Assembly (NCBI GenBank): GCA_025454475.1
Contig: JALOOJ010000011.1
Location: forward strand, 1-53,110
Direction: 5' to 3'
DNA from: Anaerolineae bacterium
Lineage (GTDB): Bacteria > Chloroflexota > Anaerolineae > B4-G1 > SLSP01
Length of the DNA stretch: 53,110 bases
Shown: positions 1-53,110 of the stretch, piece after piece
Layout: each line of letters opens with the position of its first letter
How positions within the stretch are numbered: the first letter of the stretch is position 1
Made by a program: the position numbers and the translations under genes
Notes under the pieces: model-generated
Told to the model about the DNA's origin: nothing
What the model saw: the letters and a program-made list of their open reading frames with translations, nothing else
Database searches by the model: none

Positions 1-66
1 TACGTGGCCCGACCCCCGCACAGCGAGGGCCCCGGGACTGAGTGCATACCGATGACGGAGGTGACG

Positions 67-1077
67 ATGGTTGCAGGGCTGCCTGACCGGTTCATCGCAC
101 GAGCGGCAACGCTGGACGATGCGCAAGCAGTGACGGATCTGGCGAATGTGTGCGCGGTCGTAGACATCGGCTATGCCGATACTGAGGTATCGGACACCGT
201 GACAGACTGGCAGAGCCCGTACTGCAACCCGCAGACGAACATCCGCCTGGTCCTGGAGGGCGACCGGCTGGTAGGGTATGCTGGTCTCTGGGTGGAGCCA
301 CCCTGTGCCGCTGTGTGGAGCTGGTGCCGCGTGCACCCGGACTACCTGGGCCAGGGTATTGGCGCCTACCTTGCTGAGTGGATCGAGGCAAGCGCTCGCA
401 CTGAGGGACCAGCGTGGGCGCCGGAGGGGACCCGGATCGCGCTCCGCCAGACGAAGCCGGATCAGGACTCGGTGAGTCGCGATCTCCTTCTGCGGAATGG
501 CTACCGTCCTATCCGCCACTTCCTGAGAATGGTCATCGATCTCGATTCCCAACCGCCCGAGCCGGCGTTCCCGGCCGGCCTGACGGTCCGCACCTTCGAC
601 CGCGCCAACGACTTGGCATTATTGGTCAGGGTTGAGCAGGAGATCTTCAGGGATCATTGGGGCTTCGTAGCCCTCGACTTCGAGCAGGATCTCGCGGCAT
701 GGGCCCATTGGCTGGACCACGATCCAAGCCATGATCCCTCTCTGTGGTTCCTTGTGATGGACGGCGTGGATATCGCCGGCGTCTGTCTGTGTCGCAGCAG
801 GTTGCCGGGTGAGCCTGAGGTGGCATACGTGCACTCGCTGGGCGTTCGACGAGAGTGGCGGCACCAGGGCGTGGGGCTGGCAATGTTGCACCTGGCTTTC
901 GGCGAGTTCTACCGGCAAGGAAAGGCTCAGGTCAAGTTGGATGTGGATGCGGATAGCCTCACCGGTGCGACGCGGCTCTACGAAAGAGCGGGGATGCGCG
1001 TCCTGCGTGGGCAAACAGCCTATGAGCTTGTCCTCCGCGAGGGCGAGGATCTCAGCACGCAGGCGCTGGATGCCTGA
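67..1077 (+). CDS. Tandem-GNAT N-acetyltransferase
   Basis: Putative acyl-CoA-dependent N-acetyltransferase of about 336 residues with two GNAT domains, an architecture seen in mycothiol-synthase-like proteins. The first domain has the acetyl-CoA pyrophosphate loop QGIGAY; the second has HQGVGLAM followed by the typical C-terminal LYERAGMR strand-helix. The frame stays open back to the window edge, but ATG at 67 is preferred because GGAGG at 57-61 precedes it by five bases; ATG at 52 is an alternative. The substrate cannot be read from the sequence. The next gene starts 33 bases downstream in the same direction, so co-transcription is possible. Family assignment is firm, function open. Confidence 0.85.
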   Translation: MVAGLPDRFIARAATLDDAQAVTDLANVCAVVDIGYADTEVSDTVTDWQSPYCNPQTNIRLVLEGDRLVGYAGLWVEPPCAAVWSWCRVHPDYLGQGIGAYLAEWIEASARTEGPAWAPEGTRIALRQTKPDQDSVSRDLLLRNGYRPIRHFLRMVIDLDSQPPEPAFPAGLTVRTFDRANDLALLVRVEQEIFRDHWGFVALDFEQDLAAWAHWLDHDPSHDPSLWFLVMDGVDIAGVCLCRSRLPGEPEVAYVHSLGVRREWRHQGVGLAMLHLAFGEFYRQGKAQVKLDVDADSLTGATRLYERAGMRVLRGQTAYELVLREGEDLSTQALDA

Positions 1078-1110
1078 TGATTCCTGTTGGTGTGCATAGC
1101 GGGAGGTTCC

Positions 1111-2265
1111 GTGTGTAGCGTGTTGGTGTGTCTGCTGGTAATCGGGCTATTGGTAGGGTGCACATCGCCAATGACGGCCTCGCCGGAGGCGACCTCGGTC
1201 CCGGCGACGCAGGTCGCTCCGACCGTGATCGCTGACGACGCGGCAGCGCGGGCACAGCGGCTGGGGCGCGGCGTCAACCTTGGGAACGCGCTGGAGGCGC
1301 CCCAAGAGGGTGAGTGGGGCATGGTGATCGAGGCGCGTTTCTTTGAGTTGATCAAGGACGCGGGCTTCGCCACCGTGAGGGTCCCGATCCGCTGGTCCGC
1401 GCATGCCGATCCGCAGCCTCCCTACACCGTTGATCCCGTCTTCTTTGAGCGGGTGGACTGGGTGATTGCCCAGGCGCTGGCCCAGGATCTCAACGTCGTG
1501 GTCAACATGCATCATTATGATGAGATCTTTGTCTCGCCCGATGCGCATGCCGATCGGTTTGTCGCCATCTGGGAGCAGATCGCCCGCCGCTATCAAGGTC
1601 ATCCCGACACCGTCTACTTTGAGCCGCTGAACGAGCCTCACGATGCACTGAGTTCAGCAGCATGGAATGCTCTGCTCGCTCGGACGATCACCGCCATACG
1701 CGAGGTGGACAAGAGGCATACGCTGATCGCGGGCGGCGATGGGTGGAACAGCATTGCCGGACTGCGCTCGCTGGCGATACCTGAGGGCGAGAAGAACCTC
1801 ATTGCCACCTTCCACTACTACGAGCCTTACCTTTTTACCCATCAGGGCGCGGAGTGGGGGGGACCGGAGATTGGCACGCTGGGCGTCACGTGGCCCGGGC
1901 CGCCGAGGGAGAAGGTCGATCCGCTGCCCGCGGTGAAACAGATAGAGTGGGCGCGCCTCTGGTTTCTGCGCTACAACCAGAACCCGGGTGCTGACAACCC
2001 GGCGAGCCCCGGGGAGATCTCTCGAGCATTCGATGAAGCGCTGGCCTGGAGTGACCAGCGTGGGATTCCGCTCTGGCTGGGGGAGTTCGGCGCGTACAGC
2101 ACTGCAGATATGGATTCCCGTGTCCGGTGGACCGCCACCGTGCGGGAGGTCGCCGAAGCACGCGGCATTCCGTGGGCGTATTGGGAGTTCGGTGCAGGGT
2201 TTGGTGTGTACGATCGCGACCAGCAAGTCTGGCGGACTCCACTGCTCGACGCACTGATCCCTTAG
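1111..2265 (+). CDS. Glycoside hydrolase family 5 (endoglucanase-like) lipoprotein
   Basis: Secreted or membrane-anchored endo-acting glycosidase of about 384 residues. A short hydrophobic signal ends in the lipobox LLVGC (Cys about 17), so the enzyme is probably a lipoprotein. The GH5 TIM barrel shows the RGVNLGN opening, the acid/base glutamate in LNEPH (Glu about 175), the histidine-tyrosine of TFHYYEP (His about 235) and the nucleophile glutamate in LGEFG (Glu about 325). GTG 1111 is chosen because GGGAGG at 1101-1106 sits four bases upstream; a TTG at 1087 is in frame but has no ribosome site. The family acts on beta-1,4-glucans, mannans and related polymers; the exact substrate is undecided. 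Confidence 0.9.
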   Translation: MCSVLVCLLVIGLLVGCTSPMTASPEATSVPATQVAPTVIADDAAARAQRLGRGVNLGNALEAPQEGEWGMVIEARFFELIKDAGFATVRVPIRWSAHADPQPPYTVDPVFFERVDWVIAQALAQDLNVVVNMHHYDEIFVSPDAHADRFVAIWEQIARRYQGHPDTVYFEPLNEPHDALSSAAWNALLARTITAIREVDKRHTLIAGGDGWNSIAGLRSLAIPEGEKNLIATFHYYEPYLFTHQGAEWGGPEIGTLGVTWPGPPREKVDPLPAVKQIEWARLWFLRYNQNPGADNPASPGEISRAFDEALAWSDQRGIPLWLGEFGAYSTADMDSRVRWTATVREVAEARGIPWAYWEFGAGFGVYDRDQQVWRTPLLDALIP

Positions 2266-2290
2266 GCAGGGAGAGGAATGGCTCTGAGCG

Positions 2291-2331
2291 TCTAGGTGCC
2301 GCAGACACTCGGAAGGGTCCGCGCACCTAGA
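2291..2331 (+). terminator. Stem-loop downstream of the GH5 gene
   Basis: A perfect 9-bp inverted repeat, TCTAGGTGC at 2291-2299 and GCACCTAGA at 2323-2331, encloses a 23-base loop 25 bases after the GH5 stop codon. There is no following T-run, so it may act as a 3' mRNA end or Rho-associated hairpin rather than an intrinsic terminator. The loop itself holds a mini-hairpin (2304-2319) with the CTCGGAAG core seen in the repeat family elsewhere in the window. The rest of 2266-2531 shows no other recognisable feature. Confidence 0.45.
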
Positions 2332-2531
2332 TGCCTTACCGACCTGCTCTGGCGTCTCTGATGATGAGTCTGCCTCTGTACAGGGTGCTCCTCCGGGAGA
2401 AGTCCCCCTTTTCTTTCCCAGTACATTGCGGTAAGCTACTTGCAATGGCTTGGTCATCCGCCGATAGCGCTGCATCCCCATCATGTGATTCTGTCCATAC
2501 CGGACATCCGTGAAGCTTGCGGAGGAGATAG

Positions 2532-3782
2532 ATGAAAACACACGAGGAACAACCAAGAGCGGCCAACACAGCTATGCCGCGGCGCATTTCGCGCCGCCGA
2601 TTCCTGGAACTGGCGACAGCAGCGGCGGGCGGTATGTTGATCTCCGGCTGTCTGCCGGAACCGACCGCTTGGGGCCCTTCCGAGGCCGTCCCCACGGATG
2701 CGCCTGCAGCCGCGCCTACGGCGGACCCTCCCACTGCCGCGGTGCAGTTGACATCAACGCCTGTTGCGGAGGCGGCAGTCGCGCAGTCGGTCCCCAGTGG
2801 GTTCTCGAGCAAGGTGGCGATTGCCACGGCGAGGGACTACGACCGCACCGGCATCTACAACGCCGTCCGTGATATGCTGGACAACCTCGGCGGCATTGGC
2901 GACATCGTGAAGCCCGGTGCCCGGGTCGCGATCAAGACGAATCTGACAGGCGGGCTGGGCAACAATGGCCCTCCGGGCCTCTCGCCGATGGAGTCTTTCG
3001 TGACCCACCCGGAGGTCGTCCGGGCACTGGGCGCGCTGGTGCGGGATGCGGGCGCCAGCGACGTTTACATCGTTGAGGCCGTCTACCAGTGGGGGTCCTA
3101 TACCGAGTGGGGCTATGAGGAAATCGCGCAGGAACTCGGCGCCACGCTCATCGATCTGAACTCGCCGGCCCCCTACGATGACTTTACACAGGTTGCCATT
3201 CCCGGCGGCGGGGCGCTGTATGACGCGTTCACGCTCAACCCGCTCCTGCAAGATATCGACGCCTTCATGTCAGTGTCGAAGATGAAGTGCCACTGGGTTG
3301 CGGGTGTAACGCATACCCTCAAGAACCTCTTTGGCCTGGTCCCGCTCCAGTTCTACCGTCAGAGCGCACGGGATACCTACCGATCGGGGTTCCACGGCCC
3401 ATCGGACGACACTGCCGGGCAGCGGGTTCCAGAGATCATCGTGGACCTCAACAAGACGCGTCCAATCCACCTCGGCCTGATCGACGGGGTGCTGACCACC
3501 GAGGGCGGCGAGGGTCCCTGGATTCAGACGTTTGGCCCGATCGCGCCTGGCGTGCTCTTCGCGGGCAAGGACCCTGTGGCTACTGATGCCGTGGCGACGG
3601 CGGCCCAGGGCTTCGACCCGACAGCGCCCGCTTTTGCCGTGCCCTTCGTGCGTGGCAAGAATCACATTGCCATCGCCGCAGCGGCCGGCTTGGGGACCAA
3701 TCGGCTGGACGAGATCGAGGTCCTGGGTACCAGCATCGCGGATGTGCGGCGCGACTTCAAACCCTGCGTTGTGGGGATGTAG
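2532..3782 (+). CDS. DUF362 domain lipoprotein, Tat-exported
   Basis: A 416-residue protein with a Tat signal (SRRRFLELA around residues 20-28) ending in a lipobox LISGC (Cys 40), followed by an Ala/Pro/Thr-rich linker to about residue 90 and a DUF362 domain to the C-terminus. DUF362 proteins often carry or sit beside iron-sulfur domains, but no ferredoxin cysteine motif is visible here. Tat export suggests folding, perhaps around a cofactor, before export. ATG 2532 follows GGAGGAGATAG. No function is established. It stands between the GH5 gene and the large toroid-type protein, all on the same strand. Confidence 0.8.
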   Translation: MKTHEEQPRAANTAMPRRISRRRFLELATAAAGGMLISGCLPEPTAWGPSEAVPTDAPAAAPTADPPTAAVQLTSTPVAEAAVAQSVPSGFSSKVAIATARDYDRTGIYNAVRDMLDNLGGIGDIVKPGARVAIKTNLTGGLGNNGPPGLSPMESFVTHPEVVRALGALVRDAGASDVYIVEAVYQWGSYTEWGYEEIAQELGATLIDLNSPAPYDDFTQVAIPGGGALYDAFTLNPLLQDIDAFMSVSKMKCHWVAGVTHTLKNLFGLVPLQFYRQSARDTYRSGFHGPSDDTAGQRVPEIIVDLNKTRPIHLGLIDGVLTTEGGEGPWIQTFGPIAPGVLFAGKDPVATDAVATAAQGFDPTAPAFAVPFVRGKNHIAIAAAAGLGTNRLDEIEVLGTSIADVRRDFKPCVVGM

Positions 3783-3794
3783 CTTGCAGTGGTT

Positions 3795-3822
3795 TTGCCA
3801 TATCGGGCACATCGGGTACAAT
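3795..3822 (+). promoter_or_regulatory. Candidate sigma70 promoter for the 3.9-6.4 kb gene
   Basis: TTGCCA at 3795-3800 and TACAAT at 3817-3822 are 16 bases apart, a good match to a housekeeping promoter. It lies just after the DUF362 stop codon and about 90 bases before the probable start of the next gene. Confidence 0.5.
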
Positions 3823-3908
3823 CGGCCCGTCTGCCCTGGTTCGCACCTGCCCCCCTCCTTTCGAGCGGGCAGCATTCCCTTAGGAGATCCACCATCTCGC
3901 CCGATCAC

Positions 3909-6362
3909 GTGCTCAGCGAGCCGGAACGGAAGTTGCGGATTGTGCGTGAGGCGCAGGTCGCGCGGGAACAGGCGGGGACTGGGTCCGAGCTGATGGGCGA
4001 GCCCGTCGACCGTGGTTACGTGGCGGTCGGTGACGAGCAGCTCCGCTGGTCGTATGTGCGTTGCCTGGACGACCATTTCGTAGACCTGTCAACGTTTCGT
4101 CACAACTGGACATACCTGAGAGCTTGGGCCTACACGCGTCTGAGCCTGTTCGATCCGGCAGAGGCTACGTTTGTGCTGACGACGAATGGGCCTGCCGACG
4201 TGTGGATCAACGGCGAGCACATCCATCGCCACGAGCACTTCCACCATCAGGATCCCCAGAGCGTCTCCTTTCCGGCCTCGCTCCGAGCTGACGACAATGA
4301 GATCCTTGTGCGCTTTGAAGAGGTGGCAGCACGCGAATGCCCCTACGCGATGGCGCTGGCGGTGCAGGGCGAATTCGAGGCTGAGGACGTCGTGGTCAAG
4401 ATCCCTTCGGCCACGGAGCGCACCGTGCGTCACATGATGCTCGAGCGCGTCTTTGAGCAGGCGTGCATCGAAGGAGTGGCTAGCCATCGCGGCAAGGTGG
4501 TGAACCTGCACTGGGCGGATGATCTTGAGGCCAACTTCAACTACCAGTATAGCATCCAGGGTCCTGACAATCGGCTGTATCTGAGCGGCGAGGTCGAGGC
4601 CAAACCTGGCGAAGTGGTCGATGTAGGTCACGGGTTCCGGATACGGCAGGGGCCATTTCGTGTTGTCCTCCGACCCGTCGGTCCGGAGTACTATAACTAC
4701 AACATCCGCTACCAGTGGGATATACCGTTGACGATCCTGGACAATGAGTTCTCCGAGGCGCCCTATGGTACTATGGCCGAGCGCAGCCGTGAGGCGCTGG
4801 AATATGCTGCGACTCAGAAGAATGACCTCTACGCCGAGATCGCCAAGTTCGCGCTTGCTCGTTGGGCAGAGGTGGATGAAGCCGTCGTCCTCAACGCGAT
4901 CGAGTCGATCAACCGGCGCGGCGATTGCAGCGATTTCTACCTGGTGGGCCTATTAGGCGCTGTGGCGCGGTACGCGGATCAGGATAGCTTCCCTGGCGCG
5001 TTGCGCACAGCCATAAGGGAATGCGCTTTGGCCTTCAAGTACTGGCACGATGAGCCCGGCACGGATGCGATGTGCTACACCACGGAGAATCACAGCATCC
5101 TGTTTCACACGTGTGAGGTTCTCGCGGGGCAGCTTTATCCTGATGCGGCCTTTTCTAACACAGGTGAGGCCGGGCAGTGGCACCGGCAGAAGGGCGAGGC
5201 CCTCGCAAAGGCATGGCTCAAGCAGCGGGGCGGCGCCGGATTCTGGGAATGGGACTCGAACTGCTACTTCGAGGAAGATGCATTGGCGCTGTCGCACCTT
5301 GCGGGGCTGGCGGAGGACGAGACGATCGCCGAGTTGGCCGCAGTCGTGCTGGACAAGTTGCTTTTCACGATGGCTGTCAACTCCTACAAAGGTGTCTTTG
5401 GCTCGACCCACGGGCGGACGTATGCTCCGCAGATCAAGAGCGGCCAACTGGAATCGACGTCCGGGATCAGCCGGCTGCTGTGGGGGATGGGCATCTTCAA
5501 CCAGAACCTGCGCGGATTGGTGGGGATGGCGTGCTCGGAGTATGAGTTCCCGCTGATGATCGCACAGATCGCGGCGGACCTGCCTGACGAGATGTGGAAT
5601 CGTGAGTGTCATGAGATTGACGAGAGCGGCAATGCGATTCACAAGGTCACCTACAAGACGCCGGACACCATGCTGGCTTCCGTGCAGGATTTCCGGCCGG
5701 GCGAGAAGGGGTACCAGCAGCACATCTGGCAGGCGACTTTTGGGCCGGATGCTGTGGTCTTTGTGAGCCACCCCCCCTGCGTGAGTGAGAACGGGGCCCA
5801 TCGGCCGAACTTCTGGTCGGGCAACTACGTGCTCCCGCGGGTGGCGCAGTGGAAGGACGTCCTGATCGCGCTGCACGATCTGCCACAGGACGATTGGTTG
5901 GGCTTTACGCACGCTTACTTCCCGGTGTATGCGTTTGATGAGACCGCGGTGCGCGAGAACTGGGCCTTCGCACGCAAGGGCGATGGCTACCTGGCCCTGG
6001 GATCTTCGCTGGGCCTGGAGCTGATCAAGCGCGGACCCGCTGCATACAGTGAGTTGCGCTCATATGGACGTAAGGCTGTGTGGGTGTGCCAGATGGGGCG
6101 TGCGGCGCTGGATGGTGACTTTGCTGCCTTCCAGGAACGCGTGTTGGGCCTGCCGTTGACCGTCGAGGGCCTGAGTGTCACCTTTGAGACGTTGCGGGGC
6201 GACGTGCTGTCGTTTGGCTGGCAGACGCCTTTCCTGCGCAACGGGCAGGGGGAGCCGCTGAGGTTCAGCAAGCACTACGACAACCCGTACTGTTCGGCTG
6301 ATCTGCACGCTCCGACGATGGATGTACAATTGGGGGAGTACGTGATGCGTCTCGAGTTTTGA
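3909..6362 (+). CDS. Large putative polysaccharide-active protein (alpha-toroid plus beta-sandwich type)
   Basis: About 817 residues and not confidently recognised. The N-terminal third looks beta-rich, with a segment (VLTTNGPADVWINGE) typical of jelly-roll carbohydrate-binding or sandwich domains. The centre is helical and contains TTENHSILFHTCEVLAG, recalling the Asn-His active-site region of toroid polysaccharide lyases. The C-terminal third is again beta-rich. This three-part order resembles alpha/alpha-toroid lyases or hydrolases, but I cannot name a family. No signal peptide is evident. The start is uncertain: AGGAG at 3882-3886 is seven bases before an in-frame ATC at 3894, while the first ordinary start, GTG 3909, is 22 bases away. 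The frame is open back to 3789, but the promoter lies inside that extension. Confidence 0.6.
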   Translation: MLSEPERKLRIVREAQVAREQAGTGSELMGEPVDRGYVAVGDEQLRWSYVRCLDDHFVDLSTFRHNWTYLRAWAYTRLSLFDPAEATFVLTTNGPADVWINGEHIHRHEHFHHQDPQSVSFPASLRADDNEILVRFEEVAARECPYAMALAVQGEFEAEDVVVKIPSATERTVRHMMLERVFEQACIEGVASHRGKVVNLHWADDLEANFNYQYSIQGPDNRLYLSGEVEAKPGEVVDVGHGFRIRQGPFRVVLRPVGPEYYNYNIRYQWDIPLTILDNEFSEAPYGTMAERSREALEYAATQKNDLYAEIAKFALARWAEVDEAVVLNAIESINRRGDCSDFYLVGLLGAVARYADQDSFPGALRTAIRECALAFKYWHDEPGTDAMCYTTENHSILFHTCEVLAGQLYPDAAFSNTGEAGQWHRQKGEALAKAWLKQRGGAGFWEWDSNCYFEEDALALSHLAGLAEDETIAELAAVVLDKLLFTMAVNSYKGVFGSTHGRTYAPQIKSGQLESTSGISRLLWGMGIFNQNLRGLVGMACSEYEFPLMIAQIAADLPDEMWNRECHEIDESGNAIHKVTYKTPDTMLASVQDFRPGEKGYQQHIWQATFGPDAVVFVSHPPCVSENGAHRPNFWSGNYVLPRVAQWKDVLIALHDLPQDDWLGFTHAYFPVYAFDETAVRENWAFARKGDGYLALGSSLGLELIKRGPAAYSELRSYGRKAVWVCQMGRAALDGDFAAFQERVLGLPLTVEGLSVTFETLRGDVLSFGWQTPFLRNGQGEPLRFSKHYDNPYCSADLHAPTMDVQLGEYVMRLEF

Positions 6363-6420
6363 GACAGGCTCGTCAGCGTCTGGTACCTTAACAACGTTGC
6401 TGATGGCTAGGATGCCGCAT

Positions 6421-6434
6421 TGTGAGCGCTCACA
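6421..6434. promoter_or_regulatory. LacI-family operator candidate (distal)
   Basis: Perfect 14-bp palindrome TGTGAGCGCTCACA about 180 bases upstream of lacI. The central CG and TGTGA arms match the style of LacI/GalR operators. A related site lies near the promoter at 6581-6594, so DNA looping between the two is possible. Confidence 0.6.
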
Positions 6435-6498
6435 TCGCGATGGCGCGGTAACACTCCGGTGCAGGCTCCACACCTTCGCATTTGGGCCAGAATCCCGC

Positions 6499-6508
6499 TC
6501 ACATGTGA
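6499..6508. promoter_or_regulatory. Short palindrome in the lacI upstream region
   Basis: Perfect 10-bp palindrome TCACATGTGA between the distal operator and the promoter. Its arms share CACA/TGTG with the operator candidates; it could be an accessory site, but it is short. Confidence 0.35.
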
Positions 6509-6538
6509 CATTTGTCGTCGAAATGTACGAACAACCGC

Positions 6539-6567
6539 TTGTCATGTCGAATGACATCGTATATAAT
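6539..6567 (+). promoter_or_regulatory. Promoter of the LacI-family regulator gene
   Basis: TTGTCA (6539-6544) and TATAAT (6562-6567) are separated by exactly 17 bases, one of the best promoter matches in the window. An inverted repeat TGTCAT-5-ATGACA (6540-6556) covers the -35 element and spacer, and the operator-like palindrome begins 13 bases after the -10, so expression is likely repressed by factors binding here. Confidence 0.7.
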
Positions 6568-6580
6568 GGCTTTGTAGCAT

Positions 6581-6601
6581 TGTGACGGTTCACAATTGTG
6601 A
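6581..6601. promoter_or_regulatory. LacI-family operator candidate (promoter-proximal), overlapping palindromes
   Basis: TGTGACGGTTCACA (6581-6594) has perfect TGTGA/TCACA arms and overlaps a second perfect palindrome TCACAATTGTGA (6590-6601). It sits just past the predicted transcription start, where a bound repressor would block the promoter. Autoregulation by the adjacent LacI-family protein is the natural reading. Confidence 0.6.
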
Positions 6602-6615
6602 GAGCCCCATATCCG

Positions 6616-7644
6616 ATGCCAGACTCCCAGATTAAGCAGGCGACGCTGCGTGACGTGGCCGACATGGCCGGGGTATCCTACCAGACAGTCTGGCGCGTGG
6701 TGAACGAGCATCCCCATGTGGCTGTCGACACGCGCGAGCGTGTGCTGCAGGCTGTGCGGGTGCTGGACTATCGCCCGCATCGCGCTGCTCAAGTTCTCAC
6801 GACGGGCCGTTCGTACATCTTACAGCTTGTGATCTTTGAGTATGCCTATGGCGACCCGCTGCCCGCGATCTTGCATTGGGCGCGCGAGTTCGGGTACACG
6901 ATGGTAGTCACCGAGCTCAAGGACGCCACCTCCACGGAGGCCGTGCGCGCGACGTTACGTGAGACCGCGCAGATGATCGACGGGCTGCTCATGGTGATGC
7001 CTTACCCGCACCTTTCCTACGAGGCCCTCGCCGAGCTCTGTCAGGGTCGCCCTTTTGTCGTGGTGAATACCGAGTTGGGGGCGAAGATGCCCTCCGTCGT
7101 CTTCGACCAACGCCATGGTACGCGGCAGGCTGTGGAGCATCTGGTCGCCTTGGGACACCGGTTGATCGCTGAGATCAGTGGGCCGCTGGATAACTGCGAC
7201 GCACAGGCGCGGCACGAGACCTGGATGAGCATGGCGGAGCGCTATGGGCTGGATGCTCGACTCAGCGTGGCCGGGGACTTCGAGACTTGTAGTGGCTATG
7301 GCGCGGCCAAGCGCTTGCTAGGTCTAGGCCAGCCCTTCACCGCGGTCTTGGTCGGCAATGACCTGATGGCTCTGGGGGCTCTGCGCGCCTTCGATGAGGC
7401 CGGCCTTCGGGTGCCCGAGGACATCTCGGTTGTTGGGTATGATGATGTCGATGTGGCGGCGTATCTCTCCCCGCCCCTGACGACGGTGCGTCAGGAGTTT
7501 GACATCTTGGGGCGGGAGAGCGTGGAATACCTGGTGTCATTGATCGAGGATGCCCGTACCCCGATTCAACAGCGGGTACTGTATCCGGAGCTGATTGTAC
7601 GACAGAGCACGCGTTCTCTGAACGCGAGCCCTGTAGGTGTCTAG
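6616..7644 (+). CDS. LacI/GalR-family transcriptional regulator
   Basis: About 342 residues with the standard two-part build: an N-terminal helix-turn-helix and hinge (TLRDVADMAGVSYQTVWRVVN, ending in YRPHRAAQVL) and a periplasmic-binding-protein-like effector domain with the closing GYDDVDVAAYLSPPLTTVRQ segment. ATG 6616 gives the usual short N-terminus; an in-frame GTG at 6598 overlaps the operator, and neither start has a strong ribosome site. It is followed 109 bases later by the ABC importer operon in the same direction, so it most likely controls that importer in response to a sugar ligand, and probably its own promoter. The ligand is unknown. Confidence 0.92.
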   Translation: MPDSQIKQATLRDVADMAGVSYQTVWRVVNEHPHVAVDTRERVLQAVRVLDYRPHRAAQVLTTGRSYILQLVIFEYAYGDPLPAILHWAREFGYTMVVTELKDATSTEAVRATLRETAQMIDGLLMVMPYPHLSYEALAELCQGRPFVVVNTELGAKMPSVVFDQRHGTRQAVEHLVALGHRLIAEISGPLDNCDAQARHETWMSMAERYGLDARLSVAGDFETCSGYGAAKRLLGLGQPFTAVLVGNDLMALGALRAFDEAGLRVPEDISVVGYDDVDVAAYLSPPLTTVRQEFDILGRESVEYLVSLIEDARTPIQQRVLYPELIVRQSTRSLNASPVGV

Positions 7645-7658
7645 AGAGTTTCGGATCG

Positions 7659-7670
7659 GAAGGAGGTGAT
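7659..7670 (+). promoter_or_regulatory. Exceptionally strong Shine-Dalgarno sequence
   Basis: GAAGGAGGTGAT contains 11 consecutive bases complementary to the usual 3' end of 16S rRNA. It serves no annotated large gene: the binding-protein start is more than 80 bases away and has its own GGGAGG at 7741-7746. The only frame it serves well is the small ORF starting at GTG 7671. Confidence 0.5.
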
Positions 7671-7757
7671 GTGCTTCGAGTGATGAGCAAACATGGCCGA
7701 GCAGTCCCGTCTGTTGAGTTTGGTGTCACAACACTTATTAGGGAGGAAGAACGATGA
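7671..7757 (+). CDS. Small leader ORF (28 codons) upstream of the importer
   Basis: GTG at 7671 lies four bases after AGGAGG and opens a 28-codon frame, [17 protein letters not shown] to [11 protein letters not shown], whose TGA stop overlaps the ATG of the solute-binding-protein gene (ATGA at 7754-7757). The spacing and overlap are those of a translationally coupled leader. The peptide is basic, has no signal sequence and matches no family I recognise. It may matter only because it is translated. Alternatively the region is simply a strong ribosome loading site. Confidence 0.4.
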
Positions 7758-9568
7758 AGACGATTTCACGTCGGCAGTTCCTGCGTATGTCGGCTGTTGC
7801 CGGTGCAGGTGCCGTGTTGGTTGCGTGTGGTGGTGGTACGGAAGCCCCGACCGAGGAACCCGTCGCCCCCGCTGCTGCAACCGCTACGCCCAAGCCCGAT
7901 GCCCCCGCGCCAACCGCTGTGCCCCCGGAGGCTCAGGTCTGGCCCCGCGAGGTCACTCGCGAGCGGACCTTGGTCTATGCGTTCGGTGCGGTAGAGCTGG
8001 CTGGGGTTGGCCTTGGCAATATGTATGCCAACAACTGGCACCAGATGGCTGGCTCAGCGATGCTCGAGTTCCCGTTCTACTACTGCGCTCTCAACAACAA
8101 GACCTACCCCTGGATCGCCGAGAGCTATGAGTACAACGACGATGCCACCGAGATGACGCTGTACCTGCGCAAGGGTGTCAAGTGGGCGGACGGTGAGGAC
8201 CTCAACGCTCAGGACTTTGTGTTCACATACAACAGCCTGAGGGATAAGGCCCCGGATCTCGAAAACTCCGGGTTCGTGAAGAAGTTCGTCACTTCGACCG
8301 AGGCTCTTGATGACTACACGGTCAAGTTCGTTCTCACGGAGCCGAACCCCCGCTGGCACTTCACGGGTTGCACCGCGCGCTTCGACCGCGGTGTTATCCT
8401 TGTGCCCGAGCATATCTTCTCGACGGTCGAGGGCGACTGGCGTGAGTTCGCGTTCTACGATCTGGACAAGAAATGGCCGATCTACTCGGGGCCCTATGCG
8501 GTCTCGCGCTTCGATGTTCAGGTCAAGCATATGGATCTGCGCTACGAGTGGTGGGCTGTCGACGTCGGTCTGGTGGATGCCATGCCGCATGTCGAGCGCA
8601 TCGTGCAGTTCGGCTGGCCTGGTGAGGAAGTCGGCGGTCAGATGCTGATCAACGACGAGGTGGATGTGACGCTTGACCTGCGCCCCGCCACCATCGAGGC
8701 GATCCTGGCCCAGGCCGGAGACCACATCACGACCCATACCCACGGCGACAAGCCCTACGGGTATATGGACTGGTGGCCCACCTCGTTGTTCTTCAACACC
8801 CTCGAGGCCCCGTACGACAACAAGGATGTCCGCTGGGCGTTCGCTTACGCGATCGACCATCAGCAGGTGATGGACGTGGGCTACGGTGGTGCGGGTATTG
8901 CCACCAACCTCCCGTTCCCCGGGTACCCCGGCCTGACAAAGTTCCGCGACAACGCCGAGCCCGAGCTGAAGGCGATGATCGAGAGCGTTCTGGTTCGTGA
9001 TGTCGCCAAGGTCGAGGAGCATATGACCGCCGCCGGGTTCGAGAAGAACGCCGATGGCTTCTTCGCCAAGGACGGCGAGGTCTTCAAGCCCGAGATCCTG
9101 ACCGTTGACATCTACGGTGACATCGGCCCGGTGGTCGTGGAGCAGTTGCGCCAGGCGGGATTCGACGCCACGATGATCAACCCGCCCGACGCGTGGACGA
9201 TCATGGGCGACGGGAACTCGCACGCGTTCTTCCGCGGTCACGGTGGCAGCGTGCTGGACCCCTACGAGACGATGGCCTTCAACCTCCAGGCAAACTCGGT
9301 ACCCACCGGGACGAACGTGGTCAACGAGAGCTGGACACGCTGGTGGGATCCGGAGTACGAAGAGTACATCAATGAGATGAGCCGTACGTCGCCTGATGAC
9401 ATCTGGTACACCAACCTGCCGGAGGTCCCGATCTCTGAGTGGTTCCACCGGTTGGCGATGAACAAGACGTACTGGACCGACTGGCCCAACAAGGACGATG
9501 CCTACAACACGGCGCCGTGGCACTATCCGTTCGTGCTCACCCTGTCCCGGCTGAAGGCAGTTAAGTAA
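7754..9568 (+). CDS. ABC transporter substrate-binding lipoprotein, family 5 (Dpp/Opp type)
   Basis: A 604-residue binding protein. Residues 5-10 give the Tat motif SRRQFL, the lipobox LVAC ends at Cys 25, and an Ala/Pro/Thr/Glu linker leads to the SBP_bac_5 fold (segments such as [27 protein letters not shown] and [19 protein letters not shown]). It captures the ligand outside the membrane for the permeases encoded next. Family 5 proteins bind peptides, nickel, or oligosaccharides such as cello- and xylo-oligomers; with a LacI regulator and glycosidases around it, an oligosaccharide is the better guess. GGGAGG at 7741 precedes the ATG by seven bases. Confidence 0.92.
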
Positions 9569-9580
9569 CATCGCGTCACT

Positions 9581-9606
9581 GCGAGGGGGCCGTGAGGCCC
9601 CCTCGC
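9581..9606 (+). terminator. GC-rich stem-loop between binding-protein and permease genes
   Basis: Perfect 11-bp stem, GCGAGGGGGCC and GGCCCCCTCGC, around a GTGA tetraloop (a GNRA loop), 12 bases after the binding-protein stop. There is no T-run, so partial termination or protection of the upstream mRNA is more likely than full termination. Such hairpins commonly let binding protein exceed permease expression. Confidence 0.6.
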
Positions 9607-9619
9607 ACCTTACCAAGAG

Positions 9620-9700
9620 CTCCGGAGGCCTGGAGAGGCCAGGGCGCCATCTGATTGGTCCGCTGGTGACGGTGGCTGCTGTCCTCTCCAGGTTTCCGGA
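9620..9700 (+). other. Long imperfect inverted repeat upstream of the permease gene
   Basis: Two 19-base arms (9620-9638 and 9682-9700) are complementary except for two positions that can form G-U pairs in RNA, enclosing a 43-base loop. Together with the preceding hairpin, most of the 218-base gap between binding protein and permease is structured. Function is unknown. Confidence 0.5.
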
Positions 9701-9721
9701 GTCGGAGCCGCTCGGAAGCGG
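9701..9721 (+). repeat. CGGA mini-hairpin repeat, copy identical to 19807-19827
   Basis: A 21-base string is repeated exactly at 19807-19827 inside another gene. Its right part, CCGCTCGGAAGCGG (9708-9721), is a 5-bp hairpin with a CGGA loop, the consensus unit of the mini-hairpin family in this window. Confidence 0.7.
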
Positions 9722-9786
9722 TGGTCCGAGCCGCACAACCCGGGAAGTGGGACGTTGGGTTGGGATTCCTTTGACGGAGGCGTTTC

Positions 9787-10800
9787 ATGCGCATACCACT
9801 TAGCTATGTCATCAAGCGGATTGGGTTCCTGGTGGCGGTGCTCTTCACGGCGGCTACGATCAACTTCATCATCCCGAAGCTGGCGCCGCGTGATCCTGTG
9901 ACCGAGCTGATTAACCAGAAGATCGCGAGCGGGGGTCTCACGTCCGAGGGCGCCGCCGAGTTTGGGGATTCCCTCCGAAAGCTGTACGGCCTCGACAGGC
10001 CGTTGTGGCAGCAGTATCTGACCTACATCTGGAATATGATGCGCTTCGACCTGGGCTATTCCATCGTCAACTATCCCCAGCGGGTCAGTTTCATCATCAA
10101 CCAGACGGTCTACTGGACCCTGGGCTTTGTGCTGACGTCAACACTCCTCGCATTCGTGATCGGCACGGTCGTCGGCGCTCTGGTGGGGTGGTCCAAGACA
10201 TCCAAGTGGCTGTCGTGGCTCATGCCGCCGCTGGCGATGTTCTCAGCAGTTCCGGCCTTCATCCTGGCGCTACTGCTCATCTACTTCCTGGCCTTCAAGG
10301 CGAAGGCGTTTCCGCTGCGCGGCGGCTTCTCGGCGACGATTGTGGTTAACTGGAAGGATCCCAAATTCCTTCTCGATGTCGTTCATCACGCGCTCCTGCC
10401 AGGCCTGTCGATGCTGTTGGTCTCTGTCGGAGGCTGGTCGTTGGGGATGCGCGCGATGATGGTCACAGTGGAGGGCGCGGACTACATGACCTTTGCAGAT
10501 GCGAAGGGTCTGAAAGGCCCGCGGCTCTTCTTCCGCTACGCGCTTCGCAACACTTTGCTGCCCCAGATCACGGCGCTGGCGATGCAACTGGGCCTGATCG
10601 TGTCGGGCGCGACACTCGTGGAGACGATGTTCAGTTATCCCGGCATCGGCAACCGTCTGGGCGGCGCTATCAGGGCTCTCGACTATCCTGTGATCTACGG
10701 CATCGTGTTCTTTATGGTGGTCGGGATCGCCGTCGCAACCCTTCTCGTGGATCTGATGTACCCGCTCCTCGATCCGCGAATCTCGTACTCCGGAGGCTAA
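9787..10800 (+). CDS. ABC transporter permease, DppB/OppB type
   Basis: A 337-residue inner-membrane permease with an N-terminal membrane helix (about residues 10-30), a periplasmic loop, then the conserved transmembrane block ending in a DppB-like C-terminus. The cytoplasmic EAA-type loop is visible as ADYMTFADAKGLKGPRLFF, followed by RYALRNTLLPQIT and the motif VETMFSYPGIG. It forms the channel with the next gene product. GGAGG lies six bases before ATG 9787. The next gene begins two bases after its stop. Confidence 0.93.
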   Translation: MRIPLSYVIKRIGFLVAVLFTAATINFIIPKLAPRDPVTELINQKIASGGLTSEGAAEFGDSLRKLYGLDRPLWQQYLTYIWNMMRFDLGYSIVNYPQRVSFIINQTVYWTLGFVLTSTLLAFVIGTVVGALVGWSKTSKWLSWLMPPLAMFSAVPAFILALLLIYFLAFKAKAFPLRGGFSATIVVNWKDPKFLLDVVHHALLPGLSMLLVSVGGWSLGMRAMMVTVEGADYMTFADAKGLKGPRLFFRYALRNTLLPQITALAMQLGLIVSGATLVETMFSYPGIGNRLGGAIRALDYPVIYGIVFFMVVGIAVATLLVDLMYPLLDPRISYSGG

Positions 10801-10802
10801 CG

Positions 10803-11675
10803 ATGCAGCGAGGCCAAGGTTTCAAGGGGTTCCTCAACTATATTCGCCGCAACCCGGCCTTTGGTGGCGGGATGGTGCTGCTCCTGCTGTTATTTCTCTT
10901 TGCGACGGTGGCTGGGCTTTTCGTGCCCAAAGAGGGTGCCTATCCGCTGGCTGCTATGCCCAAGCAGCCGCCAGGTGGGGAGTATCCCTTTGGTACCGAC
11001 TCGGTGGGGCGTGACCTGCTCCCCACAACGATCTATGGGACGCGGATGACGCTGACGATCGGCATGATCGCCGGCGCCATCGGGTTGGGCGTCGGGACGG
11101 TGCTGGGCTTCATGACGGGCTACTTCGGCGGACTCTTCGACACCGTCGTCAAGTTCTTCGTGGACGTGCTCATGACGATCCCGTCCTTCCTGTTACTGAT
11201 CACCATCGCCGCATCGGTGCCCAATCCTGAGGACATGTCGATCATCAGAATGGCCCTGATCCTCTCGCTCGTCTCGTGGGTGCAACCGACGCGGGCGATT
11301 CGGGCGCAGGTGCTGAGCATGCGTGAGCGTGCCTTCGTCATGATGGCCAAGCTTTCAGGGATGAACGGCATGGAGATCATCATCAAGGAGCTGATGCCGA
11401 ACCTGATGCCCTATCTTGCCATCAGCCTCGCGGGTGCCGTCAATGGCGGCGTGCTGGGCTCACTCGGACTGCAGACGCTTGGCATTGGCAACCTAAGGGA
11501 GCCATCGTTGGGGATGACCATCTATTGGTTGCGGTACTACAATGCCTTCCTGCAGGGCTACTGGTGGTGGATCATCGAACCGGTGACCGTGATTGCCCTG
11601 ATCTTCATTGCCTTCCTGCTTCTATCTATCGGGCTGGATGAGTTTGCGAACCCCCGGACTCGGAGGACCGTATGA
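10803..11675 (+). CDS. ABC transporter permease, DppC/OppC type
   Basis: A 290-residue second permease. It has the short N-terminal helix of the OppC family, the motif PFGTDSVGRDLL typical of DppC proteins before the core, and a cytoplasmic coupling loop (RAIRAQVLSMRERAFVMMAKLSGMNGMEIIIKELMPNL). It pairs with the DppB-type protein as a heterodimeric channel. GGAGG precedes ATG 10803 by seven bases. Its stop overlaps the start of the first ATPase gene (ATGA), indicating translational coupling. Confidence 0.93.
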   Translation: MQRGQGFKGFLNYIRRNPAFGGGMVLLLLLFLFATVAGLFVPKEGAYPLAAMPKQPPGGEYPFGTDSVGRDLLPTTIYGTRMTLTIGMIAGAIGLGVGTVLGFMTGYFGGLFDTVVKFFVDVLMTIPSFLLLITIAASVPNPEDMSIIRMALILSLVSWVQPTRAIRAQVLSMRERAFVMMAKLSGMNGMEIIIKELMPNLMPYLAISLAGAVNGGVLGSLGLQTLGIGNLREPSLGMTIYWLRYYNAFLQGYWWWIIEPVTVIALIFIAFLLLSIGLDEFANPRTRRTV

Positions 11676-12634
11676 GCGAGCCCATACTGCAGGTCAAGAA
11701 TCTAAAGGTCTACTATTATGTCGAGGCCGGGGCCGTAAAGGCCGTGGATGACGTCACCTTCGACCTGGATGACGGCACCAAAATGGGGCTGGTGGGAGAA
11801 TCCGGGTCGGGCAAGTCGACGATGGCCCAGGCGCTGATGCGGATGATCAAACCCCCGGGAAAGATTGAGGGCGGCGAGATGATCCTTGATGGGGTTGACC
11901 TCGTCAAACTGAGCACAGAGCAGATGCGCCAGACCAAGTTGCGCAAGCTGGCGATGATCCCTCAGGGCGCGATGAACGCGCTGAATCCGGTGATGCGCAT
12001 CGATCACCAACTGGTCGATGGTATGCTCGACCACGGTGTCACGTTGTCCAAACAGGAGCGTGAGGAGCGCGTCGCCCGGCTCCTGGAGATGGTGGACCTG
12101 GCCCCCAAGGTCGCCAAGATGTATCCCCACGAGTTGAGCGGCGGGATGCAACAGCGCGTGACCGTGGCCCAGTCCATCTCGATGGAGCCCGATCTGATCA
12201 TCGCTGACGAGCCGACGAGTGCGTTGGATGTGGTGATCCAGCGTCAGGTGATGGAGACCATCAACAACCTACAGGAGCGGCTCGGCCTATCGCTGATTCT
12301 GATCGGCCATGATATGGGGCTGATGGCCCAGACCGTCAGCCGGCTGGCCGTGATGTATGCGGGCAGGATGATGGAGATTGGGGCGACGTACGACATGTTC
12401 CGCGACCCCCTGCATCCCTACACGCAGTTGTTGATCTCGAGCCTGCCGGTCCTGGCGAACAAGGGCGTGTTTGCCGGTATCCCGGGGATCACGCCTTCAC
12501 TGCTGAACCCGCCGGAGGGGTGTGTCTTCCACACCCGGTGCCCCAAAGCCTGGGATCTCTGTTCGCAGAGCACGCCGAAGTTCACCGAGGCGCAGCCCGG
12601 GCGCTGGGTTGCCTGTCACCTGCACACCGCATAG
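11672..12634 (+). CDS. ABC transporter ATP-binding protein, DppD/OppD type
   Basis: A 320-residue ATPase with Walker A GESGSGKST, Q-loop MIPQGAMNALNP, signature LSGGMQQR, Walker B LIIADEPTSALD and the switch histidine in LIGHDMG. The C-terminus carries the oligopeptide-transporter extension with GCVFHTRCP and further cysteines; in OppD/DppD relatives this extension often binds an iron-sulfur cluster. It overlaps the upstream gene by four bases and powers the importer together with the next ATPase. Confidence 0.94.
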   Translation: MSEPILQVKNLKVYYYVEAGAVKAVDDVTFDLDDGTKMGLVGESGSGKSTMAQALMRMIKPPGKIEGGEMILDGVDLVKLSTEQMRQTKLRKLAMIPQGAMNALNPVMRIDHQLVDGMLDHGVTLSKQEREERVARLLEMVDLAPKVAKMYPHELSGGMQQRVTVAQSISMEPDLIIADEPTSALDVVIQRQVMETINNLQERLGLSLILIGHDMGLMAQTVSRLAVMYAGRMMEIGATYDMFRDPLHPYTQLLISSLPVLANKGVFAGIPGITPSLLNPPEGCVFHTRCPKAWDLCSQSTPKFTEAQPGRWVACHLHTA

Positions 12635-12666
12635 GGCCGGCAAAAGGCACCGGAGGGGAAAAGACG

Positions 12667-13680
12667 ATGACCACACCTTTACTTGAGCTAAAGCATGTCA
12701 CCAAGATCTTCGGCACCAAGAAAGATCAGACGGTGGCGCTGGATGATATGACCCTTGCCCTCAATGAGACCTTCCCAAAAATCATCACCGTCGCCGGCGA
12801 GAGTGGTAGCGGCAAGTCGACGACGGGGATGCTTCTACTGGGTTTCTATGGGCCCACGATGGGTGAGGTGCTCTTCCGTGGGCGGCCCTTGTATGAACTT
12901 AAGGGGGCCGACCTATTCCAGTTCCGACGTGACGTCCAGGCGGTCTTCCAGGATCCCTTTGCTGTCTACAACCCCTTCTACCTGGTCGACAACCTACTGA
13001 GCATCCCGATCAAGAACTTCAAGTTGGCCAGCTCGAAATCAGAGGCCCGAGAGTTGATGGAGGAAGCGCTCGAACGCGTTGGCCTCCGTCCTGCAGAGAC
13101 ATTGGGGCGTTACCCACACCAGTTGTCGGGCGGTCAGCGACAGCGCATCGCCGTCGCGCGGGCGTTGCTTCTAAAGCCCAAGCTGTTGATCACGGACGAG
13201 CCTGTGTCAATGGTTGATGCCTCCTTGCGTTCGACGATCCTCAAGGCGCTACGTGGGCTAAACAAGGAGTTCGGGACCCCGATCTTCTACATCACGCATG
13301 ACCTGACGACTGCGTATCACATTAGCGATTACATCATCATCCTCTACCGCGGGTCGGTGATGGAGGCCGGCAACGTCGACACGATCATCAAGGACCCGCA
13401 GCATCCATACACGAAGCTCCTGGTCTCCTCGATTCCTTGGCCTGACCCCGATCTCGTGTGGGGCGGCGCCGAGGACATGATCCAGAAGAGCCAGGTGGCT
13501 TTCAAGGCGATCACGGGCTGCAAGTTCGCGCCGCGGTGCCCTTACAGGATGGATATCTGTGACACCAAGCCGCCGGACCTGTACCTACTCGAACGAGACC
13601 GAGCGGCCGCATGTTATCTGAGCATGGACAACGCGGTACTGCCGCGCGAGGAGCTGACCAGTCTCTTCGCTGAGGCATAG
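12667..13680 (+). CDS. ABC transporter ATP-binding protein, DppF/OppF type
   Basis: About 337 residues. Motifs are GESGSGKSTTG (Walker A), VFQDPFAVYNP (Q-loop), LSGGQRQR (signature), LLITDEPVSMVD (Walker B) and YITHDL (switch). The C-terminal extension has CKFAPRCPYRMDIC, again the cysteine pattern of Opp-type ATPases. The frame is open upstream to 12520, but ATG 12667 with GGAGGGG ten bases upstream is the likely start, leaving 32 bases after the previous gene. Last gene of the importer; a five-unit hairpin array begins one base after its stop codon. Confidence 0.93.
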   Translation: MTTPLLELKHVTKIFGTKKDQTVALDDMTLALNETFPKIITVAGESGSGKSTTGMLLLGFYGPTMGEVLFRGRPLYELKGADLFQFRRDVQAVFQDPFAVYNPFYLVDNLLSIPIKNFKLASSKSEARELMEEALERVGLRPAETLGRYPHQLSGGQRQRIAVARALLLKPKLLITDEPVSMVDASLRSTILKALRGLNKEFGTPIFYITHDLTTAYHISDYIIILYRGSVMEAGNVDTIIKDPQHPYTKLLVSSIPWPDPDLVWGGAEDMIQKSQVAFKAITGCKFAPRCPYRMDICDTKPPDLYLLERDRAAACYLSMDNAVLPREELTSLFAEA

Positions 13681-13681
13681 G

Positions 13682-13759
13682 CGGCTCGGAAGCCGGGCGG
13701 TTCAGAAACCGAGCGGCTCGGAAGCTGGGCGTCGGAACGCCTTGGCGGCTCGGAAGCCG
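13682..13759 (+). repeat. Array of five 14-nt mini-hairpins with CGGA/CAGA loops
   Basis: Five units at 13682-13695, 13698-13711, 13714-13727, 13728-13741 and 13746-13759. Each is four stem bases, T, a four-base CRGA loop, A, and four complementary stem bases. Stems are CGGC/GCCG, CGGT/ACCG, CGGC/GCTG (one G-U), GGCG/CGCC and CGGC/GCCG: the sequence changes but pairing is kept, while the loop is constant apart from one G to A. Start-to-start spacing is 16, 16, 14 and 18. The array begins one base after the importer's last stop codon. Confidence 0.8.
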
Positions 13760-13773
13760 AAGGTGCTATCGCG

Positions 13774-13807
13774 GACACTGCGGGGTGCTGGCGCGCCCTG
13801 CAGTGTC
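13774..13807 (+). terminator. Probable terminator of the ABC importer operon
   Basis: GACACTGC-GGGG (13774-13785) pairs with CCCT-GCAGTGTC (13796-13807), a 12-bp stem with one G-U pair and a 10-base loop, followed by the moderately T-rich TTGTATGT. It separates the importer from the radical SAM genes. Confidence 0.55.
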
Positions 13808-13844
13808 TTGTATGTAGGCACCGTGATATGAGGGGAGATGTGTA

Positions 13845-15512
13845 TTGATAGCGGGAAATGTCGGGCGCAACGATCTTTGCCCCTGTGGCAGTGGCAAGAA
13901 GTACAAGCACTGCCACGGACAGCTCAAGCCGCACGGCTTCCAAGCCGCGCGCTCGCAAGCCGCGGGCTCAGGAGCTGGGGCGGATGTGCTGTACGTGCAT
14001 CCAGCCAAGCAGGATGTTGACTTCGGTCATCAGAAAACCTCGATTCAGGCTTCGGAGGACAGCCAGCTTGGGCGTCCCTACGGTCTGATCCCAATGGGTG
14101 TGCCGGCGCTGGTGAATGTGCTCCAGGCTGCCGGTATCCGTGTGCGGGGACTCAACTACCCGCTTGAGCGTGAACTGAACCGGAGCTTCGATCTTCGTCG
14201 TTGGCTGCGGACGCAGCGCCAGGCGCGTGTCATCCTGGTGGATATGCACTGGTACGAGCATAGCTATGGAGCGATCAGTGTGGCCAACGTGTGCAAGGAG
14301 GTCCTGCCGGATGCCTTGGTGGTCCTGGGTGGTCTGACAGCGTCCGGGTTTGCCTACGAGATCCTCGAGCAGTTCCCGTCGGTGGACTTTGTGATCCGAG
14401 GCGATGCGGAGATGCCGCTGCTTACGTTGGTGCAGCGATGCCTCGCTGTTCCCGTCGGCCAGGCAGTTGAGGTCTCGGACATCCCGAACGTGGCCGGTCG
14501 GCGCGGCGCCGATGTAGTCCTGAACCCCATCGGCTACTGTGCCGTCACCGAAGACCTCGATGCTCTCGACTATGTCGATCTGGGGTTCCTCGACCACGCC
14601 ACCGAGTATTACGTCCACGAGTATCTTGTCACCGACCTGCCCAAGGCACGTGCTGCGCTCCAAACGAACCCATTCCTGGGACGCTGGGTGGCGACGGCGC
14701 GGGGCTGCAAGTACGAGTGTTCGTACTGCGGCGGGTGTAAGAGCGCGCATCAAGTGTTGGCCATGCGCGATGGCATCGTGCCGCGCTCGCCCGAGGCCGT
14801 CGTCGCCGAGCTGGAACGGCTTTCGGATGCCGGCGTGGTCCAGGCCTCGCTCTCTTACGATATCGCCGACTGGCGCACTTTCTTCGCGCTGATGCGTCAG
14901 CGCGGCATCAAGATCGGGCTCTACAATGAGTGCTTCCAGCTCCCGACGCCGACCTTCGTCAAACGGTTTGCCCAGGTCGCGGATTCGGAGCACTCCTGCC
15001 TGGCCTTCAGCCCGCTGTCAGGCGACGAGCGGGTTCGTAGGCTGAACGGCAAGATCTTCACCAATGGCGAGCTGATCAATGTTCTGGATTCGCTGAACCT
15101 TTACGACATCTTCGCCCTGGTTTACTTCTCGTTGAACCTGCCCGGTGAGACGATGGATACGCTCAAAGAGTCGATCGCGCTGGCTGAGAGGCTGTGCGAG
15201 CTGTACCCATTGGCGCAGACGCCGGGCCCTCGACTGCGTATAATGAACTCGTGCCACACGCTGGATCCGCTGTCACCGATGGCGGTTCACCCCGAGAAGT
15301 TCGGGATCAGTGTGACGATGCAGACTTTCAACGACTGGTATACTTACTGCCGTGAGACACAGACAGGCAGTCCTGCGGCGCGCACTGAGTTGTTCCGCGG
15401 GTTTGTCTTGTCTGACGAAGCGGCCCGCTCTCTGGAAGCGATGGCGAATGCCTGGGACGCAGCGCAGCGGGGTCACGAGGATTGTTGGTGGCCCATCCCG
15501 CCCGGTTGGTGA
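13845..15512 (+). CDS. Cobalamin-binding radical SAM protein with N-terminal SEC-C motif
   Basis: A 555-residue protein. Residues 8-25 form a SEC-C zinc motif (CPC, then HCHG; Cys 12, Cys 14, Cys 23, His 24). A low-complexity linker encoded by mini-hairpin repeats follows (about 30-47), then a B12-binding-like Rossmann domain (about 47-200, with LGGLTASGF and VIRGDAEMPLL), then a radical SAM domain whose CxxxCxxC cluster ligands are Cys 288, 292 and 295, with a neighbouring Cys 298. TTG 13845 is the likely start, after GGGGAGA. It is paralogous to the next gene over the B12 and SAM parts, including the ending WWPIPPGW. Substrate unknown; B12-radical SAM enzymes methylate or rearrange carbon skeletons. 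Confidence 0.85.
   Translation: MIAGNVGRNDLCPCGSGKKYKHCHGQLKPHGFQAARSQAAGSGAGADVLYVHPAKQDVDFGHQKTSIQASEDSQLGRPYGLIPMGVPALVNVLQAAGIRVRGLNYPLERELNRSFDLRRWLRTQRQARVILVDMHWYEHSYGAISVANVCKEVLPDALVVLGGLTASGFAYEILEQFPSVDFVIRGDAEMPLLTLVQRCLAVPVGQAVEVSDIPNVAGRRGADVVLNPIGYCAVTEDLDALDYVDLGFLDHATEYYVHEYLVTDLPKARAALQTNPFLGRWVATARGCKYECSYCGGCKSAHQVLAMRDGIVPRSPEAVVAELERLSDAGVVQASLSYDIADWRTFFALMRQRGIKIGLYNECFQLPTPTFVKRFAQVADSEHSCLAFSPLSGDERVRRLNGKIFTNGELINVLDSLNLYDIFALVYFSLNLPGETMDTLKESIALAERLCELYPLAQTPGPRLRIMNSCHTLDPLSPMAVHPEKFGISVTMQTFNDWYTYCRETQTGSPAARTELFRGFVLSDEAARSLEAMANAWDAAQRGHEDCWWPIPPGW
13934..13976 (+). repeat. Mini-hairpin units inside the radical SAM linker
   Basis: CGGCT-TCCA-AGCCG (13934-13947), GCT-CGCA-AGC (13951-13960) and GGCT-CAGG-AGCT (13965-13976) are three variant units with loops about 15 bases apart. 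They lie in frame between the SEC-C motif and the B12 domain, so they are translated as Ala/Gly/Ser/Gln-rich linker. Confidence 0.5.
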
Positions 15513-15515
15513 TTC

Positions 15516-15551
15516 CCTCCTCCCCTCGGTGGTTCCGATGGCCGGGGGAGG
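15516..15551 (+). other. Stem-loop between the two radical SAM genes
   Basis: CCTCC-CCC (15516-15524, one bulged T) can pair with GGGGGAGG (15544-15551), with an inner hairpin TCGG-5-CCGA (15526-15538). It is GC-rich without a T-run, so partial termination or mRNA processing is possible. Confidence 0.35.
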
Positions 15552-15591
15552 GCCGGGGAGAGGGCTCGGATTTCGAACTTAGGAGGATGTC

Positions 15592-17193
15592 GTGGGCGAA
15601 GTACCCATAAGTAGTCCGCTGCCGCCCGGCAGTCCGCTGCAGCCCGGCAGTCCGCTGCCGCTAGCTCTGTACGTCCACCCTGCCAAGCAGGCGGTGGAAC
15701 TCTATGACTCACCGGTGCGCCGGAGATTCGGCCGTCCCTACGGGTTGATCCCGATGGGTGTGCCTGCGCTGATGAATATGCTCCAGGATAACGGCATCCC
15801 CGTCAAGGGCATCAACTTCCCGATGGAGAAGAGGATCAACCTCGATTTCAGCCTCACTGACTGGTTCTCCAGCCAGCAGCAGGCGCGACTGGTGCTGATC
15901 GACCTGCACTGGTACGAGCATAGCTATGGTGCCATCAGTGTTGCCAAGTACGCCAAGCGGGCGCTGCCAAACGCTTGGGTCATCATGGGAGGGCTGACAG
16001 CGTCGGCGTTTGCGGCTGAGGTCATCCGTGACTATCCGGAGGTGGATTTCGTGCTGCGCGGTGATGCTGAGGTTCCGCTCCTTGCATTGGCCAAGGCGCT
16101 GATCGCGGAGACTCGGCCCGGTGCCCTGCCCGATCTGTCCCATGTGCCGAATCTGACGTACAGGCGAGGTGGTCGGCCTGGGGGGCAGGTTGTCGAGAAC
16201 CCGCGGACGTTCTGCGCGTCGCCTGAGGACTTCGCGCGTTACAACTTCATCGACCTCGACTGGCTGGAGCACCAGGACGACTACTTCGTCCACGAGTATC
16301 TGGTCATCGATATGCAGTTGGCCGAAGATGCGCGCCAGGGTATGGATGTCAGCAGATACCGTGGTCGGTGGATTACCACAGCCCGCGGCTGCGACTATGA
16401 GTGCTCTTACTGTGGGGGGGCCAAGAGCGCGCACAAGGCCATTGCCGGACGGAACGGTGTCGTGCCGGTCCCCGTGGAGACGGTCGTGAGTCAGATCAAG
16501 CAACTGATCGAGCATGACGCGATCCAGGTGTGCTTTTCGTACGACCTCGCGGCGCTCGGCGAACGGTACTGGAAGGACCTCTTCCGGACGATCCGCAAAG
16601 AGGGCATCAAGATCGGGCTCTATAACGAGTTCTTCCAGCTTCCCCCATCGGGCTTTATGCGGGATTTTGTGCGCACCGCGGACATGGAGCATTCGAGCGT
16701 GGCGTTGAACCCGTATTCGGGATCGGAGCATGTGCGGCGCCTGAACGGCAAGCGCTATGGCGATGCTGAGCTTTTCAACGCACTGGACGAGGTGAACCTC
16801 TACAACGTCCCGATCATCGTGTACTTTTCGCTGAATCTACCGGGTGAGGACGAAGCTGCGCTCCAGGAGTCCATCGCCCTCGCGCAGACGATCTACGACA
16901 CGTACCCGCACTCAAAGCTGAAGATCCTCAACTCGTGCCACACGGTGGAGCCGATGTCGCCGATGGAGCAGCGGCCCGGGCGCTACGGCGTCAACGTGCA
17001 GTGGCATACCTTCAAGGACTGGTACGAGTACTGCCGGAACACGCAGGTGCAGTTACCAGGCTCGCGTACGGGGGAATGGCGCGGATTCGACATCATCGCA
17101 CCTGCCGAGCGTTCCATTGAGGCGATGGCAGATGCCTGGGATGAGGCTGCGACAGGCAAGCCGGCCTGGTGGCCGATCCCCCCGAGCTGGTAG
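15592..17193 (+). CDS. Cobalamin-binding radical SAM protein (paralog of the preceding gene)
   Basis: A 533-residue paralog lacking the SEC-C motif. The first 25 residues are a repeat-encoded linker (SPLPPG, SPLQPG, SPLPLA), followed by YVHPAKQ, the B12-binding-like domain (IMGGLTASAF, VLRGDAEVPLL) and the radical SAM domain with cluster ligands Cys 267, 271 and 274. Long stretches are shared with the upstream protein (HWYEHSYGAISVA, GIKIGLYNE, LNSCHT, the WWPIPP ending), so the pair arose by duplication. GTG 15592 follows AGGAGG by six bases. The pair may act together or on related substrates. No SPASM-type extra cluster domain is visible, which argues against a sulfatase maturase. Confidence 0.85.
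   Translation: MGEVPISSPLPPGSPLQPGSPLPLALYVHPAKQAVELYDSPVRRRFGRPYGLIPMGVPALMNMLQDNGIPVKGINFPMEKRINLDFSLTDWFSSQQQARLVLIDLHWYEHSYGAISVAKYAKRALPNAWVIMGGLTASAFAAEVIRDYPEVDFVLRGDAEVPLLALAKALIAETRPGALPDLSHVPNLTYRRGGRPGGQVVENPRTFCASPEDFARYNFIDLDWLEHQDDYFVHEYLVIDMQLAEDARQGMDVSRYRGRWITTARGCDYECSYCGGAKSAHKAIAGRNGVVPVPVETVVSQIKQLIEHDAIQVCFSYDLAALGERYWKDLFRTIRKEGIKIGLYNEFFQLPPSGFMRDFVRTADMEHSSVALNPYSGSEHVRRLNGKRYGDAELFNALDEVNLYNVPIIVYFSLNLPGEDEAALQESIALAQTIYDTYPHSKLKILNSCHTVEPMSPMEQRPGRYGVNVQWHTFKDWYEYCRNTQVQLPGSRTGEWRGFDIIAPAERSIEAMADAWDEAATGKPAWWPIPPSW
15613..15665 (+). repeat. Three tandem 18-bp repeats encoding Ser-Pro-Leu linker
   Basis: AGTCCGCTGCCGCCCGGC (15613-15630) recurs at 15631-15648 with one change and partly at 15649-15665. 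Each unit encodes SPLPPG or a variant. CTGCC-GCCC-GGCAG inside the repeat is again a 14-nt hairpin, in the position where the paralog carries its own hairpin-derived linker. Confidence 0.8.
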
Positions 17194-17212
17194 CATCCAC
17201 ACTTCGCAAGGT

Positions 17213-17244
17213 CACCGACTCCGGTCGGCACCGACTCCGGTCGG
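17213..17244. repeat. Two tandem 16-bp mini-hairpin units
   Basis: CACCGACTCCGGTCGG occurs twice without a gap, with a third partial copy starting at 17245. Each holds CCGAC-TCCG-GTCGG, a 5-bp hairpin. Read on the minus strand the loop is CGGA, as in the other units, and the 16-base period equals that of the array at 13.7 kb. Around it are shorter repeats of TTCGCAAGGT (17202-17211 and near 17333). Confidence 0.7.
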
Positions 17245-17365
17245 CACCGACCAGAGTTCAGGACTCTGCGAAGGGTTCCGCGGCGCCATTGGTGCGGCAC
17301 TGCTTATGAGCCTCGCGAAGGTCCAGCATCCTTCGCAAGGTGAGTCGTCTACGCCGTGAAGCGCC

Positions 17366-17393
17366 TTGCCTGCGTGCCTCTTTGTGCTGTAAT
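17366..17393 (+). promoter_or_regulatory. Candidate sigma70 promoter for the 1,145-residue protein gene
   Basis: TTGCCT (17366-17371) and TGTAAT (17388-17393) are 16 bases apart, about 30 bases before the ATG at 17424. A moderate match. Confidence 0.45.
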
Positions 17394-17423
17394 AGGCCCA
17401 TTCTCTCTCACCTAGAGGACATA

Positions 17424-20400
17424 ATGGCCATCCCTGACCATGCCGGAAAGAGCCACCACGCCCTAAACGCACTGCTCTTTGCCAGCGCCAACGCGTCCGT
17501 GCACTTCGCGCTCCATTGTCTGGAGCCCGTGGGCCGTAATCTGCGGTCCAAGTCCACCTTTGTCGATCCGAACGGCGACGCAATGCACTGGCATGACTTC
17601 GGCGACCTGGAGGGCCCGGGATGGGCGTCCAACGCGATCGGTGGGGCCTGTCTCATCGCCCGTTGGGCCCGCTTCCTGGGTGACGAGCAGATACTCTCGC
17701 AGGCGCTCAGTATGGCCGACCACGTGCTGGACGACGGATTCGTGCGTCCAGATGGCTTCATCTGGCCATATTGGAACCTGGCTGAGGGCCGATTCTGTCT
17801 GAACTACACGCATAGCAATGACTGGCTCTGTCCGGGGTCGCTGGCCAGGGTCGGCGTGCAGATGCTGGAGCTTGCCGATCTCTTGGAAGCCTGGGGGAAG
17901 TCCTCAGCTCACGCCACAGCGCTCCGCCGAACCGCGGATCGCCTCGGTAGCTGGTTGGCCACGAAGGTTCCGCTGCTCCCCAACGGCTGGGTCCCACGCC
18001 GTATCACCCTTGAGGGTGAGCCCTATCCCCTAAGTCCGGAGGGCGGCAGGGACGTTATCCACGATCACAGCGCCGATGGGTTATTCCTCCTCGAGCTCTG
18101 GACCCGCCTTGGTCGTCACGATCTAGCCCCACAGCTGGGTGAGGCCTTCGTCTCCGCCGGTGGGTTCTGGGGCAGCATCAACCACGATACCTACGACGAT
18201 CACGAGAATGTCGCCTATGCCGTCGCCTTCCGCGTCCTTCGCGAGGGCGCGGACGTGTTGGGCCAACCGCAGTGGCGACGATTTGCCTATGACGTCGCGC
18301 TGCCTGCGATGGCGCGGTTCCGGATGGATCAGGACGAGCACGGCGTCGTGACCCAGGGCCTATTCTGGATGGAACAGAGCTGGGACACGGCTTACCTCTG
18401 GGAGAATGCCGAGGTCGCGCAGGCGCATCTGGACGCGTGGTTGGAGTGCGGTGATGTCGGGTACCGCGATGTGGCTCTGGCGACGCTAGGGGCGATCGCT
18501 CACCATCACTACGGTCCCCTTGGATTTCTGACAGAGGGGATCGACTGGAACAACCACATCAGTCAGCGGCACCATGCAGAGTTCGCCTACTACGGTGCGA
18601 TTCGCTACACCGAGCCTCTGCTGAACAATCTGCATCTGGTCGGACCTACGCTCACGTACCTTGAGGCGCAGGGGGGCAACCGGCCTGCGGATGTGTCGCT
18701 GGGTGCTAGCTTGGGAGTTCTCTCGGCCTGGGCACCTGCGCGGATGGGGCGGGATAACGTCGTGCCTACCATAGGGCGGTACTTACTGCGACTGTACCAT
18801 CCGGCGATCGCGACGGACCCGGGTGTCGCAGCCGCGATTGAATTCGCGCACGAGGCAGGGATCGATGGCGTTCTCCTCTTCGAGGCGAGCTACGACATCG
18901 ATCCGGCTCTGCTATCCTTGGATGTGCTTCGCTTAAGGTTTGAACGGCTCAAGGCGATCGTGCCGCGATTCCGAGAAGCCGGGCTCGAGGTTCACATCAA
19001 CGTGATGATCACGATGGGCCACGTTGACGCCGGCGGAGGACGGCCCGAGGACTTCCCGTTCCAGTTCCTGGTCGATGCGGATGGCAACCGGTCTCGGTCA
19101 ACGGCGTGCCCTCTCGACCCGGCATTCCTGGACACCATCCGGCAGCTCTACACCTGGGCGGCTGAGTGCGACGCTGATGTTCTCTGGGTTGATGACGATG
19201 TGCGGTTCCTCTATCACGACGTGCCAGCAATGACCTGCTTCTGTCCCTTGCATCTGTCCGAGATGGCCACGCGCACCGGGAGGGCGTGGACGCGTGAACA
19301 GTTGGCGGTGGCTCTGGCAGAGGATGGCGAATCGCTGGCCGTCAGAACGGCATTGCGCAAGACGTGGCTCGGCCTTCAGTCCTCAGCGATCGAAGGACTG
19401 GCGGCGCAGGTCGCGTCTGCGGTCCGCGGTAGCTCATACGCGCGTTCTGCCCCCGAGCCGGCGATCGGCCTGATGAGTGTGGGAACTGCGATACACAACG
19501 CTGAAGGGCGTCGAGTGGATAGCTTGTTGCGGATCCTCTCCGGATCGGCGCCGCTCCTGCGTCCAGGCTCAGGCTTCTGGCATGACTGGGAGCCCGGTGC
19601 CGTCCTCGCAAAGTCCGAGGACGTCGCACGGCAGGTCGCCTACCTCGGTAGCGATGTGCGAGTTGTCGCTGAGATCGAGAACCACCCCTATTCGCCGTTC
19701 CAGAAGTCGCGGCGCATCCTGGCGCTTGAACTCGCGCTCAATGTCCTGGCGGGGACACACGACCTGAGCTTGAACCTTTTCAGCGGTACGATGCCTTTCG
19801 ACGCTGGTCGGAGCCGCTCGGAAGCGGGCAGCCGCCGCTCGGAATCGGGCGACGTAGGGCAGGACTATGCCACCTTTCTCAGGTCGCAGAAGCCCTTCCT
19901 GCAGGCGCTAGCACTCGCGCGCCGTGGTAAGCGTCGCATCGGCGTCGGCATCGAGGGGCGCGAGGATGTGGCTGAGACAATGCCGGTCGGGGCCGCTCAG
20001 AAGTGGGCGGTTGGAACCGGGAAGCCAGTCGACGCCGGGAAGGCAGCTGACCGCAGTCTGATGACTCTGGTGGAGTCCCGTCCATGGGAGTTGGCCCTGT
20101 CGCGGATGGGCCTCCCTGTCGGCACGCTGTACGATGCGCCGCATCTATGGGCGGGCGATACTGCCTATACCGATCGCTATGCCATCGCGAGTGCGCTGCA
20201 GGAGGGAGTCGTGTTGACGCCGCTAGCGGTGCGTGGGCTCCTGGAGCAGGGGTGGGGCGAGCGTCTGGGTATCCTCGATGTGCTCCCAGCGCCGCCTGGG
20301 GTCAACGAGGTCTTCGCCAGGGGCCCGATGAACGAGGGGCACTATGGAGCCTGCCTCCCGGTGCGCCATTACGCGGCTCAGCTCGGGCCGCATACCTGGA

Positions 20401-20861
20401 CCCTAACTGGCGCCACAGCGTGCAGAGTGCTATCGGAGTGGGTCGGTCTCGATGGGGTCACGCTTGGTCCGGCGACAGTTGCACTCGAGCTTGCCAATGG
20501 TGATCGCCTTGGGCTGCTGCCGTTTGAGATCACGACAGTACACCCGGCGCTCTTGCAGCCGGCGCGTCGAGATCAGTGGGCGGCTCTGCTAGCCTGGGTG
20601 GCCAAGGGGCCGTTGCCGTTACGTGTCTTTGAGGGCGTTAACCTCGTGCCGCAGGTATTTGCCTCGCCCGGGCGCGAGGAGATGCTTGTCGCGATCGCTA
20701 ACCTGTCGGCCGATGATGGTCTGGCAAGGCTTGACGGACCGGCGTTGGCAGGCTTCAGGGCCGTCGAGCAGCTGACGCCGGAGGGTGCATGGGTGCCGCT
20801 GACATTCACTGGCGCTGTGTCCGTGGTCGCCTGGTCGGTCGTGGTGCTGCGGACCAGATAG
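17424..20861 (+). CDS. Multidomain carbohydrate-type protein (helical toroid plus TIM-barrel-like domain)
   Basis: About 1,145 residues, not assignable to one family. The first 400 residues look like an alpha/alpha-toroid (repeated helices with NHDTYDDHENVAYAVAFR, FWMEQSWDTAYLWENAE), as in uronyl hydrolases or epimerases. Residues of roughly 450-850 suggest a TIM barrel with the acidic strand VLWVDDDVRFLY, as in several hydrolase clans. The rest is beta-rich. Two linker regions, encoded at about 19807-19848 and 19993-20019, consist of mini-hairpin repeats translated as Arg/Ser/Gly- and Gly/Lys-rich stretches. No signal peptide is seen, so it may work inside the cell on imported sugars. ATG 17424 follows GAGGA; the longer frame from 17340 would include the promoter. 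Confidence 0.6.
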   Translation: MAIPDHAGKSHHALNALLFASANASVHFALHCLEPVGRNLRSKSTFVDPNGDAMHWHDFGDLEGPGWASNAIGGACLIARWARFLGDEQILSQALSMADHVLDDGFVRPDGFIWPYWNLAEGRFCLNYTHSNDWLCPGSLARVGVQMLELADLLEAWGKSSAHATALRRTADRLGSWLATKVPLLPNGWVPRRITLEGEPYPLSPEGGRDVIHDHSADGLFLLELWTRLGRHDLAPQLGEAFVSAGGFWGSINHDTYDDHENVAYAVAFRVLREGADVLGQPQWRRFAYDVALPAMARFRMDQDEHGVVTQGLFWMEQSWDTAYLWENAEVAQAHLDAWLECGDVGYRDVALATLGAIAHHHYGPLGFLTEGIDWNNHISQRHHAEFAYYGAIRYTEPLLNNLHLVGPTLTYLEAQGGNRPADVSLGASLGVLSAWAPARMGRDNVVPTIGRYLLRLYHPAIATDPGVAAAIEFAHEAGIDGVLLFEASYDIDPALLSLDVLRLRFERLKAIVPRFREAGLEVHINVMITMGHVDAGGGRPEDFPFQFLVDADGNRSRSTACPLDPAFLDTIRQLYTWAAECDADVLWVDDDVRFLYHDVPAMTCFCPLHLSEMATRTGRAWTREQLAVALAEDGESLAVRTALRKTWLGLQSSAIEGLAAQVASAVRGSSYARSAPEPAIGLMSVGTAIHNAEGRRVDSLLRILSGSAPLLRPGSGFWHDWEPGAVLAKSEDVARQVAYLGSDVRVVAEIENHPYSPFQKSRRILALELALNVLAGTHDLSLNLFSGTMPFDAGRSRSEAGSRRSESGDVGQDYATFLRSQKPFLQALALARRGKRRIGVGIEGREDVAETMPVGAAQKWAVGTGKPVDAGKAADRSLMTLVESRPWELALSRMGLPVGTLYDAPHLWAGDTAYTDRYAIASALQEGVVLTPLAVRGLLEQGWGERLGILDVLPAPPGVNEVFARGPMNEGHYGACLPVRHYAAQLGPHTWTLTGATACRVLSEWVGLDGVTLGPATVALELANGDRLGLLPFEITTVHPALLQPARRDQWAALLAWVAKGPLPLRVFEGVNLVPQVFASPGREEMLVAIANLSADDGLARLDGPALAGFRAVEQLTPEGAWVPLTFTGAVSVVAWSVVVLRTR
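19807..19848 (+). repeat. Mini-hairpin repeats within the 1,145-residue protein gene
   Basis: 19807-19827 is identical to 9701-9721. It contains CCGCT-CGGA-AGCGG (19814-19827); a second unit with one mismatch lies at 19835-19848. The insertion is in frame and encodes an Arg/Ser/Glu/Gly-rich stretch unlike the flanking protein. Confidence 0.7.
19993..20019 (+). repeat. Second mini-hairpin cluster within the same gene
   Basis: CCGCT-CAGA-AGTGG (19993-20006, one G-U pair) and CGGT-TGGA-ACCG (20008-20019) form adjacent hairpins, encoding a Gly/Lys/Val linker. Loops vary by single bases from CGGA. Confidence 0.55.
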
Positions 20862-20922
20862 GGCGCAAACGGGCAAAGGCTACTACTCATCTGCTCTGAA
20901 GGGTACAAGCGAAGGGAGCTGG

Positions 20923-22092
20923 ATGGCAACTCAATTGCAGATAGGCATGATTGGGGTCAATGGTCGGGGTGGGCTATGGCGTCACTGGCACCAGCCGGAC
21001 GGGCGGTCCGTGGTCGTGGCGGGAGCAGATATCCGCGAGGACTTCCTCGAGAATTTCCGGTCTGCGAATGGCGGAGAACCGTTCATCACCACAGACTATC
21101 GTGACATGCTCGCACGTGACGATGTGGATGCGGTGGCGGTCACCTCGCCGGACTACTGTCACGAGGAGCACGCGATTGCCGCGCTGGAGGCGGGAAAACA
21201 TGTCTTCTGTGAGAAGCCCCTGGCCATCACGATCGAGGGATGCGACCGCATCCTCGACGCCTGGCAGCGCTCGGGCAAGCGCCTGATGGTTGGCTTCAAC
21301 ATGCGCTACATGAATATGTTTCGGGTGATGAAGGAGATCGTCGATTCCGGCGTGATCGGTGAGGTTCGGGCGGTCTGGGTGCGTCACTTTGTGGGAATGG
21401 GTGGGCCTTTCTACTACCACGATTGGCATGGCACGCGCGAGAACACAACCTCGCTGCTTTTGCAGAAGGGGTCACACGATATCGATGTCATTCACTGGAT
21501 CACTGGGCGCTACACGCGGCGCACGTCGGCCTTCGGGAGCCTGGACTACTTCGGTGGTGACAAGCCCAACGATCTGACCTGCCCGGAGTGTGATGAGCGC
21601 GAGACGTGCCTCGAAGCCGTGACGCATGGGCGGCTGATCCAATGCGCCTTCCGGAAGGAGATCGACGTCGAGGACAACCAGATGATGATTATGGAGCTCG
21701 AGGGCGGTATCAAGGCGGCTTATCTCCAGTGTCACTTCACCCCCGACTACCACCGCAACTACACTTTCATCGGCACCGAGGGCCGCGTGGAGAACTCCGA
21801 GCCCGAGATGACGGTGCGCGTGAAGACCCGACAGAGCAACACTTGGCGCGAGCTGGCCGATCGGACCTACCAGGTCAAAGAGGCGAGGGGCGGACATGGG
21901 GGAGCAGATCCTGTGATCTGCAACGATTTCGTCGATATGTGCCTCGATGGAAAGGAGCCGGTGGCGACGCCACTGGCGGGCCGGATGAGCGTGGCTGCAG
22001 GCGTCTGCGCCGCGCAGTCGCTTCGCAACGGCGGGATGCCGGTGGATGTGCCACCGCCGCCCGTTGGGCTGTGGAAGGCTGGCGCCGGTTAG
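20923..22092 (+). CDS. Gfo/Idh/MocA-family oxidoreductase
   Basis: A 389-residue NAD(P)-dependent dehydrogenase. The N-terminal Rossmann domain starts IGMIGVNGRGG; the family signature EKP is at residues 97-99 and the catalytic-region motif GSHDIDVIHW at about 183-192. Such enzymes oxidise or reduce sugars, inositols or amino sugars, often during sugar processing. Unusually, residues 220-241 contain CPEC, then two more cysteines (220, 223, 229, 241), suggesting a small metal-binding loop inserted in the C-terminal domain. GGGAG precedes ATG 20923 by five bases. It follows the large carbohydrate-type gene by 61 bases and may act on its product. Confidence 0.9.
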   Translation: MATQLQIGMIGVNGRGGLWRHWHQPDGRSVVVAGADIREDFLENFRSANGGEPFITTDYRDMLARDDVDAVAVTSPDYCHEEHAIAALEAGKHVFCEKPLAITIEGCDRILDAWQRSGKRLMVGFNMRYMNMFRVMKEIVDSGVIGEVRAVWVRHFVGMGGPFYYHDWHGTRENTTSLLLQKGSHDIDVIHWITGRYTRRTSAFGSLDYFGGDKPNDLTCPECDERETCLEAVTHGRLIQCAFRKEIDVEDNQMMIMELEGGIKAAYLQCHFTPDYHRNYTFIGTEGRVENSEPEMTVRVKTRQSNTWRELADRTYQVKEARGGHGGADPVICNDFVDMCLDGKEPVATPLAGRMSVAAGVCAAQSLRNGGMPVDVPPPPVGLWKAGAG

Positions 22093-22188
22093 GCCTATCG
22101 CGGGTATACTCTTTTGGCCTGAAGGCCACAGGTGAGTGGAAATGGATGGATATCGGACGGCATGGCGGACCAAAACAGGAGGATAGGG

Positions 22189-22500
22189 ATGGCGAAGCAG
22201 TGGTGGTTAAGGTATGGGTTAGCTGCATTGGTGATTGGGCTGGCGGTCTTCGCCGTGGGGTGTGGCGGGGACGAGGCGGCTGTTGACGGAGGTGCGGCTG
22301 GAGTCGACACACCCGCTGGGCAAGCGCTCCTGGAGGACCGTTGCACGCAGTGCCACACTCTGGACCGTGTCACGAGCGAGAGCAAGACCGCGGCGGAATG
22401 GCAGCAGATCGTTGGGAGCATGGTGTCAAAGGGCGCGCAACTGAGCAGCGCCGAGGTCGATACACTCGTCGCCTATTTGGCGGAGATGTACGGTCCTTAG
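22189..22500 (+). CDS. Small c-type cytochrome lipoprotein
   Basis: About 103 residues. A hydrophobic signal ends in lipobox AVGC (Cys 25), then an acidic/Gly/Ala linker, then one heme motif CTQCH (52-56) in a cytochrome-c-like helical domain; Met 78 or Met 100 could be the distal ligand. It would carry single electrons on the outer face of the membrane. ATG 22189 is chosen because AGGAGG sits six bases upstream; the frame is open to 22132. The Old Yellow Enzyme gene follows 25 bases after its stop. Confidence 0.85.
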   Translation: MAKQWWLRYGLAALVIGLAVFAVGCGGDEAAVDGGAAGVDTPAGQALLEDRCTQCHTLDRVTSESKTAAEWQQIVGSMVSKGAQLSSAEVDTLVAYLAEMYGP

Positions 22501-22525
22501 TTCTAGAGTAGGTTTGGAGGGTATT

Positions 22526-23635
22526 TTGACTGATCTGTTCTCGCCCGGATCATTGGGCCGGCTCTCCCTGCCCAACCGCATTGTGCGCTCCGCCACGGCG
22601 GAGCGCATGGCCGATGATGAGGGTCGCCCGCGGCCTGCGCTGGCTCAGCTCTACCAAGCGCTCGCGAGCGGTGGCGTGGGCCTCATCATCTCGGGCCATC
22701 TGTATGTTGATCCCGGTGGCAAGTGCCATCCCGAGATGACCGGGATCTATGATGACAAGCTGATTGGTGATCTGTCAACGGTAGTGGACGCGGTGCACGC
22801 GGCTGGCGGGCGTGTCGCAGCCCAGATCAACCACGGCGGGGCGCAGTGCAGCTCTGAGACCGTGCCTGAGCCTGTCGCGCCGTCGGACATCACTGCGGAC
22901 TATCTTCAGCAGCCCGCTCGCGGAATGACGGAAGCTGAGATTCTGCAGGTGATCCGCGCGTACGCTCACGCTGCTCGCCGAGCCAGGCAGGCAGGTTTTG
23001 ACGCGGTGCAGCTCCACGGAGCCCACGGCTATCTCATCAACCAGTTCCTGTCGCCTTTCACCAACCGGCGTTCGGACAGTTGGGGCGGCGATCTGACTGG
23101 GCGTATGCGCTTCCTGCGCGAGATCTGCAGTGCAGTGCAGGATGCTACCGGACCGGATTACCCAGTCTTCATCAAGCTGGGAATGGTGGATGCGGTCAGA
23201 ACCGCAGTCGCAACCGGCGTGGAGGATGGCCTCACGCTGGAGGAAAGCCAGTCGGTCGTGGCTGAGCTAGAGAGCATGGGGCTGTGCGGCGTCGAGGTGA
23301 GCGGCGGCATTGGCAATACCAGCAGCCGTATGCGCATACGGAATCCAGAGGATGAGGCCTACTTCCGCGACCTGGCCAGAGCAGCCCGCGAAGTGACGCG
23401 CCTGCCGATCATGCTGGTGGGCGGGTTGCGTTCGCGGCAGGTGATGGAGGACGTACTGGAGTCTGGCGATGCCGATTTCGTGTCCCTATGCCGGCCCCTG
23501 ATCTCCGAGCCTGATTTGCCCCGACGCATGGAAGCGGGGCAGGAGCGCTCCGCGTGTATCTCGGCCAACCGCTGCTGGCCCCAGGCGCCGAACGAGGGTA
23601 TCGCCTGCCGGTGCACCGTTCAGCGGAGTGGCTGA
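22526..23635 (+). CDS. NADH:flavin oxidoreductase, Old Yellow Enzyme family
   Basis: About 369 residues forming the FMN-binding TIM barrel of the family: SLPNRIVRSAT at the start, QLHGAHGYLINQFLSPFTNRR in the active-site region (the paired histidines bind the substrate carbonyl), and the phosphate-binding VGGLRS near the end. It ends with CISANRCW then GIACRC; relatives with a C-terminal cluster use CxxCxxxC, and here the second cysteine is alanine. It reduces activated C=C bonds or acts on related enones. TTG 22526 follows GGAGG by five bases. Likely co-transcribed with the cytochrome upstream and the glycosyltransferase 21 bases downstream. Confidence 0.88.
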   Translation: MTDLFSPGSLGRLSLPNRIVRSATAERMADDEGRPRPALAQLYQALASGGVGLIISGHLYVDPGGKCHPEMTGIYDDKLIGDLSTVVDAVHAAGGRVAAQINHGGAQCSSETVPEPVAPSDITADYLQQPARGMTEAEILQVIRAYAHAARRARQAGFDAVQLHGAHGYLINQFLSPFTNRRSDSWGGDLTGRMRFLREICSAVQDATGPDYPVFIKLGMVDAVRTAVATGVEDGLTLEESQSVVAELESMGLCGVEVSGGIGNTSSRMRIRNPEDEAYFRDLARAAREVTRLPIMLVGGLRSRQVMEDVLESGDADFVSLCRPLISEPDLPRRMEAGQERSACISANRCWPQAPNEGIACRCTVQRSG

Positions 23636-23656
23636 GAAGCCTGGGCTAACTGGGAG

Positions 23657-25147
23657 ATGACCTGGCTCGTCAGGGTGCTCTACACCGCGACGCTGGCGGG
23701 GTTGGCGCTGTATGCCCTGCACGTGCTGGTGCTCATTGTGCTCTACCTGCGCCACCGCCGCGATGTGGGACCGCTGCTCCCCGCTGTAGTGGAGGAGCAC
23801 CTACCCTATGTCACAGTGCAGATCCCGATGCGTAACGAGCACCACGTTGCGCATCGGGTCATCCGGGCCGTCGGTTCGCTGGACTGGCCTCAGGATAGGT
23901 TGGAGATCCAGATTCTCGATGATTCCGACGATGCGACGGTGTCTGTGGTGGATACCGAGGCGGCAACCCTACGACATCAGGGCGTGCGGGTCGAGGTCCT
24001 ACGCCGCAGTGCGCCGCGCGGGTATAAGGCAGGGGCGTTAGCTGCGGGAACGGCTGTCGCGCGCGGGGAGTACCTGGCGATCTTTGACGCGGATTTCTGC
24101 CCACCGGCGAGCTTCCTGCGGCAGACGGTGCCCTATTTCATGGTTAGCTCTGACTTGGGCATGATCCAGGCGCGGTGGGGGCACTTGAATGCTGACTACT
24201 CGCTGATGACGCGCATTCAGGCACTGGTGCTGGATGCGCACTACTCGGTGGACCACATCGCGCGTGCTCAGTCTCGACTGCTCACGAACTTCAACGGCGC
24301 GGCGGGTGTGTGGCGGAAGGCGACCATCGTCGATGCCGGGGGGTGGCAGACCGACACGCTCACGGAGGATCTGGATCTGAGCTATCGGGCCCAGTTGCAG
24401 GGGTGGCGCGTCCTTTACATATCCGATGTCGTCGTTCCGGCAGAGGTGCCGCCACTGGTCACGGCCTTCAAGGCGCAGCAAGAGCGCTGGGCCAAGGGAG
24501 CCTTCCAATGCTTCCGCAAGCTTGCAGGTCCGATCGTGCGCTCCCGGCGACTGAGCTTGGTTCAGAAGGCCATGGGTCTATTGCATCTGAGCGGCTATGC
24601 CAACCAACCGCTACTGCTGGTGATGATCCTGCTGACGCTGCCGATGGTCCTGACGAATCCGAAATTCGCCGACTACACGATCTGGTTGGGTGCGCTGGCC
24701 TCAGTCCCCTCACTGCTCTACGTCCTGGGCCAGATGCATTTCCACCGCGACTGGCTGCGGCGCGTCGTTGCCTATCCGGCGCTGCTGCTCGTGTGGATGG
24801 GCCTGGCCTGGAGCCTGACCTTGGCGGTCTTCCAGGGACTCACCCATTGGGGTGGGACCTTCGTGCGTACGCCGAAGTTTGAGATCACGGGCAGCTCTGG
24901 CGATTGGCGGAGATCCGCCTACCGACCCCGGATCAGTGCCACGTGGGTCGGCGAGTTGGTGCTTGGAGCCTACGCCTGCGTTGCAGTCTGGTATGCGGTC
25001 CGCCTCGAACACAGCCATCTGATTCCACTGGCGTTGGGATACGCTCTGGGCGAAATCACGGTTCTCGGCCTGACTGCCGCCGAGGCGCGGGGTCGTGCCG
25101 GCACTAACCGCCGGGCTGCAAATCGTCGGCGGACTGAGGGAGGGTGA
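23657..25147 (+). CDS. Membrane glycosyltransferase family 2 (cellulose-synthase-like)
   Basis: A 496-residue processive-type GT2. An N-terminal membrane helix (about 8-30) precedes the catalytic domain with ILDDSDD, DAD (144-146), TED (236-238) and the QxxRW motif QQERW (274-278), then several membrane helices (about 300-410 and 430-480). These residues bind UDP-sugar and the acceptor; the family makes beta-glucans, mannans or adds sugars to lipids. There is no PilZ domain. The ribosome site is weak (GGGAG touching the ATG). The GH63-like gene starts eight bases after its stop, so synthesis and hydrolysis of a glycoside may be coupled. Confidence 0.92.
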   Translation: MTWLVRVLYTATLAGLALYALHVLVLIVLYLRHRRDVGPLLPAVVEEHLPYVTVQIPMRNEHHVAHRVIRAVGSLDWPQDRLEIQILDDSDDATVSVVDTEAATLRHQGVRVEVLRRSAPRGYKAGALAAGTAVARGEYLAIFDADFCPPASFLRQTVPYFMVSSDLGMIQARWGHLNADYSLMTRIQALVLDAHYSVDHIARAQSRLLTNFNGAAGVWRKATIVDAGGWQTDTLTEDLDLSYRAQLQGWRVLYISDVVVPAEVPPLVTAFKAQQERWAKGAFQCFRKLAGPIVRSRRLSLVQKAMGLLHLSGYANQPLLLVMILLTLPMVLTNPKFADYTIWLGALASVPSLLYVLGQMHFHRDWLRRVVAYPALLLVWMGLAWSLTLAVFQGLTHWGGTFVRTPKFEITGSSGDWRRSAYRPRISATWVGELVLGAYACVAVWYAVRLEHSHLIPLALGYALGEITVLGLTAAEARGRAGTNRRAANRRRTEGG

Positions 25148-25154
25148 CATAGCG

Positions 25155-26399
25155 GTGTTTCTGGCGTTGCGTGCTGCAGTGACCACTCTCGGGAAGCCGA
25201 GTTGGCGCCCTATGCTGGCCTACGTTGCCGAGCTCCATGAGCGCTCGACTCATCAGCCTCAGGCTCCCTTCCCACACTCCTGGGAGGAGATCGGCCCGGG
25301 GTACTGCTACGGACCGGCGCTGGGGCATTGGGACCTTGTCCACGCGGCGCTTGACGTACTGCCCGACGAGCCCGAGCACGCCCGGAGACAACTCCTCAAC
25401 GATCTTTCGGTGCAGGCTGCGAACGGCATGTTGCCCGGTGTCGTCTGGATGCCTCGCGCCGATGACCCGACGCGCGACAAGCCACGGTGGAGCAATCGGA
25501 TCTCACACCCGCCTGTGTGGCCGATCGCTGTGCAGGAGCTCGCCGACGTGACGGGCGACACTGGGATCATCGCCCGGACCTACGATGCGCTCCTGCGCCA
25601 GATCCGCTGGTTCGAGACACATCGCAAGGCCAAGCCTGACGGCTTCTACTACTCGGACATCTTGACGTTCGACTGGGAGAGTGGTGTCGATGAGGGTATC
25701 CGCTTCGACCATGTTCAGCCCGGCCCTATGGCCTGCGTCGACGCGACGTCGCACCTCTACACGCTCTACGTCCTGGCAGATGCGTGGGGGACGCTTCTGG
25801 GCGTGGGCGCCCGTCAGAACGGCGGAGGGGCTTTAGCGCTTCGCGCACGGCGGCTGCGTGAGTTTATCCAGGGTCGTCTATTCTGCGAGGCGACGGGCTT
25901 CTTTCACGACATCTGGAGCGTTCAGGATCCTGCTGCGGAGGAGGGACGGCGCCCGCTGGCGTTCGATGGGATGTGGCCTCTCGCTGTAGGGGCGGCAACG
26001 GAGGCGCAGGCTGCCCGGGTGATCGACGAGAACCTGCTGAACCCGGAGCGTTTCTTCACGCCGCACCCGATCGCGACGGTTGGTGTGGTTGATCCGGCCT
26101 TCGAGCTGCGGATGTGGCGTGGTCCTACCTGGAACAGCATGACCTACTGGGCGGCGCGAGGCTGCCTCCGATATGGTCGCACGGATGCCGCACGCCTGCT
26201 GTTGGAACGGGCTCTGGACCAGGCTTCCGCGCAGTTCGAGCGCACCGGGACGATCTGGGAGTTCTACCATCCCCACGGGGGCGACCCGATGACCCTCCAG
26301 CGCAAGCCGCATACACCCTACAACACGCCCTGCCGCGACTATCTGGGCCACAATCCCCTGATCGCGATGGCGCGGCTCTGGGAAACCACCTCCGGGTAG
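25155..26399 (+). CDS. GH63-like alpha/alpha-toroid glycoside hydrolase
   Basis: About 414 residues of trehalase/mannosyl-oligosaccharide-glucosidase type. Recognisable parts are HWDLVHAALDVLP, LPGVVWMPR, FDWESGVDEG (candidate catalytic Asp about 179), YWAARGCLRYGR and IWEFYHPHGG near the end with the second acidic residue. The size suits GH63 mannosylglycerate/glucosylglycerate hydrolases as well as trehalase-like enzymes, so a compatible-solute role beside the GT2 is possible. GTG 25155 follows GGGAGGG after the GT2 stop; the frame is open to 25095 within the GT2 gene. No signal peptide, so cytoplasmic. Confidence 0.8.
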   Translation: MFLALRAAVTTLGKPSWRPMLAYVAELHERSTHQPQAPFPHSWEEIGPGYCYGPALGHWDLVHAALDVLPDEPEHARRQLLNDLSVQAANGMLPGVVWMPRADDPTRDKPRWSNRISHPPVWPIAVQELADVTGDTGIIARTYDALLRQIRWFETHRKAKPDGFYYSDILTFDWESGVDEGIRFDHVQPGPMACVDATSHLYTLYVLADAWGTLLGVGARQNGGGALALRARRLREFIQGRLFCEATGFFHDIWSVQDPAAEEGRRPLAFDGMWPLAVGAATEAQAARVIDENLLNPERFFTPHPIATVGVVDPAFELRMWRGPTWNSMTYWAARGCLRYGRTDAARLLLERALDQASAQFERTGTIWEFYHPHGGDPMTLQRKPHTPYNTPCRDYLGHNPLIAMARLWETTSG

Positions 26400-26404
26400 T
26401 CGCT

Positions 26405-27703
26405 CTATAGGATTTGGTCGAGTGCCTCGATCAGACGCGCCACCTCGTCGTCATTGGTATAGTGCACGAACGACATGCGCAGGACGCCTGGGTCGAGGGG
26501 GATGCCCATTCCCATAAGCACGCGCGCTGCATAGTAGTGACCACTTCCAGCCATAATCCCGTGCTCTGCCAACTGTCGCGCTAGCCACGGGGCCGGATGG
26601 TTGCGTGAGGTGATGGCGACCGTCGGCATTCGCAAGATAGGGTCGGCGGGGCCGATGAGCCGCACGCCATCCCTGTGGCTGAGCCAATCCAGAAGCGGCG
26701 CGACGCGTGCCTGTTCGGCGGTGCGAAACAGTGTGTGGATCCGGCGACCCCGCTCGGCGGCGTCTGCGGCATCGACGAAGTGATGCGCGTATACGGCGTC
26801 GAGATAGTCGGCGATACCGGCGGCGGCGGCGATCTGCGCGTGGTCGGGGCCGGCCGGGATCAGCTTCTTGCGCGCGACTTCTGCGTTGAAGAAGTGGCCC
26901 TGATTCGGAAGCGCCTCGAGCAGCGGGGTGCGGACTACCATCAGCCCCTGATGCGGTCCGTAGGTCTTGTAGAGTGAGAACAGGTAGACGTCCGCGCCCA
27001 GCGCGCTGACATCGGGGAGGCCATGGGGCGCGGCCGCAACGCCATCCACGATCGCCCAAGCACCGAAAGCGTGCGCCCGTGCCACGATCTCAGCGACCGG
27101 ATTTTCGTGAGCCACAACGTTGGAGGCGTGTGGGAATGCGACGAGGCGTGTCCTATCGGTCAAGAGCGCGTCCAGATCGTCAAGCTTGAGCATGCCCGTT
27201 TCCGGATCGATGCGCCACTCACGAACGACCACGCCCGTCGGCATGGGTGTGCGCAGACGCACCTCGGCGAGCCGGCGCCAACTGCCCGAGTTCGCCTCGT
27301 GGTCCTGGTTAGTGACGATGATCTCGTCACCTGCTGCTAGAATGCCTCGGAAGGCCTGCGCCAGTATGTAGGTGTTCTGCGACGTGGAAGGGCCGAAGTG
27401 CACTTCGTGTTCCCCGACGTTCAGATAGCCTGCGAGGCGCGAATAGGCTTCGTCCATCTCCGCACCTGCGCGCATGGATGCAGGATAGTTGCCGTAGGGC
27501 TGGACTTTCGTTTCCCTGTAATAGCGGTCGAGCCTCTCGATGACCGGGCCGCAGGCATAGGAGCCCCCCGCGTTCTCAAAGAAGGCCCATCCGTGGAGAC
27601 TCGGTTCGGAGAAGGCCGGGAACTGACTGCGGACAAAGTCAAGATCAAGGGATTGGGTGCCCCTAGGTTCGGAGGCCGTGTGTTCGGAGGCCTGTGGTGG
27701 CAT
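26405..27703 (-). CDS. Class V aminotransferase-fold protein, cysteine-desulfurase-like (VC1184 type)
   Basis: A 432-residue PLP enzyme. FFENAGGS opens the fold; His 135 in NQDHEANSG stacks on PLP, Asp 220 (IVDGVAAAPHG) holds the pyridine nitrogen and Lys 246 (SLYKTYGPHQG) forms the Schiff base. In true SufS-type desulfurases a cysteine follows GHH near the C-terminus; here the segment reads GSGHYYAAR, with no cysteine. It may therefore be a lyase or aminotransferase of the cysteine-desulfurase-like family. ATG 27703 has GGAAGGA about nine bases upstream on the minus strand. The first 18 residues derive from two repeat copies. It is alone on its strand, convergent with the GH63-like gene. Confidence 0.85.
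   Translation of the reverse strand: MPPQASEHTASEPRGTQSLDLDFVRSQFPAFSEPSLHGWAFFENAGGSYACGPVIERLDRYYRETKVQPYGNYPASMRAGAEMDEAYSRLAGYLNVGEHEVHFGPSTSQNTYILAQAFRGILAAGDEIIVTNQDHEANSGSWRRLAEVRLRTPMPTGVVVREWRIDPETGMLKLDDLDALLTDRTRLVAFPHASNVVAHENPVAEIVARAHAFGAWAIVDGVAAAPHGLPDVSALGADVYLFSLYKTYGPHQGLMVVRTPLLEALPNQGHFFNAEVARKKLIPAGPDHAQIAAAAGIADYLDAVYAHHFVDAADAAERGRRIHTLFRTAEQARVAPLLDWLSHRDGVRLIGPADPILRMPTVAITSRNHPAPWLARQLAEHGIMAGSGHYYAARVLMGMGIPLDPGVLRMSFVHYTNDDEVARLIEALDQIL
27667..27692. repeat. Two 15-bp spaced GTTCGGAGGCC repeats at the aminotransferase-fold gene start
   Basis: GTTCGGAGGCC occurs at 27667-27677 and 27682-27692. Each has a CGGA loop flanked by weak (G-U rich) stems. They fall in the first codons of the minus-strand gene, giving the repeated peptide SEHTASE. 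Confidence 0.5.
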
Positions 27704-27767
27704 CGGATGTATCCTTCCTGCTTGGTTTGGGGACCAGCGGGAGCCCCAGCACCCCCGCAGTGCTGCC

Positions 27768-27795
27768 GGTATACTACACCAGGCCGTTATTACAA
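27768..27795 (-). promoter_or_regulatory. Candidate promoter for the minus-strand aminotransferase-fold gene
   Basis: On the minus strand TTGTAA (27795-27790) and TATACC (27773-27768) are 16 bases apart, about 65 bases before the start codon. Confidence 0.4.
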
Positions 27796-27840
27796 CACCG
27801 GGTCGGCCGGCACCGCCAGGGCGCATTATACTACTTAGAC

Positions 27841-27869
27841 TTGCCATGGGCACTGAGGCCCCCTATACT
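27841..27869 (+). promoter_or_regulatory. Sigma70 promoter for the binding-protein/esterase operon
   Basis: TTGCCA (27841-27846) and TATACT (27864-27869) are exactly 17 bases apart, 65 bases before ATG 27935. It likely drives the run of genes to about 33.7 kb. The divergent gap 27704-27934 holds this promoter and the minus-strand one. Confidence 0.6.
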
Positions 27870-27934
27870 TGCTGGCGGACGTAAAAACTGAATGAACGCA
27901 CCCAGGCGGGGGTGCCAATACCTTGGGAGGGGTT

Positions 27935-29152
27935 ATGACGAGGCGAGGATTCGCGGGGTTGATTGCGGCGGTTAGCCTTGTGTCCTCGCTTGTTTCCGGA
28001 TGTGGTGAGCTGGTTGCCACGCCTGATCCCGTGACGATCACGTTTGCGCATCCGCAAGATCCAACAGGCGCCTATGCGGAGTGGGCGCAGCAGTTCCACG
28101 ATCTGAATCCACATATAACTGTGGAGCTGACCACCGATAGGCGGACTGAGGGTGTTGATGCATTCCTCGCATCGCAGTTTGACCTGCCTCAGGACGCGCA
28201 GGCTGGTGCATTCATCGACTTGTCCTCCTTCATCGAGCAGAGCGAAGACCTTGGCATAGGCGACTTCTACCCTTCTGCCCTGAATGTCTTCAGAAGCCAA
28301 GGTCGCCAGTGGGCGCTGCCGTTTGGCCTCGATATGATGATGATGTTCTACAACCAGGACCTCTTCGATCGCTATGGCGTTGCCTATCCGCAGATAGGGT
28401 GGACCTGGGGAGATTTTCTGGATCGCGCTCTGGACCTGACCGACCCAGAGGCCGGCGTCTACGGGTACGCCCTACAGTATGCGGATGACTTCGGCATCTA
28501 CGAACCGGTGATGATGATCTACCAGCACGGCGGGCGCATCTTCGATAGCCTTGACGCGCCGTCTCGGGCGACGCTTGATGATCCATTGAACATCGAGGCG
28601 ATGGAGTTCTACGCCAGTCTCATCCACGTCCATCACATCGCGCCAACCCAAGAAGAGGCCCAACGGTCCGGGCGTGCGTATCCCTGGGCCGGGATCTTCG
28701 ACGAGCGCTTTGCGATGTGGTCGATGATGGTTTCGCAGCGCGGTGGTACCCAATGGCCGACGCCGTGGCGGATGAACTGGGGGATGGTGCCTATGCCGGC
28801 GGACGTGACGGCCGGCACGCTGGCTGTGGCCGATGGCCTTTTCATCGTGTCGGGGACCGAACATCCCGAAGAGGCGTGGCTGTGGATCAAGTTCCTAAGC
28901 GCACAGCAGCCGCCCTTCGCGATGCCGACCCGGATCTCGCTGGCTCAATCACAGCAGTTCGAGCAATCCGTGGGCATCGCCATCGCCGAAGCTTCGCGTG
29001 CTGCCGTGGCGGATGCGATCCTGGTGAATCCCGAATTGTTGGGGTTCGAAGCCGCGCTGGGTGCGTTCGCTGAAGCCCTGGCGCAGATCCGCAGCGGCGA
29101 GGCCACGCCGGAGATGGCCCTCACCGCTGCACAGACCAAGTCCGGTTACTGA
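27935..29152 (+). CDS. Extracellular solute-binding lipoprotein, family 1 (sugar type)
   Basis: About 405 residues. The signal ends in lipobox LVSGC (Cys 23). The mature part has the family-1 fold: FAHPQDPTGAYAEWAQQFHDLNPHITVEL, ALPFGLDMMMMFYNQDLF, GWTWGDFLDRALDLT and a C-terminal EEAWLWIKFLS. These proteins capture mono- or oligosaccharides for CUT1 importers, but no CUT1 permease is encoded in this window. GGGAGGGG precedes ATG 27935. The next gene encodes a diverged paralog. It may use permeases elsewhere or act as a sensor. Confidence 0.9.
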   Translation: MTRRGFAGLIAAVSLVSSLVSGCGELVATPDPVTITFAHPQDPTGAYAEWAQQFHDLNPHITVELTTDRRTEGVDAFLASQFDLPQDAQAGAFIDLSSFIEQSEDLGIGDFYPSALNVFRSQGRQWALPFGLDMMMMFYNQDLFDRYGVAYPQIGWTWGDFLDRALDLTDPEAGVYGYALQYADDFGIYEPVMMIYQHGGRIFDSLDAPSRATLDDPLNIEAMEFYASLIHVHHIAPTQEEAQRSGRAYPWAGIFDERFAMWSMMVSQRGGTQWPTPWRMNWGMVPMPADVTAGTLAVADGLFIVSGTEHPEEAWLWIKFLSAQQPPFAMPTRISLAQSQQFEQSVGIAIAEASRAAVADAILVNPELLGFEAALGAFAEALAQIRSGEATPEMALTAAQTKSGY

Positions 29153-29202
29153 TCACTGCTCTAGGGATGCGGATGAACTGCAGTACGCGCGAAGGCTGGA
29201 GG

Positions 29203-30417
29203 ATGACAACCATTCGGCAGACGCTGGCACTCGCGTGCTTGGTTGTGCTTGCGGCGGGCTGCAGCGACTTCTCGTTCATCGCTGCAAAGGAGCCTGTGAC
29301 CCTGCGTTTCTTCTATCCGGGTGATCCAGGCTACTACGAACCGCTGGTAGAAGCATTCCAAAGGGAGAACAAGAACATCACCGTGGAGCTCGTTTCGCCG
29401 CAGGTGGTGGGATTCCAGCGCATTGGCGAGGCCGATGTGCTGGTCGTACCCCAGTTCTTTCTGACCAATCTTATCGAGCAGGGAATCCCGATCGACCTCA
29501 GTACATGGATTGCGGACGACCCCGATTTCTCACTGGATGCGTTCTATCCTGCCGGGGTAAACTTGCTGAGTACGGAGGGGAAGCGCTGGGCCATCCCGTA
29601 TATGGCCGATATGCTTGTCATGGTCTACAACAGGGACTTGTTCGACGCATCTCAGGTGCCGTATCCCGACGCTGCTTGGACATGGGACGGGTTTCTGGAT
29701 CGTGCCCTGCGCTTGACGCATGCTGCTGAGGGCGTGTTCGGATATGCCTACTATCAGACCGGGCAGCTCGCGATGTATGAGCCTATGGTCTTTATGTACC
29801 AGTATGGCGGGCGTCTCTTCGACAATCTTGAGGACCCTACCACACTGAAGATCAACGATCCCTACAATGTGACCGGCCTTCAACTGTACGCGGACCTGGT
29901 TCATCGCCACGGTGTTGCGCCCGGACCACGAGATAGGCCCGCTCCGTATCCCCAGAGTGGCATCGAGGCTGGTCGGTATGCGATGTGGATGGGATGGCTC
30001 TCAGAGGTGGAGGGCTGGCGTGAGGACCTGGATGTTGGCGTGGCGCCGATCCCGAACGGGCCTAATCCGGTGACGATCGGCACAGCCTACGGCATCGCGA
30101 TCTCATCGCAGACGCTGCACCACGAGGCAGCTTGGGCGTGGGTTCGGTTCATCAGCCAGTATGCGCCGCCTATGTTGATACCCTTGCGACAGTCGTTGGC
30201 TGAGCTGAAGGGCGCCAGATCTGTTGATGCCGAGCTAAGCGAAGTCGGGCGGGTCTCGGTGCCGCGGATGATCGGGATGGGTCTCAATCCGGAAGGCCCC
30301 CTATGGTCCAAATGGGGCATAGCGATGCAGGCGTTCAGCGGTGCGATTTTCGCGATCCAGAACGGCGACCCCGTGGGGCCTGCGCTGGACGCGGCGCAGC
30401 GTAAGGTAGACTTCTAA
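29203..30417 (+). CDS. Extracellular solute-binding lipoprotein, family 1 (paralog)
   Basis: About 404 residues, similar in layout to the preceding protein: lipobox LAAGC (Cys 20), IPYMADMLVMVYNRDLF, WTWDGFLDRALRLTHAAEGVFGYAYY, and EAAWAWVRFIS near the end. The first 29 mature residues differ more than the rest. ATG 29203 gives a proper signal peptide; GAAGG is seven bases upstream. In-frame ATGs at 29167 and 29173 would add a charged extension. Tandem duplication without permeases suggests two ligand specificities feeding one unlinked transporter. Confidence 0.88.
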   Translation: MTTIRQTLALACLVVLAAGCSDFSFIAAKEPVTLRFFYPGDPGYYEPLVEAFQRENKNITVELVSPQVVGFQRIGEADVLVVPQFFLTNLIEQGIPIDLSTWIADDPDFSLDAFYPAGVNLLSTEGKRWAIPYMADMLVMVYNRDLFDASQVPYPDAAWTWDGFLDRALRLTHAAEGVFGYAYYQTGQLAMYEPMVFMYQYGGRLFDNLEDPTTLKINDPYNVTGLQLYADLVHRHGVAPGPRDRPAPYPQSGIEAGRYAMWMGWLSEVEGWREDLDVGVAPIPNGPNPVTIGTAYGIAISSQTLHHEAAWAWVRFISQYAPPMLIPLRQSLAELKGARSVDAELSEVGRVSVPRMIGMGLNPEGPLWSKWGIAMQAFSGAIFAIQNGDPVGPALDAAQRKVDF

Positions 30418-30429
30418 GGAGATGATAGG

Positions 30430-31404
30430 ATGCCATTGACGTTCGATTACCCACTCGAGAAGCTCAAGACGTACACCGGCATGAACCCGTGCCCAGCGGA
30501 CTTCGATGCTTTCTGGGACGGTAGCCTTGCCGAGATGCGGGCACTGAACCCCGCCGTTGAGTTGGTGCCTGCGCACTATCAGACCAGCTTTGCCGAGTGC
30601 TTCCATTTGTACTTCACCGGTGTAGGCGGTGCGCGTGTCCACGCCAAGCTGCTACGCCCGCGGAAGCTGACGGGACCCGCGCCCGCAGTGCTGATGTTTC
30701 ACGGCTATTCTGGCGACTCTGGCGATTGGACCGACAAGCTGGGTTATGCCGCAGAGGGCTATGTGGTCGCTGCGCTGGATTGCCGCGGGCAGGGTGGGCT
30801 CTCTCAAGACGTTGGAGGGACCCAGGGTTGGACGCTACGAGGGCACATCATCCGCGGGCTTGACGACGCCCTTGCTGGCAACCCCGAGAAGCTGCTTTTC
30901 CGCGATATCTTCCTGGACACTGCCGAGCTGGCGAAGATCATTATGGAGCTGGATGAAGTGGACCCAACGCGAGTCGGGGCTACGGGGGGCAGTCAGGGCG
31001 GCGCGTTGACGGTTGCATGTATGTCACTGGAGCCGCGGATCAAGCGGGCGGCGCCGGTGTTTCCTTTCCTGAGCGACTACAAGCGAGTCTGGGACATGGA
31101 CCAGGACAAGGACGCCTATGCTGAGCTGCGGGAGTACTTCCGCAAGTTCGATCCCACCCACTCGCGCGAGGACGAGATCTTCACGGCACTGGGCTATATC
31201 GACGTCCATCATCTTGCATCGCGGACCCAGGCTGAGGTGCTCTGGTTTACGGGACTGATGGACACGATCTGCCCACCCTCGACCCAGTTTGCGGCCTACA
31301 ACGCGGTGACGTCCAGCAAGTCCATGGTCGTCTACCCGGACTTCGGCCATGAAGGCCTGCCCGGCAGCAGTGATCGTATCTTCCAGTTCCTGAAGGGAAT
31401 GTAG
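30430..31404 (+). CDS. Carbohydrate esterase family 7 (acetylxylan esterase / cephalosporin-C deacetylase type)
   Basis: A 324-residue alpha/beta-hydrolase matching the CE7 length. The family motifs are present: RGQG (119-122), nucleophile Ser 188 in GGSQGG, Asp 278 in LMDTICPPS and His 307 in GHEGLPG; HGYSG at 91-95 forms the oxyanion region. CE7 enzymes remove acetyl groups from short xylo-oligosaccharides and other small acetyl esters in the cytoplasm; no signal peptide is present, which fits. AAGGAG lies eight bases before the ATG. It sits 12 bases after the binding-protein gene, so it likely deacetylates an imported sugar. Confidence 0.92.
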   Translation: MPLTFDYPLEKLKTYTGMNPCPADFDAFWDGSLAEMRALNPAVELVPAHYQTSFAECFHLYFTGVGGARVHAKLLRPRKLTGPAPAVLMFHGYSGDSGDWTDKLGYAAEGYVVAALDCRGQGGLSQDVGGTQGWTLRGHIIRGLDDALAGNPEKLLFRDIFLDTAELAKIIMELDEVDPTRVGATGGSQGGALTVACMSLEPRIKRAAPVFPFLSDYKRVWDMDQDKDAYAELREYFRKFDPTHSREDEIFTALGYIDVHHLASRTQAEVLWFTGLMDTICPPSTQFAAYNAVTSSKSMVVYPDFGHEGLPGSSDRIFQFLKGM

Positions 31405-31440
31405 GCAGAAACCAGGCCAACACCAGAGGAGGCATACCTA

Positions 31441-32133
31441 ATGACACAACCGAAGCGTGGGGAACTGCTAGCATTGTACTCGGACCTGCGCGTCGCCGAT
31501 GTGCGCGATGGAATGGACTGGATGATGCGCCATAGCTATGGGTCGATGATTCCGGAGATCCGCCCATTATGGCGTACGCGGGCCGTGGGTATCGCTCATA
31601 CCGCACGCTACTTGCCCTATCGCGGCGAGGTGCCCAAGATGACGCCCGACGAGTACACAGCATGGTCGGGCTGGTATTACGGCAACGTCTGTACGTACCC
31701 ATGGATCGCGGCAATCGAAAAGGGTGACTTCTGTGTCATCGACCAGAGCGGTGTGAACGCCGGGCTGATGGGATCAAATAACGGCATGGACGGTATCATC
31801 AAAGGCGCTGCAGGTTTCGTCAGCAACGGCGGTGTGCGCGATACTGATGAGCTGATCTTGCAGAAGGTGCCGTTCTGGTCCCGAATGGTCTCACAGGGCA
31901 TGGTCCAGGGACGGCTGCAGTTTGACGCCTTTGACATTCCGGTTGAGGTCGGCGGCGTTCTGGTCTACCCCGGCGACGTCGTCGTGGCTGATGGGGATGG
32001 TGTGATTGTTGTGCCCCAGGACATTGCGGTCGACGTCGCGACCTATGCCCACCGTGAGCTGCGCAGCGATAAGGCGTCTCGCCGGCGGAAGTACGAGGCG
32101 CTGGGCTTGGAGCTCGACGATACGGTCAGATAG
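31441..32133 (+). CDS. RraA-like aldolase/decarboxylase family protein
   Basis: A 230-residue protein of the RraA/HMG-aldolase family. The signature region is GLMGSNNGMDGIIKGAAGFVSNGGVRDTDEL, with Arg 133 and Asp 134 in the GGVRD motif that binds oxaloacetate-like acids and metal in active members. The C-terminus VEVGGVLVYPGDVVVADGDGVIVVP is also typical. True RraA regulators lack most of the active site, so an enzymatic role, such as a retro-aldol or decarboxylation of a keto acid from sugar-acid breakdown, is favoured. AGAGGAGG lies eight bases before ATG 31441. Confidence 0.87.
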   Translation: MTQPKRGELLALYSDLRVADVRDGMDWMMRHSYGSMIPEIRPLWRTRAVGIAHTARYLPYRGEVPKMTPDEYTAWSGWYYGNVCTYPWIAAIEKGDFCVIDQSGVNAGLMGSNNGMDGIIKGAAGFVSNGGVRDTDELILQKVPFWSRMVSQGMVQGRLQFDAFDIPVEVGGVLVYPGDVVVADGDGVIVVPQDIAVDVATYAHRELRSDKASRRRKYEALGLELDDTVR

Positions 32134-32144
32134 GAGGGAAGGCT

Positions 32145-32591
32145 ATGTTCACGAAGTCGTATACAGGCGACCTCGAAGTGGTCGCTGTCGGCATTGCGCC
32201 GGGCGAGTTGCTGCTAGAAACGGTCGAGGCAGCGATAAAGGAGCACGGCATTAGGAATGGCGCGGTAGTCTCTGGGATCGGGACTCTAAAGGTTGCTCGC
32301 ATGCACCACATCGAGCACGACCACTTCCCGCCCGACGATCGTATCTTCACGATCGAGAAGCCGCTGGAGGTCTCGAGCATCAGCGGGATCATCGCCAATG
32401 GCAAGGCTCACCTGCATATGACCGTGGGCTACCGCGATGAGTGGTCGATTGCGGGGCACCTCGAACCTGGATCCGAGGTGCTCTACCTGGCCGAAGTCGT
32501 CATTCTGCGGTTCGATGCGCTCAAGCTCGATCGACACTTCGACGCCGAGCGCCGAATCAACCTCTTGGGCGATGGTCCGGCGGATCACTGA
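32145..32591 (+). CDS. PPC/DUF296 domain protein
   Basis: A 148-residue single-domain protein with the PPC (DUF296) fold: a GIGTLKVARMHH strand-turn holding histidines, LEVSSISGIIA and KAHLHMTVG, where the histidines usually form a metal site. In plants the domain accompanies AT-hook proteins; bacterial single-domain members have no settled function. GGAGGGAAGG precedes ATG 32145. Twelve bases separate it from the RraA-like gene, so it belongs to the same operon. A DNA-binding role cannot be claimed from the sequence. Confidence 0.85.
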   Translation: MFTKSYTGDLEVVAVGIAPGELLLETVEAAIKEHGIRNGAVVSGIGTLKVARMHHIEHDHFPPDDRIFTIEKPLEVSSISGIIANGKAHLHMTVGYRDEWSIAGHLEPGSEVLYLAEVVILRFDALKLDRHFDAERRINLLGDGPADH

Positions 32592-32597
32592 TCCGCC
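32579..32597 (+). other. Stem-loop at the DUF296 stop codon
   Basis: GGCGGATC-ACT-GATCCGCC is a perfect 8-bp hairpin spanning the stop codon. A second hairpin ACTCC-CTC-GGAGT follows at about 32602-32614. No T-run; may modulate mRNA decay between the DUF296 and SDR genes. Confidence 0.45.
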
Positions 32598-32639
32598 GGG
32601 AACTCCCTCGGAGTAGCGGGAAGGGATAGGGCGGAGACT

Positions 32640-33707
32640 ATGCGGATTGCGGTTACAGGTGGGATTGGTAGTATCGGACGGACGACGGTGGCGCAGTTGC
32701 TTGCCCACGGACACGACGTGCGTGTGTTGGATCGTGTACCCGAGGCCGACATTGCGCCCGATGTTGCGGAGAAGATCCGCGGCGCGGAGTACCGTCAGGT
32801 CGAGATCACGGATTTCCACAGCCTCAAGGGCGCGTTCGATGAGTTCGACGCCGTGGTGCACCTCGCTGCTCTGGCGTCACCTGCAATGGGACCTGAGCAC
32901 GTTATCTTCGAGATCAACTGCGGCGGCAGCTTCAACGTTTACCGATCGGCTGCGGACGCGGGGATCAGGCGAGTAGTCAGTGCCAGCTCGATCAACGCGC
33001 TGGGCCACAACTACGGTATCAAGTCTTTTCCCATCCGCTATTTCCCTATCGATGAGGAGCACCCTGACTACACTACAGACCCGTACTCATTCTCCAAACG
33101 CGTGCTGGAGGAGACGGGCGCTTACTTCTGGCGGCGTGAGGGAATCTCCGGTGTGGCGTTGCGCTTCCCGGCTGTCTATGATCTGTCCGGCGAACGCGGA
33201 TCGTGGTGGATCCGGGGCGCCGAGCGCCGCCGGGAGGCGCTGGCGCTGCTCGAGCAGCTTCCCGAGGAGGAGCGTATGAGCCGCGTGCGGCACGTTATCG
33301 AGCGCCAGGACGCGATGCGCGCGGAGCGTCTGCAGGAGCAACCGTGGGAGCAACAGCGGGAGCGTTGGGAGAAGATGCGCCGTGAAGGTCCCCCGCCGCC
33401 CGAGATGATGCTCTGCTTTGGGCGCAACGACTTCTGGGCCAGCCTGAACGTGTTGGATGCTGCCCAGGCGATCGAGAAGGGCCTGATGGCTGACTATGAG
33501 GGTAGCCACCCGCTCTTTGTCAACGACAGCCACAACTCCGTCGGCGTGGACAGCGCGAAACTGGTGGCCTACTGCTTCCCGGGGGTAACGGTCTGGAAGC
33601 GTCCCGTCGTCGGCACCGAGACCCTGGTGAGCTATGACAAGGCGCGAACCTTGATCGGGTTCGAGCCTGAGCATTCGATCGGCCATGTGCACGTGACAGG
33701 GGAATAG
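32640..33707 (+). CDS. NAD-dependent epimerase/dehydratase (extended SDR) with helical insert
   Basis: A 355-residue extended SDR. The dinucleotide motif GGIGSIG is at 7-13 and the catalytic pair Tyr 149 and Lys 153 (DPYSFSKRV) are intact. Family members epimerise or oxidise nucleotide sugars or uronic acids; uronate dehydrogenase is one possibility given the operon. An unusual segment at about 193-250 is very rich in Arg, Glu and Gln and predicted to be a long helix or coiled coil, absent from usual members. GGAG precedes ATG 32640 by four bases. Last gene of this operon; the next gene concerns sulfur chemistry. Confidence 0.87.
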   Translation: MRIAVTGGIGSIGRTTVAQLLAHGHDVRVLDRVPEADIAPDVAEKIRGAEYRQVEITDFHSLKGAFDEFDAVVHLAALASPAMGPEHVIFEINCGGSFNVYRSAADAGIRRVVSASSINALGHNYGIKSFPIRYFPIDEEHPDYTTDPYSFSKRVLEETGAYFWRREGISGVALRFPAVYDLSGERGSWWIRGAERRREALALLEQLPEEERMSRVRHVIERQDAMRAERLQEQPWEQQRERWEKMRREGPPPPEMMLCFGRNDFWASLNVLDAAQAIEKGLMADYEGSHPLFVNDSHNSVGVDSAKLVAYCFPGVTVWKRPVVGTETLVSYDKARTLIGFEPEHSIGHVHVTGE

Positions 33708-33745
33708 GGAGTGGGGATCAGATGTTAGTTCGGGAAGGGTGGTAG

Positions 33746-35173
33746 ATGCTACTACAGCAGTTTTTCGTTGAGAAGATCGCACACAGCTCCTACTTACTGG
33801 CTGGAAAAGCCACGTGCGCGGTGATTGATCCACAGCGCGATGTCGATGGGTACATTCAGGCGGCGCGCGACCTGGGTGTGGAGATCACGCACATCCTGCA
33901 GACGCATCTGCACGCCGATTTTGTCTCCGGGCATATGGACCTGGCCAGGAAGACCGGGGCCAAGATCTATGCGTCCAAATCCTCGGAGTGTGCGTTCGAT
34001 CACGTCGCGGTTAGCGAGGGCGACACGATTGAGCTGGAGGACATGTCACTTTCCGTGCTGGAGACGCCGGGGCACACGCCGGAGCACGTCGTCTACGTCG
34101 TTACCGACCGGTCTCGTGGGGATGCACCTATCGGCGCCTTTGTGGGCGACGTTCTCTTCGTGGGCGATGTGGGTAGACCGGACCTCTTCCCTGATCGCGC
34201 CGCTGAACTGGCAGGCAAGTTGTACCATAGCCTCCACGACAAGGTGCAGCGACTCCCGGACTACTGCGAGGTCTATCCGGCCCACGGCGCGGGATCCCTA
34301 TGCGGGCGCTCAATGGGAGCCAAGCGCTCGACGACGATCGGCTATGAGCGGCTCAACAATACGGCCCTGCAGATTCCGGATGCACCCGCATTCATCCGTT
34401 CCCTCACGACCGAAATGCCACCCGCGCCGGATCACTTCAGCCGCTGCAGCGACGTCAACCGCCAGGGACCGGTTTTGGTCGCCGAATTGCCCCCTCTGGA
34501 GGAGTTGCGCCCATCCGAGTTCAAGGTGCGCCTGGAGAGCTCTGCATCTATCGTCGTCGACGTTCGCGGGTATGCTGCCTTCGCCGGGCTGCACGTTCCC
34601 GGCGCGTGGCACATTGACCTCAACGGCAACTTCCCAACGTTTGCTGGCTGGGTACTTCCGACCGACAAGGACATTCTGCTCGTTGCGGACAGCTATGCAG
34701 ATGCCGCCTCCGCGTCAATGTGGGCTCGCCGTGTGGGCATAGATCGCGTCGTAGGCTATCTGCGCGGCGGCATGCCCGCGTGGGTGACCGCCGGACTGGA
34801 AATTGAGGATATCCACCTCGTATCGGCGGAGGACCTGCACGATAGAGTCACCGGCACCCAAGGCCTGGTTCTGGTCGATGTGCGCGCTCCGCTTGAGTTC
34901 GAAGATGGCCACATCGAGGGTGCTATCAATATTCCCGCCCCCGACGTGCGCTGGCGCTACGACGAACTGCATCGTGATGATCCCGTTTACCTGGTCTGCA
35001 GCTCCGGCAACCGCTCCAGCCTGGCCGCTAGCATCCTTAAGCAGCACGGTTTCACGGAAGTCCACAATGTGGCAGGCGGTATGTCGGGTTACAGCGCGGC
35101 AGGTTATGCCAGGCATTGTGCAGTCTGTGTGAACCCGCACGGCTCGCGCTATTACAGCGTTTTTGTTGAGTGA
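33746..35173 (+). CDS. MBL-fold hydrolase fused to two rhodanese domains (persulfide-dioxygenase-like)
   Basis: A 475-residue cytoplasmic protein. Residues 1-225 are a metallo-beta-lactamase domain of the ETHE1/persulfide dioxygenase group with THLHADF (His 54, His 56, Asp 58), His 110, Asp 141 and His 180 as metal ligands. Rhodanese domain 1 (about 255-350) has serine where the active cysteine would be, so it is inactive; domain 2 (about 358-455) has CSSGNRS with Cys 418. Such proteins oxidise persulfides and pass sulfane sulfur, detoxifying sulfide. The two YeeE/YedE genes follow 18 bases later, supporting a sulfur module. Confidence 0.92.
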   Translation: MLLQQFFVEKIAHSSYLLAGKATCAVIDPQRDVDGYIQAARDLGVEITHILQTHLHADFVSGHMDLARKTGAKIYASKSSECAFDHVAVSEGDTIELEDMSLSVLETPGHTPEHVVYVVTDRSRGDAPIGAFVGDVLFVGDVGRPDLFPDRAAELAGKLYHSLHDKVQRLPDYCEVYPAHGAGSLCGRSMGAKRSTTIGYERLNNTALQIPDAPAFIRSLTTEMPPAPDHFSRCSDVNRQGPVLVAELPPLEELRPSEFKVRLESSASIVVDVRGYAAFAGLHVPGAWHIDLNGNFPTFAGWVLPTDKDILLVADSYADAASASMWARRVGIDRVVGYLRGGMPAWVTAGLEIEDIHLVSAEDLHDRVTGTQGLVLVDVRAPLEFEDGHIEGAINIPAPDVRWRYDELHRDDPVYLVCSSGNRSSLAASILKQHGFTEVHNVAGGMSGYSAAGYARHCAVCVNPHGSRYYSVFVE

Positions 35174-35191
35174 CCCACAGAGGTGCCTGAC

Positions 35192-35710
35192 ATGAACTGG
35201 TTGACGTCTCCGCGTTGGTCTCCCTATGCTGTGGGCATCGCCATCGGTGTCCTGAGTTGGTTCACACTGCTCATCTCCCAGAAACCGTTGGGGTGTTCGA
35301 CGACCTTCGCCCGCACTGCGGGAATGATCGAGAAGATGATCCGGGGTGACAAGGTGCTGCTCAGGCCCTACTACCAGAAGACCAAGCCTGTCATCGACTG
35401 GCAATGGATGCTCGTGGTCGGTATGGTGATCGGCTCCTTCATCGCCACCGTTCTCTCCGGCAGCTTCAGCCTGCAGTGGGTGCCGGCGCGGTGGGCGACA
35501 GCCTTTGGCGACGCCGCAATCCCACGGCTCCTCGTCGCGGTTTTGGGTGGTGCGCTCCTTGGATTTGGTGCCCGATGGGCCGATGGCTGTACCAGCGGCC
35601 ATGGCATCAGCGGCACGATGCAGCTTGCGGTATCGGGGTGGATCTCCGCTATCTTCTTCTTCATCGGCGGGATCATCATGGCGTCCATCCTCTATGGCTG
35701 GTTGGCGTGA
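35192..35710 (+). CDS. YeeE/YedE family membrane protein (sulfur transport), first half
   Basis: About 172 residues with roughly four membrane helices. Cys 35 in PLGCSTTFARTAG and the motif WADGCTSGHG near residue 130 are the conserved cysteine sites of YeeE/TsuA proteins, which pass thiosulfate across the membrane. Here the fold is split into two genes, this and the next. GAGGTG lies before ATG 35192. Together with the MBL-rhodanese gene it probably imports reduced sulfur. Confidence 0.88.
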   Translation: MNWLTSPRWSPYAVGIAIGVLSWFTLLISQKPLGCSTTFARTAGMIEKMIRGDKVLLRPYYQKTKPVIDWQWMLVVGMVIGSFIATVLSGSFSLQWVPARWATAFGDAAIPRLLVAVLGGALLGFGARWADGCTSGHGISGTMQLAVSGWISAIFFFIGGIIMASILYGWLA

Positions 35711-35719
35711 GGTGGGGCT

Positions 35720-36250
35720 ATGAAGACAACACGATCTGACCTGATCTGGGGCCTGGTCTTCGGTATTTTGTTTGGCTTCTTTTTGCAGAAGGGCGGTGTC
35801 ACCCAGTACGATGTCATCATCGGGCAACTCCTTCTGGAGGATTTCACCGTCATCAAGGTCATGCTCTCCGCTGTCGTGACGGGCATGGTTGGCATCCACC
35901 TGATGAAGCGCCTGGGATGGGTGCGGATCAACCCCAAGGCAGGGTCCTGGGGGCAGAATGCGGTGGGTGGGCTGATCTTTGGCCTGGGCTTCGCGCTGCT
36001 TGGGTATTGCCCGGGTACGGTGGCGGGCGCTGTCGGCAATGGCTATCTGGATGCTGCCATCGGTGGCCTCGCCGGGATCCTGCTAGGTTCTGGCCTCCTC
36101 GCCGTCGTCTACCCAAGACTGTCGGGTGGTATCTTGACCAAAGGCGGCTACGGCGATCTTACGCTCCCGCAGCTCCTCAAGGTCAACGAATGGGTTGTCA
36201 TCGTTCCCCTGTGTCTGCTGATTGTGTTGGTGCTGTATCTGTTGCCCTGA
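35720..36250 (+). CDS. YeeE/YedE family membrane protein (DUF6691-like), second half
   Basis: A 176-residue membrane protein with GLGFALLGYCPGTVAGAVGNG, the cysteine motif of the second half of YeeE/YedE transporters, and four to five membrane helices. It starts nine bases after its partner. The two probably assemble into one sulfur-transport channel. Its start is ATG 35720 after GGTGGGG. Confidence 0.87.
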   Translation: MKTTRSDLIWGLVFGILFGFFLQKGGVTQYDVIIGQLLLEDFTVIKVMLSAVVTGMVGIHLMKRLGWVRINPKAGSWGQNAVGGLIFGLGFALLGYCPGTVAGAVGNGYLDAAIGGLAGILLGSGLLAVVYPRLSGGILTKGGYGDLTLPQLLKVNEWVVIVPLCLLIVLVLYLLP

Positions 36251-36332
36251 AGCTGGGACCCGGAAGCTAGGTGCCAGATGCCTGGGGTTCGCTCACTTGA
36301 AGATTCCCATTGCCTGAAAGGAGGCAAACCCG

Positions 36333-36833
36333 ATGTCCATCATTCGACTCGGCGCGGATCTGAAGGACAAGCCGATTGTCAGCGCGACCGATGGCAAGAT
36401 CATTGCTAAGGTCAAGGATCTGCTGATCGATCCGACAACGCGCACCGTCAGCGCGATCCTGTTCGAGGAAGGCGGCATCTTGAGCCGCCAAACCAGGATC
36501 ATTCCGGCAGGAGCGGTCCAGGTATGGGGTGTCGACGTGGTCCTGATTGCCTCGGCCGATGCGGCGGTGCCCAGGGAACAGCTGGCTTGTCACGAGCAGT
36601 GCCTGAGCGTAAGCGGTCAACTCAAGGGACGCAGCATTGTGAGCCAGGACGGGACGCGGATTGGCGAGCTCAACGATGTGGTGATCGATAACAACGGCGT
36701 CGTGGTCGGGTATGACCTGGGAAAAGTCTTCATTGAGGGCCCGGTTGCCAAGAGTAAGCGCATCGGTGTCGAGGCGACGCACGCGCTGGGTGCGGACGTC
36801 CTCGTGATCGACAAGACTCGATTGCCGCAGTAG
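36333..36833 (+). CDS. PRC-barrel domain protein
   Basis: A 166-residue soluble protein made of two PRC-barrel-like halves (about 10-80, KPIVSATDGKIIAKVKDLLID, and 90-160, SIVSQDGTRIGELNDVVID). PRC barrels occur in photosynthetic reaction-centre H subunits, RimM and many small stress proteins; no catalytic residues are known. The gap before it (36251-36332) has a repeat-like AGCTGGGACCCGGAAGCT after the preceding stop. AAAGGAGG precedes the ATG by eight bases. Confidence 0.87.
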   Translation: MSIIRLGADLKDKPIVSATDGKIIAKVKDLLIDPTTRTVSAILFEEGGILSRQTRIIPAGAVQVWGVDVVLIASADAAVPREQLACHEQCLSVSGQLKGRSIVSQDGTRIGELNDVVIDNNGVVVGYDLGKVFIEGPVAKSKRIGVEATHALGADVLVIDKTRLPQ

Positions 36834-36916
36834 CCGACGTGCTCGTGTCTGGATGCTGCGCCAGCTGTGCCGTTGAGCGCAGTTAGCCGGTGTGTGCTAT
36901 CAATAGGAGTCCTAGC

Positions 36917-37927
36917 ATGCCTGCTATTCTCGAAGTCGACAACCTCGTCAAGAAGTTCGGTGAGTTTGAGGCCGTCAAGGGCGTCAGCTTCCAGGTGGAG
37001 GAAGGCGAGGTCTTCGGCCTTCTGGGCCCCAATGGCGCGGGGAAAACCACTACGATCTCCATGCTCACCGGCATCCTCGCGCCCACAGCCGGGACAGCCC
37101 GGATCGGTGGCTACGACGTACGCACCCAGATGGCGCAGGCCAAGACGCTGAATGGCCTTGTGCCGCAGGACCTGGCACTATACCCTACTCTGAGCGCCCG
37201 CGCTAACCTGGAGTTCTTTGGGCGGGTCTACGGGCTGAAGGGGCGCGACCTCAAGGAACGTGTGGCAGATGTGCTGCGCGTCGTCTCTTTGACCGAACGT
37301 GCCGATCAGGCTATCGAGACCTTCTCCGGAGGTATGAAGCGGCGGGTTAACATTGCTGCCGGGCTTGTCCACCAGCCCCGCCTTCTGTTCCTCGATGAGC
37401 CCACCGTCGGCGTCGATCCCCAGAGCCGTAACCACATCTTCGAGAGCGTTCTGCGGCTCAATCGCGAGCGGGGGATGAGCATCATCTACACTAGCCACTA
37501 CATGGAGGAGGTAGAGCTGCTGTGTAGCCGCGCCGCGATCATCGATGAAGGGCGCATCATCGCACTGGACACGATCAAGAACCTCATCGCGATGCTTGGC
37601 GGTGGTGTGATCCATGTTGGCGTCGAGCGGGCCGATCCAACCACGCGGGACGCCATCGCTGCGTTACCGATGGTCAAAGAGGCGGTTCTGTTGGCCCCGT
37701 CGGTTGCTGCACCTCCGGCGCCCGGTGCCGAGGCGGACCTGCACGAACGCGCTCCTCTTGCCACGGGCAGCGTGATCAAAATCGTCACTGAGCACAGCCA
37801 ACAGGCCGTGGTCAGCGTGATTGGTTACCTAAACACCCACGACATCATGCTGACCTCGTTGGAGATCCTGGAACCCAACCTGGAGAGCGTTTTCCTTCAC
37901 CTGACCGGCAAGAAACTGCGGGACTAG
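36917..37927 (+). CDS. ABC-2 type transporter ATP-binding protein
   Basis: About 336 residues. Motifs: GPNGAGKTT (Walker A), VPQDLALYP (Q-loop), FSGGMKRR (signature), LLFLDEPTVGVD (Walker B) and YTSHYMEE (switch His). A C-terminal accessory domain of about 100 residues follows, with a Pro/Ala-rich loop. It drives the exporter formed by the two following permeases; relatives export drugs, lipids, or polysaccharides. AGGAG is eight bases before ATG 36917; the frame opens earlier at 36890. Confidence 0.93.
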   Translation: MPAILEVDNLVKKFGEFEAVKGVSFQVEEGEVFGLLGPNGAGKTTTISMLTGILAPTAGTARIGGYDVRTQMAQAKTLNGLVPQDLALYPTLSARANLEFFGRVYGLKGRDLKERVADVLRVVSLTERADQAIETFSGGMKRRVNIAAGLVHQPRLLFLDEPTVGVDPQSRNHIFESVLRLNRERGMSIIYTSHYMEEVELLCSRAAIIDEGRIIALDTIKNLIAMLGGGVIHVGVERADPTTRDAIAALPMVKEAVLLAPSVAAPPAPGAEADLHERAPLATGSVIKIVTEHSQQAVVSVIGYLNTHDIMLTSLEILEPNLESVFLHLTGKKLRD

Positions 37928-37940
37928 TCTGGAGCCCACG

Positions 37941-37954
37941 CGGGTCGGAACCCG
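37941..37954 (+). repeat. Single CGGA mini-hairpin between ABC-2 genes
   Basis: CGGG-T-CGGA-A-CCCG fits the consensus unit exactly, with its own stem. It lies 14 bases after the ATPase stop and 15 before the permease start. Confidence 0.65.
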
Positions 37955-37969
37955 TTGAGAGGTGCTGAG

Positions 37970-39211
37970 ATGAACGTGCTGCACATCGCTGTGAAGGACT
38001 TGGGCATTCTCTTTCGGGATCGGGGTGTCTTCATCCAGCTCCTGGGTTTGCCGCTGATTTTCATCCTGGTGTTCAGCGGGGCGATGCAGGCAGCGGTGGG
38101 GGGACAGCAGGATACCCGGATGCCATTGCCGGTGGTCGATCAGGACCGCGGCCCTGGTGCCCGGGCGTTGCGCGAAGGCATCGAGTCCGCTGGTGGCGTT
38201 CGTATTGATCTCATCGACCAAGCCGTGGCCGACGAAGCGCTCGACAAGGGGACAATGGCGCGGGCGCTGTATATACCGGCCAACTTCAGTGATGACGTTG
38301 CGGCCGGACGTCAGGCAACGCTGCATCTGGTGAGTCGGCCTGACGCAGACATCCCGCGAACTGAAGCGTTGCGGCTCGTGATTGAAGGGGTCGCACGTGA
38401 CATGGCCCTGGAAGGCCAGATTGTCACCAGCCTGCGCCAGATGGGCGAGATGATGGCCAACGTGCCCGATGCCTTTGCGGCGTTGGCGGTCGAGCAAGGA
38501 CCCGCGCAGGCCCGGGAGCAGTTTGAGCTCTCGCGAAATCGACCCCTCGTATCTCTCGTCACACGCGTTCCTCAGCGCGCTGTGACTGTTGAAGAGGAGG
38601 CCACCGCGGCGCAGTTAGCCGTGCCGGGTTTCACCGTGCTTTTTGTCTTCCTCACGTCGCAAGCCACAGCCCGTTCGATCTACGACGAGAAGAAAGTGGG
38701 GTCCTTTCGTAGGCTGCTGGCTTCGCCTATCTCCAAGGTCGAGCTGCTGGTGGGCAAGATGTTGCCCAATGTGGTCGCGTCCCTCATCCAGGTAGTGGTC
38801 ATCTTCGGTTTCGGCGTGCTGGTTCTGCCTCTCTTGGGTCAGGCGCCCCTGAGTCTCGGGAATGCGCCGCTCGCCGTGGTGCTGGTCGCCGTGCTGATGG
38901 CATTGTGCTCCTCCGGTCTGGGTATGCTGATCGCCGCTCTGGCGCGCACCGAGAACCAGATCGGTGGGCTCAGCGGCGTAATTCTCTGGGCGATGGGTAT
39001 CCTTGGTGGTAGCTTCATCCCCGTATTCTTCCTGGAACGGTTCCTTGGTCCGGTCATGCGCCTTGTGCCTCACTACTGGGCCAACAGTGCGTTCACTGAT
39101 CTGCTTGTGCGCGGTGCCAGCCTGGCCGATGTCGTACCGCAGATGGTCGCACTGCTGGTCTTCACCGCGGCCTTTTTCACTGTGGGTCTCTGGCGCTTTG
39201 ACTTCGACTAG
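37970..39211 (+). CDS. ABC-2 type transporter permease
   Basis: About 413 residues with the layout of the ABC2_membrane_3 family: one membrane helix near the N-terminus (about 20-45), a large extracytoplasmic domain (about 45-210) and five or six helices to the C-terminus, including SQATARSIYDEKKVGSFRRLLASPISKVELLVGK, the coupling region. It pairs with the next gene. The likely start is ATG 37970 after GAGAGGTG, with a mini-hairpin upstream. Confidence 0.92.
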   Translation: MNVLHIAVKDLGILFRDRGVFIQLLGLPLIFILVFSGAMQAAVGGQQDTRMPLPVVDQDRGPGARALREGIESAGGVRIDLIDQAVADEALDKGTMARALYIPANFSDDVAAGRQATLHLVSRPDADIPRTEALRLVIEGVARDMALEGQIVTSLRQMGEMMANVPDAFAALAVEQGPAQAREQFELSRNRPLVSLVTRVPQRAVTVEEEATAAQLAVPGFTVLFVFLTSQATARSIYDEKKVGSFRRLLASPISKVELLVGKMLPNVVASLIQVVVIFGFGVLVLPLLGQAPLSLGNAPLAVVLVAVLMALCSSGLGMLIAALARTENQIGGLSGVILWAMGILGGSFIPVFFLERFLGPVMRLVPHYWANSAFTDLLVRGASLADVVPQMVALLVFTAAFFTVGLWRFDFD

Positions 39212-39255
39212 GCTCTCATGAGCTCAACCTGAATCAGAGAATGGAGAATGAGAGA

Positions 39256-40524
39256 ATGCGGAACGCGGGAGTTCGCCAAATGCTGATCGTGACCGGCAAG
39301 GAGATTCAGGTGCTGGTCCGCGAGCGAGGCGCCCTGGCAGTGCTCTTTCTACTGCCGCTGCTGGTCGGTTCGCTCTATGGCACGATGCAGACACAGATGG
39401 CCCGCGACAGTGAGGCCAACCCCATCTTTCTGACCGTTGCGCTGGCGAATCTGGATGCCGGCACCTTCGGTGTGGAGCTCAGTAAGGCGCTCCACGGCAT
39501 CTCTATCCTTGAGGTCGTCGAGCCTGAGACGCCGGAAGAGGCTGAAGCGATAGTTGCAGAGGGGCGGGCGACTGCCGCCATCGTGATCCCTGCCGATTTC
39601 ACGGCACAGGTCGATGCTTACGAGCCCACGCAGATCACCGTGATCCTCGACCCTGCGGACCCGCAGCGCGCGGAGATCGTGAACGGCATCATGAAGGCGG
39701 CGGTCTCGGAGGTCACGATCTGGGGCGAGGTGCAGTACGGCGTGCGCACGGTGTTGCGCGACTCCGGCCTGCTCGACGACGCTGACCCTGAGGCCCAGCG
39801 TGCGGCTGCTGCACAGAGCTTGGGTGTCATCATGACGCGCATCAACGAGCTGCGCAGTGACCCACCCATCCGCGTATCCAGTGAAGACCTCCAGGGAGCT
39901 ACCGTAGAAGGGGGCATCACTGTGTTCCTGGCGCATATGTTCCCGGGCATCACAGTCATGTTCGTCTTCTTTGTGGTGGGCGTGGCGGGCGAATCGCTGT
40001 TGCACGAGCGCGAGGTGGGTACGCTGCGCCGCCTCCTAGCCTCGCCGATCCCCAAGGCCGCAGTGATAGCCGGTAAGGTGCTTGCCTTCACCCTTCTCGT
40101 CTGTCTGCAGGTCGTTGTGCTCTTCGGCACCGCCAATATTGCCTTTAGGATGCCGCTGGGCCGGGCGCCGTTGGCGCTGATCCTATTGACGGTCATCCTG
40201 GGTTTGGTCGCCAGTGCTTTGGGTATGCTGGTTGCCAGCTTCTCGAAAAGCGCCAAGCAGGCCGATAGCGCGGGCATGATTCTCAGCTTTGTGCTCGCAG
40301 GCCTGGGCGGCGCGATTGCCATCAGCCAGTTCCCGCTAGCCCGGTCCGGCGGCCCGATGGCTACCGTCGCTCAGCTCACACCCCACGCCCACGCGATCGA
40401 AGCCTACTACCGCCTGATGGCTGAGAAAGGGACCCTTGTTGACATCCTGCCACAGCTCGCCGTCCTGCTGGGTATGGCGCTTCTCTTTGGCGCCATCGCG
40501 GCCCGGCGCTTCCGCTTCGAATGA
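39256..40524 (+). CDS. ABC-2 type transporter permease (paralog)
   Basis: About 422 residues, homologous in topology to the previous permease, with the parallel coupling motif ESLLHEREVGTLRRLLASPIPKAAVIAGK and a large external domain. The two presumably form a heterodimer. GGAG lies nine bases before ATG 39256; an in-frame ATG at 39241 has no clear ribosome site. It is the last gene of the exporter operon, followed by a terminator-type hairpin at 40537-40576. Confidence 0.92.
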   Translation: MRNAGVRQMLIVTGKEIQVLVRERGALAVLFLLPLLVGSLYGTMQTQMARDSEANPIFLTVALANLDAGTFGVELSKALHGISILEVVEPETPEEAEAIVAEGRATAAIVIPADFTAQVDAYEPTQITVILDPADPQRAEIVNGIMKAAVSEVTIWGEVQYGVRTVLRDSGLLDDADPEAQRAAAAQSLGVIMTRINELRSDPPIRVSSEDLQGATVEGGITVFLAHMFPGITVMFVFFVVGVAGESLLHEREVGTLRRLLASPIPKAAVIAGKVLAFTLLVCLQVVVLFGTANIAFRMPLGRAPLALILLTVILGLVASALGMLVASFSKSAKQADSAGMILSFVLAGLGGAIAISQFPLARSGGPMATVAQLTPHAHAIEAYYRLMAEKGTLVDILPQLAVLLGMALLFGAIAARRFRFE

Positions 40525-40536
40525 TCTATCCGCACT

Positions 40537-40576
40537 CTCCGCGCCCAGGTGCCTTCACCGACCCTTGGGCGCGGAG
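40537..40576 (+). terminator. Terminator-type hairpin after the ABC-2 operon
   Basis: Perfect 11-bp stem CTCCGCGCCCA (40537-40547) and TGGGCGCGGAG (40566-40576), with a small inner hairpin GGTG-CCTT-CACC. It lies 12 bases after the permease stop and 10 before the next promoter. No T-run. Confidence 0.6.
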
Positions 40577-40586
40577 CGGGGGCCGC

Positions 40587-40614
40587 TTGACAGCTGCGGC
40601 GTCGGGTCTACAAT
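40587..40614 (+). promoter_or_regulatory. Strong sigma70 promoter for the rsgA leader
   Basis: TTGACA (40587-40592, perfect) and TACAAT (40609-40614) with a 16-base spacer: the best -35 in the window. Predicted transcription start is near 40621, giving a leader of about 375 bases before rsgA. Confidence 0.7.
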
Positions 40615-40642
40615 GGCTGCATATCTTACAGGGAGGCGCACT

Positions 40643-40711
40643 ATGTCGATGAGCATAATACACGCTGTTGTCGTCAATGACCACCAAGTGCGCCTGTACC
40701 CCGTAGACTAG
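40643..40711 (+). CDS. 22-residue leader peptide upstream of rsgA
   Basis: GGGAGG (40631-40636) precedes ATG 40643 by six bases and opens MSMSIIHAVV, then VNDHQVRLYPVD, ending at TAG 40711. It is the first ORF after the strong promoter and ends 25 bases before arm 1 of the alternative RNA structure. The peptide has no residue run that would mark a classical amino-acid attenuator. Its translation, or its stalled ribosome, could set which structure forms. It resembles no family I know. Confidence 0.55.
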   Translation: MSMSIIHAVVVNDHQVRLYPVD

Positions 40712-40736
40712 CCGCTATCGACTGATTCGGCTTTCC

Positions 40737-40772
40737 ACAAAGCCACGGGCTCACTTGGGTCCGTGGCTTTGT
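40737..40772 (+). other. rsgA leader arms 1 and 2 (anti-antiterminator hairpin)
   Basis: ACAAAGCCACGG (40737-40748, arm 1) and CCGTGGCTTTGT (40761-40772, arm 2) form a perfect 12-bp stem with a 12-base loop. Arm 2 can instead pair with arm 3 (40808-40819) over 11 of 12 positions, two of them wobbles. A third hairpin, TCCTGAT-5-ATCAGGA (40777-40795), lies between arms 2 and 3. Confidence 0.65.
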
Positions 40773-40810
40773 CACGTCCTGATTCTGCATCAGGATGAAT
40801 GCGTTGTGCG

Positions 40811-40866
40811 AAACCACGGACCATCAGGGGTGCATCTCACCCGGGGTCGCGTGGTTTTTCTTTTTC
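40811..40866 (+). terminator. Intrinsic terminator of the rsgA leader (arms 3 and 4)
   Basis: AAACCACG-GACC (40811-40822) pairs with GGTC-(G)-CGTGGTTT (40845-40857), with an inner GGGTG-5-CACCC hairpin, followed by a true T-run (TTTTTCTTTTTC). This is a full intrinsic terminator about 130 bases upstream of rsgA. Its arm 3 overlaps the sequence that arm 2 can capture, so termination and antitermination exclude each other. Confidence 0.75.
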
Positions 40867-40883
40867 TCAAGAGGAGGTGTGTG

Positions 40884-41012
40884 ATGCTCGAACAGGTGAC
40901 TCGTCCGCTGAGGTGCGCGATGGTCCACGAAGCTGACCGGTACTCCGCTCGGGAGTCCGGCTATTTGAAGAGAAGGGCTACGCAAGGAGAGCGCAAATGT
41001 CTGCTGTTGTAG
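40884..41012 (+). CDS. Small ORF (42 codons) overlapping the rsgA start
   Basis: AGAGGAGGTG precedes ATG 40884 at good distance. The frame encodes MLEQVTRPLRCAMVHEADR to GERKCLLL and its TAG lies 16 bases inside rsgA, a sign of translational coupling. Within it, CCGG-ACTCC and GGAGT-CCGG (40937-40960) form a 9-bp stem with one bulged base, so the stretch could be RNA structure as much as protein. The peptide is basic with no recognised domain. Confidence 0.4.
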   Translation: MLEQVTRPLRCAMVHEADRYSARESGYLKRRATQGERKCLLL

Positions 41013-42049
41013 AAGACACGCTACAGGTTGGTCTCGACGGTGGCCTGATCGCTGAGGGCGATCAGGCTTCCGCAGTGATGCTGAGTCAGGGTCTTGTCAC
41101 TCGTAAGGACCGCGGTCGGTATATGGTCCGGACTGGCGAGAAAGCTGTGCCCTGCACGATCTCGGCTATGCTCAGGAAACGTCTGCTGTACCCGTTGCGT
41201 GACCCTGCGTCGCTCGGTCACTACGAAGTGCAGCGGGTAGAGGATATCGAGGTAGTCGACCCAGTTGCCATCGGTGATCAGGTCGCATTCGTGGCAGCCG
41301 GCGATGGTACTGGCATGATCAAGGAGGTCCTTCCCCGGAAAAGCCAGTTGTCAAGGCGCGATCCTGGGCCGATCCCACTGGAGCAGGTGCTGGTGGCCAA
41401 CGTTGATCAGATGGTGGCGGTGTTCGCTGCGGCACGCCCTCAGCCAAAGTGGCACCTCCTGGACCGGTACCTGGTCATAGCTGAGGCCGCAGGGATCCCT
41501 GCGCGGATCTGTATCACCAAGATGGATCTTGTCGACGCCGGTGCTGTGGATGATATGCTCGGGTTGTACCAGGATCTGGGCTACCCTGTGACATTGACCA
41601 GCACTGTAGGCGGCCAGGGGCTCACGGCGTTCCGCGATGATCTTCGCGGCCGTATCTCGGTGCTCCTTGGCAAGTCCGGTGTAGGCAAGACAAGCCTGCT
41701 TAACGCGATCGAACCGGGCCTGGGGCTGAAGGTGAACGCGGTGAGCACAGGGAAGATCGGGAAAGGGCGTCACACAACAACGCACTTGGAGTTGGTCCCG
41801 CTGTCTGTAGGAGGCGGAGTGGTCGATACACCTGGAATGCGTGAGCTGGCGCTGTGGCACACAGATCGTCAGGAGCTTGGTGCATGCTTTCCGGAGCTCA
41901 GGCCATACCTGGGCGCGTGCAAGTTCGGACTCAGCTGCCACCACGACGGTGAGCCCGGTTGCGTCGTCCGCGAGGCTGTCGATAATGGTGACATCTCAAG
42001 GGCCCGTTACGAAAGCTATCTGCGAATCGCTCAGGACGCCGACGCGTAA
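40997..42049 (+). CDS. rsgA: Ribosome small-subunit-dependent GTPase RsgA
   Basis: A 350-residue late 30S-assembly GTPase. After an N-terminal OB-fold (to about 115) comes the circularly permuted G domain with G4 first (TKMD, 174-177), then G1 GKSGVGKT (225-232) and G3 DTPG (277-280). A zinc site follows: Cys 308, Cys 314, His 316, Cys 322. GTP hydrolysis triggered by the 30S subunit checks subunit maturity. ATG 40997 follows AAGGAGAG. It is monocistronic, bounded by an attenuator-like leader upstream and a hairpin downstream. Confidence 0.95.
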   Translation: MSAVVEDTLQVGLDGGLIAEGDQASAVMLSQGLVTRKDRGRYMVRTGEKAVPCTISAMLRKRLLYPLRDPASLGHYEVQRVEDIEVVDPVAIGDQVAFVAAGDGTGMIKEVLPRKSQLSRRDPGPIPLEQVLVANVDQMVAVFAAARPQPKWHLLDRYLVIAEAAGIPARICITKMDLVDAGAVDDMLGLYQDLGYPVTLTSTVGGQGLTAFRDDLRGRISVLLGKSGVGKTSLLNAIEPGLGLKVNAVSTGKIGKGRHTTTHLELVPLSVGGGVVDTPGMRELALWHTDRQELGACFPELRPYLGACKFGLSCHHDGEPGCVVREAVDNGDISRARYESYLRIAQDADA

Positions 42050-42053
42050 TTGG

Positions 42054-42089
42054 TGCGTCGAGGCAGTCTGCCATGGCTGCCTCGACGCA
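42054..42089 (+). terminator. Terminator hairpin after rsgA
   Basis: Perfect 13-bp stem TGCGTCGAGGCAG (42054-42066) and CTGCCTCGACGCA (42077-42089) with a 10-base loop, seven bases after the likely stop region. Followed only by TTC, so termination may be factor-assisted. Confidence 0.65.
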
Positions 42090-42150
42090 TTCAACTGAGA
42101 TGAAGTGACGTTGCGATACTTCGTAGCCGGCCGTACGAACGGAGCGCCCT

Positions 42151-43494
42151 ATGCCCAAGCTTCAGCACAGGAACGCAATCTGGATATTCGGAGACCAGCA
42201 CCGAGCGCAAGCGCTGAGCTGTAACGGCGACCCAAATCTCAACACTCCGAACCTGGACCGGCTTTCCACGGAGGGGCAGAATTACGAGCGTGCCGTGTCC
42301 GGCTTTCCGCTCTGCTGTCCCTATCGCGGGTCGCTGCTCACTAGTCGGTATCCTCACGAGTGTGTGCCGGGCCACGAATACCCGCTCCCGCCCGACATGC
42401 CCACGATTGCGGATGTGTTCAACGAGCATGGGTTCGATACGGCGTATTTCGGCAAATGGCACCTCGGCGGCTTCAAAGAGCGCAACGGTCGTGCAGCGAA
42501 CTACATTGTTCCTCCAGAGCGACGCGGCCATTTTCGCTCCTGGGTGGGGTATGAGAATAACAACAGCCAATGGGACTGTTGGGTCCATGGTGGCGAAGGC
42601 GACGGGGCTTTTCACTATCGGCTCCCAGGGTACGAGACCGATGCACTCACTGACCTGCTGATCAGCTATATCCGCGAACGAGGCGATGATCGAAAAGCAG
42701 GCAACGCCAGGCCGTTCTTCGCTGTGCTCTCCGTGCAGCCACCGCATAATCCGTATCTGGCACCGCCCGAATGGATGGTCCATCACACGCCGGGCCAAGT
42801 CGAACTCCGCCCCAACGTGCCGCCGGTCGCGTGGGTTCAGGCTCGTGCCCGGCGCGAGTTAGCCGGCGCCTATGCACAGATCGAGAACCTCGACTGGAAT
42901 CTCGGACGGATCCGCCAGGTCTTGGTCGATGCTGAGCTGGACCTGGATACGCACATTGTCTTCTTCTCCGACCACGGCGATAGCCATGGGTCGCATGGCC
43001 AGTTTCTCAAGACTGCTCCCTGGGAGGAATCGATCCGCGTACCGTTTGTCCTGGGCGGTCTTCACCCCCAGTACGAGGCTCGTTCCGGCCGCCCGGATGC
43101 ACTGATCAACCACGTGGACGTCGCACCGACGACCCTTGGCCTCTGTGGAATCGACAAGCCTACGTGGATGCGCGGTCACGATTACTCAGGACTTCGGCTC
43201 CCCGCCCGTCCGCAGGTCGAGCTGCCCGACTCAGCATTCATCCAGTCTGTAATCCCGACGGGACATGGCGATAGTGTGGATCGGCCGTGGCGCGCTGTGG
43301 TCACCGGTGATGGCTGGAAGTACGTCGTTCTGGAGGGTCAGCCGTGGTTGTTGTTTGACCTGAACACGGACCCCTTTGAGATGGTCAACCTGGCTCATAA
43401 CACCAGGTTCAGCGCGGAGCGCAAGCAGCTTCAAGCGCGCCTGGCGCAGTGGATCGCCGACACTGGCGACGTGTTTAGCCTGCCCGACATCTGA
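42151..43494 (+). CDS. Sulfatase (formylglycine-dependent)
   Basis: A 447-residue sulfatase without a signal peptide. Metal-binding FGDQHR is at about 13-18, and the maturation motif C-C-P-Y-R is at 55-59, where Cys 55 would become formylglycine; LLTSRYPH completes the signature. Further conserved parts are FGKWHLGG and VFFSDHGDSHGSHG. Such enzymes remove sulfate from sugars or small molecules. No maturase (FGE or anaerobic sulfatase-maturing enzyme) is seen nearby. ATG 42151 follows CGGAG. The next gene starts 26 bases later. Confidence 0.93.
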   Translation: MPKLQHRNAIWIFGDQHRAQALSCNGDPNLNTPNLDRLSTEGQNYERAVSGFPLCCPYRGSLLTSRYPHECVPGHEYPLPPDMPTIADVFNEHGFDTAYFGKWHLGGFKERNGRAANYIVPPERRGHFRSWVGYENNNSQWDCWVHGGEGDGAFHYRLPGYETDALTDLLISYIRERGDDRKAGNARPFFAVLSVQPPHNPYLAPPEWMVHHTPGQVELRPNVPPVAWVQARARRELAGAYAQIENLDWNLGRIRQVLVDAELDLDTHIVFFSDHGDSHGSHGQFLKTAPWEESIRVPFVLGGLHPQYEARSGRPDALINHVDVAPTTLGLCGIDKPTWMRGHDYSGLRLPARPQVELPDSAFIQSVIPTGHGDSVDRPWRAVVTGDGWKYVVLEGQPWLLFDLNTDPFEMVNLAHNTRFSAERKQLQARLAQWIADTGDVFSLPDI

Positions 43495-43520
43495 GATCGT
43501 ACGGATATGATGAGGTGGCC

Positions 43521-44333
43521 ATGCAATGGGAGAACCTGACGTCTCTGGATTTTGTGAAGGCTGTCGCGGAATGTGATGGAGTGGGGATCCTGCCTATCGC
43601 CGTCATCGAGCCGCACGGTCCGCATCTCCCCCTCGGAACCGATATGTTCGAGGCGCACGCGACGGCCTGTAGAGCGGCAGAGCGTGAGCCTGCCATTGTC
43701 TTCCCGACCTATCCCTATGGGATCAACCACGAATCCGCGCACCTGCCAGGATCGCTCGTCATACGGCGCGATCTGGTCCTCGCCCTGCTCGAAGCCGTCT
43801 GTGATGAGATGGCTCGCCACGGGCTGACAAAGATCATTCTGCTCAGCGGTCACGGCGGGAACCGCCACATGTTGCCCCTATTCGTGCAGACGCTGGTGGA
43901 GAAGGACAAACCTTACATCGTGTACGATGCGAATCCCGCCGGCATGCCAGACGTCGACACACTCCTCGAGTCAGAGGAATGGGGCCATGCCTGTGAAGTG
44001 GAGACGAGCTTTGGCCTGCATCTCTTTCCTGACCTTGTGAAGATGGACCAGGTGCCGCCCAGATCTTTCACCAACCTACAGCGCAACAAGGCGCTGCAGG
44101 AGGTGGGCGTCTACACGTCGATGGACTGGTACGCGATGTACCCGGCGATGTATGTGGGCGATCCGGGGAAGGCAACTGCCGCTAAGGGCGAGGTCATGGT
44201 CGCGTACAGGGTCGATGCCGTCGTGGAGATCATCCGGCGTGTTAAGGCCGACACGATTACGCCGGCGCTCAAACGCGAGTTTCTGCAACGCACCATCCGA
44301 CCCATTGCGCCCGAGGTGTGGACGAAGGGATAA
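43521..44333 (+). CDS. Creatininase-family amidohydrolase
   Basis: About 270 residues. The metal motifs of the family are EPHGPHLPLGTD (residues of about 30-41), SGHGGNR, and an EVETS segment later; they bind two divalent metals in cytoplasmic hydrolases acting on cyclic amides or formamides (creatininase, mycofactocin MftE and others). The family is broad, so no substrate is claimed. ATG 43521 is chosen, with GAGGTG nearby; GTG 43515 is possible. It lies after the sulfatase and is convergent with the PAC2 gene. Confidence 0.88.
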   Translation: MQWENLTSLDFVKAVAECDGVGILPIAVIEPHGPHLPLGTDMFEAHATACRAAEREPAIVFPTYPYGINHESAHLPGSLVIRRDLVLALLEAVCDEMARHGLTKIILLSGHGGNRHMLPLFVQTLVEKDKPYIVYDANPAGMPDVDTLLESEEWGHACEVETSFGLHLFPDLVKMDQVPPRSFTNLQRNKALQEVGVYTSMDWYAMYPAMYVGDPGKATAAKGEVMVAYRVDAVVEIIRRVKADTITPALKREFLQRTIRPIAPEVWTKG

Positions 44334-44369
44334 GCTCTAGATCACGCCAACATCACAGTCGGTGTCGGT

Positions 44370-45290
44370 CTAGTCGTCGTCAAGCAGATTGCCGATGGCT
44401 TTGCCCCACACGTCGCTGAGCGGGGGCACAAATGGCTTGGCGCTGAAGTCGTCGGACACCTCTTCCAGATAGGCGCGGACGTCGAGATCGGGCATCTGTT
44501 CGTCGAGCTCCTCGATCTTGGCGTCCATCGACACCATTAGGTCGTAGCTCTGTTCTTCTAGCTCCGACAGGTCAATCCCGAGTTCGGCCATATGGTTCAG
44601 CCGGCGCATGACATCGTACCAAGCTTTGAAGTCGTGTTCGATGCTGAGACCCTGGACTACCTCCGACACGTCGGAGAAGCTATACGCCGGGACGAACGCG
44701 TAGAATACGAAGAACTCGATGCCCCGTTGCTCCGCAGCGTCGACGAGATACGTTCCGATCGTGGCGCCCCCTTCGTAGTTGGAGAATCGAACTGCATAGC
44801 GACTGAGCTCGTCCTGCATCGATGGGAGGCTGTATACACACGATACCTCACGGTCCTGATCGTACGGGATGGCACCATAGACGCCACCCACTGCGCTGAC
44901 ACGTTTGACGCCCAGTGCCTGGACTGCATCGAGCAGCACCTCAGCATAGCGGTCGACACGCATATGCGGTTCCTCGCCGACGAAGATCACGAGCCCCTTC
45001 TTGTCGTCTCCAACGTAGTAGAATTCGTTGGTTGGTTTCTTGAGCGACTTCCGGTGGCCATCTTCGAGGTGAATCTCAGGCCTCAGGAAGTGATGGGCAC
45101 CAGGGATCTGGAAAAGGTAGAAGCCGTCATCCTTGATCTCGCCAATCTTGCGGGCATTGGTCTTGTGGACCAGGTAGAGCGGCAGACCGGAGGAGATCGC
45201 GCCGGCATCCGCCCATTGGTGCCAGCCCGCGATCATGAAGATCTCCTTCGCTTTGGGGATTTCCCACAATGTTAGCAGTTCATCGTCCAT
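44370..45290 (-). CDS. PAC2-family protein
   Basis: A 306-residue protein with the PAC2 (proteasome-assembly-chaperone-like) fold: IAGWHQWADAGAISSGLPLYLV near the start, VGGVYGAIPYD in the middle and a C-terminal helical tail rich in Glu/Asp. Bacterial PAC2 proteins are found without proteasomes in many lineages and their function is unsettled. Genes of the proteasome are not in the window. It is downstream of the AraD1-like gene on the same strand, 84 bases apart, with its own likely promoter. Confidence 0.85.
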   Translation of the reverse strand: MDDELLTLWEIPKAKEIFMIAGWHQWADAGAISSGLPLYLVHKTNARKIGEIKDDGFYLFQIPGAHHFLRPEIHLEDGHRKSLKKPTNEFYYVGDDKKGLVIFVGEEPHMRVDRYAEVLLDAVQALGVKRVSAVGGVYGAIPYDQDREVSCVYSLPSMQDELSRYAVRFSNYEGGATIGTYLVDAAEQRGIEFFVFYAFVPAYSFSDVSEVVQGLSIEHDFKAWYDVMRRLNHMAELGIDLSELEEQSYDLMVSMDAKIEELDEQMPDLDVRAYLEEVSDDFSAKPFVPPLSDVWGKAIGNLLDDD

Positions 45291-45342
45291 CTTCAGGTCC
45301 CTTCACAGCTTGCGCCGCACGGGTCGTACCCCAACCTTGGGA

Positions 45343-45361
45343 GGTGCGCAGCACCATTATA
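45343..45361 (-). promoter_or_regulatory. -10 element and hairpin upstream of the PAC2 gene
   Basis: On the minus strand TATAAT lies at 45361-45356, with a poor -35, immediately followed by a GGTGC-TGC-GCACC hairpin (45355-45343). It could give PAC2 an independent transcript. Confidence 0.35.
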
Positions 45362-45374
45362 CCGGACTTGCCCA

Positions 45375-46376
45375 CTACAGAGCTATGACGCGAGCGTCGG
45401 TCTCTCGGTCTATGGCGAAGGAGTTCCGCAGGGGGTGACCAAACTCCTCAGCTTCGATCTCCATAATATCGCCCGGCATCAGGCTAACTCCATCGGAGAA
45501 GCTCAGGGTCGCCGTGCCGAAGAAGTGAACGTGAACATCGCCCGGGCGGCGGAATTGGGCGTACTTGAAGTGGTGCGCCTCGAGGTTGCTGAGTGCGTGT
45601 GACATGTTGGCCTCGCCGCTGAGGAACTCGCGTTCCCAGTGCGTCGCCCCCCGTCGCAAGATGCGGACCACGCCCCGGACGTCTTCGGGGAGCGTACCCA
45701 ACCGTAACTCCGGGCCAAAGGCACAGGGGCGCAGTTTCGAGTGCGCCAAATACAGGTAGTTCCGTTTTTCCATCACGTGATCCGAGAACTCGTTACCCAG
45801 AGCGTAGCCAAGCCGGTAAGGGATACTGTTCGGCCCGATGATGTAGAGTCCGACGATCTCCGGCTCCTCACCGCCATCCAGTGCAAACGCCGGGCTGATG
45901 ATCGGCGCGTATGGGGCAACGATGATGCTGCCGTCGCCTTTGTAGAACCATTCGGGCTGGACGCCGGCTGTCGGAGCGGCTGCTGCCTCACCCGTTCTGG
46001 GTTTGCCGCCCTCCAATCCCATCTGGAACATGCGCATGCTGTCGGTAAGCGCAGATGTGGCTGCCTTGTGCATTCGATCGCGGGCGTCCGCGCTGCCCAG
46101 ATGGGTAAGCCCGGTGCCTGAGACTACCATATGCGCGGGGTCTGGGTGATCTAGAGGGGGGAGGATGCACTGTCTTTCGACCAGCATTTGGTATTCCTCG
46201 TGCCGTTCGATCGGCTGGTCTGACAGGACCTGAGTAAGTGAACACTGACGCCGTATAGCATCCAGAGCCAGTGCATAGACTGTCTGCTCACCACTAAGGG
46301 TGGCGATCGCCTCTCCCCCATACACGACACCCACCCGCCGAACGCCGCGTTCGTCTCGATATTGTAGAATGCGCAT
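45375..46376 (-). CDS. AraD1/GguC-like fumarylacetoacetase-fold protein
   Basis: About 333 residues. The sequence (MVVSGTGLTHLGSADARDRMHKA, KPRTGEAAAAPTAGVQPEWFYKGDG, YALGNEFSDHVMEKRNYLYLAHSKLRPCAFGPEL) fits the AraD1 branch of the FAH superfamily, linked to 2-keto-3-deoxy sugar-acid (L-arabinonate) breakdown. Metal ligands are the acidic residues of the EEPEIVGLY region. ATG 46376 is chosen because GAGGG lies seven bases upstream on the minus strand. It follows the CE15-like gene by about 50 bases, so the pair may form a minus-strand operon degrading pentose or uronate sugars. Confidence 0.86.
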   Translation of the reverse strand: MRILQYRDERGVRRVGVVYGGEAIATLSGEQTVYALALDAIRRQCSLTQVLSDQPIERHEEYQMLVERQCILPPLDHPDPAHMVVSGTGLTHLGSADARDRMHKAATSALTDSMRMFQMGLEGGKPRTGEAAAAPTAGVQPEWFYKGDGSIIVAPYAPIISPAFALDGGEEPEIVGLYIIGPNSIPYRLGYALGNEFSDHVMEKRNYLYLAHSKLRPCAFGPELRLGTLPEDVRGVVRILRRGATHWEREFLSGEANMSHALSNLEAHHFKYAQFRRPGDVHVHFFGTATLSFSDGVSLMPGDIMEIEAEEFGHPLRNSFAIDRETDARVIAL

Positions 46377-46425
46377 AGGGATGCCCTCACGCATTGGAGC
46401 CGGTCCGAACTGGGTACTCATACCG

Positions 46426-47634
46426 CTACAACCATCTGTCGGCGAAGTTGAGATACTGCTCCCAGTCATAGGAAGTCACGTTGTGGCCTCCGGACCTGAC
46501 ATGGTAGGCGACGCGAGTGTGTATAGGCGTTTCGACTGCGGGCATCTCGCGACCAAGTAGGTTCTGCATACCCATAAGCCGATAGACCGGACTGGCCGCC
46601 ACGGCTGCAAGGAACTCCCCGCGCGGGTCGGCCCAAAGGTCGTCGGCAGCGCTGGCAATGTAGACCGGGCGAGGTGCAACGAGGGCGATGAGCTGGTGTT
46701 GGTCCACGGGCAATGTTGCCACGCGATCATTGTACGCCCTGAAGTTCGTGCAGAACCAGTGGGGGAAAACCGTGTTGATCCGTTTGACGGTCTCGCCAAA
46801 CTCGCGCCGCGAGAGCGCTGCTCCGCCGCAGCCGGAGTCGTTCGAGATGACGAGTGCGAAGCGCGGATCAGTCGCACCGGCCCAGAGGGCAGTCTTTCCC
46901 AGGCGCGAATGGCCCATCACGGCAACACGTGAAGCATCAATGGAGTCGTCCTGTTCGAGGTAATCGAGGGCGCGGCTAAGCCCCCAGGCCCATCCGCTGA
47001 TCGTACCCCAGGCATCCCCGTGGGCATCATCGCGTGCGAAGAGTCCGTGGACGCCGTTGTTGAAGCCATCGTCGAAGTCTGGGTCGATGTCGCCACAGTA
47101 GATGGTCGCTAACCCATAGCCGCGTCGGAGGATCGCCTCCACAGCCCAGCGCGAGCTGGCTGCGCCTCGCGAAGCCGGCGTCGCGCGGTGATCCTCGATG
47201 CCCAGTTGGAGTGTGTTGGGCACCCACGAGGTCGGCACGGTGATCCCGGGGTCCGCGTGGATGGTGTGGTTGCCGGCGAAGTTCAGGCCAATGAAGAGGG
47301 GCACGGCGCCCTTACGAGCCTGGGGTAAGTAAACGAGGATGTTGATATCCAGGTGTGACGAGGCCCCGGCCAGACGGAGGGTGATCTCCTTGCGCGTCGC
47401 CAATCCGTCCAGAGCCCCCGCCACTAGCGAGGTTGAGTCGACGGACACAGTCACAGGCTCAGCCGGGGCGCGTCCGTACACGTGCTCCTCGAAGAGCGCC
47501 AGGATCTCCGGCCGGCGGCGTACAAGCCAGGCACCGGCATCGACCACCGGACTTCCATCCTCAAAGACCAATGGATCCGGAAGTGTGTAGTCAGGGACCT
47601 TCGATTCGTCGTAGTTGAAGACGCTGTCGTCCAT
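46426..47634 (-). CDS. CE15-like glucuronoyl esterase / acetylxylan-esterase-type hydrolase
   Basis: A 402-residue alpha/beta-hydrolase with the CE15 nucleophile motif [11 protein letters not shown] (Ser 243), [15 protein letters not shown], an acidic residue in [10 protein letters not shown] (about 331-336) and His 384 in [13 protein letters not shown]15 enzymes cut the ester between 4-O-methyl-glucuronate of xylan and lignin. No signal peptide is visible, unusual for an enzyme acting on polymer, so it may act on imported fragments. It starts at ATG 47634 after AGAGGAGAT, divergent from the second sulfatase. Confidence 0.87.
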
Positions 47635-47736
47635 CTCTCATCTCCTCTTTGCCTGGGTGCCCCAGCGGTGAAAGCCAGTATACCGTCAACGCGGCTTAGG
47701 CGAAACCCGGACTTGGTGCTATGATGGGGGCCTGTT

Positions 47737-47792
47737 TCCCATCGTGACAGGCTTCCGGAACTCTCAGGGATATGGTTCCAGTCGCGATGGGA
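47737..47792 (+). promoter_or_regulatory. Structured 5' leader of the second sulfatase gene
   Basis: TCCCATCGTGAC (47737-47748) pairs with GTCGCGATGGGA (47781-47792) over all 12 positions, one of them a G-U pair. Inside is a second stem, GGAAC (47757-47761) with GTTCC (47775-47779). It ends 38 bases before ATG 47831 and does not contain the ribosome site. A cis-regulatory element is possible; it resembles no riboswitch class I know. Confidence 0.45.
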
Positions 47793-47830
47793 CTGCGTAG
47801 TTTTCGGAGGATCCACTGAAGGAGGCCTTT

Positions 47831-49291
47831 ATGCGCGCCATCATGGTGATGTTCGATTCCCTTAACCGGCACATGCTGCCCCCGTACGGCTGCGACTGGG
47901 TTCATGCGCCGAACTTCCGACGCCTCGCTGACCGAACCGTGGCCTTCGACAACAGCTACGTGGGCAGCATGCCGTGCATGCCCTGCCGTCGCGAGTTCCA
48001 TACAGGGCGCTACAACTTCCTCCACCGGAGCTGGGGCCCGCTGGAACCCTTCGATGATTCGGTTCCCCAGATCCTGCAGGCACATGGCATCTACACCCAC
48101 TTGGCGAGCGACCATTATCACTACTGGGAAGACGGTGGGGCCACCTACCACACCCGGTACAGCAGTTGGGAGATTGCCCGCGGGCAGGAGGGCGATCCTT
48201 GGAAGGGGCAGGTAGCTGAACCGGAGATCCCCGAGTGCGTCGCCGGGCGTGAGGGCAAGATGTGGCGTCAGGATTGGGTGAACCGCGCGTATATGCGAGA
48301 GGAGTGCCTTCAGCCCCAGGCCAAGACCTTCGCGATGGGCACGGAGTTCATGCGCACCAATGCTGGCGAGGACAACTGGTTCCTCCAGATTGAGACCTTC
48401 GATCCCCACGAGCCCTATTTCACCCAGCAGCAGTACAAGGATCTCTATCCCCACGCCTACGAGGGCCCCCACTTCGACTGGCCTCCTTATCGTGAGGTCC
48501 TTGAGACGCCTGAGCAGGTTGAACACGTTCGCTATGAGAATGCCGCGCTCATCAGTATGTGCGACACCTACCTGGGAAAAGTCCTGGATCTTATGGACGA
48601 GTTGGACATGTGGAAGGATACGCTGCTGCTGGTCTGCACGGACCATGGTTTCCTGCTGGGCGAGCATGATTGGTGGGCAAAGGTCGTTCAGCCCTTCTGG
48701 AACGAAATCGCGCGCACGCCGCTCTTCCTATGGGACCCCCGCACAGGCCGGAAGGGCGAGCGGTGCCAGGCGTTGGTTCAGAACATCGACTGGGGTCCCA
48801 CGCTTCTGGAGTTCTTCGGTGTGGCGCCGACCAAAGATATGCAGGGAATCCCGCTCACGCAGGCGATCGCGGCGGAGCGTCCACTGCGCGATGCAGTCCT
48901 CTTTGGCATCCATGGTGGGCACGTCAACGTCACCGACGGGCGCTACGTCTATATGCGGGCGCCCGTCGAGCCCACAAACACACCCCTTCACGAGTACACG
49001 CTGATGCCAACTCACATGCGCCACAGCTTCGAGGTGGCGGAGCTACAGGAGACCGTGATGGCACCGCCCTTCGATTTCACCAAGGGGTGCCCGGTGATGA
49101 AGATTGCCGCGCGCGGGGGCGCCTGGCATCGGTTTGGCAACCTGCTCTATGATCAGAATGCCGATCCTGGACAGCAACACCCGTTGGCCGACATCGCACT
49201 TGAGGTGCGGATGATCGAGCTCTTGGTGTCGTTGATGCGTGCGAACGATGCGCCGGAGGAGCAGTTCGAGCGGCTCGGGCTGGAATACTAG
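47831..49291 (+). CDS. Sulfatase (formylglycine-dependent), second copy
   Basis: A 486-residue sulfatase with MVMFDSLNR (metal Asp 9) and the canonical maturation motif C-M-P-C-R (49-53; Cys 49 to formylglycine) continuing EFHTGR. LLVCTDHGFLLGEHDWW provides the second metal region. It has no signal peptide, so acts in the cytoplasm unless exported otherwise. It is only distantly like the first sulfatase. AAGGAGG precedes ATG 47831 by five bases. The transporter gene follows 11 bases later, hinting that the transporter brings in the sulfated substrate or exports a product. Confidence 0.93.
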   Translation: MRAIMVMFDSLNRHMLPPYGCDWVHAPNFRRLADRTVAFDNSYVGSMPCMPCRREFHTGRYNFLHRSWGPLEPFDDSVPQILQAHGIYTHLASDHYHYWEDGGATYHTRYSSWEIARGQEGDPWKGQVAEPEIPECVAGREGKMWRQDWVNRAYMREECLQPQAKTFAMGTEFMRTNAGEDNWFLQIETFDPHEPYFTQQQYKDLYPHAYEGPHFDWPPYREVLETPEQVEHVRYENAALISMCDTYLGKVLDLMDELDMWKDTLLLVCTDHGFLLGEHDWWAKVVQPFWNEIARTPLFLWDPRTGRKGERCQALVQNIDWGPTLLEFFGVAPTKDMQGIPLTQAIAAERPLRDAVLFGIHGGHVNVTDGRYVYMRAPVEPTNTPLHEYTLMPTHMRHSFEVAELQETVMAPPFDFTKGCPVMKIAARGGAWHRFGNLLYDQNADPGQQHPLADIALEVRMIELLVSLMRANDAPEEQFERLGLEY

Positions 49292-49302
49292 GGCAGCTTG
49301 CT

Positions 49303-50640
49303 GTGACTGGTTGGCGCTCTAACCATATGCCGCGCTATCTCGGGTGGTTTCTGATCCACCATGGGCTGAACGCGGTCTTCTTCATGCTGACGTTTGGGTC
49401 GGCGGTCTTTGTGTTGTTCCTGGATGATCTGGGGTTGAGCAAAGACCGGATCGGCCTTGTGCTGTCGCTCTTTCCGTTCTGCGGCCTCGTCGCGCCGTTG
49501 GTTTCCGGCGCGGTGACCAAGTTCGGCCTGAAGCGGACCTATATCGCTTTCTACGGCATTCGCAAAGGCGTGATGCTGCTGATGCTGCTGGCGCCCTGGG
49601 TCTTGCGCCGGTTTGGGGCCGAGATCCTCTTCGCCTACATTACGATTGTGCTGCTTGTCTTCGCGCTCTGCCGTGCCACCGCGGAGACGGCTTACTATCC
49701 CTGGAGTCGCGAGTTTATCCCCGATGCCGTACGGGGATGGGTCGGCGGTCAGACAAATGTCGTCGTAGGCTTGGCCTCAGCACTGGCGATGCTTCTGGCT
49801 AGCGTAGTGATGGCGCGAGGAAGCGGGTACGCGCGCTACCAGCTGTTGATCGGCATCGCCAGCTCCCTTGGTGTCATTTCCGTGCTAGCGATGGTGCGAG
49901 TGCCGTCGGAATCCCCCTCAGCTGTCGCTACTAGCCGTCCGGATTGGCACGCTATGCGGTGCTCGCTCCGCGACTCGCGTTACCGGGGATTCCTGGCGGG
50001 CGTGATGCTCTCGGTCGTGGGACTGGCTAGCTACCCCTTCATCCCACTTCTGGCCCGTGAACGCCTCCTGATCCCGGAGGCGCGGATTGTGCTCTTTGAC
50101 GTTGCGAACACAGTTGGGGCGCTGATCTCTAGCCTCTATTGGGGATGGGCCGCTGATCGTTACGGAGGGAAGCCGTTGACGCTTGTCACACTGGCCCTGG
50201 CGTGTATTCTGCCGTGGATTTGGTTGGTGTTACCTTCAGGGCGCATGGTTGCCTTCGTCGGTGGGCTGGCGCTTGCTGCTGCCTATGGTGTAGCTAGCAT
50301 AGGCATGGGCATCGCGAGCTTCCGTTGGTTTCTCAACGATATCGTTCCCATGGAAGGCCGAACCGCCTACACGTCTATCTGGTATGCCGGGTCGGGGCTT
50401 GCGGGTGGGCTGGCGCCCTTCGCCGCCGGGTGGATTCTGAGAGGCTTTGCGGGGCTTTCCTGGCGCTGCGGCGGAGTAGAGGTCCACGCGTTCACGATCC
50501 TGTTTGCCGTGACCTCGAGCCTGACACTAGCTGCCCTGTTGCGGTACCGAAAAGTGCCTGCTGAGGCGGACTACCGGGTGCGCGACTATGTGCGCGCAAC
50601 CTGCCGCGATCTCAGGTCCTTGATCGCGTACGGCAAGTAG
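49303..50640 (+). CDS. Major facilitator superfamily transporter
   Basis: A 445-residue protein with about 12 membrane helices and MFS-type loops (SGAVTKFGLKRTY between helices 2 and 3; AADRYGGKPLT in the second half). GTG 49303 is the likely start; ATG 49327 is an alternative, and neither has a strong ribosome site. It is 11 bases after the sulfatase, so it may carry the sulfatase's substrate. Its last 55 bases overlap the 3' end of the convergent YwaF-like gene. Confidence 0.88.
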   Translation: MTGWRSNHMPRYLGWFLIHHGLNAVFFMLTFGSAVFVLFLDDLGLSKDRIGLVLSLFPFCGLVAPLVSGAVTKFGLKRTYIAFYGIRKGVMLLMLLAPWVLRRFGAEILFAYITIVLLVFALCRATAETAYYPWSREFIPDAVRGWVGGQTNVVVGLASALAMLLASVVMARGSGYARYQLLIGIASSLGVISVLAMVRVPSESPSAVATSRPDWHAMRCSLRDSRYRGFLAGVMLSVVGLASYPFIPLLARERLLIPEARIVLFDVANTVGALISSLYWGWAADRYGGKPLTLVTLALACILPWIWLVLPSGRMVAFVGGLALAAAYGVASIGMGIASFRWFLNDIVPMEGRTAYTSIWYAGSGLAGGLAPFAAGWILRGFAGLSWRCGGVEVHAFTILFAVTSSLTLAALLRYRKVPAEADYRVRDYVRATCRDLRSLIAYGK

Positions 50641-51320
50641 AGCAGTCCGATCATCAGCAGTGCGAGCAACTCCAGGATTGGCAAGTACCAGGGCCAGGAC
50701 GGCAGGACATCAAGCAAGCTCGCCGTCTCGGGTTTACGGGCGATGAAGAGGTAGTTGCTTCCGATCAGGACGTTCACACCATACACGGCGAGCGCATAGA
50801 GATTCCCTCGCACCAGGACGCGCTTGATCGACTGTACGGTAGGGCGAAAGCCCTCGACCGCGGCCATGTAGACCGCGGCGGTCACGATCGAACCGTGGGA
50901 CACGATCACCTGGAAGAAGCGGAGGTGCGGAAACCCGTAGCGTCCAGCGTCTGGTGTGAGCAACGCCTGCAGCGCGCCCGCGATGCCCAACAGATAGGCG
51001 AACTCGAAGAGCGGATAGCTCTTGGTGGCCAACATGATTGCGCTCAGGAAGACCATGACGCTGCAGAGATGGAGCGGGAGCGTCGTCTGGATGGACCACT
51101 GGCCTGTGGTGATATTCCACAGGTGCCATACGGCTTCGTCCACGATCAGGAGCGCCGCCAGGCCGAAGCGGATGCGCAGTCGCCAAGGCTCAGGAGTCCG
51201 CCTGCCGAAAGCAAGGACGGCGATATTGATGAGGGCTACGATCGCCAGGGCAACGAGATGGGGAGCGCCGAAAAGCTCGAATGGCGCGCCCGCATAGTCG
51301 CCCGCGAAGAATTGGGTCAT
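50586..51320 (-). CDS. YwaF/TIGR02206-like integral membrane protein
   Basis: About 244 residues, with seven membrane helices and the motif IVDEAVWHLWNITTGQWSIQTTLPLHLCSV in the second and third helices. This matches the TIGR02206 (YwaF) family, whose function is unknown. ATG 51320 on the minus strand has AGGAG eight bases upstream. The gene is convergent with and overlaps the MFS gene. Confidence 0.86.
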   Translation of the reverse strand: MTQFFAGDYAGAPFELFGAPHLVALAIVALINIAVLAFGRRTPEPWRLRIRFGLAALLIVDEAVWHLWNITTGQWSIQTTLPLHLCSVMVFLSAIMLATKSYPLFEFAYLLGIAGALQALLTPDAGRYGFPHLRFFQVIVSHGSIVTAAVYMAAVEGFRPTVQSIKRVLVRGNLYALAVYGVNVLIGSNYLFIARKPETASLLDVLPSWPWYLPILELLALLMIGLLYLPYAIKDLRSRQVART

Positions 51321-51464
51321 TGGGCTTGCTCCTGGATAGTCAGTTTGGAGTCGTGGTCGTAACTGGCGGTGGTATATGGCGGTCGTAACCGATTGTAGTC
51401 CTGATCGGATGTCTGCATAGCGGAATACTCGGCGGACTCTCCAGCCGCCTGGAGTTGGAGGACG

Positions 51465-52121
51465 ATGGAAGTGGGTGTCTTCGCTAGAGGGGTGATCATC
51501 GGGCTGTCCATTGCCGCACCGGTTGGCCCGATCGGTGTGATCTGTATACGCCGCACATTGCGTGATGGTCGATGGATGGGGCTGGCCTCGGGGCTGGGTG
51601 CGGCGACTGCCGATGCTGTATATGGGTCCATTGCTGCCTTTGGCCTGGCGCTGGTAGCGAGTGCGCTGACGACCCAGCAGTTCTTGCTGCGGCTGATCGG
51701 CGGCGCCTTCCTCTGCTATCTCGGTATCAGGGCGTACCGTGACCGACCGGATGCTCCCGGCGGCCCAGATACTGCGTTGCCGGCAGATGCATCTGCGCGC
51801 GCGCCAAGGCGCCAAGGGTTGGTCGGCGCATATGCATCGACGTTCGCCCTGACGCTGACGAATCCGGTGACGATCCTATCATTTGTGGCGATCTATGCGG
51901 GGTTGGGCCTCGCCACCGGCCAGGCCGGCGCCTTCACTCCCGCGCTGATGGTGCTGGGGGTCTTCTCGGGCTCTGTCCTCTGGTGGTTCATCCTGAGCAC
52001 CGGAGCGAATCTCCTGAGGGCTCGGATGACGCTCGCGAGCCTGCGCTGGGTCAACCGGGTTTCGGGCGTCACCATCTCACTGTTTGGCCTTGTCACGCTT
52101 TGGTCGGCGATCTGGGGATGA
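51465..52121 (+). CDS. LysE-family translocator
   Basis: A 218-residue membrane exporter with about six helices. APVGPIGVICIRRTL near the N-terminus is the LysE-family signature. Members export basic amino acids, homoserine lactones and related compounds; the substrate is unknown. GGAGG is close before ATG 51465. The SGNH hydrolase begins two bases after its stop, and the methyltransferase overlaps that gene, so the three form one operon. Confidence 0.9.
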   Translation: MEVGVFARGVIIGLSIAAPVGPIGVICIRRTLRDGRWMGLASGLGAATADAVYGSIAAFGLALVASALTTQQFLLRLIGGAFLCYLGIRAYRDRPDAPGGPDTALPADASARAPRRQGLVGAYASTFALTLTNPVTILSFVAIYAGLGLATGQAGAFTPALMVLGVFSGSVLWWFILSTGANLLRARMTLASLRWVNRVSGVTISLFGLVTLWSAIWG

Positions 52122-52122
52122 A

Positions 52123-52731
52123 ATGAAGCGATTGTACGTCATCGGCGATAGCATTTCCATACGCTACGGACCGTATCTGGCACAGTACCTCAAGGGTACG
52201 ATGATCTACGCCCGCAAGACAGCAGAGGAGGCAGCGGCACTCGCTCTGGATCCGCCACAAGGTGCGAATGGAGGCGACTCTTCCATGGCGCTGGCCTTCC
52301 TGGAGGCCAGGATCGCCTCGGGCGGAATCGATGCGGATCTGCTGTTGCTCAACTGCGGGCTATGGGACATACGGAGCGATCCGCTGACCGGACGAAAGCA
52401 GATACCGCTCGCGCAGTACTCCGAGAACTTGCACGCCTTGGTCGCTCTGGTCCAGGGTGCAGGTCCCCAGCTCGTCTGGGTCCGCACGACGCCGGTGGAC
52501 GAGCGAGTGCATAACACGCGGGAGGGCGGCTTCTATCGATTTGCCGCCGACTGCGACGCGTACAACCAAACTGCCGACGAGGTCATGCGCGCGCACCGCG
52601 TCCCGATCATCGATCTCTACACATTCACACGCAACTTAGGTGAAGACCTCTACGCCGACCATGTGCACTTCCACGAACACGTGAGAGAGAAACAAGGGGC
52701 TTTCATAGCTGACGGATCAAGGAGGGCGTAA
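52123..52731 (+). CDS. SGNH/GDSL-type hydrolase
   Basis: A 202-residue intracellular SGNH hydrolase. Block I is VIGDSIS with catalytic Ser 10; block III has NCGLWD (Asn 77); block V is ADHVHF with Asp 179 and His 182. Such enzymes are esterases or acyltransferases on small esters. It starts at ATG 52123, one base after the LysE stop. Its TAA shares bases with the ATG of the methyltransferase gene. Confidence 0.88.
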   Translation: MKRLYVIGDSISIRYGPYLAQYLKGTMIYARKTAEEAAALALDPPQGANGGDSSMALAFLEARIASGGIDADLLLLNCGLWDIRSDPLTGRKQIPLAQYSENLHALVALVQGAGPQLVWVRTTPVDERVHNTREGGFYRFAADCDAYNQTADEVMRAHRVPIIDLYTFTRNLGEDLYADHVHFHEHVREKQGAFIADGSRRA

Positions 52732-53110
52732 TGGATTACCGGGCGTCGTGGGATTCTGCTACACCGGCTATCACTCATGAGGTCGTCGCTTACTACGAGC
52801 ACGGGGGCGAAGCGCCGCGTCTGCTGAACGGTACGGGACTGCTTGAGTTCGCCCGGACGCAGGAGATTGTGTTGCGCCACTTGCCGGAGCCGCCAGCGGT
52901 AATCTATGATGTCGGCGGTGGTCCAGGTCTGTATGCCTGCTGGCTGGCGAGGCTAGGATACGGGGTGCACCTCGTGGATGTCACGCCCTTGCACGTCGAG
53001 CAGGCATTGGCGGCCTCTAGCCGGCAGCCCGCGCATCCGCTGGTCAGCGCTGCTGTGGGTGATGCCCGCCAACTGAGCTTCGACAGCGCTAGCGCAGATG
53101 CTGTATTACT
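52731..53110 (+). CDS. Class I SAM-dependent methyltransferase, N-terminal part
   Basis: The first 126 residues, cut by the window end. After MDYRASWDSATPAITHEV the SAM-binding motif IYDVGGGPGLY, then HLVDVTPLHV (acidic residue for ribose) and AAVGDARQL follow the class I fold. Start ATG 52731 overlaps the previous stop (TAATG) and follows GGAGGG. The substrate is unknown; the rest of the gene lies beyond the window. Confidence 0.85.
   Translation, partial: MDYRASWDSATPAITHEVVAYYEHGGEAPRLLNGTGLLEFARTQEIVLRHLPEPPAVIYDVGGGPGLYACWLARLGYGVHLVDVTPLHVEQALAASSRQPAHPLVSAAVGDARQLSFDSASADAVL

Follow-up and report, generated by a model that had tools for sequence, protein, structure and literature searches.

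Very small mobile repeats are reportedly present in bacterial chromosomes as the small dispersed repeats of cyanobacteria described by Elhai in 2008, which are said to form sequence-conserved families. REP elements are tagged with GTAG or CGTC (PMC3733652) and propagate as sequence families, and the IS200/IS605 enzymes, which are related to TnpA-REP, act on the lagging-strand template (PMC6006769). In the Anaerolineae genome studied here, an array of minute hairpins with a fixed loop and a variable stem provides a case to be compared with these systems.

The window, that is, the whole 53,110-nt stretch of contig JALOOJ010000011.1 that was analysed, contains five 14-nt hairpins of the form N4-T-CRGA-A-N4' (N4-TCRGAA-N4') at positions 13682-13759 on the + strand, as the first-pass annotation had reported, and the array does start one base past the stop codon (13678-13680) of an oligopeptide ABC transporter ATPase gene (12667-13680, + strand; PF00005, PF08352), for which orthologues were found. 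The T-CRGA-A core is common to the five units, and the four outer pairs vary: unit 1 (13682-13695) reads CGGC-TCGGAA-GCCG, unit 2 (13698-13711) CGGT-TCAGAA-ACCG, unit 3 (13714-13727) CGGC-TCGGAA-GCTG with one G.T wobble in the stem, unit 4 (13728-13741) GGCG-TCGGAA-CGCC followed by TTGG, and unit 5 (13746-13759) CGGC-TCGGAA-GCCG. Folded as single-stranded DNA, units 1, 2, 4 and 5 each give a 5-bp hairpin and unit 3 a 4-bp one. The array is absent from the orthologous loci in five related genomes, and the heptamer GCATAGG directly 5′ of unit 1 is also carried by the empty orthologue L097. On the 3′ side lies a strong terminator-like 16-bp hairpin (13773-13808, + strand), and since similar hairpins are kept in L097-L099, it is older than the array.

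Abundance was assessed in about 1 Mb of the same genome, comprising 644 kb not chosen for hits and a later 354 kb drawn once the pattern was fixed and lying in part on contigs already known for composites. Within the 644 kb, CGGA and CAGA were the two most over-represented of all 3-6 nt loops on stems of at least 5 bp, and TCGGAA (24 seen vs. 1.3 expected, p = 2e-22) and TCAGAA (17 vs. 1.05, p = 3e-15) led all 4096 hexamer cores in hairpins with 4-bp stems. The later sample again placed TCGGAA first among cores, with TCAGAA third by p-value, and contained 19 perfect units vs. 0-3 in its Markov-shuffled copies. The enrichment over shuffled sequence, on which the first-pass annotation had made its interpretation depend, is therefore present; the hairpin unit is spread genome-wide, and the array is not a local tandem duplication only. 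Extrapolating the sample rates, with about 1.3 Mb of the genome read, gives an estimate of some 250-300 perfect units per genome. Another hexamer core, ACTACG/CGTAGT, was also enriched in 4-bp-stem hairpins of the first 644 kb (10 vs. 1.35 expected, with five stems).

For the covariation test, sites were chosen by the core TCRGAA and a G at both -1 and -7, pairing not being a criterion. All four stem positions were paired in 38 of the 138 sites, vs. 0-3 when the partner arm was slid by 1-3 and a mean of 3.5 (maximum 11, n = 2000) in arm shuffles. Every stem position shows all four Watson-Crick types, and the fifth position outward pairs at background level. The sequence of the stem is thus free, but its length is fixed. 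Together with the core counts in the 644 kb and 354 kb, this establishes that the covariation around a fixed loop, first proposed from the five units of the array, is real. Stems are diverse throughout, with 12 among the 24 TCGGAA and 8 among the 17 TCAGAA hairpins of the 644 kb, and 14 among 38 isolated units. The unit can be described as a 14-nt hairpin of 5 bp, with a T-A closing pair, a CRGA loop and a 5′ G at its foot. Isolated units have G at -1 in 43/51 cases and G at -7 in 41/51, positions -7 to -5 often being GAC or GAT, and when both G's and a non-C at +1 are demanded, TCGGAA counts 48 and TCAGAA 35, with the next core at 5.

Copying at the DNA level can be followed in a nested composite, GCCGTCAGA[GCCGGTCAGAACCGG]ACGGC, in which a 15-mer unit stands inside another unit, giving 29-34 nt in total. 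At no more than 3 mismatches, 25 copies occur in this genome and none in 39 relatives; they are dispersed near-identical sequences in unrelated contexts, and they show that a defined short piece has been copied as DNA. Relative to the host unit, the inserted 15-mer has two new arms, and a stem arm copied from the host flank was therefore rejected as its source. A viral carrier was likewise rejected, the composite pattern having no exact match in IMG/VR. The composite copies retain G at -7 (0.77) despite differing upstream 7-mers, which, along with the GCATAGG of the empty L097, suggests that the G context is a target preference and not part of the element.

The pattern GCCGGTCRGAACCGG has 48 matches in this genome, 4 in the related genome G003 and at most 2 in any other of 396 genomes of the class, among which no expansion of the tested stem was found, and units are also rare in the rest of the genus. 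A RecJ-like ORF (L082:17416-17480) has a linker, GHQNAS, repeated from 18-nt hairpin units, and this linker array is extra sequence relative to the G004 orthologue; the relatives compared are not close enough to give base-exact insertion junctions for isolated units. Insertion at empty sites is shown by these comparisons, and the empty orthologous sites and the copied composite family support the earlier suggestion that such units can spread as DNA. We consider the chances about even that the array is a cluster of a lineage-specific mobile micro-palindrome recognised by structure and inserted into the single-stranded lagging-strand template by an enzyme.

Replication slippage and template switching at small hairpins might instead create, repair and multiply the units locally, without a transposase. 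Template switching is a documented route to make and keep perfect stems (PMC8794818), and a mutational origin of this kind accounts for the perfect covarying stems and for tandem arrays, which have periods of 15 and 18 nt, and could also yield a replication-strand bias. Nevertheless, it leaves unexplained why one loop and one -7/-1 G context recur at unrelated sites, why the stem ends at exactly 5 bp and how the composite came to be copied to 25 scattered sites, and we regard it as unlikely, though by no means negligible.

The orientation of the units with respect to replication bears on the remaining explanations. Genes and skew were derived with a simple codon-usage gene finder, and in 44/53 stretches the genes of the two strands agree in their GC skew at 4-fold sites, so that the skew tracks replication. 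With the leading strand inferred from GC skew in this fragmented MAG, unit clusters fall 43:8 on the leading vs. the lagging strand (p = 7e-7), 11:0 in the later sample, and leading-strand orientation holds in 22/25 contigs. The leading strand becomes the template of the lagging strand in the following round of replication, and the bias is the one that IS200/IS605-like transposition would produce. Like the exact stem length, the conserved G's at -1 and -7 and the nested composite, this orientation goes beyond the first-pass annotation, which had no means of seeing it. Taken with the fixed loop, the free stem and the wide scatter, the nearly uniform orientation suggests a minute mobile DNA recognised by shape rather than by sequence.

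A polar DNA site selected by the host and acting on the lagging-strand template, in the manner of KOPS, Chi or primosome-assembly hairpins, would likewise show strong orientation with replication, and it would be in keeping with the conserved loop, the flanking G's and the copy number of 250-300 estimated per genome. However, rarity in the other genomes of the genus is unexpected for a host replication function, several loci carry copies as insertions, arrays of them occur, and unit clusters are over-represented between genes (odds ratio 3.9), which makes such a site improbable. An element acting in RNA, with mRNA hairpins bound by a protein that reads the loop, has a similarly slight chance of being correct. 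A fixed loop with a variable stem is typical of RNA-protein sites, and in-gene clusters are sense rather than antisense by 22:6, but the in-gene antisense units are still on the leading strand by 5:1, and 24/25 of the sense units with usable skew are on the leading strand, as against only about 60% of genes. Furthermore, the whole array folded as one RNA does not form the five separate hairpins, and an Rfam search at the array gave no match up to E = 1. Targets of CsrA/RsmE were considered separately and rejected, given that CsrA (PF02599) has no match in this genome and CAGA loops do not contain GGA. That local tandem duplication or chance palindromes are the whole explanation is barely credible: some isolated matches are probably due to chance, such as L082:12914, which translates to KEAFGKAL, a seemingly ordinary conserved protein motif, and L068:3321, which aligns to its orthologue without an indel, but adjacent units carry different stems, and the explanation is refuted by the enrichment, repeated in a second genome sample, and by the covariation test made without selection for pairing.

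If the units are a mobile palindrome, the unit would fold on the single-stranded lagging-strand template, where an enzyme reading fold and loop would move or copy it by single-strand insertion, in the manner of IS200/IS605 enzymes (PMC6006769). The preferred target would have a G six bases ahead of the foot G (G-A/C-Y-N-N-N-G), drift of the stem would be tolerated as only pairing would be read, and template-switch repair, with one arm correcting the other, might help stems to stay paired. More tentatively, and with less than even confidence, we propose that the 14-15 nt hairpin could itself be transposable, read by its fold and loop only, served by an enzyme and inserting in the single-stranded lagging-strand template after the above motif, which would place it among the smallest mobile DNA elements described. 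The element is probably a selfish one that the host tolerates mostly in intergenic DNA and in protein linkers.

The first-pass annotation had suggested looking for a Y1 (TnpA-REP, RAYT) transposase conserved with the units, and such an association was not found. The genome has two PF01797 (Y1) matches. The full-length Y1 gene lies on a 4.6-kb contig that has no CRGA unit, and the 3.5 kb read at the other match has none either. The full-length gene is flanked by GTAG-type repeats, and RAYT was rejected as the driver of the units. Several points weigh against a mobile palindrome: no candidate enzyme is linked to the units in these two surroundings, the search for a target-site duplication gave no signal, and a single genome carries many different stems, unlike REP families, which copy one sequence. 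The distance of the relatives compared and the use of GC skew in a fragmented MAG to assign the leading strand count on the same side. At L209:2391-2906 and in its flanks (G000:C332), the PF01797 transposase stands among GTAG-type repeats (GTAGCCCGG..GATGAAGTC..CCGGGCTA); to all appearances this is a REP/RAYT system of a Chloroflexota MAG.

Further units lie elsewhere in the window. Between genes there are an isolated CCGC-TCGGAA-GCGG at 9708-9721 (+ strand) and a CGGG-TCGGAA-CCCG at 37941-37954 (+ strand), the latter between two co-directional genes. The in-gene unit GCGG-TCAGAA-CCGC at 23192-23205 (+ strand) is extra sequence relative to the G002 orthologue (L147/L101), which is shorter there. 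The ORF at 17340-20861 contains an isolated unit at 19338-19351 (+ strand) and another at 19814-19827 (+ strand) with degenerate copies up to 20006, which are undatable by comparison, the orthologues being too distant. Adjacent B12-binding radical SAM proteins are encoded at 13845-15512 and 15592-17193, the first of which combines a SEC-C motif at its N terminus with a hypervariable linker. A degenerate unit, CGGC-TTGGAA-GCCG (13934-13947, - strand), lies in this linker between the SEC-C motif and the B12/radical-SAM part, and the same linker in the G003 orthologue contains two units of its own. At 17210-17250, tandem CCGAC-TCCG-GTCGG hairpins with a period of 16, closed by C-G and not by T-A, possibly represent a related loop on the - strand.

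The units also supply proteins with short additional linkers, as in RecJ and the SEC-C/B12 radical SAM protein. Covariation is commonly read as proof that an RNA is functional; it can also mark DNA elements, with the shape probably read on single-stranded DNA. The statistical signature of this unusually small unit, consisting of a fixed loop, a free 5-bp stem and replication polarity, could serve as a handle for finding an enzyme that processes single-stranded DNA.

The cyanobacterial small dispersed repeats are, like the units, very small repeats of a bacterial chromosome; they are reportedly mobile but belong to sequence-conserved families in another phylum. REP/REPIN elements with TnpA-REP (RAYT) are likewise small dispersed palindromes, clustered and often species-limited (PMC3116915, PMC3733652, PMC6006769). 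However, REPs measure 21-65 nt vs. 14-15 nt for the unit, keep one stem consensus per genome where the stem sequence here is free, and have a Y1 gene with copies nearby (GTAG type), whereas the units have no linked Y1 gene. The GTAG/CGTC foot tag is also absent from the units, positions -4 to -1 being variable (GACG in 4, CGAG in 4 and CTTG in 3 of 38 units picked with G at -1). The ends of IS200/IS605 are hairpins read by shape on single-stranded DNA with a lagging-strand template bias (PMC6006769), a shape reading that we infer here; the units differ in that no transposase gene, paired left and right ends or guide tetranucleotide was identified. Yeast GC clusters have AG or ACT repeats on their flanks, whereas no target-site duplication was seen for the units. 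Mobile palindromic elements (DHE, GC cluster, SDR) are recognised by presence or absence at orthologous sites, which is observed for the units, and by dispersed near-identical copies, which are observed for the composite. Fungal mitochondrial double-hairpin elements and GC clusters are, like the units, short hairpin-forming sequences of sporadic occurrence (Paquin 2000 in PMC7218506; PMC4478555), and GC clusters merge and shuffle as the composite does here (PMC4478555). The units differ in residing in a bacterial chromosome and in consisting of a single hairpin, and the fungal mitochondrial double-hairpin elements and GC clusters are the closest to them in behaviour (PMC4478555).

Follow-up and report, generated by a model that had tools for sequence, protein, structure and literature searches.

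The window analysed here is a stretch of 53,110 nucleotides from an Anaerolineae bacterium (assembly of 4.8 Mb in 369 contigs), and it carries on its forward strand a gene for an RsgA-family GTPase (40997–42049, 350 aa). The encoded protein contains GKSGVGKT, DTPG and Cys/His motifs; its G motifs and Cys/His motif were aligned to 6h4d and 1t9h, and domain searches returned PF03193 (E = 2.9e-52) as well as TIGR00157 above its cut-off. An ABC exporter gene set, consisting of an ATPase and two ABC-2-like permeases (36890–40524), lies on the same strand directly upstream of the leader described below. A second rsgA copy is found elsewhere in the same genome (contig C12, L002) and has no such leader. 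A tree built from 73 RsgA proteins placed the window gene in a clade of 27 rows with a support of 100/100, while the C12 copy grouped with the leaderless RsgA of other class members. On this phylogeny, the window gene is predicted to be a paralog and not the housekeeping RsgA ortholog, and we refer to its clade as RsgA2.

Nine of the 27 RsgA2 rows were marked leaderless. Two of these nine (L009 and L061, identical in the tree) have incomplete upstream sequence, and the leader of that genome is provided by L100, whose gene is an rsgA2 N-terminus. Through the identity of L009 and L061, a genome of the window's genus (G670) shares its rsgA2 sequence with a public Thermoflexales MAG, which places the window in class Anaerolineae, Chloroflexota. 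The leaderless copies L035, L042, L045 and L067 are located, by eye, directly 3′ of exporter-type genes. Counting of PF03193 copies in 17 leader-bearing rsgA genomes revealed at least two copies in 10 of them. We also observed by eye that RsgA2 proteins have an insertion (LLYPLRDPASLGHYEVQRVEDIE-like) relative to housekeeping RsgA, at residues ~60–86 of P0001, before the conserved OB-fold/GTPase part. Between the leader and the GTPase gene lies a second small open reading frame of 42 codons (40884–41012, forward strand; SD GAGGAGG), the last 16 nt of which are shared with the start of rsgA2. Its SD–ATG context (GAGGAGGTGTGYGATG) is also present in the sister leader L100 and its peptide is not conserved; translational coupling to rsgA2 may be an added role of this reading frame.

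A first-pass annotation had described a four-arm attenuator at 40737–40866 on the forward strand, and we investigated the folding of this segment. Its folding energy was −66.8 kcal/mol, compared with an average of −40.0 for shuffled sequences (z = −7.5; 0/200 shuffles as good), and its longest perfect stem, 16 bp, was reached by none of 300 dinucleotide shuffles (maximum 14). This stem forms the first hairpin, T1 (40737–40772), where 40737–40752 and 40757–40772 make 16 continuous standard pairs, the outer part of which is the perfect 12-bp pairing of arms 1 and 2 given earlier; we designate its arms c (40745–40758, arm plus loop) and d (40757–40772). A spacer hairpin of 9 bp (40775–40797) separates T1 from the second hairpin, T2 (40810–40866 with its T-run), formed by arms e and f, the former arms 3 and 4. 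The T2 hairpin covers 40810–40858 and is followed by TTTTTCTTTTTC at 40855–40866, in agreement with the terminator proposed before, and T2 is thus the predicted intrinsic terminator of the window copy. Arm e (40811–40822) can instead pair with d: in the register 40758–40769/40811–40822, the 11 of 12 paired positions reported for arms 2 and 3 were recovered with one C–A mismatch, and the two wobbles within the last five pairs of the originally given register can be read from the sequence. The T-run of T1 is degraded in the window (CTTTGTCACG) and the stem is lengthened to 16 bp, whereas T1 of relatives is a terminator with a T-run; arms 1 and 2, taken as a protector hairpin in the four-arm model, are located where relatives have their primary terminator. 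In the sister leader L100, the T-run of T1 is kept (GGCTTTTTGTTG) and only a decayed T2 can be seen by eye.

The sequence upstream of these hairpins contains a sigma-70-like promoter, TTGACA-16-TACAAT (40587–40614, forward strand), matching 11 of 12 consensus positions; two promoter-like sites were found in a 551-base stretch, compared with a shuffle mean of 0.2. The promoter is followed on the same strand by a uORF of 22 codons (40643–40711), which has an SD (GGGAGG) and an ATG and encodes MSMSIIHAVVVNDHQVRLYPVD before its stop codon. The 3′ part of the uORF Shine–Dalgarno region, AGGCGCACT (arm a, 40634–40642, forward strand), is the complement of 40687–40695, within arm b at the 3′ end of the uORF (40684–40697, forward strand). 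Arm b has two possible partners: with a, it forms an anti-antiterminator of 9/9 pairs (40634–40642 with 40687–40695), equalled by 4 of 1000 shuffles; with c, it forms a first antiterminator (40684–40697 with 40745–40758), identified by repeat search as 14 nt at 86%. The promoter, the complementarity of SD and uORF end, the b:c pairing and the second rsgA were absent from the first-pass annotation. Judged from these pairings, the attenuator would begin ~100 nt upstream of the start assigned to it and comprise six arms, a–f. The attenuator logic proposed at the outset is borne out, but the four arms make up only the 3′ half of the whole chain. As had been stated, 25 nt separate the uORF stop codon from arm 1, and this distance had been regarded as a little far for a link to the ribosome; the distance holds, and the link would be provided by arm a, at the SD, and arm b, at the uORF 3′ end.

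We then examined whether these pairings recur, by searching RsgA2 homologs in 400 genomes of the phylum and 396 genomes of the class. Many RsgA2 upstream regions contain a strong SD (AAGGAGGCGC), a uORF of 20–27 codons and, at the uORF end, a sequence complementary to the SD. They are followed by T1, a hairpin with the stem CCACGGG...CCCGTGGC and a T-run, 19–30 nt 3′ of the uORF stop (107 nt in the outlier L034). A second hairpin T2 of similar stem, with a T-run, is often present, and an automatic scan placed a second terminator at most 350 nt from T1 in 54/73 leaders, some of these within coding sequence. In a sequence-only alignment of 13 of 20 leaders (A1; L032–L034 and L063–L066 omitted), the b:c helix comprised 14 pairs with 90.7% of cells paired; 9/14 pairs were doubly changed, the covariation was 0.377 (0/500 shuffles), and the signal was lost on sliding by 1–3 columns. 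For a:b plus c:d in the same 13 leaders, 95% of cells were paired, with 18 double-change cells (0/500 shuffles). A further pairing test covered 16 of the 20 leaders (L032, L033, L064 and L066 omitted) and likewise indicated that a:b is maintained through compensatory changes.

Comparison of each leader's own arms with arms swapped between leaders, in 72 of 73 rows (L062, with too short a loop, was dropped), gave −18.5 against −16.4 kcal/mol for a:b (z = −7.7) and −22.05 against −18.56 kcal/mol for b:c (z = −11.2; best of 5000 permutations, −19.7), whereas for the control a:c own arms were no better than swapped ones in these 72 leaders (z = −0.3); the permutation ignores relatedness, and the z-values serve as guides. 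Since the helices a:b and b:c share arm b and both are maintained, they carry the signature of a switch. One group (f127; L063–L066) has a weak b:c (−16.0 and −13.2 in the two tested) and a different terminator stem; arm a, the SD complement, is altered in L065 and L066.

These data bear on two simpler readings of the locus. If only c, d, e and f mattered and some trigger melted the 1:2 hairpin, as in the four-arm model, the c:d, e:f and d:e pairings of the window and the conservation of d:e would be accommodated, and the lost T-run of the window T1 would fit a protector hairpin here; but a and b covary mutually and with c across the 72 leaders, T1 is a T-run terminator in most relatives, and the uORF is left unconnected, making this model improbable. 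The hairpins might also do no more than terminate, in tandem, the ABC exporter operon that ends upstream at 40524 on the same strand, with the GTPase gene unregulated. We give this hardly any credence: a near-consensus promoter and the uORF intervene, the sister leader L100 precedes the same GTPase gene, and the arms covary.

The downstream pairing, d:e, was evaluated in 42 leaders with T2, listed by hand from the terminator scan plus L038: own arms gave −20.7 kcal/mol and swapped arms −16.9 (z = −8.3; 0/5000 permutations as good). Relatives in which both hairpins exist thus keep the pairing of arms 2 and 3 along with the terminator. Pairs of d:e using bases that are unpaired within T2 showed no enrichment in 40 of the 42 leaders (2.0 versus 2.41; L138 and L144 omitted), so the conservation of d:e may come in part from stem sequence common to T1 and T2, and with this extension test negative we do not claim independent selection of d:e.

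The distribution of the leader was investigated with a covariance model built on the 13 leaders (R1), which at a threshold of E 0.01 had matches in 108/396 genomes of the class. Applied to the phylum sample with a threshold of E 1e-4, R1 matched 28/400 genomes, all of them class members; with Infernal's stricter filters, no match was obtained in the 345 genomes of other classes in this sample (55/400 are class members), and the leader of L034 was visible by eye in another class. A second model (R2) matched in 19/24 genomes of the window's family. Genes downstream were surveyed for 59 hits outside the rsgA2 set, namely the better-scoring R1 places plus L109 of the window's own genome; 58 had an open reading frame and 57 were Pfam-scanned (L100, with its rsgA2 N-terminus, omitted). 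These 57 proteins comprised ABC_tran 21 (ABC_membrane 18), RIO1 15, GNAT Acetyltransf_1 9, RsgA 4 and MFS 2, together with one each of AspRS, RtcB, methyltransferase and ABC-2 permease. ABC-F genes follow leader L107 and, in the window's family, L177, L178 and L183; the L178 protein scored above the curated NF000355 cut-off, and those of L177 and L183 scored below it. The downstream proteins of L182 and L185 are ABC-F-like, by similarity to the eye. By domain content, the genes behind the leader are predicted to be of a translation-stress or resistance type, and the attenuator is not special to rsgA.

Several members of the family deserve separate mention. RIO1-domain kinases were seen behind leaders L088, L097, L099, L101, L102, L126, L131, L132 and L138, and further ones behind L143, L144, L146, L171 and others. 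The same leader precedes a second RsgA lineage outside RsgA2 with a long basic N-terminal extension (L092, L098, L105 and L142); PF03193 is single-copy in three genomes of this lineage (G641, G664 and G734) and present in two copies in G679. At L140, a leader with both T1 and T2 precedes an RtcB RNA ligase gene.

Alternative leader hairpins such as these are also typical of ligand-binding riboswitches and of autoregulation, here by RsgA or a ribosomal protein. We regard this explanation as very improbable: Rfam gave no match at gathering score in the window or in 20 leader loci, the A1 alignment revealed no conserved domain beyond the arms, and because genes unrelated to rsgA are preceded by the identical architecture, its general role cannot be autoregulation by RsgA.

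We next considered the uORF across the family. An SD and a uORF, predicted to be translated, were found by automatic parse in 67/72 leaders. Five entries require a remark on the parsing: L078 was left unparsed though a uORF is seen by eye, and in L134, L141, L146 and L147 the parse took a wrong frame or one that stops early. The 67 passes include a second match in L098 (5 codons) that is spurious and was excluded only from the Asn count below. The uORF stop is located a median of 15 nt 3′ of b and a median of 23 nt 5′ of T1 (10–90%: 20–31). The uORF peptide is not conserved, and all three reading frames occur across arm b (43, 18 and 6 of 67), which indicates that the RNA is kept and not the peptide; a conserved arrest peptide was rejected on this ground. 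Where arm b lies in frame 0, 'SAPV'-like uORF ends are common.

The window uORF contains no amino-acid codon run, and the only repeated feature of the rsgA2 uORFs of five close relatives is a Val-rich patch (AVVV / VVVI / AVFV / AVVC). An amino-acid-specific attenuation of the RsgA paralog, trp/his-like, is what the AspRS members of the leader family resemble; for rsgA itself we consider its prospects slim, given the window uORF without a codon run and the differing uORF peptides among relatives, and a trigger of this kind was dropped for the rsgA leader.

The AspRS members include the second leader of the window's own genome, L109 (C331:11312-11475), located 5′ of the gene for an AspRS paralog of ~463 aa; contig C324 of this genome encodes a longer AspRS. 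L109 scored E 0.015 with R1 and 2.6e-6 with R2, the training set of which includes L109. The leader and the AspRS paralog also occur together in five relatives (L174, L175, L176, L180 and L187). All six AspRS uORFs have Asn at codon 9 plus 3–4 more Asn codons, all but one of them at codons 10–16, 5′ of b (codon 15–19). Asn accounts for 26/147 residues of the AspRS uORFs, compared with 64/1594 of the other uORFs (Fisher p = 4e-9, a value inflated by relatedness). The Asn run is positioned where a stall would leave b free, as a ribosome sensor predicts. We looked for a missing AsnRS, and found asnS above the cut-off in 10/10 genomes, so the Asn link is not explained by lack of AsnRS, and the idea of the AspRS paralog compensating for its absence was rejected. 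The AspRS paralog behind the leader may be an enzyme of tRNA-dependent Asn synthesis, in parallel with AspRS2 of Deinococcus; its control by Asn-specific attenuation is possible.

We then computed partition functions with and without a ribosome. For naked RNA, c:d was favoured in 66/67 leaders and b:c was above c:d in 1/67; with a ribosome at the uORF stop, c:d was favoured in 67/67. With an early stall, the ribosome at codon 3, b:c won at equilibrium in 22/67 leaders and not in 45/67. In the full-length window leader at equilibrium, b:c and d:e were never favoured with the various ribosome footprints applied, even with arm a masked, and this result by itself spoke against the switch. Stepwise transcript ends in the window with an early-stalled ribosome gave a different sequence of states: b:c was the minimum-energy state up to 40766, c:d was better by 4.1 kcal/mol at 40772, b:c + d:e was the minimum at 40822 (−63.0 versus −62.1), and at 40857, with T2 complete, the terminated state was better by 10.4 kcal/mol. 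In the window, c:d + e:f win at equilibrium, and the antiterminated state is favoured only transiently. Being worse at equilibrium, the antiterminated state of the window would have to act kinetically; in these calculations, a domino during transcription is only kinetically plausible.

Taken together, our results suggest that the leader is a ribosome-mediated transcription attenuator, with a:b as anti-antiterminator, b:c as antiterminator, and tandem terminators T1 and T2 linked by the antiterminator d:e; we assign this reading a probability of about 0.78. Against it stand the equilibrium preference of the window leader for c:d and e:f, the 45/67 leaders in which an early stall did not let b:c win, the negative extension test for d:e, the weak b:c of the f127 group and the leaderless RsgA2 rows. 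Comparison across leaders establishes, at the level of sequence, the arms and their exclusive pairings, their covariation, the placement of the uORF, the family and the gene set. Without a ribosome on the uORF, a:b would pair, T1 and T2 would form, and transcription would stop. A ribosome translating through would cover b while c and d emerge, likewise leading to termination. Only a ribosome arrested at the uORF start or its first codons would mask a and leave b free; b would then pair with c, blocking T1 and releasing d to pair with e, which would block T2 and let RNA polymerase read into the gene for the RsgA paralog. We infer with good confidence that the ribosome is the sensor.

With moderate confidence, early arrest would be the trigger, and the rsgA uORFs, having no codon run, make general arrest the likelier one. 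The likeliest cause would be an antibiotic that acts on the ribosome and halts it during initiation or early elongation, in a tetracycline- or pleuromutilin-like manner, or else general translation stress; our confidence in antibiotics as the inducers is likewise moderate. In that case the RsgA paralog might be produced for ribosome rescue, protection or assembly, a function we propose only tentatively.

The same switch could instead be set by occupancy of the SD by initiating ribosomes, acting as a monitor of ribosome availability or initiation rate, with the RsgA paralog tracking 30S supply, in a way comparable to the uORF of the Sinorhizobium DUF1127 gene (PMC12218461). HflX acts on 50S/70S and RsgA on 30S subunits; a monitor of this kind would fit both this activity of RsgA and the identity of arm a with the SD itself, and slow elongation in general could give the same early occupancy as a drug. 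The leader, however, also precedes exporters, GNATs and ABC-F genes, which fit drugs better than 30S supply, and the AspRS version with its Asn run indicates that codon-specific stalling works on this chassis. We therefore consider an availability monitor unlikely, and favour arrest of the ribosome early in the uORF.

Extending the attenuator reading to the whole family, Anaerolineae may have a translation-stress regulon without a master regulator, in which one cis RNA chassis, a uORF with two antiterminators working as a domino on tandem terminators, is copied before many genes and its uORF is adapted to the signal: non-specific before RsgA, RIO-kinase, ABC-F, exporter and acetyltransferase genes, and Asn-specific before the AspRS paralog. 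We hold the chances of this extension to be about even. If it is true, RsgA2 and the RIO kinases would belong to the ribosome factors of an antibiotic response, a role in which they have gone unrecognised, in parallel with HflXr; a mostly uncultured class would have a WhiB7-like response built on a repeated RNA device and not on a transcription factor; and the leader would mark unknown ribosome-protection genes, any gene behind it being a candidate. Because Asn codons occupy a common site in the AspRS versions, stall sensing could be tested directly on these.

Attenuators of the trp/his type follow a four-arm logic, in which 1:2 and 3:4 alternate with 2:3. The AspRS members share with them a codon run (Asn); the rsgA leaders differ in having no run, and in that arm 1 is the uORF's own SD.

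Bacillus subtilis vmlR, an ABC-F gene, is controlled by a uORF and a chain of anti-antiterminator, antiterminator and intrinsic terminator, and the switch is set when a drug stalls the ribosome right at the beginning of the uORF (PMC9226507). The vmlR uORF has 3 codons and lies inside the first stem, whereas the uORFs here have 14–35 codons, arm a is the uORF's SD and arm b its 3′ end; moreover, there are often two serial terminators here, and one leader is reused before many gene types (PMC9226507). The Listeria gene hflXr (leader rli80) encodes a resistance paralog of a GTPase that associates with the ribosome, and its transcription is similarly attenuated through a uORF; HflXr offers a precedent for such control of a GTPase paralog. 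The hflXr uORF, of 14 codons, contains an RLR stall motif, and no such motif is general here (PMC6310831).

In Escherichia coli, tetracycline and retapamulin arrest ribosomes at start codons of the toiL uORF (PMC12121999). This multi-drug uORF of topAI resembles, in its start-codon arrest, the mechanism proposed for our leader, but it acts through SD access and Rho-dependent termination instead of intrinsic terminators, at a single locus (PMC12121999). The Sinorhizobium DUF1127 attenuator, in which the uORF RBS pairs with part of the uORF and tetracycline is an inducer, differs in that its accessible element is located among early codons rich in C, and its abstract describes no b:c/d:e chain (PMC12218461). 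The gene set recalls the Streptomyces WblC/WhiB7 regulon, which comprises an RsgA paralog, aminoacyl-tRNA synthetase paralogs, ABC and MFS proteins, GNATs and an rRNA methyltransferase, and is induced by translation drugs through one trans-acting transcription factor, in contrast to the repeated cis-acting leader here (PMC7157823). SCO6149/SCO5211, an RsgA paralog pair, are listed there with synthetase paralogs among the paralogs that differ in WblC-dependent tetracycline response (PMC7157823).

The first-pass annotation knew of no attenuator reported for rsgA, and in open-access full text we likewise found neither an rsgA attenuator nor this leader reported. Ribosome-mediated attenuation is already known; a chain that uses the SD as arm a, has serial antiterminators and is reused before many genes is, to our knowledge, new.
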